Shown here: positions 1-64,000 of the stretch, in pieces
Layout of the letters: every line of letters begins with the position of its first letter
Numbering within the stretch: the first letter of the stretch is position 1
Position numbers and translations under genes: made by a program
Notes under the pieces: generated by a model
Seen by the model: only the letters and a program-made list of their open reading frames with translations
Databases searched by the model: none
What the model was told of the DNA's origin: nothing
From: Crossaster papposus
Lineage: Eukaryota; Echinodermata; Asteroidea; Velatida; Solasteridae
DNA: 64,000 nt
Direction of reading: 5' to 3'
NCBI GenBank assembly: GCA_037893245.1
Contig: JBAIAA010000600.1
Coordinates: forward strand, 124,001-188,000

Positions 1-500
1 AGCTTCGCCTCGTGGAATGGAACATTCCATCTGTCGCCTCATGTCACCTCATTATTTATTTAATAAAATATGAATTACTTATAGACCCATCCATTTTATA
101 GGAAAAAACTTACATGAAAAGCAAATGTTGTATAAATGAAAAAGAATTATCAAAATTACCGGGTAAATTTATCATAATGATCCTTCTAAACTACACGACC
201 AACCAATATGGGGAAATTATATTTGGTCCGTACAAATCCCACGGCTTTATATTTCACCTGTTTATTGCTCCCCTAATTTAATTTAATTTTGTTAAAAAAA
301 ATTGTAAATTGTTTTTTTGGTGTTTTTTTTTTGTTTTTTTTTGGGGGGAGGGAATGTTCATATCCGGTCGACAAGCAGGCGCACGGACTTATAACTAGAT
401 CTGGCCCTCTATTTGAAATTGATCTCGGCTCTGTAAGGACTTCGCACCCCGCGGATAGAATGATCTGCCGATAGCTCGCGGAAAGAAATAAGGGGAGGTT

Positions 501-522
501 GGGGGGGGGGGGGGGGGGGGGG
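501..522 (+). repeat. Poly-G run (22 G)
   Basis: Uninterrupted G run; one of nine long G runs, all on the plus strand. Confidence 0.9.
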
Positions 523-642
523 TCAACAAATGCCTTTTTCTGAAAAGTCGTTATCAAAGGGCGATCTTTGCGCCCGAACGGCGGATATCGCATACGGATC
601 TCGAAAAATACCATACAAAAAGTGCATAATAGGTTGGTAAAC

Positions 643-810
643 ACCGCCAATCGTGGACGGGGCATTGTCCGACCGTCTTCCCTTCTTTTGTTTGTACGTG
701 TTCGGAAGACCTCCATAGGAATTGTACACGATTTGGAATCGTGGACGTTTTGTCAATCGTGGACGTACCCAATTCTTTTGTCTGACGACCACGATTGGCG
801 GTCAATACAT
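643..810. repeat. Foldback repeat with CAATCGTGGACG ends, copy 1
   Basis: ACCGCCAATCGTGGACGGGG at left and ACCACGATTGGCGGT at right, with GTTTGTAC and CAATCGTGGACGT words between. Confidence 0.8.
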
Positions 811-1043
811 ACGCAGAAAATCACGGTTTGTCCTACAGCCTATAATTGTGTGGCAAAATCTTGCTAAAGGACTCGACAAGTTTTCAGGTATTAGTTTTTC
901 ACATGCAGTAGAAAGCACATCGTTTGGTCTTCATTTTGGTGTCTCACTTAGATTGGCACAGTTGTTATTTGGGTGATAGGGTCGATTGTTTCCAATGATT
1001 TGTGTTGTGTGGGACATATGACGCGGTTCTACAGGGGGTCAAG

Positions 1044-1077
1044 GGGCGGGGGGGGGGGGGGGAGGGGGGGGGGGGGG
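1044..1077 (+). repeat. Poly-G run
   Basis: About 30 G with single interruptions, followed 30 bp later by a C run (CCCCCCCCCC) that could pair with it. Confidence 0.88.
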
Positions 1078-1152
1078 CTAAGCCCCCAAACCTTTGTGTA
1101 TCCCCCCCCCCCACAAAACAAATGCAATAAAAAGTACATTCTGGGAAATACG

Positions 1153-1353
1153 TACACTGGTTCTGCGACGGCGTCTATGGAACAGTCTACCAATAGTCCT
1201 GAGATCACAACCAGATGTTGACTCTCTCAAAACCCATCTGAAAACCCTTTTCACTCGTATATATCAGTAGTTTTTTTCAGACCCGAGTGCAGTAAATAGA
1301 TTTGTCTAGATACCAGCGCTATACAAGTTTTTATTATTATTATTATTATTATT
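1153..1353 (+). mobile_element. Probable 3' end of a CR1-like non-LTR element
   Basis: ACTCTCTCAAAACCCATCTG, CCTTTTCACTCGTA and AGCGCTATACAAGTTTTTA lead into (TTA)n at 1328-1352. The GCGCTATACAAG plus triplet tail is what I expect of a truncated CR1-type LINE. Confidence 0.55.
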
Positions 1354-1782
1354 GACGTCACGTGCGAAAGGTCTATCCTCCCTGAAATATTGGCTCTAGA
1401 ACCGCGCCTGCATGGTGGGACACTGTCAAATGCAGTTGTGGTGCCTTGCGACTCATTTCGCTGTGTTGGGTCACATTAAGTGCAAGTCCCTAAGGGATTT
1501 CTTGCCGCCGTGAATTTTCATTTTTATAGAAGGAGTTGCCGTTATCAATAACATTGAATGAGGGAGAAAATGAGGGAGAAAATGGAACAAGAAGTGCTCG
1601 CTATACTTACGTTTCGTTCGCAAGGTTCGCCGTCTCCTTAGATAATATTTCAATTACTTGGTTCATCTCCAAGTTGTTATTGTTTTTCACCGTTATTTCC
1701 AAAGCTGACGGTGTTTTTTGTCTTCCAATCGTTTCTTTTTAATCTGTATGTTCTGGCTCCTAGGTTGATTGGTCTGGGAAAG

Positions 1783-1810
1783 AGGGGAGGGGGGGGGGGG
1801 GGGGGGGGGG
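1783..1810 (+). repeat. Poly-G run
   Basis: About 26 G with one A. Confidence 0.88.
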
Positions 1811-2040
1811 TTCAGAGACAGAGAAGACAGGTTGTAAATTAAAAGGGGTAACTACAGGACATGTGTGACGTGTTATTCCAAAAACCAGGAAGAATTGGGC
1901 AGAACTATAATAGGAATCGATAGCCTACATTTTGAGATTTTGAGATTATTCAATAAAAACATTGATGCAACTTAGAGTTTGAAATGTTTGGTAAAAATGT
2001 CGAACTGAAATGTCATCCACAGACGGGTTGAATTGGTTAA

Positions 2041-2095
2041 GGGTGGGGGAGGGGGAGGGGGAAGGGAGGGGGGGTGGGGGGGGGGGGGGGGGGGG
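2041..2095 (+). repeat. G-rich run
   Basis: G blocks with A and T interruptions and then about 22 G in a row. Four G blocks with short loops fit a G-quadruplex. Confidence 0.88.
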
Positions 2096-2988
2096 CACGT
2101 GTGTGCACCAATTGTTCAAGGAAACTGTTATATTCAGAGGTACGGAAATCCCCCCTCCCCCACCCTCCTGACGCAAGTAAAAGTAAGAATTTAAAAATAC
2201 GTGAATTGTCTACTCCTCTATATAGTTAGCATGCATGCCCGACATTTTTGTTTGCTCTAAATGTAAAAAATAATCTGCTTATAAAATTGAGTTAAACAAA
2301 AAGCAGACAGTTTTATTTTGACACGGTACCTAATGCTACAATGTAAGCTTGTTACAGAGCGAGTGTTGGACAACTCCTGGCCCTGTTCTGACTGTGGTTA
2401 CGGTAAGCCTTAGCTGGCAAGAGTGTCGAAGTCGCTGCGTGCGAGTCGAGTACAGTCAAACTCGTAAATTCGATTTGGAGCGGGGCAGTCGACTGCTAAT
2501 GCAATCGACACGCCCTCAAGATTGGTCATAATTGACCGCAGTCAGATCAATTGGCGGCTAATTGTTTAAATGTTTGACTTTCCGAAGCGAAACCGGAGCC
2601 TGTGGCATGCAGTGAACGAATTCGAAATTGCGACTTTAATCTCGCTCAGCGTTGCGCTCGAGGGGACGCGTGCGTATTATAATACCCGCTTTCTGTTTTT
2701 CCTCGTTTCTTTTTACTGCGAGAGTGTTTGGCTCGCGCGAGGAAGTCTTGGTTCTTAACAAAAAAGCCAACAAAATATAACGAAATGCACGTAGAATGTG
2801 TAACCAATATAGATAATATAGGTATGGTCTGACAGATACACATTTCCACTTTAAAATGATACATCAAACGTCCAAATATGATGATGTTTAACAGGTAATC
2901 TTCCAAAGAGACGTCAAATTGACCACGGGAATAAGCTTTTTGGTGATTCCGAAACATCAATTTTGAATGGCCAAACACTATCCATCCT

Positions 2989-3232
2989 GGGGCCAATTTC
3001 ATAAAACATGTAAGCACAAAAATGTGCTTAGCACAAAAAAGTCTTGCTCAGTAAAAACAGGTTATCGGCCCAAACTCCATGTGTTTTTTTCATTCAAAGC
3101 AAAAAAGAGCTGAATACCAGTCACAAACAATAAACATCTACTGAAATGTTGGTTTGTAACCCTGTTTTTTCCAAGGAAGAATTTTCATGCTAAGCAAATT
3201 TTGGTGCTTACACGTTTTATGAAATTGGCCCC
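2989..3232. repeat. Foldback MITE family A, copy 1
   Basis: It starts GGGGCCAATTTCATAAAA and ends with the inverted form TTTTATGAAATTGGCCCC. Inside, both halves carry GCTTAGCA and TTGTGCTTA motifs as inverted copies, so the whole 244 bp could fold on itself. Confidence 0.88.
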
Positions 3233-3318
3233 TGATGCTAAACACGTGTATAGTATGTAAGCATGTTCAAACATGAATTGTGTTTACTCTCTAAAGACAG
3301 TTTTTGCAGTGTAGACCA

Positions 3319-3579
3319 GGGGCCAATTTCATAGAGCTGCTAAGCACACAAATTTGCTTAGCATGAAAATTTGTCCTTGGCAAAAACAAGGTTAAAGACC
3401 AAATTTTCACGTGGTCTTTATTGTTTTTGATTGATAATCAGCTGGTTGTTTGCTTAACATAAAAAAACACGTCGAATTTTGGCTGGTAACCTGTTTTTAA
3501 TGAGCAAGACTTTTTTGTGCTAAGCAAATTTTTGTGCTAAGCAATTTTTTGTGCTTAGCAGCTCTATGAAATTGGCCTC
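3319..3579. repeat. Foldback MITE family A, copy 2
   Basis: It has the same ends as copy 1 (GGGGCCAATTTCATAGAGC and GCTCTATGAAATTGGCC), 87 bp downstream of it. Here the inner flank reads AGCTGCTAAGCACA instead of the copy-1 form, so it is a separate insertion and not a duplication. Confidence 0.87.
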
Positions 3580-4811
3580 TGACAATGTCAAAAACCAAAA
3601 AACTTGGTCCCATGGTCAATTTGACCTCTTTTGGAAATTTACTCGTAACTCTGTCAAACATTCTCAGATTTGGACATTGATATCTCATTTTAAAGTGGGA
3701 AAGTGTATCTTTCAAATCATATCCATATTATATATGTTGGTTGCATATTCCATGTGTCGCTTTTCATTATATTTTGTTTGCATTGTTTTAGAGACAATAT
3801 AGGTGGCATTGAATCTAATAAATTTTCTTTCTATTGAAACAGTCGTCGGTTTCAGGCCAGTGGTTAATTAAAACATGTACACTGTACTTTCCTTGTTGTG
3901 TAAATCAAGACCGGTGTCGTATTAAAATTCGATCGCAAAATGTTGAACACAGTCATTTCAACTCCAGCGAATGTTCGCAGCGAATGCTTTGTTGACGTCA
4001 GAATCGCGTGTCGCATTCGCTTTCGCGTAAAATCATGAACCGCCCTTTATTTCATTTTTAGGGCGTTTGGTTTCGTTTGTAGACGATCATATTTTGTTAG
4101 CTGGTACACAGCCCTCCACCCCCCCCCCCAAAAAAAAAAAACAAAAAAAAAAAACAAAACAAAAACCCAATAACATTGCGGCACTCATAAAACGAAATTG
4201 AATGGTGATTTTGAGGCGCATCCAATTTTGCACTGAACTTCCCGCGCGAATGACGCGGTGAAATAAATTGGACGCTTTGTCTGCCAAAATTGAACGAGAA
4301 AACCTATATATATATTTTTGTCTTCATTTCCTCAGATCGTGCAGGGATAAAACAAATTGTTCATCACCATTGAATGTAAAAACCATGGCAACTAAGTGGA
4401 ATCTGTGATCTCTCGCTGTAATATCTTCGGATTTCAACGCGAAATTACGTTTCTATATAATCGAATTTACAGCCCTGCAAGACACAAATTATCGCGTGGG
4501 AACGCGTGAAGGACAAAAATCATTTGTGATCCAGCACATCAAGATCAGGAATAATTTCACATTAAAGCTTTCTAATAATAGTACCCACCGCAAGCCTGCA
4601 CCTCGTATAGCCAATAACCCTTGAGCGAGCTTGTGATAGATATCATTAGAAAGCTTATATGGAATTTCCAATCTTACCGTGTACATATCTTAAACAGGTC
4701 ATTTTCCGACTTATTGCTAAAATTGATGTGCTGGTCACATTTATATTGGACAGTATAGGAATGACAACAATTGTAAATTTCGAGCATCAATCGCGCATTC
4801 ATTTTATAAAA

Positions 4812-5227
4812 TGTGACCTGTTCCAACGAAACCCGGACAAAGTCGCACAATGTGTTTTGTCACAATGTACTCCTGAAGTCATTTTTGGATGGATTTTACC
4901 ATTTTGAGGTTTTCCTAAGTCACTCACTATTAATCTACAATCTCCTCAAATTTGAACAAAATCCGTCTACTAGAACTGTGTTTTTTGTCAATTTTGTGAA
5001 ACATTTGTGTATAGAAATAATACGCTTTTCTGAACTTCAAAGCTGTTTATCTCATAATTAGGTTGTCAGGGTTTTATCACTAAATCCGGACCCCAGGGAA
5101 GATAGGGTGGGGGTACAAATGTAAATGATACATCATTTTAAAGTTGAGAACCTAGAGAATTTGAAAAAATCAAAATCTGAAAAACTAAAAAGTCGACTTT
5201 GTCCGGGTTTCGTTGGAACAGGTCACA
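4812..5227. repeat. MITE with near-perfect 33-bp terminal inverted repeats
   Basis: The left end reads GTGACCTGTTCCAACGAAAC and on through CCCGGACAAAGTCG; the right end is its exact inverse. The 350-bp interior is AT-rich and non-coding. Confidence 0.88.
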
Positions 5228-5405
5228 AATGTACGTCGGTTGTCGGCCGTAATTGCATTCTGACGTCCATGCAGGGCTCGTCAGTTTGAAACGCATGCGC
5301 TTGATTGAACGGGACTTTGTGATGTTATTAAAATGGAGTCGATAAAACTTCGGGAAGAAACTTTGCTGTAAACTCTCAGCATAAATTACGATTTCAGAAG
5401 CTTGT

Positions 5406-5797
5406 TAAAGGGATCGTATACGTTTGGTAATTACTCCAAAAATGAATGGCAATAAAAACTTACTTGGTAAGAAGTACAGCAGCTTTCGATAGTATAATGC
5501 ATTTTTAGAAACTTTTCACTTCGAAGTACTGCGGTTATGGAAAAAGATATCACTTTTTATCCCAAAAAAAATAAATCTGAGAAGCGTTACTGCAGTGACG
5601 TTTCTCAGATTGTGTATTCCAATGCAGATTATTCTTCCTGCGTGGACATAACCGCTCCAGATTTTCGGCAATATCTCAAAATCGCTAGTACCTTTTGAAA
5701 TGTAATTTTTACAGGTTAGCTTTATGGTGTATATCTTTAACTATTATGATTGAAACAAACAGTGGGTTCCAATTAACAAACGTATACGATCCCTTAA
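5406..5797. repeat. MITE family B, copy 1 (about 390 bp)
   Basis: The ends are AAAGGGATCGTATACGTTTG and its inverted form CGTATACGATCCCTT. The interior includes CTGAGAAGCGTTACTGCAGT and ATATCTCAAAATCGCTA, found in all four copies in the window. Confidence 0.9.
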
Positions 5798-6548
5798 AGA
5801 CGTTATTCTTCCTCCTCTTGCAAAAACGCTGGATTGCTACTGTACTATAGACCCCACCATAATACAAATGAGCCACGCGCCCCTATATGCATTATATCTT
5901 TGATAGTTATTTGTTTATACAAAAACGAACAGAGACTAGTCGCTGGCAAAAATCAATATAAGACCTTTGCTTACATCAAACAACGTACCATTAATTTTCC
6001 CCAGGGATCTGCTCAGTGTTATGACAATCAGATTCTATCTATAATGTGTATTACGTGATGGTCGGTTTGTTTACGGGTTCTGATGTCTCGTGTAAAACAA
6101 GCGCGATTGCAGCGACACAATTTTTATGAGACCTGAGAAATGGTCTCTGCTTTTTGTTCGGGTGAAATTACAGGAATATGTAAACAGAAGGCGTTCACAA
6201 AAACTCAGTTTTACGGAAGGAAACGTGTACAATGTCAAATAACACAACACAATTTACCTGACTGTAGATTCGATTGTATTGTTTTAGGTGTCATTGACGG
6301 CCGATGTTAACCTTGCGACGTGCGGCCATTTTGTTTTTACACGAACGCACGTCCGTACTTTTTTCCGAAGTCGGTTGTATTTTGTGTGTAACACCCATGC
6401 TGTTCGGTTTTATGGCTTTATATGTCAACACAGTACTTTCTCATAGTGTCTGAATATATTCGATCCCAGCTGGTGTGGTTGAATGGGGCAAGGCAACAAT
6501 AGCATGATTAATTGATTGGGTAGGTCTGGTAAACCCAGACTTGAATAG

Positions 6549-6750
6549 CCTCTTTATGTACACAAAGTAATGAGATACTCGTGGGGCAGCACTTTCCTTT
6601 GCAAAAAGCTGTGTCATCGGTTCAACCAGGGTTCAAGAGGCACTTACCATGCTATTCAGCATATGAATTGTTTTTAACAAATGATGAAAAATCAATTGTT
6701 TTTTTACGGCAAGCGACTTCGAAAAAAAAGTGCGGTGGAACGTCGCAGTC
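6549..6750 (+). repeat. Dispersed repeat Q, copy 1
   Basis: CTTTATGTACACAAAGTAAT, ATACTCGTGGGGC, GCACTTACCATGCTATTC and AATGATGAAAAATCAATTG are shared with 46.7 kb in the same orientation. The start has an internal short palindrome (TTTATGTACACAAA). It has no family I can name. Confidence 0.75.
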
Positions 6751-6888
6751 CACATGGAGGATAAATAGATATATATTTGGTTTTTTTCAAGTGGCAATTT
6801 GAGGATTACGTATACTTCCTCTGTGATTAATACAAACAGTAACTTTTTAGTGTTCTAAATTAAGCGGGGAGGAGGTTAACGGGGAAAT

Positions 6889-6925
<37 letters not shown>
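6889..6925 (+). repeat. Poly-G run (about 37 G)
   Basis: Uninterrupted. It sits next to a unit (AACCACAACATTCCGCAAGC ... TCTCTCCGTCCCATAT) that returns at 59630-59700 without the G run. Confidence 0.9.
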
Positions 6926-8027
6926 CTTTAATAATTAAATAAATTAAATGAAACCACAACATTCCGCAAGCACAATGACCACCACAAAGGAGGGAGAGGG
7001 GGCGGGGGGTTCTCTCCGTCCCATATATTGCTTCATATGTAAAAGTTAGAGAGTTAAACTCATCTTTTCGTGTCCTTATAATATAAACCTTAGGTGCTGT
7101 AGCGTGCTAGCTGCCGCCGAAAGTTTAACTGCGTTGTTTCAGCTATATCACTGTTTGAAAATGCGACAATCCAATATTTATTCACTCGTCATCCCACGCA
7201 CGTGTCTGGCGCTCAATTCGTTGGTGAAATTGTCATCCCCAGTGTTCGTCAATTACTTGGGAAATTCACCGTTTTACATTCGGCCTTGGACATAGAAATA
7301 ATTGTATTTTTATGGAGTTGGCAAAAACATATTTTAGGTATTAACAATTGGCGCTTTGGTTCCTTGGGACTTGGCATTTACAACTTGTTTTTATAATAAC
7401 GAACCTGTTTCACTAATGACCGTGTAATAATGTGTTGTGGGGTTGTCTATTTGTTTTTGTCCGTGCGGTGGTTTTTTTTATCGTTCGTAGGGCATTTTTG
7501 AATCCCTGGCTTCGTTTCGTCTTCGTCTTTGGCTTCGAGCGATTTTTAGCTCCCAACTGCAGGAACTCCAGCCACATTGTGATGCCTGTTTGTGCTTCAG
7601 AAACATTAAATATGTTGATATGAACCCAAAAGTTAAAAATATTCTCCTTAACTTCTTTTTCGATTTGCTTCTCAGCGATTCGGAATTCGGTGCCGAATCC
7701 GAAGCCGAAGACGGAGCAAAAGTTTCGAAAAACCCCAAAGTGGTTTTTCTTGCTTGTGTTTTTTTTTTAAGTATAAATCTACAAATTGTTTGTTTGTTTG
7801 TTGTTTATTTGCTCGTGCAATGCTATGCTTGATGCTTGGTCAATTTGTTTTAATTTAAAAAAAAATATATTTAGGCCTATGTAAACCACTTCTGATATAT
7901 AGGTTAACGTTGAGAGGTATTTTTAATGACTTTTACCTTTTTTTGATATTTATCTGACACCCGTTGGTAAGCGATTTTATTGTTAATGGGATATTTGGCA
8001 AGATATACGTCACTGATGACACAAATA

Positions 8028-8583
8028 TTAGCTAGTTCGGTACTCCAACTGCGCATGTCCACAACAAGACTTGACGATTGTCTTCCATCGTCCTTTCGAA
8101 TGCACACAAAAAAAATACATAGAATGCAGATTCGCTAATACCACGTCCCCGAAAGCCTTGCGTGCATTCATCTCCCGCGTGGTTATATCCCAAGAGGAAC
8201 AAAATCGATTCCTATGCATATTGACAGCGCTGTCGTGGATAATAAGACCTTTTGGGGACCATCCATTTCTCCAAAGAGCTGGGCACACGTACACTCCGAC
8301 CTTATCAACGACCGACTCGATTAGATTACTGGGATTTTTTTTTTTGAGAAGCCAAGATTCCGTAGTCTTGTTTTGTGTGATCTCCGTAGCGGACAATAGG
8401 GACTTTTCGATTTGCACGTTTACTAGTAGACTGCGACGTATGCGGTCATTTGTGAAGCAGTGCGCATGCGCATCGACGAACTCGTCGTTCGTAGCAGAAT
8501 TCTCGAACGCGTTCAACCTTGTTTTGCCGTCGTTGGAAAACTGTGACGACGTATACATAGCGCGCGCCAAACATAAGGCATGA
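8028..8583. other. Stretch open on both strands, function unknown
   Basis: About 510 bp are free of stops in a plus-strand frame (8071-8583, 170 codons) and in a minus-strand frame (8570-8028, 180 codons). The minus frame is somewhat more protein-like (WRNGWSPKGLIIHDSAVN, SSWDITTREMNARKAF) and has a Cys/Trp content that could be a transposon product, but I recognise no domain. One arm of an inverted repeat lies within it, which argues for a mobile element remnant. Confidence 0.3.
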
Positions 8584-8722
8584 CGTCACTGAGTGAGCGT
8601 AGTCGTAGTCGTAGAAATCGAAAAGGTAAGGTACAACATTTAGCGTGCCGCATACGTCGCAGTCGACTTGTGACCGCATACGTCGCAGTCTACTAGTAAA
8701 CGTGCAAATCGAAAAGTCCCTA
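8399..8722. repeat. Inverted repeat with about 50-bp arms
   Basis: GGACTTTTCGATTTGCACGT and on to GTCTACTAGTAAACG-type sequence at 8399-8451 is exactly inverted at 8671-8722. The left arm lies inside a frame open on both strands; see the next entry. Confidence 0.85.
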
Positions 8723-9234
8723 ATGACCTGACAGCGACGGTCAGTCATTAAAAAAAACCTAAAAAAACACCCCAAAACACGTGAAGAATTTATCTTAGAT
8801 GGAAGAAACCAAATGTAAAACAGAGAATTCCAATAAAAGTTATAATTTTAGGTTCTGAACTTGATACTATAACAATTAACTTGACCACCAAATACGATGT
8901 GCATAAAGAAACCCTTTGAATTTTTTTATTATTTTAAATCACAATTTCGATGTCTTTACTGGGCCACTACACACGGTGTTTTTTGTCACTGCAACATTTA
9001 AACAAAAAAGTCCAGAATTCGAAATCTGCGCGAATTGTTTTATTGTTTTTCATTTTCATTTTATTTTTATTTTAAGCTTCCTGTCTTACAACCTTGAACA
9101 GTAATATTCTGTGATTTTCTCGGTCATCCAATGTGTTAGAAAACTGCAAACGTATGCAATGTATAGTTGGGAAATAAATCTGGTCTCATGTGACAGGACC
9201 TGTAGCGTTCTCAAGTATAAACATATAGAATAAT

Positions 9235-9515
9235 TCTTCCAAAAAGGCACTTGGGGAGACAAATTACCGTAAGTTGTTAGGTAATAAGGAGACAGTGTCA
9301 CTCAGGGAGACATTTCAGTGTCTCCCTAAGTGTCTAGTTACACTAAAAAAACAATATTTGGGAGTTATTTTTGTCCTAGAACGACAGATTTCAGTCTTAA
9401 TAGCATAAATCTCGAAGATCTTAGAGAAAAGGGTTAGGGTAAACAAGTTAGGACTGTATTAAGTTTGTGTACATCTCTATGGGATTGTCTCCCGTCCCTA
9501 AGTGCCCATTTAGAG
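9235..9515. repeat. Dispersed MITE with GGCACTTGGGGAGAC end, copy 1
   Basis: It carries GGCACTTGGGGAGAC, GTGTCTCCCTAAGTG, CGAAGATCTTAGAGAAAAGG and TACATCTCTATGGGATTGTC, shared with 48.5 kb in the reverse order. Confidence 0.8.
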
Positions 9516-9877
9516 GTACTATTATTAGTAGGCCTACCTACTACAATTTCTTTACTTCTGCGTATATTTAAACTTCTAACGATTTTTTGTCTCCATTTTT
9601 CTCAATCTTCATTGTATACTCCTCATTTTACTCATCTCCAATATGTGTTGATAGAGCGTAACCTTTCCATCGAGTCGCCTATACCAAGGTTATGACCCAG
9701 TTGTCAAAAAAAAAACAGTGCAGTCGATACGTCAACCTTATAAAACACAACTGACAATAACCGCTCGTTTGTAGTCTAGTATACTCTGCTTGATGAATCT
9801 CTTAGACGATCCTGCGAAGCAGCGATTTCACGGCAGTGTCGTCATCTGCCGAACAATTCAAAATAGGTTCCTCATCA

Positions 9878-10119
9878 GGGGCCAATTTCATAAAGCTGCT
9901 AAGCACACACATTTGCTTAGCATGAAAATTTGTCCTTGGCAAAAACAAGGTTACATACCAAATTTTCAAGTGATCTTTATTGTTTTCGATTGATAATCAG
10001 CTGTTGTTTTGCTTAGCCAAAAAAAACCGTAGAATTTTGGCTGTTAACCTGTTTTAATGAGCAAGACTTTGTTGTGCTAAGCAAATTGTTGTGCTTAGCA
10101 GCTCTATGAAATTGGCCCC
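9878..10119. repeat. Foldback MITE family A, copy 3
   Basis: GGGGCCAATTTCATAAAGC at the left and GCTCTATGAAATTGGCCCC at the right. The interior is nearly the same as copy 2. Confidence 0.88.
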
Positions 10120-11824
10120 AGGGAGAACTCACTTTATACAGGTAGTATACACCATTTTGCTTTGCTGAAATTTTGGAAAATTGTTGGGTTAGGGTATTTA
10201 TATTTTATAGCAGATAAGATAAATAATGTTTAAAGTTGTGTGTTCATAGATGCTGGAAAAACCAAGAGAAATTTTTTTTTTTTTAGTCTGGTTCATTGAC
10301 GTCCTTAGGACGAAACAGAGTTTATATACGTCATCAGATTAGGAAACAAGACTAGTTGGCTGGCACCCATTCACGGATGTTTAAACCGTATTGCAAATAG
10401 AACGTGGACTAACACAATGTAATAAACTGGGGGCAGTGTTTTTCCAATGGTTGCCGGCCACCTAGTCTGGTTCCTTGGCCTGATGTCTATAAATAATTAC
10501 CATGTTCCGTCTGAAGTGAGGCCAGGGAACAACTCTTCCCTCTGGTTTTGTTTGGTATAGCATCTATACGAGCACAAACATTTTAAACGGGTCAGTATAA
10601 CAACATTTTCTGTAAAATACTCACCTCAAAATCCATCCATTTTCGAAAATTACAACAAAAGTAAATGGTGTATATAAGTGCACTACCTTTTAAACGTCAC
10701 CATTGTAAAGGCATAATAGATCGCATTTATCAGAAGTATACTTTGTCTGATCTAATCTAGGAACACCTGTTTTCGGGAACATTTTGCGTCACCCCGTATC
10801 TTTCCCATCCGCATCGTCTTTTGGAATCTCTGCCCGTACCCATTCACCCTACTAAACCGACTTTTCCTCTTCTCTGATAGGAGTAAAAACGACGGCCCTC
10901 CGTGAGCACAGCTTTAGTCATTAGCTGGAATTAGGGTAAAGCCGATCTGATCAATACCCCCAGAGAATGAGTGTCATTTCCTAATCCGATCAATAGAAGA
11001 AGAAAAAAGAAGAAAAAAAGAAACAAATTCCAATGCCGCAGCCGTTATTTCCCTGAGAACGTTCGATAATATAGTAGTCCCCGTAGACTCTGGCGCGGTA
11101 CGTTGGAGTTAGTTTCTGGGAGTGTTTGATTTCGTTGTCCCTTGGCAGTTTTAATATCAAACTTCGGCAAAAATTTCACTTTGGATTGCCCATCTGTTGG
11201 CAAGTTTATGATACCCGCGTCTCTTTGCACGTTATGTGTCGCCACATGTTCATCAATTCTTTTGGTACATTGCGTATATTATGGGGACAATCCATAGGGT
11301 TTGTGTGCTAAGGGAAATCTCTCTAAACTCAAACTCAGAAAATTCTAAAATTCTAACAAATTTAACATCACCCTAATTTGTCTTCTACATTTTCTTTCAT
11401 TATACCCTAACCCAATTTTACCTTGTTCTACCTTTACTGAACACCCAACGCGCTATGGGGACTCGAAAATGTCCCCACTACTCGGTCTGTTTTTTTCAAA
11501 CAAAAGACCCACAACTAGGTTGAGGCTCGTACACAGTAGTAAATGCAAACTCGGCCTCAAACCTTCACCTGGTGGCTTTTTTCCCCATGGGTTTTCACAA
11601 ATGTGGCTTTTTGCAGGCCGATTGGAATTGTAAAAAAAAAATTAGTTGGAACGAACAAAATGAGCGAGTTCCTCGTTCTTTTTCTTTTAGCTAATGTGGT
11701 CAGTATAGTGTATAAATGAGTAACCTTACACCACCACGTTGAATTTCATATGAACACCTGTCAATTAATTAAGGAACCTCTACACATTCTTAAAAGAGCG
11801 ACACACCCATGCATACACGTAGAC

Positions 11825-12480
11825 ACAGGGTGTCTCAAAAAAAATTACAACGCTCCTTTAGGTAATCGTAACTTTCTAAATAGGTGTTGGAATCGAACAA
11901 TTCAAACGACAAAATCAAGTCAAATTAGTTGGCTATAATGTAAAGAAAACCGCGTTTGATTCCGTTCAGTAATCACGGAGAAATGAGCGATTATGAAAAA
12001 ATATTCAAAGAACACTTCAATCCAAGTTTGCTCATATTGAGTGATTTAGACAGCACAGACAAGACATTATTCCATACTTCTTTCAAAGATAACACTCATA
12101 ACCTTTTTTCTTGTTCTCTTTCTTCTTTTAATCTAAATAATATCCCAGGTGTTAACCAAGTTCAGTATAATATTGCGCATAGAAGTTATCGAGATAATTA
12201 AATTAAAAAGTGCTGGCTAATTGAAAAAGGAAAAAGTCAAGTAACCACCTGAACAAAGGACAATTTGTGTAATACACAAACTTGCATGGAAGTGTTCTTT
12301 GACTACTGTTACATAATCGCTCATTTATCCGTAATTACTTAACCGAATCGAGCGCGGTTTTCTTTAACTTATAGCCAACTAATTTGAGTGTATTTTGTCG
12401 TTTAAATTGTTCTATTCCGACACTCATTTGGGAAGTTACGATCACCTAAACGTGCGTTGTAATTTGTTTTGAGACAACCT
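11825..12480. repeat. Long inverted-repeat element E1 (about 650 bp)
   Basis: It begins ACAGGGTGTCTCAAAA and ends TTTTGAGACAACC. Arms of roughly 190 bp match (CGCGGTTTTCTTTA against TAAAGAAAACCGCG; GAAATGAGCGATTATG against its inverse). The centre is unrelated AT-rich DNA. It looks like a non-autonomous DNA transposon. Confidence 0.85.
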
Positions 12481-13082
12481 CTACTGTTACGGGGTACCTC
12501 CGTTGTCCACCATTCTCAAATATGTATTCTTGTGGAGAAATAATGTTGTTCTCGTGTACAAATTGTTTAGAGGATCGAAGTCAATTTTTTTCTTAAAAAT
12601 GCTCATATTTCAACCAGAATAACTTTCTTGGGTTGAAATGTCGACCCAATATTTCTCACATAATATACTTGCGACAGATAATCATACCGCGGAAGATTCC
12701 TATAGTTTTTAAGTAAAATCTATATATCTATTTCGTGAAAATCTCAGTGTGGAGACCTTTTCACCAATTTGACAACCCGTGGTTTTGCAAAATGTCCATG
12801 TGGCAACCAGCGAACGAGATGGAGCCATAATATACGCAAATCTTCACTTTGACAAATGGCAATATTTGGACACTTTTAATAACGGAAACCAACACCAGGG
12901 GTCACGTGATGCGATCGATGAACTATTTGGGGCTAGGCTCGCGGGTCGCGAAGCCACTATAACGTAAACAGGGCGGAGTGTCCCAGAAATCCGTGTCCAA
13001 CGGCCAAATTCAATAATGTTTTTGCCTGATCCTTTGAGGACTTGTGAATTAATTCTGGGCCAAAGTCGTTGACCCAATGACA

Positions 13083-13250
13083 TAGATCCTGTATAACCTA
13101 GACCGTATGCGCTATAGTCTCACCGGGCGCGACTATGAGTATAATGAGATCCGGTGTAACTAGATCGTCTGCGCTAGTCTCCTCAGGCGCGACTGTAAGA
13201 TCCGGTGTAACTAGACCGTCTGCATGCGCATGCAGTCTCGGGCGCGACTG
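13083..13250 (+). repeat. Three degenerate tandem units of about 57 bp
   Basis: Units share GATCCGGTGTAACTAGA, CCGTCTGCGC, AGTCTC and GGGCGCGACT. Confidence 0.72.
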
Positions 13251-13440
13251 ATCAAGAGTCTACATGTATACTAGTATTAACGGGACCGCCCAAGTATGAA
13301 ATGAATTATACATTAATGTCAGTGTATTACAGAGGAAAGCGGGGTCACCGCTCTGGGTTTTTGTTTTCGACTCTGTGGCTCCCGAGAAAAATCCCCCGCA
13401 CAGTAATCATCTTTCCAATTAGCCCAAGACCAGGCCCGCT

Positions 13441-13690
13441 CGCGATAATTTTTTCTGCAGGTAGGTTGGTACATAGTTTACATTTATTAGCCAATCAGAA
13501 CACAGATGGTGTTGACGTCATCGATGATGCTCAAGTTGTCTGGGCTCTGACAGGGGTAAGAGGTTAGGGTTAGGGTTAGGGGTTAGGGTTAGGGTTTTCC
13601 CAGATGACTCTAACATCATCGATGACGTCAACACAATCTGTGTTCTGATTGGCTAATGTACCAACCTACCTGCAGAAAAAGTTATCGCGG
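13441..13690. repeat. Foldback element with TTAGGG-type loop
   Basis: Arms of about 95 bp (CTGCAGGTAGGTTGGTAC and GTACCAACCTACCTGCAG; GACGTCATCGATGATG and inverse) enclose a loop at 13560-13599 made of TTAGGG/TTAGGGG repeats. The TTAGGG unit is the telomeric repeat of most animals, here interstitial. Confidence 0.88.
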
Positions 13691-14130
13691 CCCGCTCCGG
13701 GAAAAGGTGACATAAGTCGCGCTATGCATTTCTGAGTAATGGCCTCTTAAAGTTAATAGGGTAAAAAAAATTGTCAAAATTTGATTTTCATTTTTTGTCT
13801 TAAATGACATCTTTAATATCCAAAGTTTCAGATTTAATTAACAAAAAGATGGAATTCGATAAATAAAGTGAAACGAAACCTTTTAAGAGTGCATGGTTCC
13901 AATGTAATGTCTTAGTTTTGTTGTGTTTTGAAGCCTGTTTTCTCAGTTGTGTTTTTTGAATTTCATGAAACTCATTATTATGCAAAAACGTCACATCACC
14001 AGAACGGGAGGGGCTATGGAGCTGTACTATGTACCAAATGAAAGCTTATATTCTGGACTTTTTAATCATGTACATAACTCTATTTTTAGTTTTTGCGACT
14101 TATGTCACCTTTTCCTGGAGCGGGTCACCT
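13690..14130. repeat. Second inverted repeat overlapping the TTAGGG foldback
   Basis: CCCGCTCCGGGAAAAGGTGA near 13690 is inverted at 14100-14125 (TCACCTTTTCCTGGAGCGGG), together with ACATAAGTCGC. The enclosed 370 bp have no recognisable content. Confidence 0.7.
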
Positions 14131-14804
14131 GGCCGAAACTCCAAGAGAGCAACGACCAAGTTTGATTTCATAAATCGACTCGGTCAAATCACTAATCGGG
14201 GTTTTGAGCCCAAACAAATTAAACCACGACTGGCATTATACGCTTGATAAAAAAAAAGCCTAGTTAAGAAAAACCGTATTAAGAGATCACTATTTCGCAT
14301 AATTAGGTTTATTTACCAACACAAGGAGTTCTTGTACGTTTTTGTTGTTGATAGATTTAGCGACCCGTCTATTCCGGGGTCTGGCAATCCATCTGGTTGT
14401 TACGCTAGGGATCGCTCGGATTGGCCATCTTGAATTGCTGTGCTGATAGACATAAAGGGAATCGTAGCTGGGAACTATATAAGCTCTTTACTTCTCTCAA
14501 TCATTAGGCCTACATCATTTTCCGGTAAAAACCAAATTCATCAAAATTTAATTTCCTTAATGGGTTTTTGAAAACAGAAATTGGACCATCGAGTAAATAT
14601 GTCATTACTCTCCTGAATAATTCAGACGTTTATTGGAGTTCATAGAACGTCGCTGATTACCTTTTAAAAAAATACCAAGGAACCTCTGTAATTACCAGTA
14701 ATTATGTTCGCCAATTTGACCTAAAGCAAAATATAAATAACGCCACTAATGACGTCACTGCATCTACAAAACCTAAACTCTATACTGTAAAATATATATA
14801 CGTT

Positions 14805-14890
14805 TGATTCTTGTACACAGCCATTTTGTTTCTGAAGAAGATCTTGACAAGATCGAAATATTAGGCCCTCTTAACTTATTTGATTTGTTT
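14805..14890 (+). mobile_element. Possible Penelope-like or LINE 3' end
   Basis: CTGAAGAAGATCTTGACAAG followed by ATCGAAA has the arrangement (short inverted GATCTTG/CAAGATC core before CGAAA) seen at the ends of Penelope-like elements. There is no coding part nearby. Confidence 0.35.
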
Positions 14891-14929
14891 TGATAACCCA
14901 GGGTAAGGTTATAAAATATATAGGGCTAC

Positions 14930-15300
14930 CTTGTTCTTCGTACATTGTATATAGAATAACAAGCAAATTTTTTTTTTTCGCAAATTTTCAAAATGGCTGC
15001 CATTTTTGCATATGTTATTTTACCTGTATATATTTTTTTTAAAGGTCAAATCTGCAATGGCCTAAATAGTCAAGTATCTTTCTTATGGCATATACTCTGA
15101 CTGTGTGCCAAATATATATTTAGTGCTACCTTGTTCTTTGTACATTGTATATAATAACGAGCAATGTTTTTTCGCAAATTTTCAAAATGGCTGCAATTTT
15201 TGCATATGTTATTTTACCTGTATATTTTGTTTTAAAGGTCAAATCTGCAATGGCCTATAGTCAAGTATCTTTCTTATGGCATACTCTGCAAAAAGTCACG
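14930..15300 (+). repeat. Tandem duplication, two units of about 190 bp
   Basis: Each unit carries ACCTTGTTC, GTACATTGTATAT, CAAATTTTCAAAATGGCTGC, TTTGCATATGTTATTTTACC and CTTTCTTATGGCATA. A weakly related piece (AATGGCAGCCATTTTG) is at 58594. Confidence 0.85.
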
Positions 15301-16453
15301 ATTGTCATTTTGTGCACCAATATACATGTACTTGACTTGACTGAATGCAAGGGCTGTTATTTTAGTATTGTACGCGATATCGTAACATACCGGCGGACCG
15401 ATCTCATTTTCATTTCATCTTGCAATCTACGGCATTTTTCCTTACCAGACAGACATCCGCCACGGTAACTATACCGTGTCTCCTTTGTAAAACACAGTGG
15501 TACAAAAAGGCATTCCGTTGTTCAAGAGTATAACCTCTATACCGAAGAAATCGATTGCGCGCGTGATTGTCTGCACGAAGTCCTTTAATTAATATGGCTG
15601 GGCTGTGATCAATTTTATTGCCATCTTTAAAACAATAAGTAAACGTTGTGTAAAATAAATTGAGCAGTGCAATTTTAGCAGGTTTAAAAACTTTTTTTTT
15701 TTTTAAATATGCTTCTTTTGTTTAAATATATTTTTATTTTTATTTCGTTTTGGTAACTTTCACTTGTTTTGTATTGATGATTGAAAGATATACACCAGGG
15801 CCAGATTTTTAGTTAATTCCTAGCCCCGATGTAAACAATACAAAACATATAATCTTTGAAAACGGCACTACTTAGGTAGAATACACCATTTGCATTTATT
15901 TAAAACAAATTACAATGAACATGTACTACAAAATTATTAGGAAATATCTTACTTATTTGAAAGCACATAATGATTGTGATCATCCAGCAAAATGATTGCG
16001 CTAGATATCCTGTAACTTGTTCCGAAAAATTGAATTTCATTACAAAAAAATACGATCGCCGGACGGCAATCGCGAAACAAAATTGAACAACATCAGAACT
16101 ACTGCCTGACGCCAGTTCAAAACAAACGCCTTGTTTTTTGTTTTGCTTTTCTTATCATCAACGGTTGTAAAACTGACAGGTCAGTTAAACGATATTTACT
16201 ATAAAATACAACCCCCCAAACCCACCCATTCATGATCATTCAAGAAATTACCTTTAAAAGTGGCCTTTCCATTAAATTCGCATTGTTCGTCGTTGTATTA
16301 TTGGCAGGCGTCTTGTTATATGCACATCTATTTTAACTTTTCTTTTTTCATGACGGCTCCTGTTTAACTGTTTACAATGTTTAAAGATGTAAAATAAACT
16401 TTGAAAATCAATACTGTAATTTGCGCTGTTTTCGTAGTTTTAAATTTAATGCA

Positions 16454-17309
16454 AGGTTCCCACTGTCGTGCGATCCGTTACGAACGCCACGATTGGCCAT
16501 TCGTAGCTGAACGTGGAATTTTTGTTTCCTTTTCTGAAATTTCACGTTTGGATACGAGTTGATGCGAGTCGATACGTACTGGTATGATTTGGTGCGCTTG
16601 GATGCGATATAGTGACGATTGGTCAATTTCAGGTGACACGATCTGTCACTATCTGGTCTCCCGTTCAGATACGATCAGATACGTTCCGATAGGATTGTCC
16701 CGATTGAGTCCACGATTAGGTTCCGATCTGACACGATCAGCACGATCGGGGTCCCCGATTTGGGACGATCTGGTACGTGCAGATACGTTCGGATACGTTC
16801 CGATACGATCATTACGAACCGATGCGCTCTGTTGCGATCGGATACGATTGTGGTCGCGATGTCTTTCACGATCGGGATCGAGAGTGATCACGATTAAGCC
16901 ACGATTGGACCCCGACGGGTATATATACAGCCCGACTGACCATTGACTTCATTGTTTCTTGAACTTCTACAGAGTGAAGACTACAACCCACAATCAGATC
17001 GCAACGCATCTCAACAGAGGTGGTGTTTGTCTTGTCCAAGGTTGATCCCGATCACCACGATTTGGAAGCACGATTAGATGCGATCTGTCGCGCTTTGTTA
17101 CGATCCATTACGATCTGATGCGATGATCACGATTGAAAATTAATCGTGTTGATCGTAGACAAATTTTGAACCGTCCGAAAATTGTCTACGATCAGCACGA
17201 TTGCAACCACTGACCTCAAGATCTGATAAGATCCGATAGGATCACCACGATTACTCCACGATTAAGACCACGATTTCAATCGTGGCGCGAATCGTGATAG
17301 TGGGAACCT
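16454..17309. repeat. 856-bp TIR element packed with CGATT/CGATC words
   Basis: Terminal inverted repeats are AGGTTCCCACTGTCGTGCGAT and ATCGTGATAGTGGGAACCT. The interior is a dense run of degenerate words such as GATACGATC, CACGATT and GATCCGATT on both strands, so several false ORFs are rich in R, S and D. No transposase is present. Confidence 0.85.
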
Positions 17310-17824
17310 AGCAAAAGAACTCTGCAGACCTTATGGATCGAAATCGAATCTTTTTTTAACCCGAAGGTCGCCATGCCGTTTTCCCGAACACGACGCACGC
17401 CCGTCATTACACGTATAGAATTCCAAACGATGTATTGATGTGCGCAAATGGCGCCTTAATGTATTATTATATATCGCGTCTTCAAGCCAAGGAAATTTGA
17501 CGCGAGTAATCTGATAAAAAAAAATCTTCAAAAAAGAAGAAGAGATATTTTGGCGCCGCTAACCCGTGCCTTCTTAGGGAATTGATATATCTTGTTGATA
17601 AATCATTATCAGAAGCGAGGTCTATTCTAAGCGTGGGAGTTTATGATGCATACTGTAAAATACCTTCCCTTCGGTCAATATATTTCACAATATTTCATTT
17701 TTTTTTTAAACCGAGAAAACCTATACATTACCAGAAAGATTATTGTTTTTAAAAGATGCTGTCATCTGGCGCAAAAGGGCAGCAAAAATCGACCACATAA
17801 AACATCTTTGCCCAATTTACTCCT

Positions 17825-17960
17825 GGGTGGAGGGAAGCAATGCGTCACAAAGTGCCTTGCCCAAGGGCACACGCACCAAAACCCTATAGGCTGGACTCGA
17901 ACCCACAACATGAAGAATTCTCTACAAAAAAAGGAGTTAATCGGCGCTCCATACCACGAG
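17825..17960 (-). mobile_element. tRNA-like SINE fragment
   Basis: On the minus strand GTTGTGGGTTCGAGTCCAG is a perfect B-box-like core, followed by a CCTTGGGCAAGGCACTTTG word typical of SINE bodies. A related degenerate piece is at about 48990-49075 (GAGTTCGAATCCAGCATGG on the minus strand). Confidence 0.6.
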
Positions 17961-18028
17961 ACTACAGCGCCTGTTCCGTTGAAACATTTAGCGACTTTTC
18001 GTTGTTATTATTATTTTCGTCAGAAAAT

Positions 18029-18470
18029 ATGTGACCCAATCTGCAAAAATGAGTCTGATGTGTTAAAAATATTTTTTTAAGTTTTACAGTTGGCCAGAAA
18101 GAGCAGGAAATAAGCTTTCATTTGATATATGGCACAACTCTGTAGTGTAATGCATTGGTCTTTTACAATTTTGGAAAATTTGCTTTTTCTCAGTTATATT
18201 TAAAATGTCTTTGAAAAAATATATGAAGATTTACAGTTGTAGTGCTTCATCAGATGCTATAGTAAGAGAATGACAAAACCTGTATTAAATTTAATTTAGG
18301 GATCAAAACAATCTTTTCAAATCAGATCTATAGGTGTCGGAGAAACCAAAGTGCCTTGAAACAGAACATATTATTTGTTGAAAGCAAAATCACTTCCGAG
18401 ACATTAAACAGCCCTTTACGTAAAAATGTATTTTGCGACATCAGACTCATTTGTGCAGAGCGGGTCACAT
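18029..18470. repeat. MITE with ATGTGACCC ends, copy 1
   Basis: ATGTGACCCAATCTGCAAAA then TGAGTCTGATGT at left, with ACATCAGACTCA, TTGTGCAGAGCGGGTCACAT at right. The interior is about 380 bp of AT-rich DNA. Confidence 0.82.
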
Positions 18471-18959
18471 GAGTCATGAGTCATTCATTATCTCGCAAAC
18501 GTCAAACATTGGGTCAGTCACACACATCGAAGCGTGAGATCGGCCCGGTCACGGTCAGTTATACGGTTGTACAGTTCCAGCGGTTAATTGTAACAAATTG
18601 ACACAGCAAGAGACATCAATATAAAACAAATTCATTTTAATTGGTCTTCGTAATAGTGAAGGGCCGTTTAAATAAACATCTTGGGGGTAAATTGAAGAGA
18701 TTCCGTCATTGATATCAGGAATGCGGTGTTGTCTTAATTTAGAGAGGAAGGGATATGACCAGGACGTCTTTGCTTTTAAATTAAACGACATTAGACAACT
18801 CACAGAAGCTTCGCTCTACCAGGGCTGTGCTAGCGCTCGTTAATTAATAAAACTGACTGATTTGACCGCTCAGTTAACTTGTTTTCCGCCGTGATATAGT
18901 CGTGGTATTGTGGTGGATGAAAACTGCTCTCACACTGTGGCGAATATTCTTGCGAATAT

Positions 18960-19440
18960 GAATACTTGAATTTCGCGGTGAATTCGCCCAACAATTGCGA
19001 TTGGATAGTGAATATTTTCATCTCGGTCACCCGTCGGTCGTCCTCGGTCGTCCCTCGACCTCTCCTTAAATATATTACGAATATATTACGAATGCTTACC
19101 AACGCTTGCCAATGCTTTCCAAAGCCTTACGAATAGCTAACGAACGTTGCCAACGCTTATATTTTTTACGCTTAATTTTTTAACGTGAAATAACTCTCCA
19201 AAGTGCCACTTTTGCAAAAATGAACATCCCAAATGTTGTTAGGTATGCCCTCAAGATCAATTTGTGGAAGTTTTATTATGTACCAAGTTGGGGATCACGA
19301 AAATGTCTTTCTGAAAGGATTTTGTGACTTCGTCCCATGGTCTATTATACGCACGCTTTACCAACGTTACCAATGGCTTACCAATGCTTACGAAAATCGA
19401 CGGCGAATGACCATCTTCACAACATTCGCTGAAATTTAGA
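18960..19440 (+). repeat. Degenerate short-period repeat (TTACGAA / CCAACGCTT words)
   Basis: Words such as TTACGAATGC, TTACCAACGC, TTGCCAATGC and TTACCAATGG recur at roughly 10-bp spacing around 19070-19160 and 19350-19400, perhaps one repeat split by an insertion. Confidence 0.55.
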
Positions 19441-20246
19441 GAAAATAATATTCTACGACTACTACTAATGACAATTTCTTTTAAATGCTTCAGTGAGACG
19501 CACTTTTTAGACTTCTATTATTGTCTTCAAAATGACAGCATGTCAGAAGGAATAATCTTACATGGAGTTTAGAGTCATTGAGTATTATACATTAAGCATC
19601 ATCAATAATTTGGTTTGTGACTTTTTTGATAGTTGCCAAAAGTAGGTACACTGTCCCTTTAAATCCCCCGCTTCCTTATTTTATTCATTAACGCTCATGC
19701 GCTCGCTGGTTGTTTACTTAGGACATATCTTGAAGTTTTGCCTGATGCGCCTTCCATCTATTATCGACTACCCGGCCCTCTGTGAAGTAACCACTTATAT
19801 CATAATTTACGAGGTATAATTATAAACAACACACTCAGTCACGAATTTCAGGAATTTGTTAGCTTATAGCGGGTTTGATCGAATTTGTGTGTGTTTTTTT
19901 TCTTCGTGGCAAATTTAAGTGGTCAAAATATTCGGTCTATTTTGCTAATTAATGTCTGTTTGACAGTGGATAGATTTACAACGGTGAGAGATGCGGTCGT
20001 TGGTGTCTGCTACAACTTATTTTGATTTTGGTTTGTATGTGGAGCTTCGAGTCATTTTACAACATACAAAGTTATTATCACAACTTGGCATACTTGGCAT
20101 TCCAGTTCGTGTTATTAACGGTATTATTGACGTGTAATTGTGATGTGGTTATTGGATTTGACTCTAACATATAATTGTGTTGTTCTTCGTGTTCCCGGAT
20201 TATCAGGAATTCTTTCCAGATATCCAGGGGATGTGTTCATTCTCGA

Positions 20247-20352
20247 CATATTATATTAGTCAAAATAATGTCATTTAGTCATATGTGGAATCATTTTGAC
20301 TCAAATTAGTCGAAATGATACCTAATTTACGTTATTTTGACTAATATAAGTT
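20247..20352. repeat. Short inverted repeat
   Basis: TATATTAGTCAAAATAA and its inverse TTATTTTGACTAATATA flank about 70 bp that again carry ATTTTGACT/AGTCGAAAT. Probably a small MITE. Confidence 0.7.
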
Positions 20353-20394
20353 GACAGTGTTAGGTCTGGTGTGTGTATAGGGTATGGAGACAGG

Positions 20395-20434
20395 GGAAGG
20401 GGGGGGGGGGGGGGGGGGGGGTGGGGGGAGGGGG
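20395..20434 (+). repeat. G-rich run
   Basis: About 35 G with a T and an A. Confidence 0.88.
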
Positions 20435-20633
20435 ATCCCCTTCTTCCATGAATTGTGCTGGGTATACCAACAAGTGTGTAGCCTATAGGCAGTTTGTATG
20501 TAAAAATGAACATTTGACAAAACATCATTATACCCAGCACGATTTAGCGGAACCAGTTTTGTCCGTATACGCTATACGAAAACTCCAGACATAGAGATAC
20601 AAACGACGCACCCGGGGGATCCTTAAGCCCCAC

Positions 20634-20702
20634 CCCCCCCCAAAAAAAAAAAAAACCAAAAAAAAAAAAAAAAAAAAAGGGAAAAAAAAAAGGGGGGGGG
20701 GG
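20634..20702. repeat. Low-complexity C/A/G blocks
   Basis: A C run, then about 50 A with few breaks, then a G run. Possibly a degenerate retroelement tail or an assembly-sensitive site. Confidence 0.8.
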
Positions 20703-21860
20703 AAGGAGAGAGAGAGATGTCCCTATATAGGGGAGGTTACCGAATTCATAATGGGAAGATCCATCCATCCATATTTTACATACAATATAACCCAAAAATT
20801 ACATACATAATAGTAGGCCTAGTTGATTTGTTGGAGTAAAGTTTTCCTTGAACAATTCACGGCTGGAGTCACGACTATTATACCCAAACAGCTGGAGTTT
20901 TTGGGGTCGCCAAAAATAGACCCCGAAACTCGTTCTGTACAAGAATAACACAAACCGCCCAGTTCTTAAAGGATAGTTGTGTCGGTTTTTATATCCTATT
21001 TTTTTAACATCATTTTGTTCAAAACGTGTTTTGTAGCCCACAGGGGCCTAATTGGACGCTTCCAGGACGTGCATTAATAAAAGAGCAAGCGAGATAAATT
21101 TCAGATATAGACAAAACAATCTTCTTCTTTTTGTATGACAGTCAGAAAGCGATTCTTTGTTATCGATTGACCGCGCGTCCTCATAAAACCAAACGGTTCT
21201 CTTCTGTTTCCTTCTACCGTTGAAAACAGGCGGAAGAATGGCGGGAAAATCGACATAAATGAAATCCCGAGGTCGCAATTGAAATAAGAAACCTGCTGAG
21301 AGAATGATCGGAGGAGGAGTAGGAGGAGACATGAGAGTAGCGGGTGAGGCAGTATGTTTGTGCCTCCTAGTTATCATTCTTCGCCCTCATTTCTGCAAAG
21401 GCCAATCGTCTCGATTTACAAACCTTCGAGCCTATCGCTCCTATTTACCTTTTGGCGTGTGTGTGCCGGCGCGGCATGCCGCGCTGCCGATAGCTATTGT
21501 ATATAATTTAGCATTTTGTCGGTACACGGAGGTCGGTATAGTGTCGGGGTGCGTGCCCATCATCAATGCAGGCGAGAATGTATAAGGTGCCCGGCTATTG
21601 TAGCTCCCACGCACTGAATAATTATTGAAATAGGCCACAATACGTAAACATGGCAAAACAAATTCCTATAACCTCTTGGCACAAATGTACTTATTTTCAA
21701 CCTCGTTCTCAATAACATACCCTGGGGCGGTGACTCACTGTTTGTGTTCCGATTTATAAAGCCAATACAAATCACTAGTGCAGTGCCCGTCCAAAATGTG
21801 CCTGTTCGGAACAGGCGGATTGCAGCGATCAAAACACTTTGGCAAGTTTAATACTACTCG

Positions 21861-22066
21861 TGCTTAGCACAAAAAGTCTTGCTCATTAAAAACAGGTTAC
21901 CAGCCAAAATTATACACGTTTTTCATGCTAAGCAAAAAAACAGCTGATTATCAATCCAGAACAATAAAGATCAGATACAAATTTGGTCTGTAACCTTGTT
22001 TTTGCCAAAGACAAATTGTCATGCTAAGCAAATTGTTGTGCTTAGCAGCTCTATGAAATTGGCCCC
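21861..22066. repeat. Foldback MITE family A, copy 4, left end lost
   Basis: The right terminus CTATGAAATTGGCCCC is intact; the left GGGGCCAATT end is missing, so this copy is truncated near 21861. The interior TTAGCA/TGCTAAGCA motifs are kept. Confidence 0.83.
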
Positions 22067-22103
22067 TGGACGGATCGTCGCCCATTCCGCCGTGCTAACG
22101 CTT

Positions 22104-22240
22104 GTGAGCGCGCACGAGAATTCTTCTGGAGCTTTTCTCCTACCTCTTAAAACTGTAACTTCTTCACATTATCTTCTCTCATTAATCCATCCTGTAATTG
22201 GCGCTACAGTGCTGTTAGGTGTTGAATGAAATAAATGAAA
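22104..22240 (+). mobile_element. SINE family 2, 5'-truncated copy
   Basis: Only the 3' part is present: GAATTCTTCTGG, CTCCTACCTCTTAAAACTGT, CCTGTAATTGGCGCTAC and GTTGAATGAAATAAA. 5' truncation is typical of LINE-mobilised copies. Confidence 0.75.
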
Positions 22241-22557
22241 TAGAATTAATATAAATGCTGTCGGGTCGCTGGTGTCCAAGGAAAACACAGAGGTTTGTGT
22301 TAGATAATTATACAGTATGTGTAGGATATATTGAGTTAGTATTTCATACGCACTGTGGACCTCCGAACAATTGACGTCCACAGGATGCGGGAAGAGGTTA
22401 CGGTTTGTGGACATAGACATGTCCACAGTCCGTTTTGCCCTTTCTGAAAAAGAGCTTTAGAGGGAAAACAGGTTAGGGATTTATAAAGAAAATGTAAGAG
22501 GAACAGTTGAGAGGCCCAGAATCAAATTTTAAAAATTAAAAAAAAAATATATTTTTA

Positions 22558-22584
22558 ATTTATATATATATATATATATATATA
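22558..22584. repeat. (TA)n microsatellite
   Basis: Alternating TA over about 25 bp, followed by a T-rich stretch and a short G run. Confidence 0.9.
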
Positions 22585-24022
22585 GTTTTGTTGTTTTTTT
22601 TGTTTTTTGGGGGGGCGAGAAAAATTAGTATTTAGCCAACGTTTTTAACTACACGAAGACAAAGGAATGTCCACAGTACGTATGGAAGGTAAAGCTAATT
22701 GTGCTTGTTGATTATAAAGGTCATGTGGTTAATTTTTCCTGGGATTACTTAATGTGTACCTCTGCATGCATAGAAGCTGTTTTATACCTATTTTATTTGT
22801 TAACTTTATCGAATGTGTACATCTTTAAACATTCACCACTTTCCGTGCTTTTCCGGACAACTGAGGGCGCTGTCGTTGTGATACAATTTTAGAAATACGT
22901 GTACACTGTTTCTCTTTTGTGCTTTTCTGTTTAAATTGTAATTCCACAATTTGCTCAATGGAAACATTTGAGAGAAAAGTTTGCTCATTAGCAATTAGCT
23001 CATTGCTCATGACAGTAGAATATAACAACAAAATCTAGCATTTTAAATTGTGTGCTGAAAATTTGTAACATGACTTTATAATACAGAAGTTCGCATTAGC
23101 AATAGCATACAACCCAAAGCACCAAAATACCATTGAAAATGACAAAGAATCTATTAAAAATGAGGTTGATAGGATACAAGCTGATTGCAAAAAACATACA
23201 ATTCCATAGCTCTTGTACATTTTCTCTGTGCAACGAGGTTTAACAAAAATCTGTATTATTAGTAGTATTAAACCGTGGTCTATAATGGTTTTGCAATATC
23301 CCGCGACTTCATTACAATCAAAATATAGGCCCAGAATCCCTTACTCAAAATCAAAGAACCGCTTCACTTTATTTGTCAGACCAAGTTTGACAACACGACA
23401 CCATCTGTGTTCCTTGTCAATTGTCATATCCTCTAATTGGTTTCCGGCGTTTCTCCCCACAGTCGTTCATTCCTCAAAACTCAAGTAAAAATCGCGAACC
23501 GCCGCTATATATACACACCATAATAGTGTAACACGCCACGCGTGTATTTCCGTGTGATTAATTAGCAATGATCTACACTAAGCCCGATGTGCCCAATCAA
23601 GCGACAAAGGCGCATTCGGCCACTTGCCGCAAATGCTTCGGATCAATGTCAAAGGAGATTTTAGAAGCCATCGGCAGTTATCCGGATTCTCCCCCCCCCC
23701 CCCCTCCAATCATTCCGATGGAGTTCCGGTACCGTACGCAGATTAAAGCTCAAGTATAGCTTTTACATCTACAATGTACATCAAAATACTTGACACGAGC
23801 GTAGCTAGCCGCAATCGGCTAAGTGAGCACGCGTCCCGAAGGCTTATTGTTGTCGCAATTAAAAATTGTGGCTCGGCAAATTTTGAGTTGAAATTTAAAC
23901 CTTAGAATATTGTTCTCTCGGAAACTACAACTTTCACAGAGCTAAAACTTGTCAAGCACGTTTCTATACATATTTGAGCACTTTCGCTGCATGCCTCAGA
24001 CGGAAAAAAATGGTATACCACC

Positions 24023-24273
24023 CCTTTAAGGCAGGGTTGTAGTCGAGTCCCTGCAAGTCCGTTCACAAGTCCTTTCGTGAAGCCAGTCACAAGTCCCTTC
24101 ATAAAGGCAGTCACAAGTAACTGGATGAACAATGACAAAGGAATGCTTTTGTCAAAGCTGATTTGAATAGCTTGTGATTTGAATTAGAACTGAAGGACTT
24201 GTGATGGACTTGCAGGGACTTATAGGGACTTGCAGGGACTTGTGGTGGACTCGACTACATCCCTGCTTTAAGG
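24023..24273. repeat. Foldback repeat family C, copy 1
   Basis: Ends CTTTAAGGCAGGGTTGTAG and CTACATCCCTGCTTTAAGG are inverted. Inside are many short units of the kind ACAAGTCC and GCAAGTCC, reversed in the second half (GGACTTGCAGGGACTT). Confidence 0.85.
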
Positions 24274-24680
24274 TATATGCACGTAAAGTGCATGGAATAC
24301 TCGAAGTGTACGTTAGCAATTATGGTTTTGCCCTTCACAGACTTATATGTTTTATTAAATAAGCACTGTGTGTATACTCTAAGCCGTCTTGCGTGAGAAT
24401 CGAAGCCTTGAACTTCTACTACTATAGTACAAACATATCAAGCACTCGGCCGAGGTTGGCTAGGCGGTTTGCATGTCAAACAGCAATCAACTTACAGGCA
24501 TGGAATGGAATAACTACGGCAAAATTGACATTTTATAACCCAATAACAAGACTCAGAATTTCAGTAAAGTTGAATTCTTTAGTGGGTAAGTTGCCGAAAA
24601 AAACACAAACGTGAAACTGGCGGTCAATTTGGACTTGCGCGTAATACAAAATGACCATAACGAGATTTATATAGGCCTAT

Positions 24681-24835
24681 TATTAACTAGTTTGCGCCAT
24701 AGGACGTATATACACGAAAAAAATTCAAAAATTCAAAACGGATGACGCATAAACACGTCACAAGAAAGGCTGGAAATGTCTGTCAGCAGCGAGCAAGGGT
24801 GCAAATGTGTGGGTGTGCTGTTTGCAAATACTCTT
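24681..24835 (+). repeat. Dispersed repeat R, copy 1
   Basis: GACGTATATACACG, CGCATAAACACGTCAC and AATGTCTGTCAGCAGCGAGC are shared with 41.2 kb. Confidence 0.7.
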
Positions 24836-26107
24836 ACGGGTATTTCGTCTAGAAAATCGAGCGCGAACATCTGTATGTTTCCTGTATGATATAAGTCAGT
24901 TGTCTGCGCGTGTACTGGATTCACAAGCACACGCCTATGGGGAGGGTGGACTATAGCCAGCGAGCTTGAAAATCATCGACTGGGTCTATTGTGCGTTGCA
25001 CGGCAACGGAGTTGCTGTTGTACTACGCGCCCTGCCATTGGTCAACCAGTCCCAGGTGTGACATTATTCCGGATATTTTACAAATTGTATTACAATACTT
25101 TAGTAAAATGACAACGTGCCTTAATTGTATCGGCTCCGAATAATAGCGTGGTTTCCCGATTACCAGCGGACTGTGTGGTGTATTCAATTTGCTGGCAAGT
25201 TAAGACGACGGACGAGAGAAACGGGCAATTATTGAAGATAGAATATTCAACATTGCTAGTCAAGTAAACGTTAATATGAATCGCAAGTCACAGACTTCTT
25301 GGTACCAGACATAGACATTATTATGGTTTGTATACCAAACTATTCTCAAAACCACGACATCTGGTTTTGGACTTTCAGGGATGAGGGTAGTTTTTTTGTT
25401 ACCTGCTTTTATACAAAGTTCTAAACAAACACATACACATTCAATGTGTGGATGTTCATTTCCCGGAGGGTGAAATAACTCGACTCTTATTTTCTCTTGC
25501 GGTGGATCGTAATTAGTATGGATGAGAGAGAATCGATTCACCGCTTTTACGGGAGAGTAGTTGCTGGCGAGTAATGATATCTGCGCCGTAATTAATTTTG
25601 TCTAGGAGGGGAGAAGGGAGAGGAAACCTTAACAAAACGGAGGGCAGATTTGAAAGGGTGCAAAGTGTCCCCATTTGAGATTGATCGACACCGGAACAGG
25701 AATCGCGGAGTACAAAGGAAAGCAACACTTCACGATGCCACCGGTACAGAATTAATTAAAATTACCCTCTATTGACAAAGTTAAACAATTATCTTCTAAT
25801 ATGCACTGTGTCGATGAAAACATCCCGAGGTTTATTATGCTTGTCCGTATCTCGTCACGCTGTCTCAAATTAGGGGCAAAAAGGTCATGACCTTTGCAGT
25901 ATTGGCGTCAGGTGGATGATAAAACGAACGCTCTGATTGGACATCATGCGGAAAACCCGCTCAGTTGAAGAGTGTTGGTGACTTATCTGCAAACTTTCTT
26001 CGTGAATTAAACAAGTTGGTTGCGCTGTCCTGTCCAAGCTTTTTTTGCAACACCGTGTTAAATGCACTAAATGTAAATTTGTATGTAAATACTGTCATTA
26101 TACATTT

Positions 26108-26503
26108 TTAGAACACCAAAGTGCTATGCACAGACGAGCAACACCACTTTATTAATTATAGGGACACCTAAGTACTATGCACAGATTAGACTCGCAACAC
26201 TACTTGTTCGATTATTGGAACACCAAAGTACTATGCACAGACGCGCAATACTACTTTATTAATTATAGGGACACCTAAGTACTATGTACAGAACAGACAC
26301 GCAACACTACTTGTTCGATTATTGGAACACCAAAGTACTATGCAAAGACTCGCAACACTACTTTTTCGATTATTGGAACACCAAAGTACTATGCGAAGAT
26401 TCGCAACACTACTTGTTCGATTATTGGAACATCAAAGTACTATGCACAGACGCGCAACACTATACCTTTTCGATTCTTAGAACACAAAAGTACTATGCAC
26501 AGT
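26108..26503 (+). repeat. Minisatellite, unit 51-57 bp
   Basis: Seven to eight units share GGAACACCAAAGTACTATGC, ACAGACGCGCAACACTAC and TTGTTCGATTATT. Early units alternate with a shorter form containing TTAATTATAGGGACACC. In the second half the length is a multiple of three, so a frame of 17-residue repeats (FDYWNTKVLC) is open by accident. Confidence 0.9.
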
Positions 26504-27423
26504 TACGCTTTATTGTTCATTACAAACTCGAATGGCTTTCGACAGATCAGTATTACAAAGAACCTCAATTTTACTAAGATTTTATTTCGTCCAGACTGCA
26601 AGTTTGGCACAATCCTTCCAAATAACATAAAGCTCAGTTTTTATTATTCGTCTTTGGCTCGGGTTGCTTTTTAAACACTCCTGGACTGGCGAGCAATTTC
26701 CAAAATAAATAGGGGATCATTTCCCAAAAAAACAACCGAGAACTAACAGATACAGTATACTTGGGGTTTCCCAAGGGGACAGCGTCAAATTCCCCACGGC
26801 TTATTTCCACCGCCTCCAATCAATAGGGCTTTCTCCGGGGATCCACCTGTAGGTATTCCTCCTTCGCCCTGGGCGTAAAGCAAAATAATAAGGCGTTTCC
26901 TCCCGCCTAGCCTTCAAACACAATTTGTTGATGCAGTGAAGGAAATAGAACATAAAATAAACTTTTACCGGTGCTTACATTGAGAGGGGGCAATTTGGTA
27001 GATTGGCTGGCAATTATACGGAAGGAGCGAGCAGTGATGTCCCACGGGACTGAATTTTCTTTTCTTTTTGAGGCAAGAAAATAGTTCGGAACCTTTCCTT
27101 GCCTGTTTGTCGACCGTCTGCCGTCGCGCGCAACGACTGAACGCTGTGAAATTGTACCTTGCAGGTGTTGCAATTAATTTCAAACTTATGTTAAATAAAA
27201 TAGTCTGTTGTTTGCTTAAGTTAAGCACCCATCGGACTAATTTATTTAATAACATAAGTTTAAAATTGATTGATATAAAGACGAATTCTATCTCTGAACG
27301 CTGCCATTTGGTAGCAGCTTAGACGAATTTGATCTGTAATGCAGAATATTCCGAAGACAATGTTTAAATAAGAGTGACCAAACGTTGTAATTAAATGGTA
27401 AATGACTCAATTTGTTTGGTAAG

Positions 27424-27627
27424 CAGGGATGTAGTCAAGTCCATGACAAGTCCCTGCAAGTCCATCACAAGTCCTCCAGTTCCAATTCAAATCACAAGCT
27501 ATTCAAATGAGCTTTGACAAAAGCATTCGTCTGTCATTGTTCAACCAGTTACTTATGACTGTCTTTATGACTGGACTTGTGACTGGACTTGTGCAAGGAC
27601 TTGCATGGACTTGAATACAACTCGGGG
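27424..27627. repeat. Foldback repeat family C, copy 2
   Basis: CAGGGATGTAGTCAAGTCC at the left and GGACTTGAATACAACTC at the right, with ACAAGTCC units between. It lies 125 bp upstream of receptor exon E1. Confidence 0.8.
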
Positions 27628-27751
27628 TAAAAGCGTTTGAATTAGTTTTTCGGGCGAAATTGAGTGTCAGAGTCCTTTTTGTTTAATAACCGGGGGAGCT
27701 AGATTACAAAAATAGCTGGATGATTAACAAATAGTTTTCTTTCCTTGACAG

Positions 27752-27848
27752 GTGGGCAGCCAGATAGAAAAGGAACAACTGAATCATTACTTGATCAAAG
27801 AGGATGAATGCATGAACCTCACGGTTCAATCTTTGCTACCAGATAACG
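27752..27848 (+). CDS. Receptor exon E1: first helix of hormone-binding domain
   Basis: The exon is preceded by a pyrimidine-rich stretch ending TTGACAG and followed by GTAAGC. It reads 32 codons plus one base. The peptide has the amphipathic start QIEKEQLN, then DEC (Cys1 of the hormone-receptor fold) and an NLT glycosylation site. PTH-receptor E1 has the same shape, a K-E-Q-containing helix leading to one cysteine. The phase-1 end joins exactly to the next exon at 41580. It opens in phase 0, so the missing signal exon must end on a whole codon. Confidence 0.82.
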
Positions 27849-28009
27849 GTAAGCCTGACATTTAAAATAACGCATGCAATATGATTGTTATTTGTAGATT
27901 CAATTACATTATCCATGTTGACATTGTCAGCGGGCTAATGCGAGCCGAGCTACCTGGCGATTGCTAGGCCGGTAACATTTTGCTGGTCCACGCGCGTAAT
28001 TATTTTCCC

Positions 28010-28042
<33 letters not shown>

Positions 28043-31000
28043 GGGGGGGGGGGGGGGGGGGGGTACCGGGCAATTACCATAACTGGTGTCTCTAGAGTTC
28101 TAGACCACACAAGGTTAATTATTTTCCCTTGGGGGGTGCGGGGGTACCGGGCAATTATCATAACTTGGTGTATCTAGAATTCTAGACTACACAGGGTGGA
28201 AGACACTTAAGCCGTGTTCGCACTGGATAAACATTTTGGGTAACTTTACCATGACGCCGGGTAACATTCCGATGGGTTAATCTTCCCACCGTCCGCACTT
28301 TGATTTAATTGACGCGGGTAGAATTGCTGAGACCATGGGTAAACTAACCGTGAAAGGTCACTGGCTGATGTGACCTGTGGTCATTCGACCGGGTGATGGA
28401 AGATTTAACCGAGACGTCGCGTCCGCACTGGATTTTCTGGCTCGGTTAAACTGACCTGGTCAATCTTCCTGTGCACCTTTGGCTCGGTTAAACTACCCAC
28501 GCGGCGTGGGTAAGTTACCTGTGAGGATAGTTACCCAGGCTGTTTGCACTGGACTTGAAATGGGTAAGTTACCCATTGGCTCGGTTAGTTTGCCCAAATT
28601 AAGTCCAGTGCGAACAGGGCTATAGGGTCTCGGAGCATTGGTTTCCCATAAATTGAACTCATCCCGACAAAACAAAATTGTAAACCAAAAATTGTCGCTG
28701 AGATAAATGTGCATAAATCATTTTCGAATCCGAGATCTTAATAATCTATAGATCAATTCATGATCTAATAAGCTGCTGAGAGGTCGACGAAATCCTTTTT
28801 TTCAAAAGACTTGTAGGCCTATATGTAACTATTTGACTGAGTAATACCAAGGTATTAACGTCATTGTTATTACTGAATAATCATGCAGCGAGCGTCTAAA
28901 TTTGCCCATTTATGATTATTTTTTTGCATTTATGATAATTTCCCCTAATCCTTCTTGGAAAAAAAATACGCGGTCCGGGCACAGACTATTTGTACATTTT
29001 GATGAATGTGTACCGGCGATTTGCGTTGTGAGGATTACGAAGGCTGGTCTCTAGCTAATTCATTACATATTTGTCTTCGCCGGGCAATAGACGGGTTTCA
29101 GTCAATATTTGAGCAAGATCCCTCAACTAGCTTCCTGCTAGCAGTGTTTTCTTACCAAATTTGCTTTCGCTGGCCAAGGGTGGATTTTCTTTTTGGTTTC
29201 TATAGGATCCACGTTTTCAATGAAATTTTTTCCCGACAGCGCGTTCGTGACATTTAGCCAGTCCTGAAAACTGGATTGAAATGCATTTAATACTGCGACT
29301 GTTTTGTAGCATAAGCTTCTTAAAGACGCATGTAAGAAATGGCACACGGTCACTTTGTGTTTCTTAAAGCTTAAGGATGTTATAAAGCACGATTGCCCTT
29401 CAACAGTATTTAGTTCGAAAGACGTACTTGGGCGATATTGTTCATGTTCCTTGATAGTCATGTAGCAAAAAGCAAAACGATGCCGTACAACGTCACCTTG
29501 CAGGTTTGCGCCCGGCCAAACGGCCCGTGTATACGGCCGTTCATTTTACTGGACTATTGCTAAAATGCTATTTGAGCGTCTGATCGCCGTTCCGTATATA
29601 TGGCACGTGCATCGCGGACCTCCGAGCTTGTTTCCTGCGTAAGTTAATTTAGCAGTCGTGTAATTAAGTTACCTTCGAGCTTTAATTCCGTTTGACGTAA
29701 AGCGGATAAGGGCACAGCTGGTTTTGGCGAATGTAAACATCTTATCAATTGCTTGTATCCTTTTCAGAAATTTAATTGTTTTTTTGTTCACCAAACAAAA
29801 AGACAACAAGAGTAAGAGTAACAGCAATGTTTCTTTGCGCAGTCGGAATCAATTGGTTGATTTTGTAAGATTGTTCAGACTTTCGGTGGAAATCATGTTA
29901 ATGGTCTGAAATCTCCTTGATGTCTGAAATCTCTGGGGCCAATTTCATAAAACTTGTAAGCACACAAATGTGCTTAGCATTAAACAAATTCTTGGCAAAA
30001 ATAGGGTTAAAATAGGGTTACAAACCAAATTTTCAGGTGATGTATATCGTTTGTGACTGGTATTCAGCTGTTTTTTGCTTAGCAAGAAAAGCAAACGGAG
30101 TTTGGCTGGTATACCTGTTCTTACTGAGCAAGACTATTTTTGTGCTAAGCAAATTGTTGTGCTTACATGTTTTATGAAATTGGCCCCTGATAAGGCTTGC
30201 ATTGTAGTACACGTGCAGTTTGTTCAACCAAGTGGTATCAAGCCCACTCGATACCACAGCAAAAGAGCGCGAATTCATAGCTAGAGTTTGTCTGGTTTTA
30301 AGTTTACGGCGTTGGGATCAACTTTGCGCGTATCTTAGTAGACCAAACGGATGAAATCAAGCGAACTCAATATCAGGCTTCGATGCCCCCTAGTCTGTTT
30401 TGCAGGTCCGTCAACAATTTTTCTATCGGCCCATGCAAATTGTCTTTATATGGTTCCCATTGATTTTCCGGGGGTATGGAACCATCTGCGGGTAACTCCG
30501 CTTCCTCCGAAAAGGTCACACCTGGCCAGCCAATCGCCTGGCTTCTTGCCAGAGCTGCGCTCCGATTATTATGCCGTCGGAGAAATAACGTAGCGTTTTA
30601 CGACTTTCCCCCCGTTGTCCTAATTTTATTACTCGATTTATAAGGATCGTACGAATACGAGAAACCGCGCCCCTGGAGTTTGGAATCGACCCGATCGGGC
30701 CGCGGGTATGAACAACGGCAATTTGTTATCTGCAGACCGTAATTCGTCTCTGTCCGGGATTCAAGGATCGAACTTTACGTTTCATTAATAAACAAAGAAA
30801 AACAGTTGGTTTGTTCCGGAGTATCGACTGTTTTGTGTGGCAGTCCTCTACCGTCTTTGGCATTGTTTGCACGGTGTGACAATGTTGGAACAAACGCGAG
30901 CTTTTGAGAATTCGCTGAAAGCGGTCAGAAAAAATACTCCAACACTTAGCCTCTGTTTCAGTCGAGTCCATTATACAGGAAATTGCACCTGCAGTTATAA

Positions 31001-34000
31001 TAACCGAAGAATAGCTTGTGAATTGACGTGCGACTGGGGGAATTGTTTTTGTATTTTTATTTATTCCCTTTCTTTACCCAGGGTGTGCCCAAACAGTTTC
31101 AAAACTGGTTTTCATTGGGGCTCTGCGTACATCATTAAATACAATAACAGTACATATAAATACAACAACATTTACACAAAATTAACAAAATATTTACGAC
31201 GTACAAGGATATTTACAGAAATACAAGACATTGATACTAATTCTGATTTACGAGATGGGCAAACTCCCCCCCAAAAAATAAATAAATAAATAAATAAATA
31301 AAATAAAATAAAATAAAATAAATATTTGGGGAAAAAAAAGAAGGGAAAATTCCCATTCGGCTCCACATTTAAATATTTAACGGATGACATGTCGGAGCTC
31401 CGATTTAAATGTTGTGAACACTAGACTAAATTTCCATTCTTTCCTCGCCTTCCACCGCTGTGACCCGGGTTTGAATCCCGCCTGGGCCAATATGTGGATT
31501 GGGTTTTCAGTCCCTGCCTGATTCCGTGGGTTTCTCCCCCAGAATATTCTTCTGAAATGTTCCTCCCACCTCTAAAAACCGTAAATTCCTCACGTTGTCT
31601 TATCTTACTGATCCATTCAGTAATTGGCGCTACGTGTAAATATCGCTGTTAAATGTTGAATTAAATAAATACAAAATAAATAAATGAAATAAAATCTGTA
31701 AATTGGTTTCTGTAATTTACAAAGTTTATGTTAAAAAAAATAAAACATTGCGGAAGTACTAAGAAAAAAATCTCACCGTTTCGACAATAGAACTGGTAAT
31801 TGGAACCCACTGTTTGTTTTAATCCTATATAGTTATAGATATATACCATAAAAACTAACCTGTAAACATTTCATTTCAAAAGGTAGTAGCGATTTTGAGA
31901 TATTGCCAAAAATCTGGAGCGGTTATGTCCGGGCAGGAAGACTAATCTGCATTGGAATACACACTCTGAGAAACGTCACTGCAGAAACGCTTCTCAGATT
32001 CAAAAAATTTTGGGATAAAAAGTGATATCTTTTTTTCATAACCGCAGTACTTCGAAGTGAAAAGTTTATAAAAATGCATTATACTATCCAAAGCTGCTGT
32101 ACTTCTTACCAAGTAAGTTTTTATTGCCATTAATGTTTGGAGTAATTACCAAACGTATACGATCCCTTTAACAAGATAAGCTATACGTTTTCCCGTGCGT
32201 CATTGTCATGCGAAACAACAACGCTTAACTAGATCAAAACCAGTTATTTATCGGCTTAAGCCTAAGGCTCTTCAATCCATATCGATTCCCCATTGGCAAG
32301 CACAATTCGGGAGACGGTGTAGTTCTTGTTTGATCTTTTATTTTCCTGATCGAGTCTCTCACATTTACGCGCTAGTCGAGCTGCCTTTAGATCGCGCGGT
32401 TTGGTCCGGCATTGTGTTCCTCGACTTCCGCGATCCGAGGTCCGTTGTAAATAACCCCATTCTCTGGTTGGTCTCTCGCTGATTCGTTCGGGGACCCGCG
32501 CGTTGACCGAGGCTCGTTGAATTACGCAATAGGCCGCCGTAACCCGGGCCAAACTAGATCCAGCCGGACCGACCGGGCGCAAACAGTCACCAGAACCCGC
32601 CGGGTGAAATCAGAGAAAGCGCCCCAATCAATTGGTTTGCATAGCTCGGTACCTGAAAAGGAGTCGCCGAGAAGAGTCATTGATACCTCGAAGCTATAAG
32701 GCCTAGGATTGGGCGTGCGTACAGTCACATCCCGCACTCTCATATAATATAATACAATACAAGTATATCATCAAAATTAACAACACTTATACGAGGGTAG
32801 TCGACAAGATTTGATTTCCTCGACAAATTGGATTTCGCGAACCGCCGCGTTTGACAGGCAGTTTGGTTGAAAGTACGTGACATTTTTATTTTGTTGCCTC
32901 TGCACAGAACTCGAGGCATTTTTAATAGACAGATATGAAAGATCCAATTACTCCCCCTCCTCTTGAAACGCGCAGCAATATTTTAATACAAATTCCTCGT
33001 TGAAGTTAACCCAGTGTCAACCTAACGTAGTGCCAAACAAGCTTGTAATAGTGTCTGTTATTTGTTTTGTGTATGTACTGTACAGGGTGTCCACGTAAAA
33101 AGTATACCCATTTTCAAATCCATATTATTGCAAAACTACTGAATGTTTCTGAAAAAATACAAATGTCTGTTGAAAGGGTAAAATGCCCTCTGTCCAATGG
33201 TATAAGGTTCAATATGTCATTGCCATGAATGACTGAACAAAACAAGACATTTATGAAAGGTAATGAAATCAGCACTGTGGCAAGTTGTTTTTACTTGTGT
33301 GACAACGCTCAGGCAGGTGTTTGTGAGGACAAATTATTTTACGGTTTAAACACATTGAAAAAGCAATGACTGGGTCGATGAATCATGTTTTATTATCCCT
33401 TTTCTTGTGTGGTACACTTACCTAACAAATGTAAGGTGATGTACCCTCCACATGACCACTATTCTTGTTAATGCGTAGCTGGCATCTTCGTCTCATGTCT
33501 CTTACTGCCCGCCTTATCATCCCAACTTGTCACAATGCTGATTTCAGTACCTTTCATAACTGTCTTGTTTGTTCAGTCATTCATGGCAATGACATAATGA
33601 ACCTTATACCATTGGACAGAGGGTATTCTACCCTTTCAATAGACATTTGTATTTTTTCAGAAACATTCAGTAGTTTTTGCAATAATATGAATTTAAAAAT
33701 GGGTATACATTTTATGTGGACACCCTGTAGAACGGGTGGTCTTGCACCTTCGTCTGTACCCTTTTCCCATGAGGTATACATGTACATACTATAATATAAG
33801 GAACACGCTCTCCATAGTTGGCGACGGATGTCGCTGCGGGACAGCACATCTCATTTTGTGTGTGCGTGTGCCAACATTTTCAACTGTGGTTTGTCAAAAT
33901 GTACGAAGTACATCAATACCTCTTTATAAAGACAAATTATTTCTCAAAGCAGTTCGTTTCGTCTGTCCTGCGTTGCACTCGAGAGAGAAAGCGGAAGAAA

Positions 34001-37000
34001 GTACTCAGGATCTAAGTGGGTAATAAATCAAGCTGATTAAGGTCAACTTGGGACTTCGCGTTCGATTCGCTGTACGCATACCAAATTAAACTGGGAATAT
34101 CATTGGGCAGGTGAACTACAAGTGTATTATTATTAGCAGCGGAGAGGGATGCGCCCCTTCCTCAGCTTGAAGCTTGTGATGCCGCCCCCGCACAGAGTTC
34201 GGGAAAAGCTAAAACAAAATCCTCCATTATGCAATCTTTATTCTGTTTAAACCACTGGGAACTAGACAAAAAGGAGTAGAAGCCACAATTATTAGTATTA
34301 TATATTTATGGTAATAAAACCAAGGGTCCCTCAAAAGCGCTCCAGGCACTGTAGCTCGCAAGCCTGAAGAAACCTGTAGCGAGAAGACAATGAGAAGAAG
34401 GTATAGTTTTAGAGGTGGGAGGAAAACCCCAGAAGAATGTCCTTGGGGAAACCCACGGAGTTAGGCAGGGACTAAAACCCCAATCCACATATTGGCCCCG
34501 GCCGAATTTGAACCCGGGTCATAGTGGTGGACAGCAAGGAACGAGCCGCTGCGCCAACCTGACTTCTAATTTCTATTTTCTGACTGAGCAAGAAGTATAA
34601 ATCATGACAAAGGTGATCTCTAATGGTTTGCCTTTTTACCGATTTAAATAAACTTAAACAGAAACTTAACCAATGAGTCGGCGATTATGCGTGTTACGTC
34701 ACGCGATTATACACGCAACGTCACACGCGCGTGCATATGCGACACAACTCTGCTCAGAAATTAATAAAAAATAATACAAAACTTCATCAAAAGAGTAAAT
34801 TTAACTCTCTCGAGAAGCCATAACAATTATGAAGGACAGCTCTTTTTGTATTTATTTATTATTTTTTTATTTATCGAGTTGTCCTCCATAAAGGCTCCTG
34901 GAAAAACGGCAGATTTACTCTTTTCTCTCTTCTCAATAATTTGCCCTAAAAAAAATCTAATTCATTCTTCTTTTTTCAGTGTTTTTTTTTTAAGGTTATG
35001 TCATTTTTAAAGTGAGCTTTTAACTCTTTTACATTTTAGAGAGCAGGATTTGGAACTCGAAAGCCTCTCGATTTTCGCTGAGTTTCTAAATCAAAAAACT
35101 TTAGAAAAATCCACACAACTAGTCTCGGGATAGTAACTCGTTGCATGGACGAGTAACTTAGGGAAGAAAATTATAACTACGGTGCTAAGTTGTCACACGG
35201 GCGAACGAGTCTATGAGTCAGGGTTCGGTCGCACCCGATATCCCAGACAAGCAGGTGTTTGGATTTGAAGCTTCGGGGTGTCAATTCTGTCCTCCTCCTC
35301 CCTCCTGTTTCCCTGCATTGATCTCCCGCCCTATATCGTGAAGTCGCCAACATTCAGCTATCTCGCTGGGGAAATACTTTCTGAAGAGGCCATACGTGGC
35401 TGTACCAACAAAGATCTTGCTGTTTTAACGCCACATTGTCTGGGCTAGGCAAAATGGCTGCCGGGGTATTTACATGTAACACTAGTTGCTATCGCGCTGA
35501 TGTGTGTAGACCTTGTAACCTGTTTTAAAACGGGAAGTAAATTGAAGTCAATCCAAGGGTCATTTTTACATTTTGTCGCAACAAGCCCAGACTAAAAGCA
35601 AGAGGTTTATAATAGTCTTAAAACTAACTGTCAAACATTTGTCTCTGTTTGGTGTATAGTCGGTTGATGGGAATAGACCATAGCACAAGCCAACCGCCTG
35701 ATAGGATTCGGGATTCCCGCAACTTGCAACAAGTCTAGCTGGTTTTTTTTTTCATTTTTTTTTGTTTAGGGGTGATCTGTGGGGATCGAAGCTCGGTGTT
35801 TTTATTAGGCTGCTTCGCATCACGGCTGATCCGAGCCGATGGCCCCATGGATTCCGCTCCTTCGCTCGGTCGGAAATCTTTGCCTTGGGCACGGTAAAAA
35901 CGCCGCGTAGTTTTGTTTCCCTTCCTTTTTCCCCCCCTTCTCTTTCTTTCTATCTGCAGTCACCGTGCCCTGGGGCATCTGCGAGACTCAATTTTAAAGA
36001 AGTCCCGGGACACTCCCGGCTAATTTCGTGATTGGACTGCGCAGCGCAGCGTGTAATGGAAATATCAGGTTGGAGTCGTGCCTTAGTAATTTTCTCCCGT
36101 TCGTCCCAAAAGAGAAACAATGCGGATGATCGAGCTGAAGGGCCGATCTTCTTAGTTTATGTACCAAATATAGCAGGGTATTTTTTTGGCCAAAAAATAT
36201 CTCATTTCTGTAGAAAGCGAACCAATTGGTACTTTAAGACCGACGCTTATTTACCATATAACTAAATTGATTATTCAATTGGTCATTTTGGACATGTATA
36301 TTCCTGATAATTCAAGAAATGACCAATGGTGTATCCTACCTTTAAGCACGATGAAAATTGAAAAACCGTCTGGCCCTCTGGCGGTAGTTAGAGCGCTGGA
36401 TGAAAACAGGCGCGAAAAAAAGGACAGCTTATAATTATTTTGTTAATGTGTTTGCACGCGCGAGGCGTGAAACGTGGTTTATCCACGCATGAAGTTGTAC
36501 GGGTGTGTTCAGAGGTAAGCGCACTATATTAAGGAGTAAAGTTTTTCTGCGTTGACGAGCTGTCTAGCTCGGACATGCTTGTAAACAAACGTAAACAGCC
36601 TTTTGAGGGTTCCAAAAGAGGGGCTGTTGAATGGTTTTTGGATGTGGTCAGCATGAACACTTGACCAAAAAACAAGGTTACAAACACAATTTTCAGATTA
36701 TGTAAATTGTTTGTGACATGGTATTCAGCTTGTTTTTAGCTCAGTATGAAAAGCACATGGAGTTTTGGATAGTCGGTTACCTGTATTTGTTCACTAGGCG
36801 AGACTTGTTTGTGCTAAGCACATTATTTGCTCTTAGCAGCTACATTAATTTCTCCTCTGGTTTCGGGGGGTGGACACCTTAGGGATTCCTAGCTAATAAA
36901 TTAATAAATCAAACATCAGGGGAAACCCAGAGCTCCTCCTAATCTATATATACTTTAGTCTAAACATTCTGCGGCTCCCTCTTTTGCTTTTGATGAGTCC

Positions 37001-40000
37001 CACGCAGTTTCTCCCTCGCTCAAAAATCGATCACCCGCCGCTGTTTCGAGAATAGGATGGGGGGGGGGGGGGGGGGGGGGGGGGGGTGTTGTTTAGGTCA
37101 TCCGAACGTGCCGATCTGGCGATGCGGCGATCGCAGCTCCTGTTGTTTGCCCAGCTGTATCTAAAGTCCAGGAACCTTGCTCTATTAATGCCGAAAAGTC
37201 CCTCAAATTGAGCAACGGCAGAGATCGGGAGAGCGGGAAAAGCTACGGCTCCGGCATGGTAACAACAGGTACGCTCGGCCGGCTGGAACGCGTTCAAATA
37301 GAGAAGGCACGAGGATCAAACACTTTAAAGAAATAGACTACACATTCTCGAAGGAATTAAAGGGGGAGGGGTTGTCTGGACTCGGAGACAAAATGAGGAG
37401 TGTTGCTTAAGCGATACCCAACTTCGTTAGAAAGGGGTATCTATTGAAAGTCATGTTTCGGATGTCTCGACCGCAGAATTCATTCCTTGTCCTCGTTTTG
37501 CAAGCATGACCGCCATTTTCAGCAACAATTTAAAAACAAATTCTTGTTTTTCTTTCTCATTAATGCAACCAAATTTGATTTTTTTAAATTTTAATTGGAG
37601 TCTTTTGAAACACTTGGTGGAGGTATTCACCACGCCGGTCTTTTTTTCTGTTGTTTACGTCACTTTGAACATGCGCACCTCAGCTTCAACGTGACGTTAA
37701 CGCGAACCGGTGTGTTTGCTGCCACCAAGAGTCTCAAAAGGCTTCAATTTCTTACGCAACACGCCGTAAGATATCCAGGGACGCGGGAAATCACCAAAAA
37801 CAAAATGCGCAAAATTATCATTAGGGGTAATCCTCGTGTGTCTTTGTAAAACACTTCATTGTTTAAAATCATTTACCGTATCTTAATTTGTTTACATCAT
37901 TCTATTTGGAATAAAACCAAAAGAATCCGATTGTAAAGTTAGAATAAAACTACGTAAACACACATGCCAACGAGAGCCAGAGCAAGGGTAGTCTGGTTCC
38001 CAGACCAAACAAAATCTAACTTTTCTGAGCAAAATCTGAATCAAATGTAATCTTCCATTATTTTCCACCGTCTTAAAAAATAATGCAGGGAAAATTATAA
38101 TGCGGGGTACGGCATTCCTATAACAAGAAAATAATCACAATTTGTTTCGATTTTATCACGACCAGCGGTAACATTAAGATAATATTACTGCGCAAGTACT
38201 TCGATCTCTTTACGATTGTCACGTCGGGTTTAAAGTCACGTCCCACCCAAGCCTCGCTCCTGTAAATTAGAAAAACGCAGCGCTAAGCATGCACGGGGGA
38301 TTATTTATCAATCATTTAACCTACATCGGAAGTGTTTTACACCTAGCCATACTTGGCGGTTTTTTTCTTCGGAAAACCGGCGATCGGCATACAAATGCAT
38401 ATCGACGTTCCGCGATCGAGTGTCCCGTAATAATGCTTGCATCACGATATCGTATACGGAATATTTGCCAATATTTTATTTGTGTGAAGCTAGCTCCGTG
38501 GCTTCGTAATCTCGTAGTCTGGAGCAATGCATTCGTCACGGTGGTCTTGGTCAGGTTCATAATGTACATATTGAAAGTTTCGTTAACTTGTTTTTGTAGA
38601 TTTGCTAAAGTATACATTTTTGGAAACGTTAGGATATACTCAACATGAAAACCAATGTTTACATTTGTTTTCAGGTTCTTTTGAAAAAACAATGACCTTT
38701 ATTGTGACGTGACACATGAAAAGTCACTGGGTGTCACATTAAAGGTCTATTTTTTATTCAATGCCCTATATCTCTGGAAGTATAAGTCCGATTGGGTTCA
38801 AACTCGGTATGCAGGTATGGCGGGATGTGTTATACACTGCAAAAACGGCGGTGTTAAATTTAACACTTTTGGTGTTTATATTGGGCGAATGGTCCAATAT
38901 AAACACCAAAAGTGTTAAATTTAACACCGCAATTTTTGCAGTGTATATATAAATTGAAGTGACATCATGATGACGCCATCGTGTGATTTGTTATATTTTT
39001 GTAATATTTGTATTGCCCATTAGACAATCTAAGATGGCCGCCATAAAGAACCTGAAAACAATTGTAAACATTGGTTTTCATGTTAAGTATATCCTAACGT
39101 TTCCAAAAATGTATAGTTTAGCAAATCTACAAAAAAAGTAAACGAAAATACATAAGAAACCTGACTATCTGGACCACTCGACAGGTTTTTATCAGCGAAA
39201 ACGATATACGTATCAAAAATTAATATTATGAGACCCGTTAAATAAATGAATCACGATTCTTTGTTTACGAGTTGAACACGGGCAGAATCGATACACACTT
39301 AAGGGACCTAAATGGGTATAGATTCATATCATAACTGCTCGTGTGGTTGGCTGTTTTGGTATGAACATAGGAGACGGGATAGTATACTATTACTTGCTTC
39401 CAAAGTGTGAAAAAAATATCACTCCGTTCGAGTGAAATTTCACTCCAACAGTTTGAAACTAGGGACCAGAAGTTTTAAAGTGAAATGAATTTACTCGAAA
39501 AAGATGAAAATTCATCAGAATTCTTCTGAAATGATTTTTTAATATTTTCTTTAATTTTTTTAATTAAAAATTATAGTGATTTTCACTCAATGTCGTCTAA
39601 ACTCTAGTTTCACTCTGTGTGATTTAGAGAGCGTAACGCAAGTGTGTCGGCTTTTGCTTTGTGAACAACTTTTAGATTGGCGAGAATTGTTCACACTTAA
39701 ACAGGCACATTATGGCAGAAAAGCTTACATACCTGTGAATAAAACCAATAGTTTCTTTTGAAAAATACAAACTAAAAACATTTCTCTACAAGCAGTTAGT
39801 CACACAACTTACGACAGGGAATGTACAAAACCTCAAAAGCCAATCCCCCCCAAAAAAATAAAAAATAAAATAAATAAAATTAAATTAAAAAAAAAATTTA
39901 AAAAAATAAAAATAAATAAATAAATAAAACCACAAAATATTGATAAGATTGGGAACAAAAGAAGTTTCGTTGAAGTGGATTGTGTTTGTATTGAAATATA

Positions 40001-43000
40001 TATGACTGCTCATCCTGGGATGTGGACGGACTCTAAAAGCGCAGTTTGTGGGATATCGGTGTCGATCTTTTCAGTCGGGCAATTACGTTGTTATTTTGGG
40101 TGAGATAGTTTACCGTCAATCCCCACTTTTTTTCTTTCAAACTCAAGGCGAAAGCAGTTCATTTGCGGTGATCCGAATTGAGAAGTTTCCTCCTCGGGCA
40201 ATCTCGTAGGTTCTCGGGTTACTCCTCTTCATTTCCGCTCTCTGAGCCCCTTTGATCTTTCCAGGCTAGCTCATCTGCTCGCCTCGCGTGCGTCGCATCA
40301 CTCGGTCGTACCAAAGAAGGGGGAAAAACTCCCCCCGATAGCAGCGCGCGTTGATGAAGGAGACACCAAGCTATGGAAAATTCCCTTGGGCGACCACCGT
40401 ATAATGCCGATTTACGGATTTAGAGAAAAAAAGCGGCAGCTAAAAACTTCACTTCCACCGGTCCATCAAGCTGTTCTCCCCTTTGCGGTCAGTGCTCACA
40501 CGGGCCTGCTGACGCAATCATCCGCGGCCGATATCTGATTAAACGAAAACCTGGGCTCCGACGAGGGCAAATTAGTCCGAATAATAGTGTGGTTGTCAGG
40601 TGGGAGGGTGGAGGGAGGGGAGAGGCAACTTCGGACGCTGGAAAATTGGGCCCCGTCCTATTCCTCCGAGTCCGAAGGTGGCCCGAAATGGGGAAAGTTG
40701 ACACTGTTTGGCGAAAATGATTTAATCAGGGGCTTACAATGGTAAGATGATGCCGAAACGATTGGCTTCACCGTGATCCGTATATAACAGACGGGAGTTT
40801 GGGCTGGCAATTATGGAACAGCCGCAGGTACATTATTATCCCGATTGCCATGCATGCGTAGATTCGTTTGGTTTTTCTCTGTCCAGTCATAACTTTAACG
40901 ACCGTTCTTATGTAACTACGACTGTTCCTGTCATTAACAGTTTTGTAATTACAAATTTAGTTGCCTCTGGCCCGTTAACAATATTTATTGAACATGCTTG
41001 CTCAAGTTCTCCAATAAAACCTGCGGAAGATTTGTTTTCTTCACGAAATGGTCTGTCTTTTCTGTTTTTGTATCGACCCGGGTTTGCTCAAAATTTTAAG
41101 TAAAGCCTCACTTGCAGCACTGCGGTTATGCAAAAATAGAATATCATCAATTTCACCAAAAGGGGAAAAAAACATTCAGCCGATTTAGTAATGGATGTGT
41201 ATCCGAGTTATTTACATTATACATGTAATCAGTTCGCGCCGGAGGACGTATATACACGCAAAACATTTCCCAGATTCAAAACGCATAAACACGTCACGAG
41301 CAAGGCCAGAAATGTCTGTCAGCAGCGAGCAAGGCCGGAAATACGGTTGGTGTGCTTCCCGGTACCATCGGCCTGAAGCCGCCTCAGAACGTGTTTCGTT
41401 AAAAAATAATCCTGCGTCTCGGCTCAGTGATGTTAAAAAAATCCCGGCGCGAATTGGTTAATAGTCTAGAGTGGCAAACAAAACAAGACCAAAAACTTCA
41501 ATTTTCATTTACTAATTCATTCATTCATTTATTTATTATTTAATTCTATTCATTCATTCATATTTATTCATTTATTCAGGAAGCCCAAGATGCAGTCGAA
41601 ATTTTGACAAGATACTGTGTTGGTTGGAGGCACCTGTCAATACGACCGTCAAGCAGCCTTGCCCGTCTATAGGCCAAACAGCACCCCCACCCGAACCAGG
41701 TATTTTGTGTGTGTTTTTGTGTTAGTCCAACACGTTGCTTGTTTCATAGCAAAGTAACATAATCATAAAATAGGGTTAACTTTTACGGGTTTATAACTTA
41801 GTGATACGTATAGAGCCTTTATTGATTACCAACTTAATATGTAGCATTGCGTCGAACTACAATGAACGTAATAATATATTTTTGCAATCATAACATTTTG
41901 TCGTAAAATCTTTTTTCTTCATTCTAAAATGTTGATCTTCAATAATATTTTGATTTTCAATTTTATTCTTGTAACCTTTCGTTACTATACGGAGCCCCTA
42001 AAGGGACATGACAAATAAAAATCACCGTGACGAAATAATTTGAGTTTTTTTAATTTCGTGCGCTCGAAATCATTTCGTGCGCTCGAAATCATTTCGTGCC
42101 CACGAAATCATTACGTGCACTCGAAATAACCTATTTCGAGCGCACGAAATAAAAAAAACTCAAATGATTTCGTCACGGTGATTTTATTCGTCATGTCTCT
42201 TTAGGGGCTCCGTATTACTATATAGCTTTATTAAAAAATCTGAGAAAGAAAAAAAAAAAATATCGCGAGACACCTTTAAGAGGTTTCCCATTATGCTTCG
42301 AATGATTTTAATAAATAACGACGTTGGAAAATGTGGTTCGGCGGGCTGTGGTTCTCGACAACAGTATTATACACGCGAGTAAATTGAAGATTCATGTAAC
42401 GTCTGAATGTTTTGATTTCTGGGTTTTTTTCTTTCTTCCTGTGTCCAAGTGTTTGCGTACAAGTTTTGCCATGCGAACGGCGTTTACGAAAACTGGACCA
42501 ACTATTCAATGTGCCATGTACCTCTCGCACCGCAAGCGCACAAGGTCAGTATTTGTAAGGAGAAACCCTTAAGGCACCAAGTGGTATGAATAACCAAAAA
42601 TCGCAATGCGCCGTATTCCTGGTCGCATGAGGGCGCTGTAAGACGCCATGTTCTGGGTACCCAACACAGGTAAAATAACGTTTAATGAAGTAGTTTAGTA
42701 ACATTACTTTTATCTAAAAATTGAATATTGAAAAATGTAAATTTTTTGAGCTGTAAGAATATGTAAACTGACGTGAATCATCTTCTAATCACTTTTAATT
42801 ATATCCCCAATACCGTTTGCACAGCGCCCTCAACGTTCAAAAATACGGCGCATTTGCTTTTACCTTAAAGTTAGTATAGTATACACCATTTCCAAACAAT
42901 AATGTTGTTTTACTGACTTATTAGGAAATACCTCGCCCGACTGTAAGTGAATAACGGTCCCAAGCATCTAGTGAAATCACGGCATCTGGTGTGCTGTGTT

Positions 43001-46000
43001 TTTCAAAAGAAAATTTGAAATTCGTATCAATTTCTAACGATTGCCAGTGAGCACCATTGCTGTGCAACAGACAAGCCTTTGAAATACACACCCAAAATCA
43101 CAAAGTCATGTATTGACCGGCAATCGTGGACGGGACATTGTCCGACCGTCTTACCTCTTTTGTTTGTACTTCGGATGATCGCCGTAGGATTTGTACACGA
43201 GTTGAGATTGTGGACGTTGTGTCAATCGTGGACCCATTGTTTGCCTCCCAATTCTTTTGTCCGACGACCACGATTGCCGGTCAATACAAACGCACTTAAT
43301 TGGCTAGTGAGGCAAAGCATCTTTCAATCGCTCCTACTGAAGCCGATCACTGACATATCAAAATGATAATCCACAACAACACCAAAGTGCAAAGGTAAAA
43401 AGACGACACCATGAGTAAGTAACTGTTCCTTTAACTGGGAGAAGGATACACGTTGCTTTGCTGGTTTCTATGTAGTAGTATATACTATTACAGTTTAGTT
43501 AAAGGAACCGCGTCTACCATTGTTGACTCGTGTTTAGTCAACCTATTTTCTTTCTTTTTGTTCGTAATTCTGCCGCTTTTCCAGGATTTGCGGGTTCTTC
43601 AGATTGTGTACAGCATTGGGTACTCGCTGTCGTTGGTCGCACTTGCCATCGCTATGGGAATATTCCTTTATTTCAAGTAAGTAGGCCTCACCCATTATCG
43701 GAAAAAGTTCATTACGCTCTGTATCGCGAATTGTTTGCATCAAATAATTATCTTTTTAAAAAACTTCTCTCTTTGACAGAAAACTAAGGTGTCCTCGAAA
43801 CACCATCCACATGCACCTGTTCATGTCCTTCATCTTGAGGGCGGTATTTGTCTTCGTGCGCGACATCATTCAGACGGTCAGCCTAAACATGGACGGGGAG
43901 AGCTTTGCGCATCTCAGTGATGGCTCAGTCAATAGCAACACCACACTAAATGTAGGTAGGCCAACAAGAGAGGGCGCTTCTACTTACGAGAGCCCCTGAA
44001 TTGCTAGCTATACAATCGACACCATAGTCAACTCGGCACACTGTACTGTTCAATAAACCCGATTAACATCAAAGGGAATTCCGTTCAGTAGGGATAACAA
44101 ACGATGTGTACACAACAGTTTTGCAGTGTAGGGACCGATAACGCCGCTAATTATCCTTAAATGGATCATATACGTTTGGTAATTGGAACCCACTGTTTGT
44201 TTCAATCCTATATAGTTATAGATATATATTTCATAAAACTAACCTGTACAAATTTCATTTTAAAAGGTGGTAGCGATTTTGAGATATTGCCAAAAATCGG
44301 GAGCGGTTATGTCCACGCAGGAAGAATAATCTGCATTGGAATACACAATCTGGGGAACGTCACTGCAGTAACGCTTCTCAGATTCAAATTTTGGGGATAA
44401 AAAGTGATATCTTTTTCCATAACCGCAGTACTTCGAAGTGAAAAGTTTCTAAAAATGCATTATACTATCCAAAGCTGCTGTACTTTTTACCAAGTGAGTT
44501 TTTATTACCATTAATTTTTGGAGTAATTACCAAACGTAAACGATCCCTTTAAAACCTAGATAAAATTTACTGTCGAGTACCGAGTACCTTGTCAGTACGG
44601 CTTCGTTTCTGTTACAGGACATATCCTGCCATCAGGCCTTGACGATAGTCGTCAGCATCTGTCAGTACGCCCTGGTGTCCAACTATTACTGGCTGCTCGT
44701 TGAGGGCGTGTATCTCCACGCCCTGATCACACTGGCCGTATTCTCGGAATCGTCGTCACTCAAGCTGTACATTGCGCTGGGATGGGGTAGGTCAAAGGTC
44801 ACACAGAGTGCCCATTTATCTGGGCTCCATGTTTTATTCTGCGTATACCGCTACCTGATTGGTCGAGGTTTTGTAATACGCGCGGTGCGCAGGAACTGTT
44901 TAAAAATGTATACATGAATATTCAAGTAAAGTTGACCCCGCGTCGAGGTCATAGTACGATGCTTTGGCAGTTTACTCTTTGAAAATATAATTCATATTTT
45001 ATTTTGTTCAGGTGTACCCATTTTATTCGTTCTTCCGTGGGTGATAGTACAAGAATATACCACTCCTGACGGGTAAGTTGCAATTCATTGTTTTCCCTCG
45101 GTGCAAAAAAAAATAAAAAATAAATAAATAACAAAATCATCGAACAAAAAACTACCGTAAAACGTCATTTGACGTAATTTGTTACGTATAAATTCCGTGC
45201 TTCGTTCGCAGGTGTTGGCTGGCGTCCATGACTCAGAGGAACATCTACTGGATCATCAAAGCTCCCGTGATGTGCTCCGTGGTGGTAAGTTTGGAATACG
45301 CCGTCAGTAGATCTATGGACTCCCGTGCACACGTACTCCCTCAACGGCAAGAAAGGGCGAGAGGGTTGGGAGCACTGACCTCTATACATGGACAGATCAT
45401 CCATTGTTTCATTTTGAAGTCGGCATGCAGAGAAGTGCAACATGGCGTCACTGCTGTGAGCCAATGAAATGTCCAGGTGTAGAGTTCAATTGGTTGGTAA
45501 ATCCACTGACCTCTACAACTGGACATTTCATTGGCTCACAGCAGTGACGCCATGTTGCACTTCCAGTTCGCGCCGACTTCAAGTGTTAGCACAGCAGAAT
45601 ATGGACAATGATCTGTCCAGGTGTTGAGGTCAGTGGTTGGGAGTAATGGTTGGGAGTCACTATCGACGCCATCTTGCCTGACTGCGATTGATTTGGGTGA
45701 AGTGACTGATTCCTGCCTCTATCATTCAGAAGCAAAACGTTTTTTTATTATGGAGTCCGCGACCAGACTCTCCAATCCCCTGGTATCCGTGTATCACACG
45801 AACGAGGAACGGCGTGTGTGAAACCAGCGACATCAGTGTATGTGACTCTCCCACAGGACGTCGTTGCTATAATGTGAATAATAAGCGCCCTTTTTGATTG
45901 GCACATAGAGCTAAAACACTGCGGAATGAAACTCAGGAAATGATTGAATATACCAAGACAGTACTTCGTAAATTCTTCGTTAGCTTCTGTTATGGTGGTG

Positions 46001-49000
46001 TTTTTTTTGGTTTGGTTTGGTTTATTACCAATTCAACTCATGAGATTTCACAATAGGCTAGATCGGCATAACAATGGGTTAAATAAACAATAGCATACTT
46101 GCTAATCAACCGAGCTCTTGGCACATTGCCAGAAGTGATTTCATAATCACCCTTGATATACATTTTTTTTTAAACAATCCACAGCTTAACTTCATCCTTT
46201 TTCTGAACATTCTACGCGTCCTGGCGACAAAGCTCAGCGCGACCAACGCCGCCGAAGCCAGAAGGTATAGGTAAGGTGGCATGGCCGAGGGCTGCTTCGC
46301 TTTCCTCCATTAGTCCCCTAGCTGCACCCGTAGGACGACACCCCTCCGTCCCTTCCCAGTCCTCTAGATGCACCCTACAGGGCGACACCCCCCGTCTTTT
46401 CCCAGTCCCCTAGCTGCACCCTACAGGGTGACACTTCCCCGTCTTTTCCCAGTCCCCTAGCTGCACCCGTAGGACAACACCCCTTCGTCTCTTCCCAGTC
46501 CCCTAGCTGCACCCTACAGGGCGACACCCTAGTCTTTTCCCAGTCCCCTAGCTGCACCCGTAGGACAACACTCCTTCGTCTCTTCCCAGTCCCCTAGCTG
46601 CACCCTACAGGGCGACACCCTAGTCTTTTCCCAGTCTCCTGGCTGCACCCGTAGGACGACAACCCTCCCTCAAAGACTTCAAGAGCCCCTTTATGTACAC
46701 AAAGTAATGAGATACTCGTGGGGCAACACTTTCCTTTGCAAAAAGCTGTGTCACCGGTTCAACGTTCAAGCGGCACTTACCATGCTATTCGGCATGCTTT
46801 CAACTAGGAATACATGTAATATGAGATTTGTTTAACAAATGATGAAAAATCAATTGGTTTTTTTACGGCGAAGCGACTTCGAAAAAAAGTACGGTGGCAT
46901 GTCGCAGGGGAAACTAACGCACCAAATCCTCGAATTAGTTCCTTCTGTTGCATGTACAACCTCATGTCGTTATTTGGGAACAAAAACATTTGTCTTAAAA
47001 AGAGTACGTGTATTTGAAGGGAATCGTCATCACCCCAGCACATCAATACCTTATAAGCATGACTCAGCATGGTAGCAGATTAAAGTGCACGTCACACACA
47101 AAAACCACATTAACAACTTTAACAACCCATCGTTGCCCTTTGACCTTTTATCGTCGCCATTATTGGCAATTCGTCTGTCGAAATCGGCCATTTACACTAA
47201 GGTCTGACAAACGGCCTCCTGGCCTGGCGCATGTTTTCATTAAAACCCCGTGTAGTTTGCCGTTATAGTTTATTTCCAAGTCGGTTGATAATAACCTCAA
47301 CAGCGCTTCGCTGTCATTTCTTCCGAAGAATTAAAAAAACAAAGTTGCACTTCCGTGTTTTCGAATGCGAGGGTCAAAGGGCACAACCTGTACACAATGG
47401 TAACCGGAGTATAACACGCTTCTGAACACACCCACCCATGATACCATGCCTTGCACGTCTAAAAGCGTATAAGCTCAGAATTGCTAGAACGGCCATGCCC
47501 TCTTTTTTTTATATATTTCTCAATTGAATCAGTGTTCCATATCTGTTCCCATCCTAACTAAACTTTGTAACTACTAGTAAAATGTCCTTGTTAACACCAG
47601 TCTTTTTAAAAGGTTACATTGGTGTTGCTATACCCAAATCATCATCATCATCATCATTATATTATATCATCAGATCTTTGCCATTTCTTCCTTTATTATA
47701 TAACTGACAGTTTACTGCGGATCACTCAGTTTTCAATTAGTGCTGTCTTATGACGACAGTAAACATTATCTCGCAAGCTACTTGCGGCCAACTATGGAAG
47801 TTTCCACGAAAGTTTGCCTTTCAGTTGAGTTCCACTCCAGCAACAATAAAGACCTGAGACCTAATGACGTAATGGCTTTGTTTACATACTGCATTTTCCC
47901 ATGGGAGCGAAGTCGGGACGCCAGACAAAGTAGGGGCATGCCATCCCATGGGAAAAGCGCGCTTGTAAACAAAACCTGACGTCATTTTGGTCTATAACGT
48001 CTATGACGATAGTATTTCGCAAGCAAATTGAGGCCAAGTAAAGTTTCGATGAAATTCGATCTACTCCAAACTTGCACTAACCACCGCTTTGCCACTTTCA
48101 GCAAGCTCGCCAAGTCCACGTTAGTTCTGATTCCGCTGTTTGGCGTGTATTACATCGTCACCATCGGCATGTACGCCACGGACGATCCTATAGTGGTCAA
48201 GATGCGTATGTACATAGAGCTCGGCATGTCGTGTCAGGTGAGTTGTACCAACGACGAGTATGTAATAAGTCTTTCCTTGGTTCAAGTCCCAGGGATGTTT
48301 TCCAAACCCCGGATTCATCCCCGTTTTGGGCTTCGTTTATGAAGTTTGGCAATTGTGAAGGAGTCGGAGACGGAGTCCAAGCTTGGGGTTTGGAAACTTA
48401 AAAATGTGACAAGTGTCTTCTACTTGGCAGCTTCTTGTTACTTAGGTCTTGATTTCAAGGTGTTTCTTCTAAAGGTTCCTCGTTATAACACTCTAAACAA
48501 TATTATGTTACCTCCAAATAGGCACTTGGGCAGACAATCCCATAGAGATGTACACAAACTTAAAACAGTCCTAACTTGTTTACCCTAACCCTTTTCTCTA
48601 AGATCTTCGAGATTTATGCCATTTAGACCAAAATCTGTCGTTCTAGGAAAAAAAATAACTCCCAAATATTGTTTGTTAAGGTAGCTAGACACTTAGGGAG
48701 ACACTGAAATGTCTCCCTAAGTGCAACTGTCTCATTATTACCTAAAAACTTACGCCAATTTGTCTCCCCAAGTGCCTATTTGGAAGAATTAATAACGCTC
48801 AAGACGTTAATAAGGTTTCCAAGACGCTACATTATTATACCCTGTTCATTGGGACAATGAAACATTTCAAATACCCTCTCAGCTCCCCTGGGATTATTTG
48901 TGATGTCTTTTCTGCGCAAAGCAGCTGAATCAACCACAATAACCATCTCTGCCTTGTAACCATTTAGGCCTATACTCCTTGGTGGACAGAAAAAATAAGT

Positions 49001-50481
49001 GACATAATGCCTAGCTCAAGAACACGCGCATTAGCTATAACCCCATGCTGGATTCGAACTCACAACCTGCAGAATTCAGAGTTGTATTAAAGTCCTTTCA
49101 CAAGTCCAGTCACTAGTCCAGTCAAAATTCGTTTCACAAGTACGTCCAGTCGCAAGTAAACTGGTTGAACAATGACAAAGAAATGCACACGTTATATAGC
49201 TAGTTTGAATAGCTAGTGTCTTGACTTGATTTGAGACTGAAGGACTTGTGATGGTTTTACAGGGACTCGAACACAGCCCTGGAAGAATTAAGACGTGCTG
49301 ACCACGAATTCAAGGCTCCAGACCACGATTCCAAGGCACTCTGCAGTTTAACATATTAACATGTTTAAAGGGATCGTATACGTTTGGTAGTTACTCCAAA
49401 AATTAATGGCAATAAAAACTTACTTGGTAAGAAGTACAGCAGCTTTGGATAGTATAATGCATTTTTAAAAACTTTTCACTTCCAAGTACTGCGGTTATGG
49501 AAGAAGATATTACTTGTTATCCCCCAAAATTTGAATCTGAGAAGCGTTACTGCAGTGACGTTTCTCAGATTGTGTATTCCAATGCAGATAATTCTTCCTG
49601 CGTGGACATAACCGCTCCTGATTTTTGGCAATATCTCAAAATCGCTACCACCTTTTGAAATGAAATTTTTACAGGTTAGTTTGATGGTATATATCTATAA
49701 CTATATAGGATTAAAACAAACAATGGGTTACAATTACCAAACGTATACGATCCCTTTAACAATCATTATCGGTTTGAACTTTGACACAATAATTGGCGTC
49801 TTTTAGGGCTTCCTGGTGGCCGTGCTGTACTGCTTCATGAACGGTGAGGTGAGATCGGAGATCCGACGGAAGTGGCGAGTCCGTCAGCTCAACCGGACAC
49901 TCAGCACGCACCGGTCGTTGCGCAACGGACACTCCAGGTCGTCCTTTTCCACCCCGTCTCGCCAGGACTCGCTCAAGGAGCCCCTGAAGGACGCCACCGC
50001 GGCCGACAAGAACTCCATCAAGGCCAAGCTGAGGGCGCTCAAGCGCCACGCCTTCGGGCCCTACCGCAACTTGAACGGCCACCTGGGCAACGGCAACATG
50101 GCCCAGCCCAGCCAGACCGCGGTGAGCGAGATCGACAACGACAGTGACTCGGCGGAGCAAGCCGGGACGTCGTCGGACGTCCGCCCGGTGCGACACACCG
50201 ACATCGACCACCACACCGGCGCCGAGCCCAGCGAGAAGTCTTCGGCGGGCGCCAAACCTTACTACAACCTCTCTAAGAGCACGCCCACGGTCATCATAGA
50301 CGAGGCCAGGGACGACTCCTCCTTCGACGGCGACGACGGGTACGATGGAGACGTGTACGACCCGCACGATGTCGACAGTCACGAGGTAGAATTTGCGGTC
50401 GATCAGAAGGCCACCGAGAGCTCATCTACAGGAGCCTGCGAACGAGGTCGCGCGTATCCAAACATTGAAACAGAAGTGTGA
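27752..50481 (+). CDS. PTH-receptor-like class B1 (secretin family) GPCR, 11 coding exons; signal-peptide exon not found
   Basis: A plasma-membrane peptide-hormone receptor expected to couple to G proteins. Exons: 27752-27848, 41580-41699, 42450-42544, 43585-43676, 43780-43951, 44618-44786, 45012-45072, 45212-45284, 46185-46270, 48102-48237, 49807-50481. Every junction has AG/GT borders and phases agree throughout (1776 nt, 591 residues plus stop). The ectodomain has six cysteines (20, 37, 46, 60, 79, 94, counted from the first exon found) and sites NLT, NTT, NWT, NYS. Class B landmarks are IHMH in TM2, C196 paired with the ECL2 CW (C270), YYWLLVEG in TM3, PLFG in TM6 and QG in TM7. TM5 to TM6 (LRVLATKL, KSTLVLIPLFG) resembles vertebrate PTH receptors more than other class B receptors I recall; the hormone-domain stretch NFDKILCW looks glucagon-receptor-like. 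Human PTH1R is 593 residues. The ligand is unknown, and subfamily assignment is by eye. Confidence 0.93.
28001..28200 (+). repeat. Tandem duplication carrying a poly-G expansion
   Basis: Two copies of a unit of about 90 bp share TAATTATTTTCCCTTGGGG, then TACCGGGCAATTA and CTAGAGTTCTAGAC. The first copy has about 50 G (one A) after CCCTT; the second has only six. The length change is in the G run. Confidence 0.8.
28013..28063 (+). repeat. Poly-G run (about 50 G)
   Basis: The longest G run in the window, with one A, 165 bp downstream of the receptor exon E1 donor. Confidence 0.9.
28210..28622. repeat. MITE with GTGTTCGCACTGGA ends, in receptor intron 1
   Basis: AGCCGTGTTCGCACTGGA at left and TCCAGTGCGAACAGGGCT at right. 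The interior is full of short inverted words (GGGTAACTT / AAGTTACCC, GGCTCGGTTAAACT). Confidence 0.87.
29935..30187. repeat. Foldback MITE family A, copy 5, in receptor intron 1
   Basis: It has complete ends GGGGCCAATTTCATAAAAC and GTTTTATGAAATTGGCCCC within the E1-E3 intron. It is closest to copy 1. Confidence 0.88.
31453..31672 (+). mobile_element. SINE family 2, copy in receptor intron 1
   Basis: A B-box-like CCGGGTTTGAATCCCG is followed by ATGTGGATTGGGTTTTCAGT, CCGTGGGTTTCTCCCC, and an end TAATTGGCGCTAC with an AAATAAA tail. The same body is at 34.3 kb inverted and at 22.1 kb truncated. Confidence 0.78.
31793..32170. repeat. MITE family B, copy 2, inverted, in receptor intron 1
   Basis: It reads in the opposite orientation to copy 1, with end CGTATACGATCCCTTT complete at the right and the left terminus clipped at about GGTAATTGGAACC. 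Confidence 0.88.
33083..33727. repeat. Long inverted-repeat element E2 with TA target duplication
   Basis: It begins CAGGGTGTCCAC and ends GTGGACACCCTG, with TA on both sides (33081-33082, 33728-33729) as expected for Tc1/mariner-type insertion. Arms of about 175 bp (TCTGTCCAATGGTATAAGG and inverse) flank a centre of about 290 bp. It is in receptor intron 1. Unequal arm mutations show it is not brand new. Confidence 0.87.
34312..34560 (-). mobile_element. SINE family 2, inverted copy in receptor intron 1
   Basis: The inverse of the 31.4-kb copy: GGTGGGAGGAAAACCCC, GGAAACCCACGGAGT, ACCCCAATCCACATATTGG and AATTTGAACCCGGGTCA are all present in reverse order. Confidence 0.8.
36654..36862. repeat. 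Foldback MITE family A, degenerate copy 6
   Basis: The interior (CAAGGTTACAAACACAATTT, then GTGCTAAGCACA and CTTAGCAGCT) is recognisable, but both termini are mutated. It looks like the oldest copy in the window. Confidence 0.65.
37059..37086 (+). repeat. Poly-G run (about 28 G)
   Basis: Uninterrupted run in receptor intron 1. Confidence 0.9.
38510..39190. repeat. Large foldback element, host of a nested palindrome
   Basis: Arms at about 38515-38690 and 39045-39185 are inverted: TTTTTGGAAACGTTAGGATA against its inverse, and AACCAATGTTTACA against TGTAAACATTGGTT. It lies in receptor intron 1; the ORFs at 38289-38692 are its by-products. Confidence 0.83.
38831..38946. repeat. Near-perfect 115-bp palindrome nested in the foldback element
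   Basis: TACACTGCAAAAACGG at left and TTTTTGCAGTGTA at right, with GTGTTAAATTTAACACTTTT and its inverse inside, and a loop of about 9 bases (GCGAATGGT). TA flanks both sides, fitting insertion of a TA-targeting MITE. Confidence 0.88.
41231..41365 (+). repeat. Dispersed repeat R, copy 2, before receptor exon E3
   Basis: It carries the same words in the same order as the 24.7-kb copy. It lies about 215 bp upstream of exon E3. Confidence 0.7.
41580..41699 (+). CDS. Receptor exon E3: hormone-binding domain core
   Basis: The exon lies between a T-rich acceptor ending TTATTCAG and the donor GTATTT, with 2 nt completing the codon begun in E1. It encodes SPRC, then NFDKILCW, then NTT and QPCP, giving cysteines 2, 3 and 4 of the hormone-receptor domain. 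FD-x3-CW is the form seen in glucagon-type receptors; PTH receptors have WD. After PCP the usual Tyr-rich stretch is replaced by a Pro-rich one (APPPEP), which is odd but ends in the same phase-1 split codon as I recall at the vertebrate E3/G border. No ATG lies in this frame, which is why it is invisible as a simple ORF. Confidence 0.88.
41989..42214. repeat. Foldback MITE in receptor intron E3-G
   Basis: ACGGAGCCCCTAAAGGGACA at left and inverse at right, next AATCACCGTGACGAAAT and inverse. The loop has three tandem TCGAAATCATTTCGTGC units. Confidence 0.87.
42450..42544 (+). CDS. Receptor exon G: end of hormone-binding domain
   Basis: The acceptor is the tract TTTCTTTCTTCCTGTGTCCAAG; the donor is GTCAGT. 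Two bases complete the split codon, then come 31 codons with FAYKFCHANG and ENWTNYSMC. These supply cysteines 5 and 6 and two N-glycosylation sites (NWT, NYS). The pattern matches the AYRRC, NG and W-x-NYS-x-C elements of PTH receptors. The exon ends in phase 0, matching the TM1 exon. The same stretch is open in another frame, which hides it in a naive translation. Confidence 0.9.
42606..42860. repeat. Foldback element after receptor exon G
   Basis: ATGCGCCGTATT and GAGGGCGCTGT at the left return as ACAGCGCCCTCA and AATACGGCGCAT at the right. The middle is AT-rich. It starts about 60 bp past the exon G donor. Confidence 0.75.
43111..43287. repeat. Foldback repeat with CAATCGTGGACG ends, copy 2, in receptor intron G-M1
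   Basis: TATTGACCGGCAATCGTGGA at left and its inverse at right. It matches the 0.6-kb copy through the interior (CATTGTCCGACCGTCTT). Confidence 0.83.
43585..43676 (+). CDS. Receptor exon M1: transmembrane helix 1
   Basis: The acceptor CTTTTCCAG precedes GATTTGCGG and the donor is GTAAGT. Thirty codons plus two bases encode IVYSIGYSLSLVALAIAMG, a classic class B TM1 (Y-x-x-GYS-x-S). The reading frame stays open upstream to 43453, but that part is intron with a polypyrimidine tract. Confidence 0.95.
43780..43951 (+). CDS. Receptor exon M2: intracellular loop 1, TM2 and extracellular loop 1
   Basis: The acceptor TTTGACAG and the donor GTAGGT border 172 nt. The exon completes the Lys codon from M1 and encodes KLRCPRNTIHMHLFMSF, with the conserved TM2 histidine, then an ECL1 stretch with DGSVNSNTT. 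A second GT four bases downstream would break the frame, so the donor at 43952 is chosen. RNTIHMHLF is shared by PTH, VIP and related receptors. Confidence 0.95.
44158..44552. repeat. MITE family B, copy 3, inverted, in receptor intron M2-M3
   Basis: It has the full interior, and the left end is slightly mutated (GGATCATATACGTTTGG). It stops about 65 bp before the M3 exon. Confidence 0.9.
44618..44786 (+). CDS. Receptor exon M3: TM3 and start of TM4
   Basis: The acceptor CTGTTACAG and the donor GTAGGT border 169 nt starting in phase 0. The first residues DISCHQ carry the TM3 cysteine that pairs with ECL2. NYYWLLVEGVYLHAL is the class B TM3 signature with the key glutamate. The exon ends inside the GWG codons of TM4. 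A 395-bp foldback element ends only about 65 bp upstream of the acceptor. Confidence 0.96.
45012..45072 (+). CDS. Receptor exon M4: TM4
   Basis: This is a 61-nt exon between TTGTTCAG and GTAAGT. It encodes GVPILFVLPWVIVQEY and TTPDG, completing TM4 and entering ECL2. Phase 1 in and phase 2 out match both neighbours. Confidence 0.93.
45212..45284 (+). CDS. Receptor exon M5: ECL2 and start of TM5
   Basis: This is a 73-nt exon between TTCGCAG and GTAAGT. It opens with the CW pair of ECL2, the most conserved ECL2 feature in class B, and continues to YWIIKAPVMCSVV, the TM5 start. Vertebrate PTH receptors have the similar W-II-x-P arrangement here. Confidence 0.94.
45365..45645. repeat. Foldback element in receptor intron M5-M6
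   Basis: AAGTGCAACATGGCGTCACT and its inverse, AATGAAATGTCCAG and its inverse, with outer arms GACAGATCAT / ATGATCTGTC. The arms close on a 30-bp loop near 45485. Confidence 0.85.
46185..46270 (+). CDS. Receptor exon M6: TM5 and intracellular loop 3
   Basis: This is an 86-nt exon between ATCCACAG and GTAAGG. It encodes LNFILFLNILRVLATKL followed by a short loop ATNAAEARRY. The LNFILF-N-x-RVLATKL string is the strongest pointer to the PTH-receptor branch. A minisatellite begins about 30-40 bp downstream of the donor. Confidence 0.95.
46306..46665 (+). repeat. Intronic minisatellite, unit about 59 bp, with two-unit higher order
   Basis: Units share CCCAGTCCCCTAGCTGCACC. They alternate between forms followed by CGTAGGAC and by CTACAGGGCGACACC. 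It starts about 36 bp downstream of the M6 exon donor. The minus-strand ORF here (QLGDWEKT repeats) is a by-product. Confidence 0.9.
46682..46905 (+). repeat. Dispersed repeat Q, copy 2
   Basis: It matches the 6.5-kb copy across about 200 bp; an insertion of about 25 bp follows the CTATTCGGCAT word. It is in receptor intron M6-M7. Confidence 0.75.
47740..48020. repeat. Foldback element in receptor intron M6-M7
   Basis: TTTTCCCATGGGA/TCCCATGGGAAAA, GTTTACA/TGTAAAC and TGACGTAAT/TGACGTCATT are inverted, and an outer TATGACGA-CAGTA pair (about 47748 and 48000) extends it. Confidence 0.75.
48102..48237 (+). CDS. Receptor exon M7: TM6, ECL3 and start of TM7
   Basis: This is a 136-nt exon between CACTTTCAG and GTGAGT. 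It encodes KLAKSTLVLIPLFGVYY (TM6 with the conserved P-x-x-G kink), an ECL3 with TDDP, and ELGMSCQ. The last glutamine is the TM7 Q of the class B QG pair, completed by the next exon. Confidence 0.96.
48517..48790. repeat. Dispersed MITE, copy 2, inverted, in receptor intron M7-T
   Basis: GACAATCCCATAGAGATGTA at left and GTCTCCCCAAGTGCC at right are the inverse of the 9.2-kb copy; the middle also matches. Confidence 0.82.
49078..49284. repeat. Foldback repeat family C, degenerate copy 3
   Basis: CAAGTCCAGTCACTAGTCC units on the left and GGACTTGTGATGG on the right are inverted. It sits in receptor intron M7-T next to a family B element. Confidence 0.75.
49365..49759. repeat. MITE family B, copy 4, in receptor intron M7-T
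   Basis: It has complete ends TAAAGGGATCGTATACG and CGTATACGATCCCTTTA. It stops about 47 bp before the last coding exon, so it probably overlaps or abuts the branch-point region. Confidence 0.9.
49807..50481 (+). CDS. Receptor exon T: TM7 end and cytoplasmic tail with PDZ ligand
   Basis: The acceptor GTCTTTTAG precedes GGCTTCCTG. The exon encodes GFLVAVLYCFMNGEVRSEI (TM7 and helix 8) and then a long polar tail with Ser and basic clusters, a KHAFGPYRN segment and a run of Asp (DDSSFDGDDGYDGD). The protein ends ETEV, a class I PDZ ligand, analogous to ETVM of PTH1R that binds NHERF proteins. The tail is clearly more GC-rich than its surroundings, so large false frames are open on the other strand. 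At about 210 residues beyond TM7 its length is close to that of PTH1R. Confidence 0.96.
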   Translation, partial: GFLVAVLYCFMNGEVRSEIRRKWRVRQLNRTLSTHRSLRNGHSRSSFSTPSRQDSLKEPLKDATAADKNSIKAKLRALKRHAFGPYRNLNGHLGNGNMAQPSQTAVSEIDNDSDSAEQAGTSSDVRPVRHTDIDHHTGAEPSEKSSAGAKPYYNLSKSTPTVIIDEARDDSSFDGDDGYDGDVYDPHDVDSHEVEFAVDQKATESSSTGACERGRAYPNIETEV

Positions 50482-51831
50482 TTTCCAGAATGACTGCGGT
50501 ACCCTGACTTCTCCGCATCACGGTATATTTATTCCAAACCTCGGCCCGGTCTCCGGATTCTGCTATGGGTTTGCGGCATATCGATAAGGTCGACCTTGGA
50601 TCCACGTATTAGTCCAAAATCTGGGTTCAGAAAAATCTTGTTTCACCCAGGCCAAAGTTTGTTCTTCCGTTTGGTATAGCCCTTCCAAGGCTTCCGTGGT
50701 TCGTGGTTGGTCAAACAGTTTTGAGCAAGTTTAGGCGCGAAACGAACTCTACTGACGAGTAGGTGCACTAGGCCATCAGCCAGGGGGTTGGTCCGTGTCA
50801 ATTGAGAGGAATAATACTCGTGGTGATTTGTCACGTCTGTCGCGTGTGTATGTGCTGTACAATTGTAAATCTACACTATATTTTGTTTCCAAAAAATTGT
50901 AGGTTTTTTGCCATAACTTCTACGTTTTTAGTTATTTTAAGTATTCGTCCTCGTCACATGAGACAAGGCGCACCCTTTTCTGGCCTAAATAAAAGACACC
51001 TTTTAGGGTCAAAATGATCCAGCAACATGTAATTTGTGTCCCTTTCAAAACAAAATGAGTCGCATGTCGCCATTGAGTAGAGTCCTATGCAATATAAGTC
51101 AATACAAACTGTAAACCCTTTCACCCATGTTATAAGATGTCAACTGGAGTCATAAACCAAAATGATGAGCAAATTAAGTGCTTTTTATACCGCAAATGAA
51201 CAATCCAATACATTGAAACTTGTAATTTTAGATATGGTTTTTTAATACATTTGGCACTATGGATTGATAGAGCCGTTTGAGAACATTCGAGCTTCATTTA
51301 TTTCTAGGAAAATATTTGTTTTATTGGTTTGTTTTGTTTTTAATCCTGCCATCTTTTTTCTTGTGAGGCTTCGCCGAGTGAGCATTCCACTGTTCACAAA
51401 AATTGCCATTTAAATACATAAATTCATAATAATCCGGATATTTTGGTCGCCAAAATGTGACCATCCACCACAAAAGGGCTGTAAAGTTGCCAGAGCTTAT
51501 TTTGAGAAAAGGACCATTAAAATATGGGAAAAACAATTAAAAAAACAATGAATTTTCATACTAAGTGTTACTTGTTGTAGCTAACCATAAATACCAACTA
51601 TGTCTTGTAATACATCATTTTAAAGCTTATTTCTTGTACATTTCATTTCTCTAAATTTCTCAAAACGTCAAGATGTCTACTTAAATTTACAGCCCTTTCG
51701 TCGTGATCGGTCACAAATGGGTATGTTCGTTATAACGGTTCGTTATGAAAGGGTGTTCGTAATAGCGGTATTCGTTATAACAACGTTCCATTGTATACAA
51801 TTATTATGTAATGTAACGTAATTTATCATCA
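50482..51831 (+). other. Presumed 3' UTR of the receptor gene and downstream AT-rich DNA
   Basis: No coding frame with recognisable content is present. A canonical AATAAA lies at 50988-50993, about 510 bp past the stop, and is the first good polyadenylation candidate. The rest is AT-rich unique-looking sequence up to the SINE. Confidence 0.5.
50988..50993 (+). terminator. Candidate polyadenylation signal for the receptor gene
   Basis: AATAAA occurs about 510 bp after the stop codon. Other AATAAA hexamers occur farther downstream in AT-rich DNA (for example near 52768), so use of this one is a guess. Confidence 0.4.
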
Positions 51832-52170
51832 TGTGGAGTGTCGTGGCCGGGCGGTTAAGAACCCGGATTTCTGTTCCGCAGAGCGTGAGTTCGAGTCCCG
51901 GTGTCGACACGTGTGCCCTTAAGCAAGGCAATTAAACCACTATTGCTTCGTCCTTCGGATGGGATGTAAAGCTGGAGGTCCCGTGTGTTGTGTAATGCAC
52001 GTAAAAGAACTCAGAAAAACTTATCGCTAAGAGAAGGGGTTTGCCCCGGTGTTTCTGGAGGATCAAGACAGCTACCTTCTCGTGGTGATCCGGCTAAGAG
52101 AAATAAGACCTCTCGAACTAAAGCTGTCAACCAGGACTTCGGTCCATACGCATTATTATTATTATTATCG
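51832..52170 (+). mobile_element. tRNA-derived SINE with ATT tail
   Basis: The head resembles a class II tRNA: TGGCCGGGCGGTTAAGA fits an A box and GAGTTCGAGTCCC a B box, and GTGTCG pairs with CGACAC. The body has CCTTCGGATGGGATGTAAA and GGTCCCGTGTGTTGTGTAA, a central part I associate with SINEs of marine invertebrates. It ends in (ATT)n at 52152-52168. Confidence 0.82.
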
Positions 52171-52894
52171 TAGCTCATGTGACGAGAGTCAAGGCTTTGG
52201 GTAAATCTGCAATATATTGTAATTGTCTTCAGGTTTTAAAAAAATAGACCTGAAATTGTAATTATGGAGTTTTTAAGTGAATACAAATTCAACAACCTAA
52301 ACAAAAATGTACTAATAATTGTTCCTTTTTCTTTTGTTCTAAAGAGTAGTGTTTCTATTCCATTCTTGTGTGGTATAATTGGTGTTTTTATATAAACTAA
52401 TATATTATATACATGTATATTATTTTCTTGTTGGCAAACGTCCGATGCTAAATATTGTATAGTGTAGAATGAATGAATGAACAAAAAACTCTATCCAAAT
52501 CTTGCCTTTGTATAAAACTTTACGTGGAGATATTATGGAAACCTGAACAAAAGTTACTTGAAATTGCCCTGTAATATAAAACTGTCTTTGTATATAATTC
52601 AGTTAAATTAATCATTTGATTTTTTTCTGTAAAAAGGAACAATGTTGGGTTTATATTTAAGTGTGCAGTAGTAAAAATAATAATAACAATAAACCTAAAA
52701 GCATGCACTTGTACGTTTAAAACCTTTATGTAAATTTATTATACATTATAATTTAATTGACGATGTCAAATAAAAGTAATATTGGACTACACTCATCCGT
52801 GAAAAGTGATTATTTTTGGGAGCGTCGCTACATTTATTTAGTTTATTTCCCAAAAAAGTATGAGTTTGTTTGGCAATATCTATTTTGTAAAAAA

Positions 52895-55800
52895 AAGCAA
52901 GGTTAACCCCTTACAATATTTTTCGACTTTGGCCGAAAAATGAAATTTCTTCAAAGTTTTGGGAAACGTGCCTATATTACCCACTAAACATTAAATTGCC
53001 GTTCAGATGTGATTTTGAAGAAAAAAAACATATCAAATCTGCTGTAAAATTTGCTCAAAAAGTGGTGGTTTTTTTAGGCCCTAATTAAAACAAATCCACA
53101 ATGTTCGCTCAAATATTAACACAATTGTGTTTGAATATCGATTGATGCTTCTCTAGCCTCGGAGGGTATTTCTGCGTTGTTTAGAATTAATGTCAATTTT
53201 TATCAAAAATTTCAAACTTTGGTCAATTGTATTTAAAATGCAAGGTTATCTTCGACAATTTTATTAATAGGCAAGGTTAATCCCTTACATCCTGCATCAG
53301 AGATGATATTAAAGACGTTTTGAGAAAAATCAAAATTTTGATAAAAAAGTGGGTTAACCCCTTTTTTTTTTTTTTAATTTTGGCCAAAAATGATATTCTT
53401 TTCAACTCTTTTAGAAGATGCCCACAGGACAGGAGAAGCCATACCAACTTGAATTTGAACGAAATTCACGTTAAATAAATAAATAGGTCAAACATTTGAG
53501 GGAAAAAACATCAAAAATATGAGTTGTTTTTGTCAAAAAAATGTAATATTTTACCAAATCTCTGCAATTTTAGCTTCGTTTTTATTGATTGATGTTCCCC
53601 TTACATCAGAGATGATATTTAAGACGTTTCGAGAGAAATCTATTTTTGGCCAAATTTTGATAAAAAAGTAGGTTAATTAACCCCTTGTTTTTTTCGAAAT
53701 TTTGGTCCAAAATTATATTCTTTTAAACTCTTTTAGAAGATGCCCACAGGACAAGAGAAGCCATAACAACTTGAATTTGAACGAAATTCACGTTAAATAA
53801 ATAAATAGGCCAAATATTTGAGGAAAAAAACATCAAAAATATGAGTTGTTTTTGTCAAAAAAATGTAATATTTTACCAAATCTCTGCAATTTTAGCTTCG
53901 TTTTTATTGATTGATGTTCCCCTTACATCAGAGATGATTTTTAAGACGTTTCGAGAGAAATCAATTTTTGGCAAAATTTTGATAAAAAAGGTGGGTCAAC
54001 CCCTTGTTTTTTTGGGTTTTTTTGTCAAAAATGATATTCTTTTAAACTCTGTTAGAATATGCCCACAGGACAGGAGAAGCCATACCAACTTGAATTTGAA
54101 CGAAATTCACGTTAAATAAATAAATAGTTCGAAAATTTGAGGAAAAAACATCAGAAATATGAGTTGCTTTTGTCCTAAAAATTTAATATTTTACAAAATC
54201 TCTGCAATTTTAGCTGTTTTTATTGATTTATGTTCCCCTTGCATAAGAGATGATATTTAAGACGTTTCGAGAAAAATCAATTTTTGTGCAAAATTTTGAT
54301 AAAAAAGTGGGTTAACCCCTTTTTTTTTTTTTTAATTTTGGCCAAAAATGATATTCTTTTCAACTCTTTCAGAAGATGCCCACAGGACAGGAGAAGCCAT
54401 ACCAACTTGAATTTGAACGAAATTCACGTTAAATAAATAAATAGGTCAAACATTTGAGGGAAAAACCATCAAAAATATGAGTTGTTTTTGTCAAAAAAAT
54501 GTAATATTTTACCAAATCTCTGCAATTTTAGCTTTGTTTTTATTGATTGGTGTTCCTCCTGCATCAGAGATGATATTTAAGACGTTTTGAGGAAAATATA
54601 TTTTTGGCCAAATTTTGATAAAAAAGGGGGTTAACCCCTTGTTTTTTTCGAAATTTTGGTCCAAAATTATATTCTTTTAAACTCTTTTAGAAGATGCCCA
54701 CAGGACAGGAGAAGCCATACCAACTTGAATTTGAACGAAATTCACGTTAAATAAATAAATAGGTCGAACATTTGAGGAAAAAAACATCAAAAATATGAGT
54801 TGCTTTTGTCCAAAAAATGTAATATTTTACCAAATCTCTGCAATTTTAGCTTCGTTTTTATTGATTGGTGTTCCTCCTGCATCAGAGATGATATTTGAGA
54901 CTTTTTGAGAGAAATCTATTTTTGGCCAAATTTTGATAAAAAAGGTGGGTTAACCCCTTTTTTCTTTCTTTTTTTTTGGTCAAAAATGATATTCTTTTCA
55001 ACTCTTTTAGAATATGCCCACAGGACAGGAGAAGCCATACAAACTTGAATTTGAACGAAATTCACGTTAAATAAATAAATAGGTCGAACATTGAGGGGAA
55101 AAAACATCAAAAATATGAGTTTTTTTTGTCCAAAAAATGTAATATTTTACCAAATCTCTGCAATTTTTGCTTTGTTTTTATTGATTGGTGTTCCCCTTGC
55201 ATCAGAGATGATATTTGAGACGTTTTGAGATAAATGTATTTTTGGCCAAATTTTGATAAAGGTGGGTTAACCCCTTGGATTTTTTTTAATTTTGGTCGAA
55301 AATGATATTCTTTTAAACTCTTTTAGAAGATGCCCACAGGACAGGAGAAGCCATTCCAACTTGAATTTGAACGAAATTCACGTTAAATAAATAAATAGGT
55401 CGAACATTTGAGGAAAAAAACATCAAAAATATGAGTTGTTTTTGTCCAAAAAATGTATTTTTTTACCAAATCTCTGCAATTTTAGCTTTGTTTTTATTGA
55501 TTGGTGTTCCTCCTGCATCAGAGATGATATTTGAGACGTTTTGAGAAAAATGTATTTTTGGCCAAATTTTGATAAAAAAGTGGTTAACCCCTTGTTGTTT
55601 TTTTATTTTGGTCAAAAATGATATTCTTTTAAACTCTTTTAGAATATGCCCACAGGACAGGAGAAGCCATACAAACTTGAATTTGAACGAAATTCACGTT
55701 AAATAAATAAATAGGTCGAACATTGAGGGAAAAAAACATCAAAAATATGAGTTGTTTTTGTCCAAAAAATGTAATATTTTACCAAATCTCTACAATTTTT

Positions 55801-56140
55801 GCTTTGTTTTTTATTGATTGGTGTTCCCCTTGCATCAGAGATGATATTTGAGACGTTTTGAGAGAAATGTATTTTTGGCCAAATTTTGATAAAGGTGGGT
55901 TAACCCCTTGGATTTTTTTTAATTTTGGTCGAAAATGATATTCTTTTAAACTCTTTGAGAAGATGTCCACAGGACAGGAGAAGCCATTCCAACTTGAATT
56001 TGAACGAAATTCAAGTTAAATTAAAATCATTGGTCAAAAATTTAAGGAAAAAATCCATCAAAAATATGGTTTTCAAAAATTCAAATTGTGGCACATTTAA
56101 CCAAAAATACAAGGTTAATCTAATCTTTTAATTAAATATT
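52895..56140. repeat. Satellite array, monomer about 318 bp, about 9 copies
   Basis: The anchor word CCCACAGGACAGGAGAAGCC recurs at about 53421, 53743, 54062, 54379, 54697, 55018, 55333, 55649 and 55966, spacing 315-322 bp. Other shared words are GAACGAAATTCACG, TTACCAAATCTCTGCAA, GCATCAGAGATGATATTT and GGTTAACCCCTT. Ends (before 53270 and after 56045) are diverged, as expected for array edges. ORFs within it are by-products. Confidence 0.95.
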
Positions 56141-56513
56141 GTATATACAAATTGAAGAAAAGTAAATTTTTGACCAAACGTCGTCACTCATTGCCATTCG
56201 TTGATGCCGGACTAGCCTTTGTCTTTTTACGTTTAAAACTGTGACGTTTCAGCTCATCCAGCCCCGCTCTCCATTAGAAAATCTTGAGCTTTAACTTCAA
56301 TTTGACGTCCCTTGGAAAATCCTGAATCTCTGATCCATGCTCAAATCATGTCATATGGCACTGTAGTCTGGTTCTCAGACCAAAATAATACTGACTATTA
56401 TTGGTGACGAATTATTAGGTCCGGTAGCCGCCAATGTTTCCACAAAATGTTGCCCGTTTTCGAAAATGGTCCGAAATTTACGAATTCGGTGGCTATACCC
56501 GACCTACAATTTA

Positions 56514-56789
56514 GCAGGGATGTAGTCGAGTCCATCACAAGTCCCTGTAAGTTCCTGTAAGTTCCTGCAAGTTCCTGCAAGTCCCTGTAAGTCCCTGTAA
56601 GTCCCTGCAAGTCCATCACAAGTCCTTCAGTTCTAATTCAAATCACAATTAAGCTATTCAAATCAGCTTTGACAAAAGCATTCCTTTGTCATTGTTCATC
56701 CAGTTACTTGTGATTGCCTTTATGAAGGGACTTGCGACTGGCTTCACGAAAGGACTTGTGAACGGACTTGCAGTGACTCGACTACAATT
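56514..56789. repeat. Foldback repeat family C, copy 4
   Basis: CAGGGATGTAGTCGAGTCC at left and GTGACTCGACTACA at right. The left arm has an expanded run of about seven GTAAGTCCCT-type decamers. It borders the stop codon of the small membrane protein. Confidence 0.85.
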
Positions 56790-56795
56790 GTCAGT

Positions 56796-57018
56796 TCAGG
56801 GAACCAGACTAATGGCACCGTACGTCTTGACTGAAATACCAACGGTGCTGGACGTTCGATTGCCAGTATTCGAATAGGTATTCGGATCGATACTCTGGTC
56901 GGTATTGTGTGCGTCCTCGGGATTAATGTACACGTAACAGGTGGAGATTTCATTCTTTCGAATCGGATGTTCCGTGTCATCGCTATCTCTTGGTGAAGTT
57001 TCGTTCCTTGCAGAAATG
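56796..57018 (-). CDS. Exon 3 of small membrane protein: cytoplasmic tail
   Basis: The acceptor is TTCTTGTTCTTTAACAG. One base completes a Cys codon and 73 residues follow to a TGA. The tail is acidic, Ser/Thr/Asn-rich and carries the four tyrosine motifs. Its last codons lie only about 7 bp from the edge of a foldback repeat (56514-56789), so the 3' UTR must run through that repeat. Confidence 0.75.
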
Positions 57019-57909
57019 CTGTTAAAGAACAAGAAGAATCGATTATTCGAAATTAAATGACATCGACAACATTGTCGAAAGATCACTCTCGAACAAAACA
57101 AAGTATGGTGAGCCTTGTAAGCCATTAGTTAATCTTAGAAGATTGAAAATGCCAGCCTTTAGTCTGTGGTCTCGACACAGTTACCCGCTACCTACCAGTA
57201 TCGTATGAGGGCATAGAGTAGCACTGAGACCACGGCAAGTATGACCAGACTCCACAGGGACACGACAACTATGGTGAGAATTCCCTCCAAATCCAGAGGG
57301 TGGAATTTCAGCGTCAACGAAGATGAAGAGGCGGCAGATTCTTGTAATCAAACATTCAGAGAGAAAAATAACAACATAACATCGATTTAATCTTACCGTG
57401 CTGAATCGTTCTAATTCCAATATGAATCGACACTCTAGGGGTTATGATTTAGTGAAGCCACCCAAGGTGAAGTCAGTCTGCGAATTAGGTGAATGGTAGT
57501 CGATGATTGGGATTCGGGGGTCGAACCCGAAACACTAACCCTAAACCTATAACCCACATTCTAACCCTAGTTTTTGAGTAATTTAAGTACAATCTAAAAA
57601 TCGAATTCGTGAAATTCCTAATGGAGACCTATTCATCTATAGAAATAACCCTTCGGAGACCTTTTCACTCCCATTGTCCCCATTGTGTTCAAGTCACCAG
57701 AGGGTACCGTATTTCGCACCCTATTAATACACACATGAACACCCATTTTCATACTGAAGTGTGTTCTGAATACACCGATATAATAATAATAATAATGTCC
57801 CGACATGTTTACCTGCTGATACTGTTGTCCATGGTCCTGTAAGATTCACGACTCCGACAAGTAAAAAGCCAAGGACTTGAAGTAATTTACCGGAACAAAG
57901 TCCCTCCAT
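56796..57909 (-). CDS. Small single-pass membrane protein with tyrosine-motif tail (3 exons, 154 aa), family unknown
   Basis: Exons on the minus strand: 57909-57813, 57340-57196, 57018-56796. Splice sites are consensus and phases match (1, then 2). Residues 1-25 or so form a signal peptide (LLQVLGFLLVGVV). A short ectodomain of about 27 residues follows, Ser-rich with an NLT site near the cleavage region. One strongly hydrophobic helix spans about 53-77 (ILTIVVVSLWSLVILAVV). The 75-residue tail has T107-C-Y109-V-Y111-I112, which fits the TxYxxI (ITSM-type) pattern, YIN and YSN (YxN, Grb2-SH2-type) and YGAI. This layout recalls transmembrane adaptors or signalling stubs of receptors. I recognise no homologue; ectodomain exons could be skipped alternatively, but I saw none in the 470-bp first intron. 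Confidence 0.72.
57196..57340 (-). CDS. Exon 2 of small membrane protein: juxtamembrane segment and TM helix
   Basis: The acceptor is TTGATTACAAG after a TTTTTCTCTCT tract; the donor is GTAGGT. Two bases complete the split Glu codon, then 47 codons run from SAASSSSLTL to YALIRY and end with two bases. There is no ATG in this frame, so it is not visible as a simple ORF; a different frame of the same stretch gives a meaningless ORF. Confidence 0.75.
57813..57909 (-). CDS. Exon 1 of small membrane protein: start codon and signal peptide
   Basis: The ATG is at 57909-57907. It encodes MEGLCSGKLLQVLGFLLVG and on to TTVSA, ending with one base of a split codon before the donor GTAAAC. The hydrophobic core of about 13 residues after a lysine is a good secretion signal. 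The frame runs on into the intron (to 57724) but then loses any protein character. Confidence 0.7.
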
Positions 57910-58650
57910 CTCTGAGTCGGTAGTACTAGGTTTAATAATGTCAATTTATTCACGGCCTGCGTGTATTACTGGAGCTTTTTGTCAGTGTTATAACGGCACG
58001 CACACAACACTATACCGCAGACTATTGCACATACGACCATAGAAACACACAGAATGGCGTTAGATAAAATATCGCGCGCCGTAATAGCCCAACCGCGTTA
58101 CATTCGCGCTTCCAGTTCACTCTGAAAACACTAGACACTCTCTAGACTATTGTTAACTAATCCACCCCCCTAAAAAGAGATCACTGAAGCGTGGTTTTCG
58201 TACTGTATGTCAGTACGCCTGGAGCGAGTAACGAGTCCCTTGTACTATAGGCTCTATGCATGCGCACTTAATTGATTGTGTTTACGCATTACAGTGAAGC
58301 AGATTGTGCGCAATTATGATAGAATTGTTCCCTTGATAACAGCATGAAATTTGGCAGACAGTCAAAAATCATGAGATCCAATATTTGGCTATAGTGCTAA
58401 GCACGGTATGATCGAGAGACTCCCCCCTTAGTCCCCCATACCTATACACTCTCTAGACTATTGTTACCTAACGCACCCCCACTAAAAATGATTCCTGAGA
58501 AACCACAACATTCCAGGGTCCCCTCCGTCTCATCTTGTATGCTTCATATATGCACTAAGTTATAAGGTAGACAAATATAGATAGAATAACACGCAATGGC
58601 AGCCATTTTGAAAATTTTAAAAATTGGTTGTTATTATTCTACCTCATAAT

Positions 58651-58889
58651 ATGTGACACGATCAAGCGGAATGAGTCAGATGTCGACCCCGGTCAAAAAA
58701 ATGAGTTTTCATGTAGTTTTAAAGAGGGCATCTGTATACGTTTTAAAAACTGAAAACCCCATGTTGATACGATGTTTTGTTGTCGAGTTATGTAAATTTG
58801 TTTAAATACCAACGAAGAACACAGTTCTGATTAAAAAATAATTGGAATTCCCCGACATCCGACTCATTCCGCTTGGTCGGTGTCACATA
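58651..58889. repeat. MITE with ATGTGAC ends, related copy 2
   Basis: ATGTGACACGATCAAGCGGA and ATGAGTCAGATGTCG at left, inverse at right (CGACATCCGACTCAT is close, with TCCGCTTGGTCGGTGTCACAT). The same end theme as the 18 kb element, but the interior is different. Confidence 0.78.
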
Positions 58890-59349
58890 ATTTGTTTCCA
58901 TAGCCAAATATCTGTCACATGACTTATTCTGATTGTGTGCCAAATTCTATGCTTTTATCATTTTGATTGAAAATGTTCACCAATCTGTCTCACTAATATA
59001 AAACAAAATATATAAAAAACGGACAACATACTTCCAAGTTCCACTACTCTGGGGGCAAACACAACTCAGTGAGGGGCACATGATGCTCCTCAGAGATCCC
59101 AAAAAACTAGAAGTATGTTTCCACGTTCTTGCTGACGAACGCAGAAAAAGTCATTGACAAAGGACAGCCAGCACAAACAATAACAGTCTAACATTTTCTT
59201 TTATTTCCGTTAAAACGTACAGTTCAGAAATTAGGATATACCAGTTTCAAAAGTATATAGATATATAATTTATACATATAGGTAAAATCTTTGTAAAAAA
59301 GTTAATATTGTGGATTACTCCCTGAAATTGTGCGAGTCTAATTGGCGAT

Positions 59350-59523
59350 TTAGAACTTATGCACAAATTTGCTTAGCACAAACAATATCTAGCCAGGTTA
59401 CCAGCCAAACAAGTCACAGGCAATATACATCACATGCAAATTAGTTTTTTAACCCTGATTTTTGCCAAGAAAGATTTTCATGCTAAGCAATTTGTTTGTG
59501 CTGCGCAGCTCCATGAAATTGGC
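59350..59523. repeat. Foldback MITE family A, shortened copy 7
   Basis: GCTTAGCACAAAC at the left and CATGCTAAGCAATTTG with CATGAAATTGGC at the right. A further solo end (GAAATTGGCCCC) is at 59700-59711. Confidence 0.7.
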
Positions 59524-59773
59524 GATACCCAGCAAGATATGGGACCGAGCGACTCCCCCCTTAGTCCCCCATACCTATACACTCCCTACACTATTGTTAC
59601 CTAACGCAACCTAACCTCAAAAGAAACCACAACATTCCGCAAGCACTATGAACACCACAAAGGAGAGGGGTTCTCTCCGTCCCATATTTTGCTTCATATG
59701 AAATTGGCCCCTGGCGGCGCGCCCAAAACCAGCCCCAGAGGAAAGCGCCCTCCACTGACAGCCAAACCGATTT

Positions 59774-59779
59774 TTTATT
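59774..59779 (-). terminator. Polyadenylation signal of HNMT-like gene
   Basis: AATAAA on the minus strand begins 8 nt past the TAA stop. If used, the 3' UTR would be only about 30 nt long, which is unusually short. Confidence 0.45.
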
Positions 59780-59786
59780 ATTTGTA

Positions 59787-60148
59787 TTAGTTGGGCTTCC
59801 ACGCGATGATGTGCTCCGAGTCGTAGTACAGGAAGACCCTGCCGTCGTCCCGCACGGTGGCCAGGCCCCGCAGGTAGTCTCGAAACTCCTCGAAGACGGG
59901 GCGAGACACGCTCTCCCGGAAGTGCAAGACGTTCGAGAGGAAGTCTACCAGCAGGGCGCCCTCTGGCGACGCGTCTTCGAAGACGGCCGTAATGTCGTAG
60001 TCTTGTTGGTCGTTCGGCTGGCCGCACACGACGTGCGGGATGCCGCGCCCGCCAAAGTAGCTACGGAGGTCGCGGCTGCTAAACAACGGGTTCAGGTCGT
60101 CCTGGGCAAACTGAAATCGCTCCTCGATCTTAATGACGTCAGAATTTT
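59787..60148 (-). CDS. HNMT-like exon 3, C-terminal part
   Basis: The acceptor is TTGTCTTTTCCAG. The exon completes the split Glu codon and runs from NSDVIKIEERF to the stop TAA after AWKPN. FAQDDLNPLFSSRDLRSYF lines up with the FPQDDL-x-TSDDL region of HNMT. A frame open on the opposite strand (59811-60296) is only its shadow. Confidence 0.9.
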
Positions 60149-62273
60149 CTGGAAAAGACAAAAAAGCGTAAACTTGAAATATGCTTGGGAGGCCTGCGCC
60201 TATTTTTCTTCCTCCGTTTTAGGCCTGGTCGGTATGATACATCACCAAACGGGTAAAAGCCAGCAAGTCTGGTGCCCTGACCTGGCAATTCTCTAGCGTT
60301 TATAATTGCCCTGTTTTCTCAAATTGTATTTATTTGTTTATATTGCTTTAAAAAAAGCAATTTAGAAACGGTATCTAGTTTTAGTATGAAAGTCAAAAAT
60401 GGCGCAGGGAACGCAGCTTTTAAAAAGCGCCCTCTCCAGTCCCTGTAAATCATCACCTGACTCCAGCGCCACGAGTAGGACGCCCCCTGGCGCCAACCGG
60501 CTATACAGATACTCCAGCATGGAATTCATGTCCGGCTCGTAGTACAAACAGAAGAGGGCGCTGATGAGGTGGAACTTTGTCTGGTCCCCGGACTGCTCGC
60601 CGACATGCCGGTACTGGCTCAGCGTCTGGGTGTGCCAGTCGAACTCCACGCCCTGGAGCGCCCCCGACTGCTGCTCCCTGACGCGAGTCCTGTAGAGGTC
60701 AAGCTGTGTCATGCTGGGGTCAACCGAGGTGTTGTGGATCGACGGATATTTGGTCAGTAGGCGCGAGATCAATTTACACTCCACTTCGCCTGTTCGATAC
60801 AGCAAGGCCACAACACAGAATATTAGAAATTAGGGTTGCGCATTGTAGGTAGTACGTGACGTAATTATAATGAAAGTTCATAAACCCTGATAACTAATAA
60901 GCCACTTCAAAAAAATTAGAAAAAAACTCAAGGCGTTTTGGACACCCATCTTATGCTTATACACATGTATTATCTTTTTAGTTTCTGTTTCATTTGGGCT
61001 TATAACTATAGATCGATTACAGGGCCTACTCACAACTCTGCAGGGCCCACTCACAACTCTCGACTTTATTTAACCTATGACATAGAATGGAGCGGCCTTG
61101 TAATCTATGGGTATCAGTGAGGTATATACATGGTTAGGGTCAGTCCATTCTATGTCCTAGGGTATATAGTCGGGAGTTGTGAGTGGGCCCTGCATTCTAT
61201 ATTGAGTTTGTTGCTGCATTCAAATAGAGGACGTAGAACAATAGCGGACAATAGAGTCCCCTATTGCCACGTCCCCAATTGACATTCGTGTACAAAACAT
61301 ATGGAAGGTCTTCCGAAAAAATGTAGGCTTAGTACAAACAAAAAGAGAACAAAGTAAGAGGTTTTGGGTTAGGGTCTCCGACTGGGGAGAACAGTGGGGT
61401 GTATCGTGTGGGTTGCATCTGCATTCAAATAATGGACGTGGAAAAATAGACAATAGGGTCCACGATGGACAGTTCACGATTGAAATTCGTGTACGAAAAC
61501 ACAAAGTGGGAGGCCATAAGTTTAAGTACAAACAAAAGAGGGGCAATAGGGTGTCCACGATAAAGGGTGTTTACACACACATATTCTGTGTTAAAGTTTG
61601 TTTTTGATCGAAGTATAGGGGACGTTGCCAAACAACGGCCAAAATCGATCGCAACAACTTGAAGCAATATCGGATCAGGCCATGCAACTATAAATTGGAA
61701 TTAACAGACTTATTGTACACTTTGTTTTTCAATTTTCAATAATGTTCAATGGCAGAAATGTGAAAAAAAAAGATAACTTAAAACCAGCCGATCCGAGGAA
61801 AGGTTGTAAGCTTGTATGAAAAGAACAAAAATAATAAAATTTGAAGATTTGTAGAAGATAATGGAAATTACATGTGTACTTTTAAAAATACACAATTGCG
61901 CTGCACTATTCAGCTCTGAAAAGGGGCTGCAAACAATTATTATAATAGCATTACTGCCTTTCGTCTTTGTGAACTTTTTACACCGTCTTGCTGAGTGTAG
62001 TCAGTTCTGTTTCCACAGTGTAAACATTTTTTTACCTTCGCCACTTCCTACGCCCAGGGTGCGCAGTGTTCCTCCCTCTGGTACGGCAACGTCCATCTTT
62101 TCCAGAACCCTCGTTCCCAGCTGGTCCTCCACCCATTTCTTGTAGTCTGCCAACCAGCTGGACACGCTATGCTCGAACTGCGCCATGCAGCACAGGTAAT
62201 GCTCGTCGTCGTTGCACAAGCTCACAAGCGGCTTGGATTGCGCCTTGTCTCTAGGCGCAGTATCCGCCATCAT
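59787..62273 (-). CDS. Histamine N-methyltransferase-like SAM-dependent methyltransferase (3 exons, 310 aa)
   Basis: Exons on the minus strand: 62273-62036, 60789-60457, 60148-59787, with phases 1 and 1 matching. It is a cytosolic class I methyltransferase resembling human HNMT (292 residues). The N-terminal DDEHY corresponds to the TEH around Glu28 of HNMT. Motif I is TLGVGSGEGEVECKLISRL, spanning the exon 1/2 joint. The acidic motif is VDPS (VEPS in HNMT). FDWHTQTLSQY, YYEPDM and LAPGGVLLVALES match the later strand and helix pattern, and FQFAQDDLNPLFSSRDL plus YDITAVFED and LLVDFLSNV match the HNMT C-terminal half. By my alignment, positions equal to Gln143 and Asn283 of HNMT are not kept, so the substrate may not be histamine. 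Confidence 0.9.
60457..60789 (-). CDS. HNMT-like exon 2
   Basis: The acceptor is GTATCGAACAG; the donor is GTGATG after ...VALES. The exon encodes the central Rossmann part, from EVECKLISRLLTKYPSIHN to APGGVLLVALES. The frame stays open through the donor to about 60362, but that extension (GDDLQGLERAL...) does not fit HNMT, while splicing to exon 3 does. Confidence 0.9.
61030..61660. repeat. Cluster of inverted repeats in HNMT-like intron 1
   Basis: CAGGGCCCACTCACAACTC near 61040 is inverted at about 61175-61195, with CATAGAATGGA inside as an inverted pair. From 61225 onward, GGACGTAGAACAATAG and GGACGTGGAAAAATAGAC are two diverged copies of a unit related to the CAATCGTGGACG family. Confidence 0.65.
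62036..62273 (-). CDS. HNMT-like exon 1
   Basis: It starts MMADTAP; either of the first two Met codons could start translation. The exon encodes the N-terminal substrate-side helices (DDEHYLCC, WLADYKKWVEDQLG) and ends inside the SAM loop GVGSGEG at donor GTAAAA. Confidence 0.88.
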
Positions 62274-63234
62274 TATTCAAGTCACAGGCACCGTACGATT
62301 GGTTGTGTTTACTTAAAGACCGCGAACTAAAAAGCAACAAAAATGTAGTCTAAATAGTCTAAAGATACAGTGTTTTACACACATACAACGTCATAACTCG
62401 AAAAACTTCTCAAAATATTCGTTAGGTTCCTTCGGGATATGTAACTTCAGTGTATAGCTCAATAAACGTACAATTTGTTGCTTGTCTGGCCTCCAAATAA
62501 ACCTGTCAAAATCCCATTGAATTTTTTGTTTGTAAACATTTGTTGGGTGTACTAGCGGCAACTTTTATACCCATTTCGAGGGTGGTCGCTTTGTGTTTGC
62601 TGCTGTCACTCACGAACTACACGTTCTGCTAAAAAGGTTCTTGCACGGCGCCTGGCAGACTGATAACATATTGCTCTTGTCATGATAGTACAATAATTTC
62701 AATTGGACACTATATTGACCTATAGGCCTATTGTCAAACGAAAGATCCAATCATAGACGCTAGAGTACACTCTAGCAAGGTCACGTAAAGTCAACCTTCA
62801 TGCATGAATGGTCAAAATGATTGGTCAACCAACCAGGTCGTTTGGGGATTTGACCAATGGGGACAGTGCAATCATGGCTTTTACGCGCTTTGATCTGAGC
62901 GGCAAGAAAACACTTTTGCGTGGGCTGTGATCTGACTAGACCGTGTGGCGCCACCCTTGACCGAAAAGCAATCAACCTCTGCTGTGACAATGATGGAAAG
63001 ATGTTTACGCTTTCCAGAACTCGTGGGGCGAAACTTGTTATTCAATTTTTTTCAAAAAGGGCAATTGTTTGCATCTTTCGACGGAAGTTGGTTGTATTGC
63101 ATTGTAAAGCTGCATTGACGTAAAGTCCTTTGTTATCCCGAGCATCACTGGATATGGGACCGGCTTTCGTGTAAACTCGGCTTTCGTGTTCGAGGTCACT
63201 GCATGAAGCTTTTGTACAAAAACAGATCGACTCG
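62274..63234. other. Region upstream of the HNMT-like gene
   Basis: This presumably holds the HNMT-like promoter just above 62273. I see no clear TATA box or other motif that I would call. No coding frame is convincing. Confidence 0.4.
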
Positions 63235-63609
63235 ATGGCAGTGGGAAAAGCAACAGGCCTTGATGACGTAAGTGTAAAGATCCTAAAGGTTGCTTGTCCA
63301 TATGTAGTTAACTCGTTAACGTATATATTAAATTTCTCAATAAGAAGTGGTCAATGCCCTAATGCTTGGAAACATGCTTCTGTAATTCCAATACATAAAG
63401 GTGGAGACAAAGGTTGTGTTAATAACTATCGGCCAATTTCCATTCTTCCGATTGTCTCAAAAATTATGGAGAGGGCCGTGCACAACGATCTGTATTCCTA
63501 CCTTGATGAAAACCGTTTGATCTCCCCTTGCCAATCAGGTTTCAGACCCCTGCATTCAACAGAAACCATTCTGCATGGATTAATTGATAATTGTCTCCGT
63601 GCAGTATAG
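63235..63609 (+). mobile_element. Truncated non-LTR retrotransposon reverse transcriptase (CR1/L2/jockey-like)
   Basis: The frame encodes the N-terminal fingers part of a LINE reverse transcriptase: GKATGLDDVSVKIL, WKHASVIPIHKGGDK, NNYRPISILPIVSKIMER and LISPCQSGFRPLHSTETIL. The catalytic FADD region is absent because the frame stops after NCLRAV, and nothing recognisable precedes the start. It is a dead fragment of about 125 residues. Confidence 0.92.
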
Positions 63610-64000
63610 TCTAGCCCTAGACCCTTGTGTTATTTCGGCGCCCACCACGCGCGCAGATTCGTTAACGCTGACTCTTTTTCAAATCCCGGCTTCGTGTGCG
63701 TTCTGGTCTCACGCATGCGTAGTTTACAAAATGCGGCTGGATCCATGTTCGCACTGGAGCCGACGTTTGACAAACGTACATGATTTTGGATTCCCAGAAG
63801 GGTCTAGCACTAGTTGGCTAGCAATTGTTAACTTTAACCTTAGTTTTCGACGATTCTCCCTCGCTTTTCCGAGGGATCCAATCAGCGACCGAGTTTGAGC
63901 CTCATCATGAATTATTCATTATACACAAATACAGGATATGACTGGGTGTGTGTACACAGTGTACATCAGGGGGGGGGCGGAGGGGGGGCCCAACAAAGTG
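63610..64000. other. Right edge, no gene seen
   Basis: Downstream of the RT fragment the sequence is unique-looking, with a moderately open but unrecognisable frame. It ends in a G-rich run at about 63969-63987. Confidence 0.4.

Follow-up and report, generated by a model that had tools for sequence, protein, structure and literature searches.

Inspection of the window (the whole 64-kb stretch of DNA analysed, which belongs to a 1.02-Gb assembly) revealed a minus-strand gene (57909-56796), which begins with an ATG, is built of three GT-AG exons and encodes a product of 154 aa. We propose, with slightly less than even confidence, that this is a single-copy echinoderm gene without known relatives, whose product would be a type I membrane stub acting as a phosphotyrosine scaffold. 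Judged from the sequence, a small phosphotyrosine scaffold is the most likely mechanism, and YxxΦ sorting is its chief functional rival. The features of the locus are presented in Table 1.

Table 1. Exons and introns of the minus-strand gene and repeats found within and upstream of it.
Feature	Position	Strand	Characteristics
Exon 1	57813..57909	-	97 nt; contains the start codon and codes for the predicted signal peptide (residues 1-32); phase 1 at its 3' end
Intron 1	57341..57812	-	472 nt, GT-AG; without visible coding ectodomain exon
Exon 2	57196..57340	-	145 nt; codes for the short outside stretch and the TM helix; entered in phase 1 and left in phase 2
Intron 2	57019..57195	-	177 nt, GT-AG; donor CTG/GTAGGT, acceptor TTCTTTAACAG, both high-ranking
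Exon 3	56796..57018	-	223 nt including the stop TGA; cytoplasmic tail with Y109, Y111, Y129 and Y147
Dispersed high-copy repeat (~197 bp) in intron 1	57524..57720		39 other places 89-95% identical (best 40 of 2145 candidates)
Upstream high-copy repeat (~240 bp) bounded by terminal inverted repeats of ~37 bp	58649..58889		best 40 of 9714 candidates: 82-95% identical, most 92-95%

The first-pass annotation had described three exons with consistent splice sites and phases. This structure was confirmed: the GT-AG introns lie in phases 1 (intron 1) and 2 (intron 2), and the coding sequence (CDS) of 154 codons contains no frame break. Positions -3 and +4 of the start codon are both G, and a TAA in the same frame lies upstream, at 57948. 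The splice sites were ranked with a generic matrix against all GT (7517) and AG (6440) dinucleotides of the window. The two donors (that of exon 1 is CAG/GTAAAC) occupy ranks 114 and 48 and the acceptor of exon 3 rank 62, whereas the acceptor of exon 2 (ATTACAAG/A) is weak and reaches only rank 3473. An in-frame TGA begins 10 nt upstream of the latter and the next AGs are placed at 57284 and 57268; therefore, if exon 2 is coding, this acceptor is the sole usable AG.

According to simple rules, residues 1-32 constitute a signal peptide, as had been claimed for the encoded protein, with predicted cleavage after VSA-32. The outside part would then comprise 20 residues (33-52) instead of the ~27 originally given. 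It is followed by a TM helix (residues 53-78; best 19-mer hydropathy 2.94) and by a cytoplasmic tail, which begins at R79 and consists of 76 residues, not 75. The single TM helix of the first-pass annotation is supported by hydropathy as well as by structure prediction for exon 2 alone, which, with high local confidence (mean pLDDT 78.4), predicted a helix spanning residues 17-50 within the frame of 51 residues; the count of one helix assumes that the hydrophobic N-terminus is a signal peptide and is cleaved off. The TM contains no charged residue, and the net charge of its 15-residue flanks is +1 on the inner and -1 on the outer side. The tail alone, folded as a single sequence, gave a mean pLDDT of 52, which is compatible with disorder, but also with the missing alignment. 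The only cysteines of the protein are at positions 5, 81 and 108, with Cys81 standing single at the membrane boundary.

The tyrosine motifs reported earlier were all found at their assigned places: (i) TxYxxI at Y109 (T-C-Y-V-Y-I, the one match to this ITSM pattern in the tail), (ii) YxN at Y111 (YIN) and Y129 (YSN), and (iii) YGAI at Y147. The tail contains no ITIM ([IVLS]xYxx[ILV], 0 matches), no ITAM and no YxxM. In 50,000 shuffles of the tail, all four tyrosines fitted YxN or Yxx[ILVM] in just 0.24% of cases and the full motif set was matched in 0.11%, for a list of short motifs drawn up after the tail had been seen. Taken singly, the motifs are more common in the shuffled tails (TxYxx[VI] 6.9%, two YxN 4.1%, two or more YxxΦ 11%). 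The motif set is thus enriched beyond what composition predicts.

Two of the four tyrosines, Y109 (YVYI) and Y147 (YGAI), also fit YxxΦ sorting signals, which are read by the medium chains of the clathrin adaptors. It is possible, although unlikely, that the gene encodes a real small single-pass protein whose tail tyrosines serve trafficking, with SH2 docking being incidental. A tail without ITIM or ITAM would suit such a function; however, Y129-S-N and the TxYxxI context are left unexplained by it, and the frequency of two or more YxxΦ in the shuffled tails makes their presence weak evidence.

According to the scaffold mechanism, which we prefer, the signal peptide would be removed, ~20 residues would stay outside, and the single uncharged helix would cross the membrane, with a flexible tail directed toward the cytosol. 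A Src-family kinase may phosphorylate the tail tyrosines, of which (i) pY111-I-N and pY129-S-N could hold Grb2-type SH2 domains, and (ii) pY109 (T-x-Y-x-x-I) one of the SHP2 type or a similar one. Y109 and Y111, being two residues apart, could hardly be docked at the same time. The stub would serve as a scaffold in the membrane rather than as a receptor for ligands. Such a signalling role is plausible, and we infer for it the expression, orientation, phosphorylation and partners of the stub. An exon-by-exon count gives 54 SH2 matches in the genome, and for one SH2 locus the closest solved structure is SHP2 (8.5e-34, versus 1.3e-20 for SHP1). A sea-star egg transcriptome is described, in an excerpt of PMC11593052, as holding Grb2, PLCγ and Cbl transcripts. 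One fragment (L027) is an ambiguous Grb2 candidate, for which SHP2 scores higher than Grb2. Two other loci (L006 on contig C121 and L007 on C704) have identical SH2 exon translations; they are perhaps uncollapsed haplotypes or the result of a recent duplication.

We also performed a search with a finder for three-exon structures of the signal-peptide/TM/tail type, whose thresholds were chosen after the gene had been seen. The sole locus that it recovered in the window was the gene at 57909-56796. Of 600 Markov-shuffled windows, 2 contained any structure of this type and 0 contained one at the gene's score; the reversed window and 46 other loci (147 kb), read forward or reversed, yielded nothing. 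The chance expectation of phase-1 signal-peptide exons is 0.015-0.026 per kb (a count that includes exon 1 itself), and it is unlikely that exon 1 stands in the right phase and place by chance. That the whole three-exon structure is non-random is supported statistically.

Comparison of the synonymous codons with non-coding codon choice gave a P value of 0.0002 for the whole CDS. Usage is coding-like in exon 2 (P 0.0002) and exon 3 (P 0.0054), and not coding-like in exon 1 (P 0.83). The codon score of the CDS is below that expected of training-type genes (P 0.0002 on that side), and 8 of the 49 training genes score lower. This model was trained on 20 of 30 SH2 loci and 29 of 30 GPCR loci, leaving out four SH2 loci open on both strands as well as six SH2 loci and one GPCR locus that were not open. 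A smaller codon model, trained on 1148 codons (12 SH2 loci plus the frame of L034, the minus-strand loci being left unturned), yielded no clear signal: 32%, 6.5% and 25% of the background scored at or above exons 1, 2 and 3, respectively. The coding nature of exons 2 and 3 is well supported; the recognition of exon 1 as a true exon rests on its position, phase and signal-peptide form.

The three-exon structure is probably a real orphan gene. We consider it improbable that the locus is not a functional gene, but consists of open frames arranged by chance or is the relic of a decayed gene, as might be suggested by the lack of a homologue in anything searched, the codon usage of exon 1, the weak acceptor of exon 2, and the satellite and repeats around the locus. 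This explanation is opposed by the shuffled windows, none of which attained the gene's score, by the codon bias of exons 2 and 3, and by the unbroken reading frame of the CDS.

A search of the genome with the whole protein produced 3 matches, all of them the protein itself (4/4 candidates scored), and a search with the tail alone 1 match, again itself (2/2 candidates scored), although distant paralogues may escape the first look of such searches. The protein had 0 matches among solved structures, and in the Pfam scan no family scored over its cut-off. The SIT family (PF15330) reached 14.3 bits (E 0.058), which is below the Pfam cut-off of 27.6 bits. Membership of this family was rejected, because the match is non-specific: two Ig receptors encoded in this genome, L034 (E 9.8e-5) and L035 (E 0.012), score higher with the SIT model in their TM-tail parts. 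Direct comparison of the protein with L034 gave one pair (E 0.058), which covers the TM and the beginning of the tail. The faint SIT match is a generic TM-tail resemblance. At the DNA level, each of the best 40 of 2145 candidate copies of the locus corresponds to the intron-1 repeat or to the locus itself, which, with only these 40 scored, weighs little on rarer copies of the exons.

Of the two Ig receptors, L034 (610-1869; contig C551 of G000, near 782908) is one open frame, with a signal peptide and a TM predicted for the Ig-domain receptor that it encodes. Its tail fits the ITAM consensus (DSDYQGL-x8-YTSL) and contains in addition YVNY; this locus is possibly of more interest than the stub gene. 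L035 (313-2589; contig C460 of G000, near 699251) contains an open frame of 758 aa, which is Ig-like (Ig_2, 25.1 bits, below the cut-off of 27) and has a long tail with a very high content of Tyr, Asp and Arg.

The first-pass annotation had assigned almost no ectodomain to the protein. This description held when intron 1 and the upstream DNA were searched, as no ectodomain exon is visible within the window. Intron 1 contains only two phase-compatible open segments of at least 60 nt (81 and 60 nt), and these are negative at both splice sites. An 81-nt segment of the same intron (57477-57397) has good splice scores, but was rejected as an exon, since it contains a stop in every frame. On the gene's strand, region 57910-59786 lacks any segment of 150-400 nt with an acceptor >0 and a donor >1, an acceptor cut that exon 2's own acceptor would fail. 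A three-frame Pfam search of 57815-64000 detected methyltransferase families only, and no ectodomain. The methyltransferase-like gene (match at 60362-60829, 30.6 bits, cut-off 30) lies upstream, on the same strand as the stub gene, and it may be histamine-N-methyltransferase-like. An open frame ending at 59787, which is followed by AATAAA, may be its last exon.

A larger receptor could have exons 2 and 3 as its TM and tail, with ectodomain exons that lie outside the window, beyond the methyltransferase-like gene, or are used alternatively, and with exon 1 as a chance signal-peptide-like frame or a minor isoform. This seems distinctly improbable: exon 1 fails the codon test when taken alone, the acceptor of exon 2 is weak, the phase 1-phase 1 junction is the usual seat of Ig-type modules, and the genome has Ig receptors (L034 and L035) whose TM-tail is half-recognised by the SIT model, but the flanking DNA within the window offers neither a spliceable segment of suitable size (by a cut that exon 2 also would not pass) nor a Pfam ectodomain, and the methyltransferase-like gene stands in between.

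Other features were observed in the window. A tandem satellite (53333-56068; 8.6 copies of a 316-bp unit) is located just downstream of the stub gene. A secretin-family GPCR exon (Pfam 7tm_2) is present at 44564-44917 (+), and a long frame without a Pfam match at 49807-50481 may be the C-terminal part of the same GPCR. A reverse transcriptase fragment (RVT_1) at 63175-63609 (+) is probably a retrotransposon relic.

The arrangement of the predicted protein was compared with that of known adaptors. In the excerpts of two reviews, transmembrane adaptors (TRAPs) are defined as proteins with few extracellular residues, one TM and a long tyrosine-containing tail (PMC4861716, PMC2803307). The stub has (i) a short extracellular part (20 residues, with no ectodomain exon visible in the window), (ii) a single TM helix, by hydropathy and helix prediction, and (iii) a long tail with several tyrosine motifs (76 residues, four tyrosines in SH2-type contexts). 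The likeness to vertebrate transmembrane adaptors noted in the first-pass annotation therefore agrees with the published definition, and the interpretation given there is, as a whole, partly supported.

The same excerpts assign a CxxC motif to LAT, LIME, NTAL and PAG, and describe LAX, SIT and TRIM as lacking palmitoylation sites (PMC4861716, PMC2803307). On paper, the stub could work like a TRAP of the SIT/LAX/TRIM kind, with which it shares a short outside part, one TM, several tyrosine motifs and the lack of CxxC (as far as described in the excerpt of PMC2803307). It differs from these proteins in its echinoderm origin and in having no detectable sequence homology to them, and from SIT also in having no outside Cys for a disulfide dimer, SIT1 being named a disulfide-linked homodimer in an abstract. 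With LAT, NTAL, PAG and LIME the stub has in common the layout of a membrane scaffold, but their juxtamembrane CxxC is absent from it, as is evident from the positions of its three cysteines. The YxN-type sites of the stub also occur in LAT.

DAP10, DAP12, FcRγ and CD3ζ are composed of a signal peptide, a tiny ectodomain, a single TM and a tyrosine tail, and the stub has the same composition. However, its TM contains no acidic residue and its tail no ITAM, which separates it from the DAP12/FcRγ/CD3ζ class, and it differs from this set also in the absence of YxxM. Receptor pairing of the DAP12 type is not favoured, since the TM is uncharged. Shisa-like proteins, reportedly called transmembrane adaptors by Pei and Grishin in 2012, are likewise single-pass proteins and proposed adaptors. 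They possess a Cys-rich ectodomain, which is absent from the stub, the Pfam scan being the only alignment test in this comparison.

In the amphioxus ITIM receptor BbLcLRR, the tail tyrosines are described, in an excerpt, as phosphorylated by Lck and as recruiting SH2 phosphatases (PMC8211107). This is, like the stub, a membrane protein of an invertebrate deuterostome with tail tyrosines; the likeness is by description only, and BbLcLRR differs in that it belongs to the LRR receptors and carries ITIM or ITIM-like sites (PMC8211107). Keyword searches of the open-access literature revealed no recognisable invertebrate TRAP among the matches listed. The one paper among them that joins the terms "transmembrane adaptor" and "sea urchin" (PMC5549309) does so, in the excerpt given, only by citing work on Shisa-like proteins. 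LAT-type transmembrane adaptors have been described from vertebrate lymphocytes and related cells. If the stub docks SH2 proteins, vertebrates would not be alone in scaffolding tyrosine signals at the membrane, and this could be examined in eggs or immune cells of echinoderms.

The host assembly was inspected through its COX1 genes. Comparison of the COX1 gene on contig C1841 with a solved COX1 chain placed AAA at Asn in 6/7 positions, ATA at Ile in 13/21, AGA at Ser in 4/7 and TGA at Trp in 13/13. By this alignment, the mitochondrial code is table 9, that of echinoderms and flatworms. The genes of C1841, identified by eye, follow the order COX1, ND4L, COX2, with ND1 and several tRNAs upstream of COX1 on the other strand. 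Such an order occurs in echinoderms, and the inverted ND1 in sea stars and brittle stars. Two further COX1-type genes, which use the standard code, are located on contig C8 (5208663-5210009 and 2872001-2873343), which is at least 5.2 Mb long. Given their standard code and the location of the mitochondrial COX1 on C1841, C8 resembles a bacterial chromosome, which may come from a symbiont or a contaminant.
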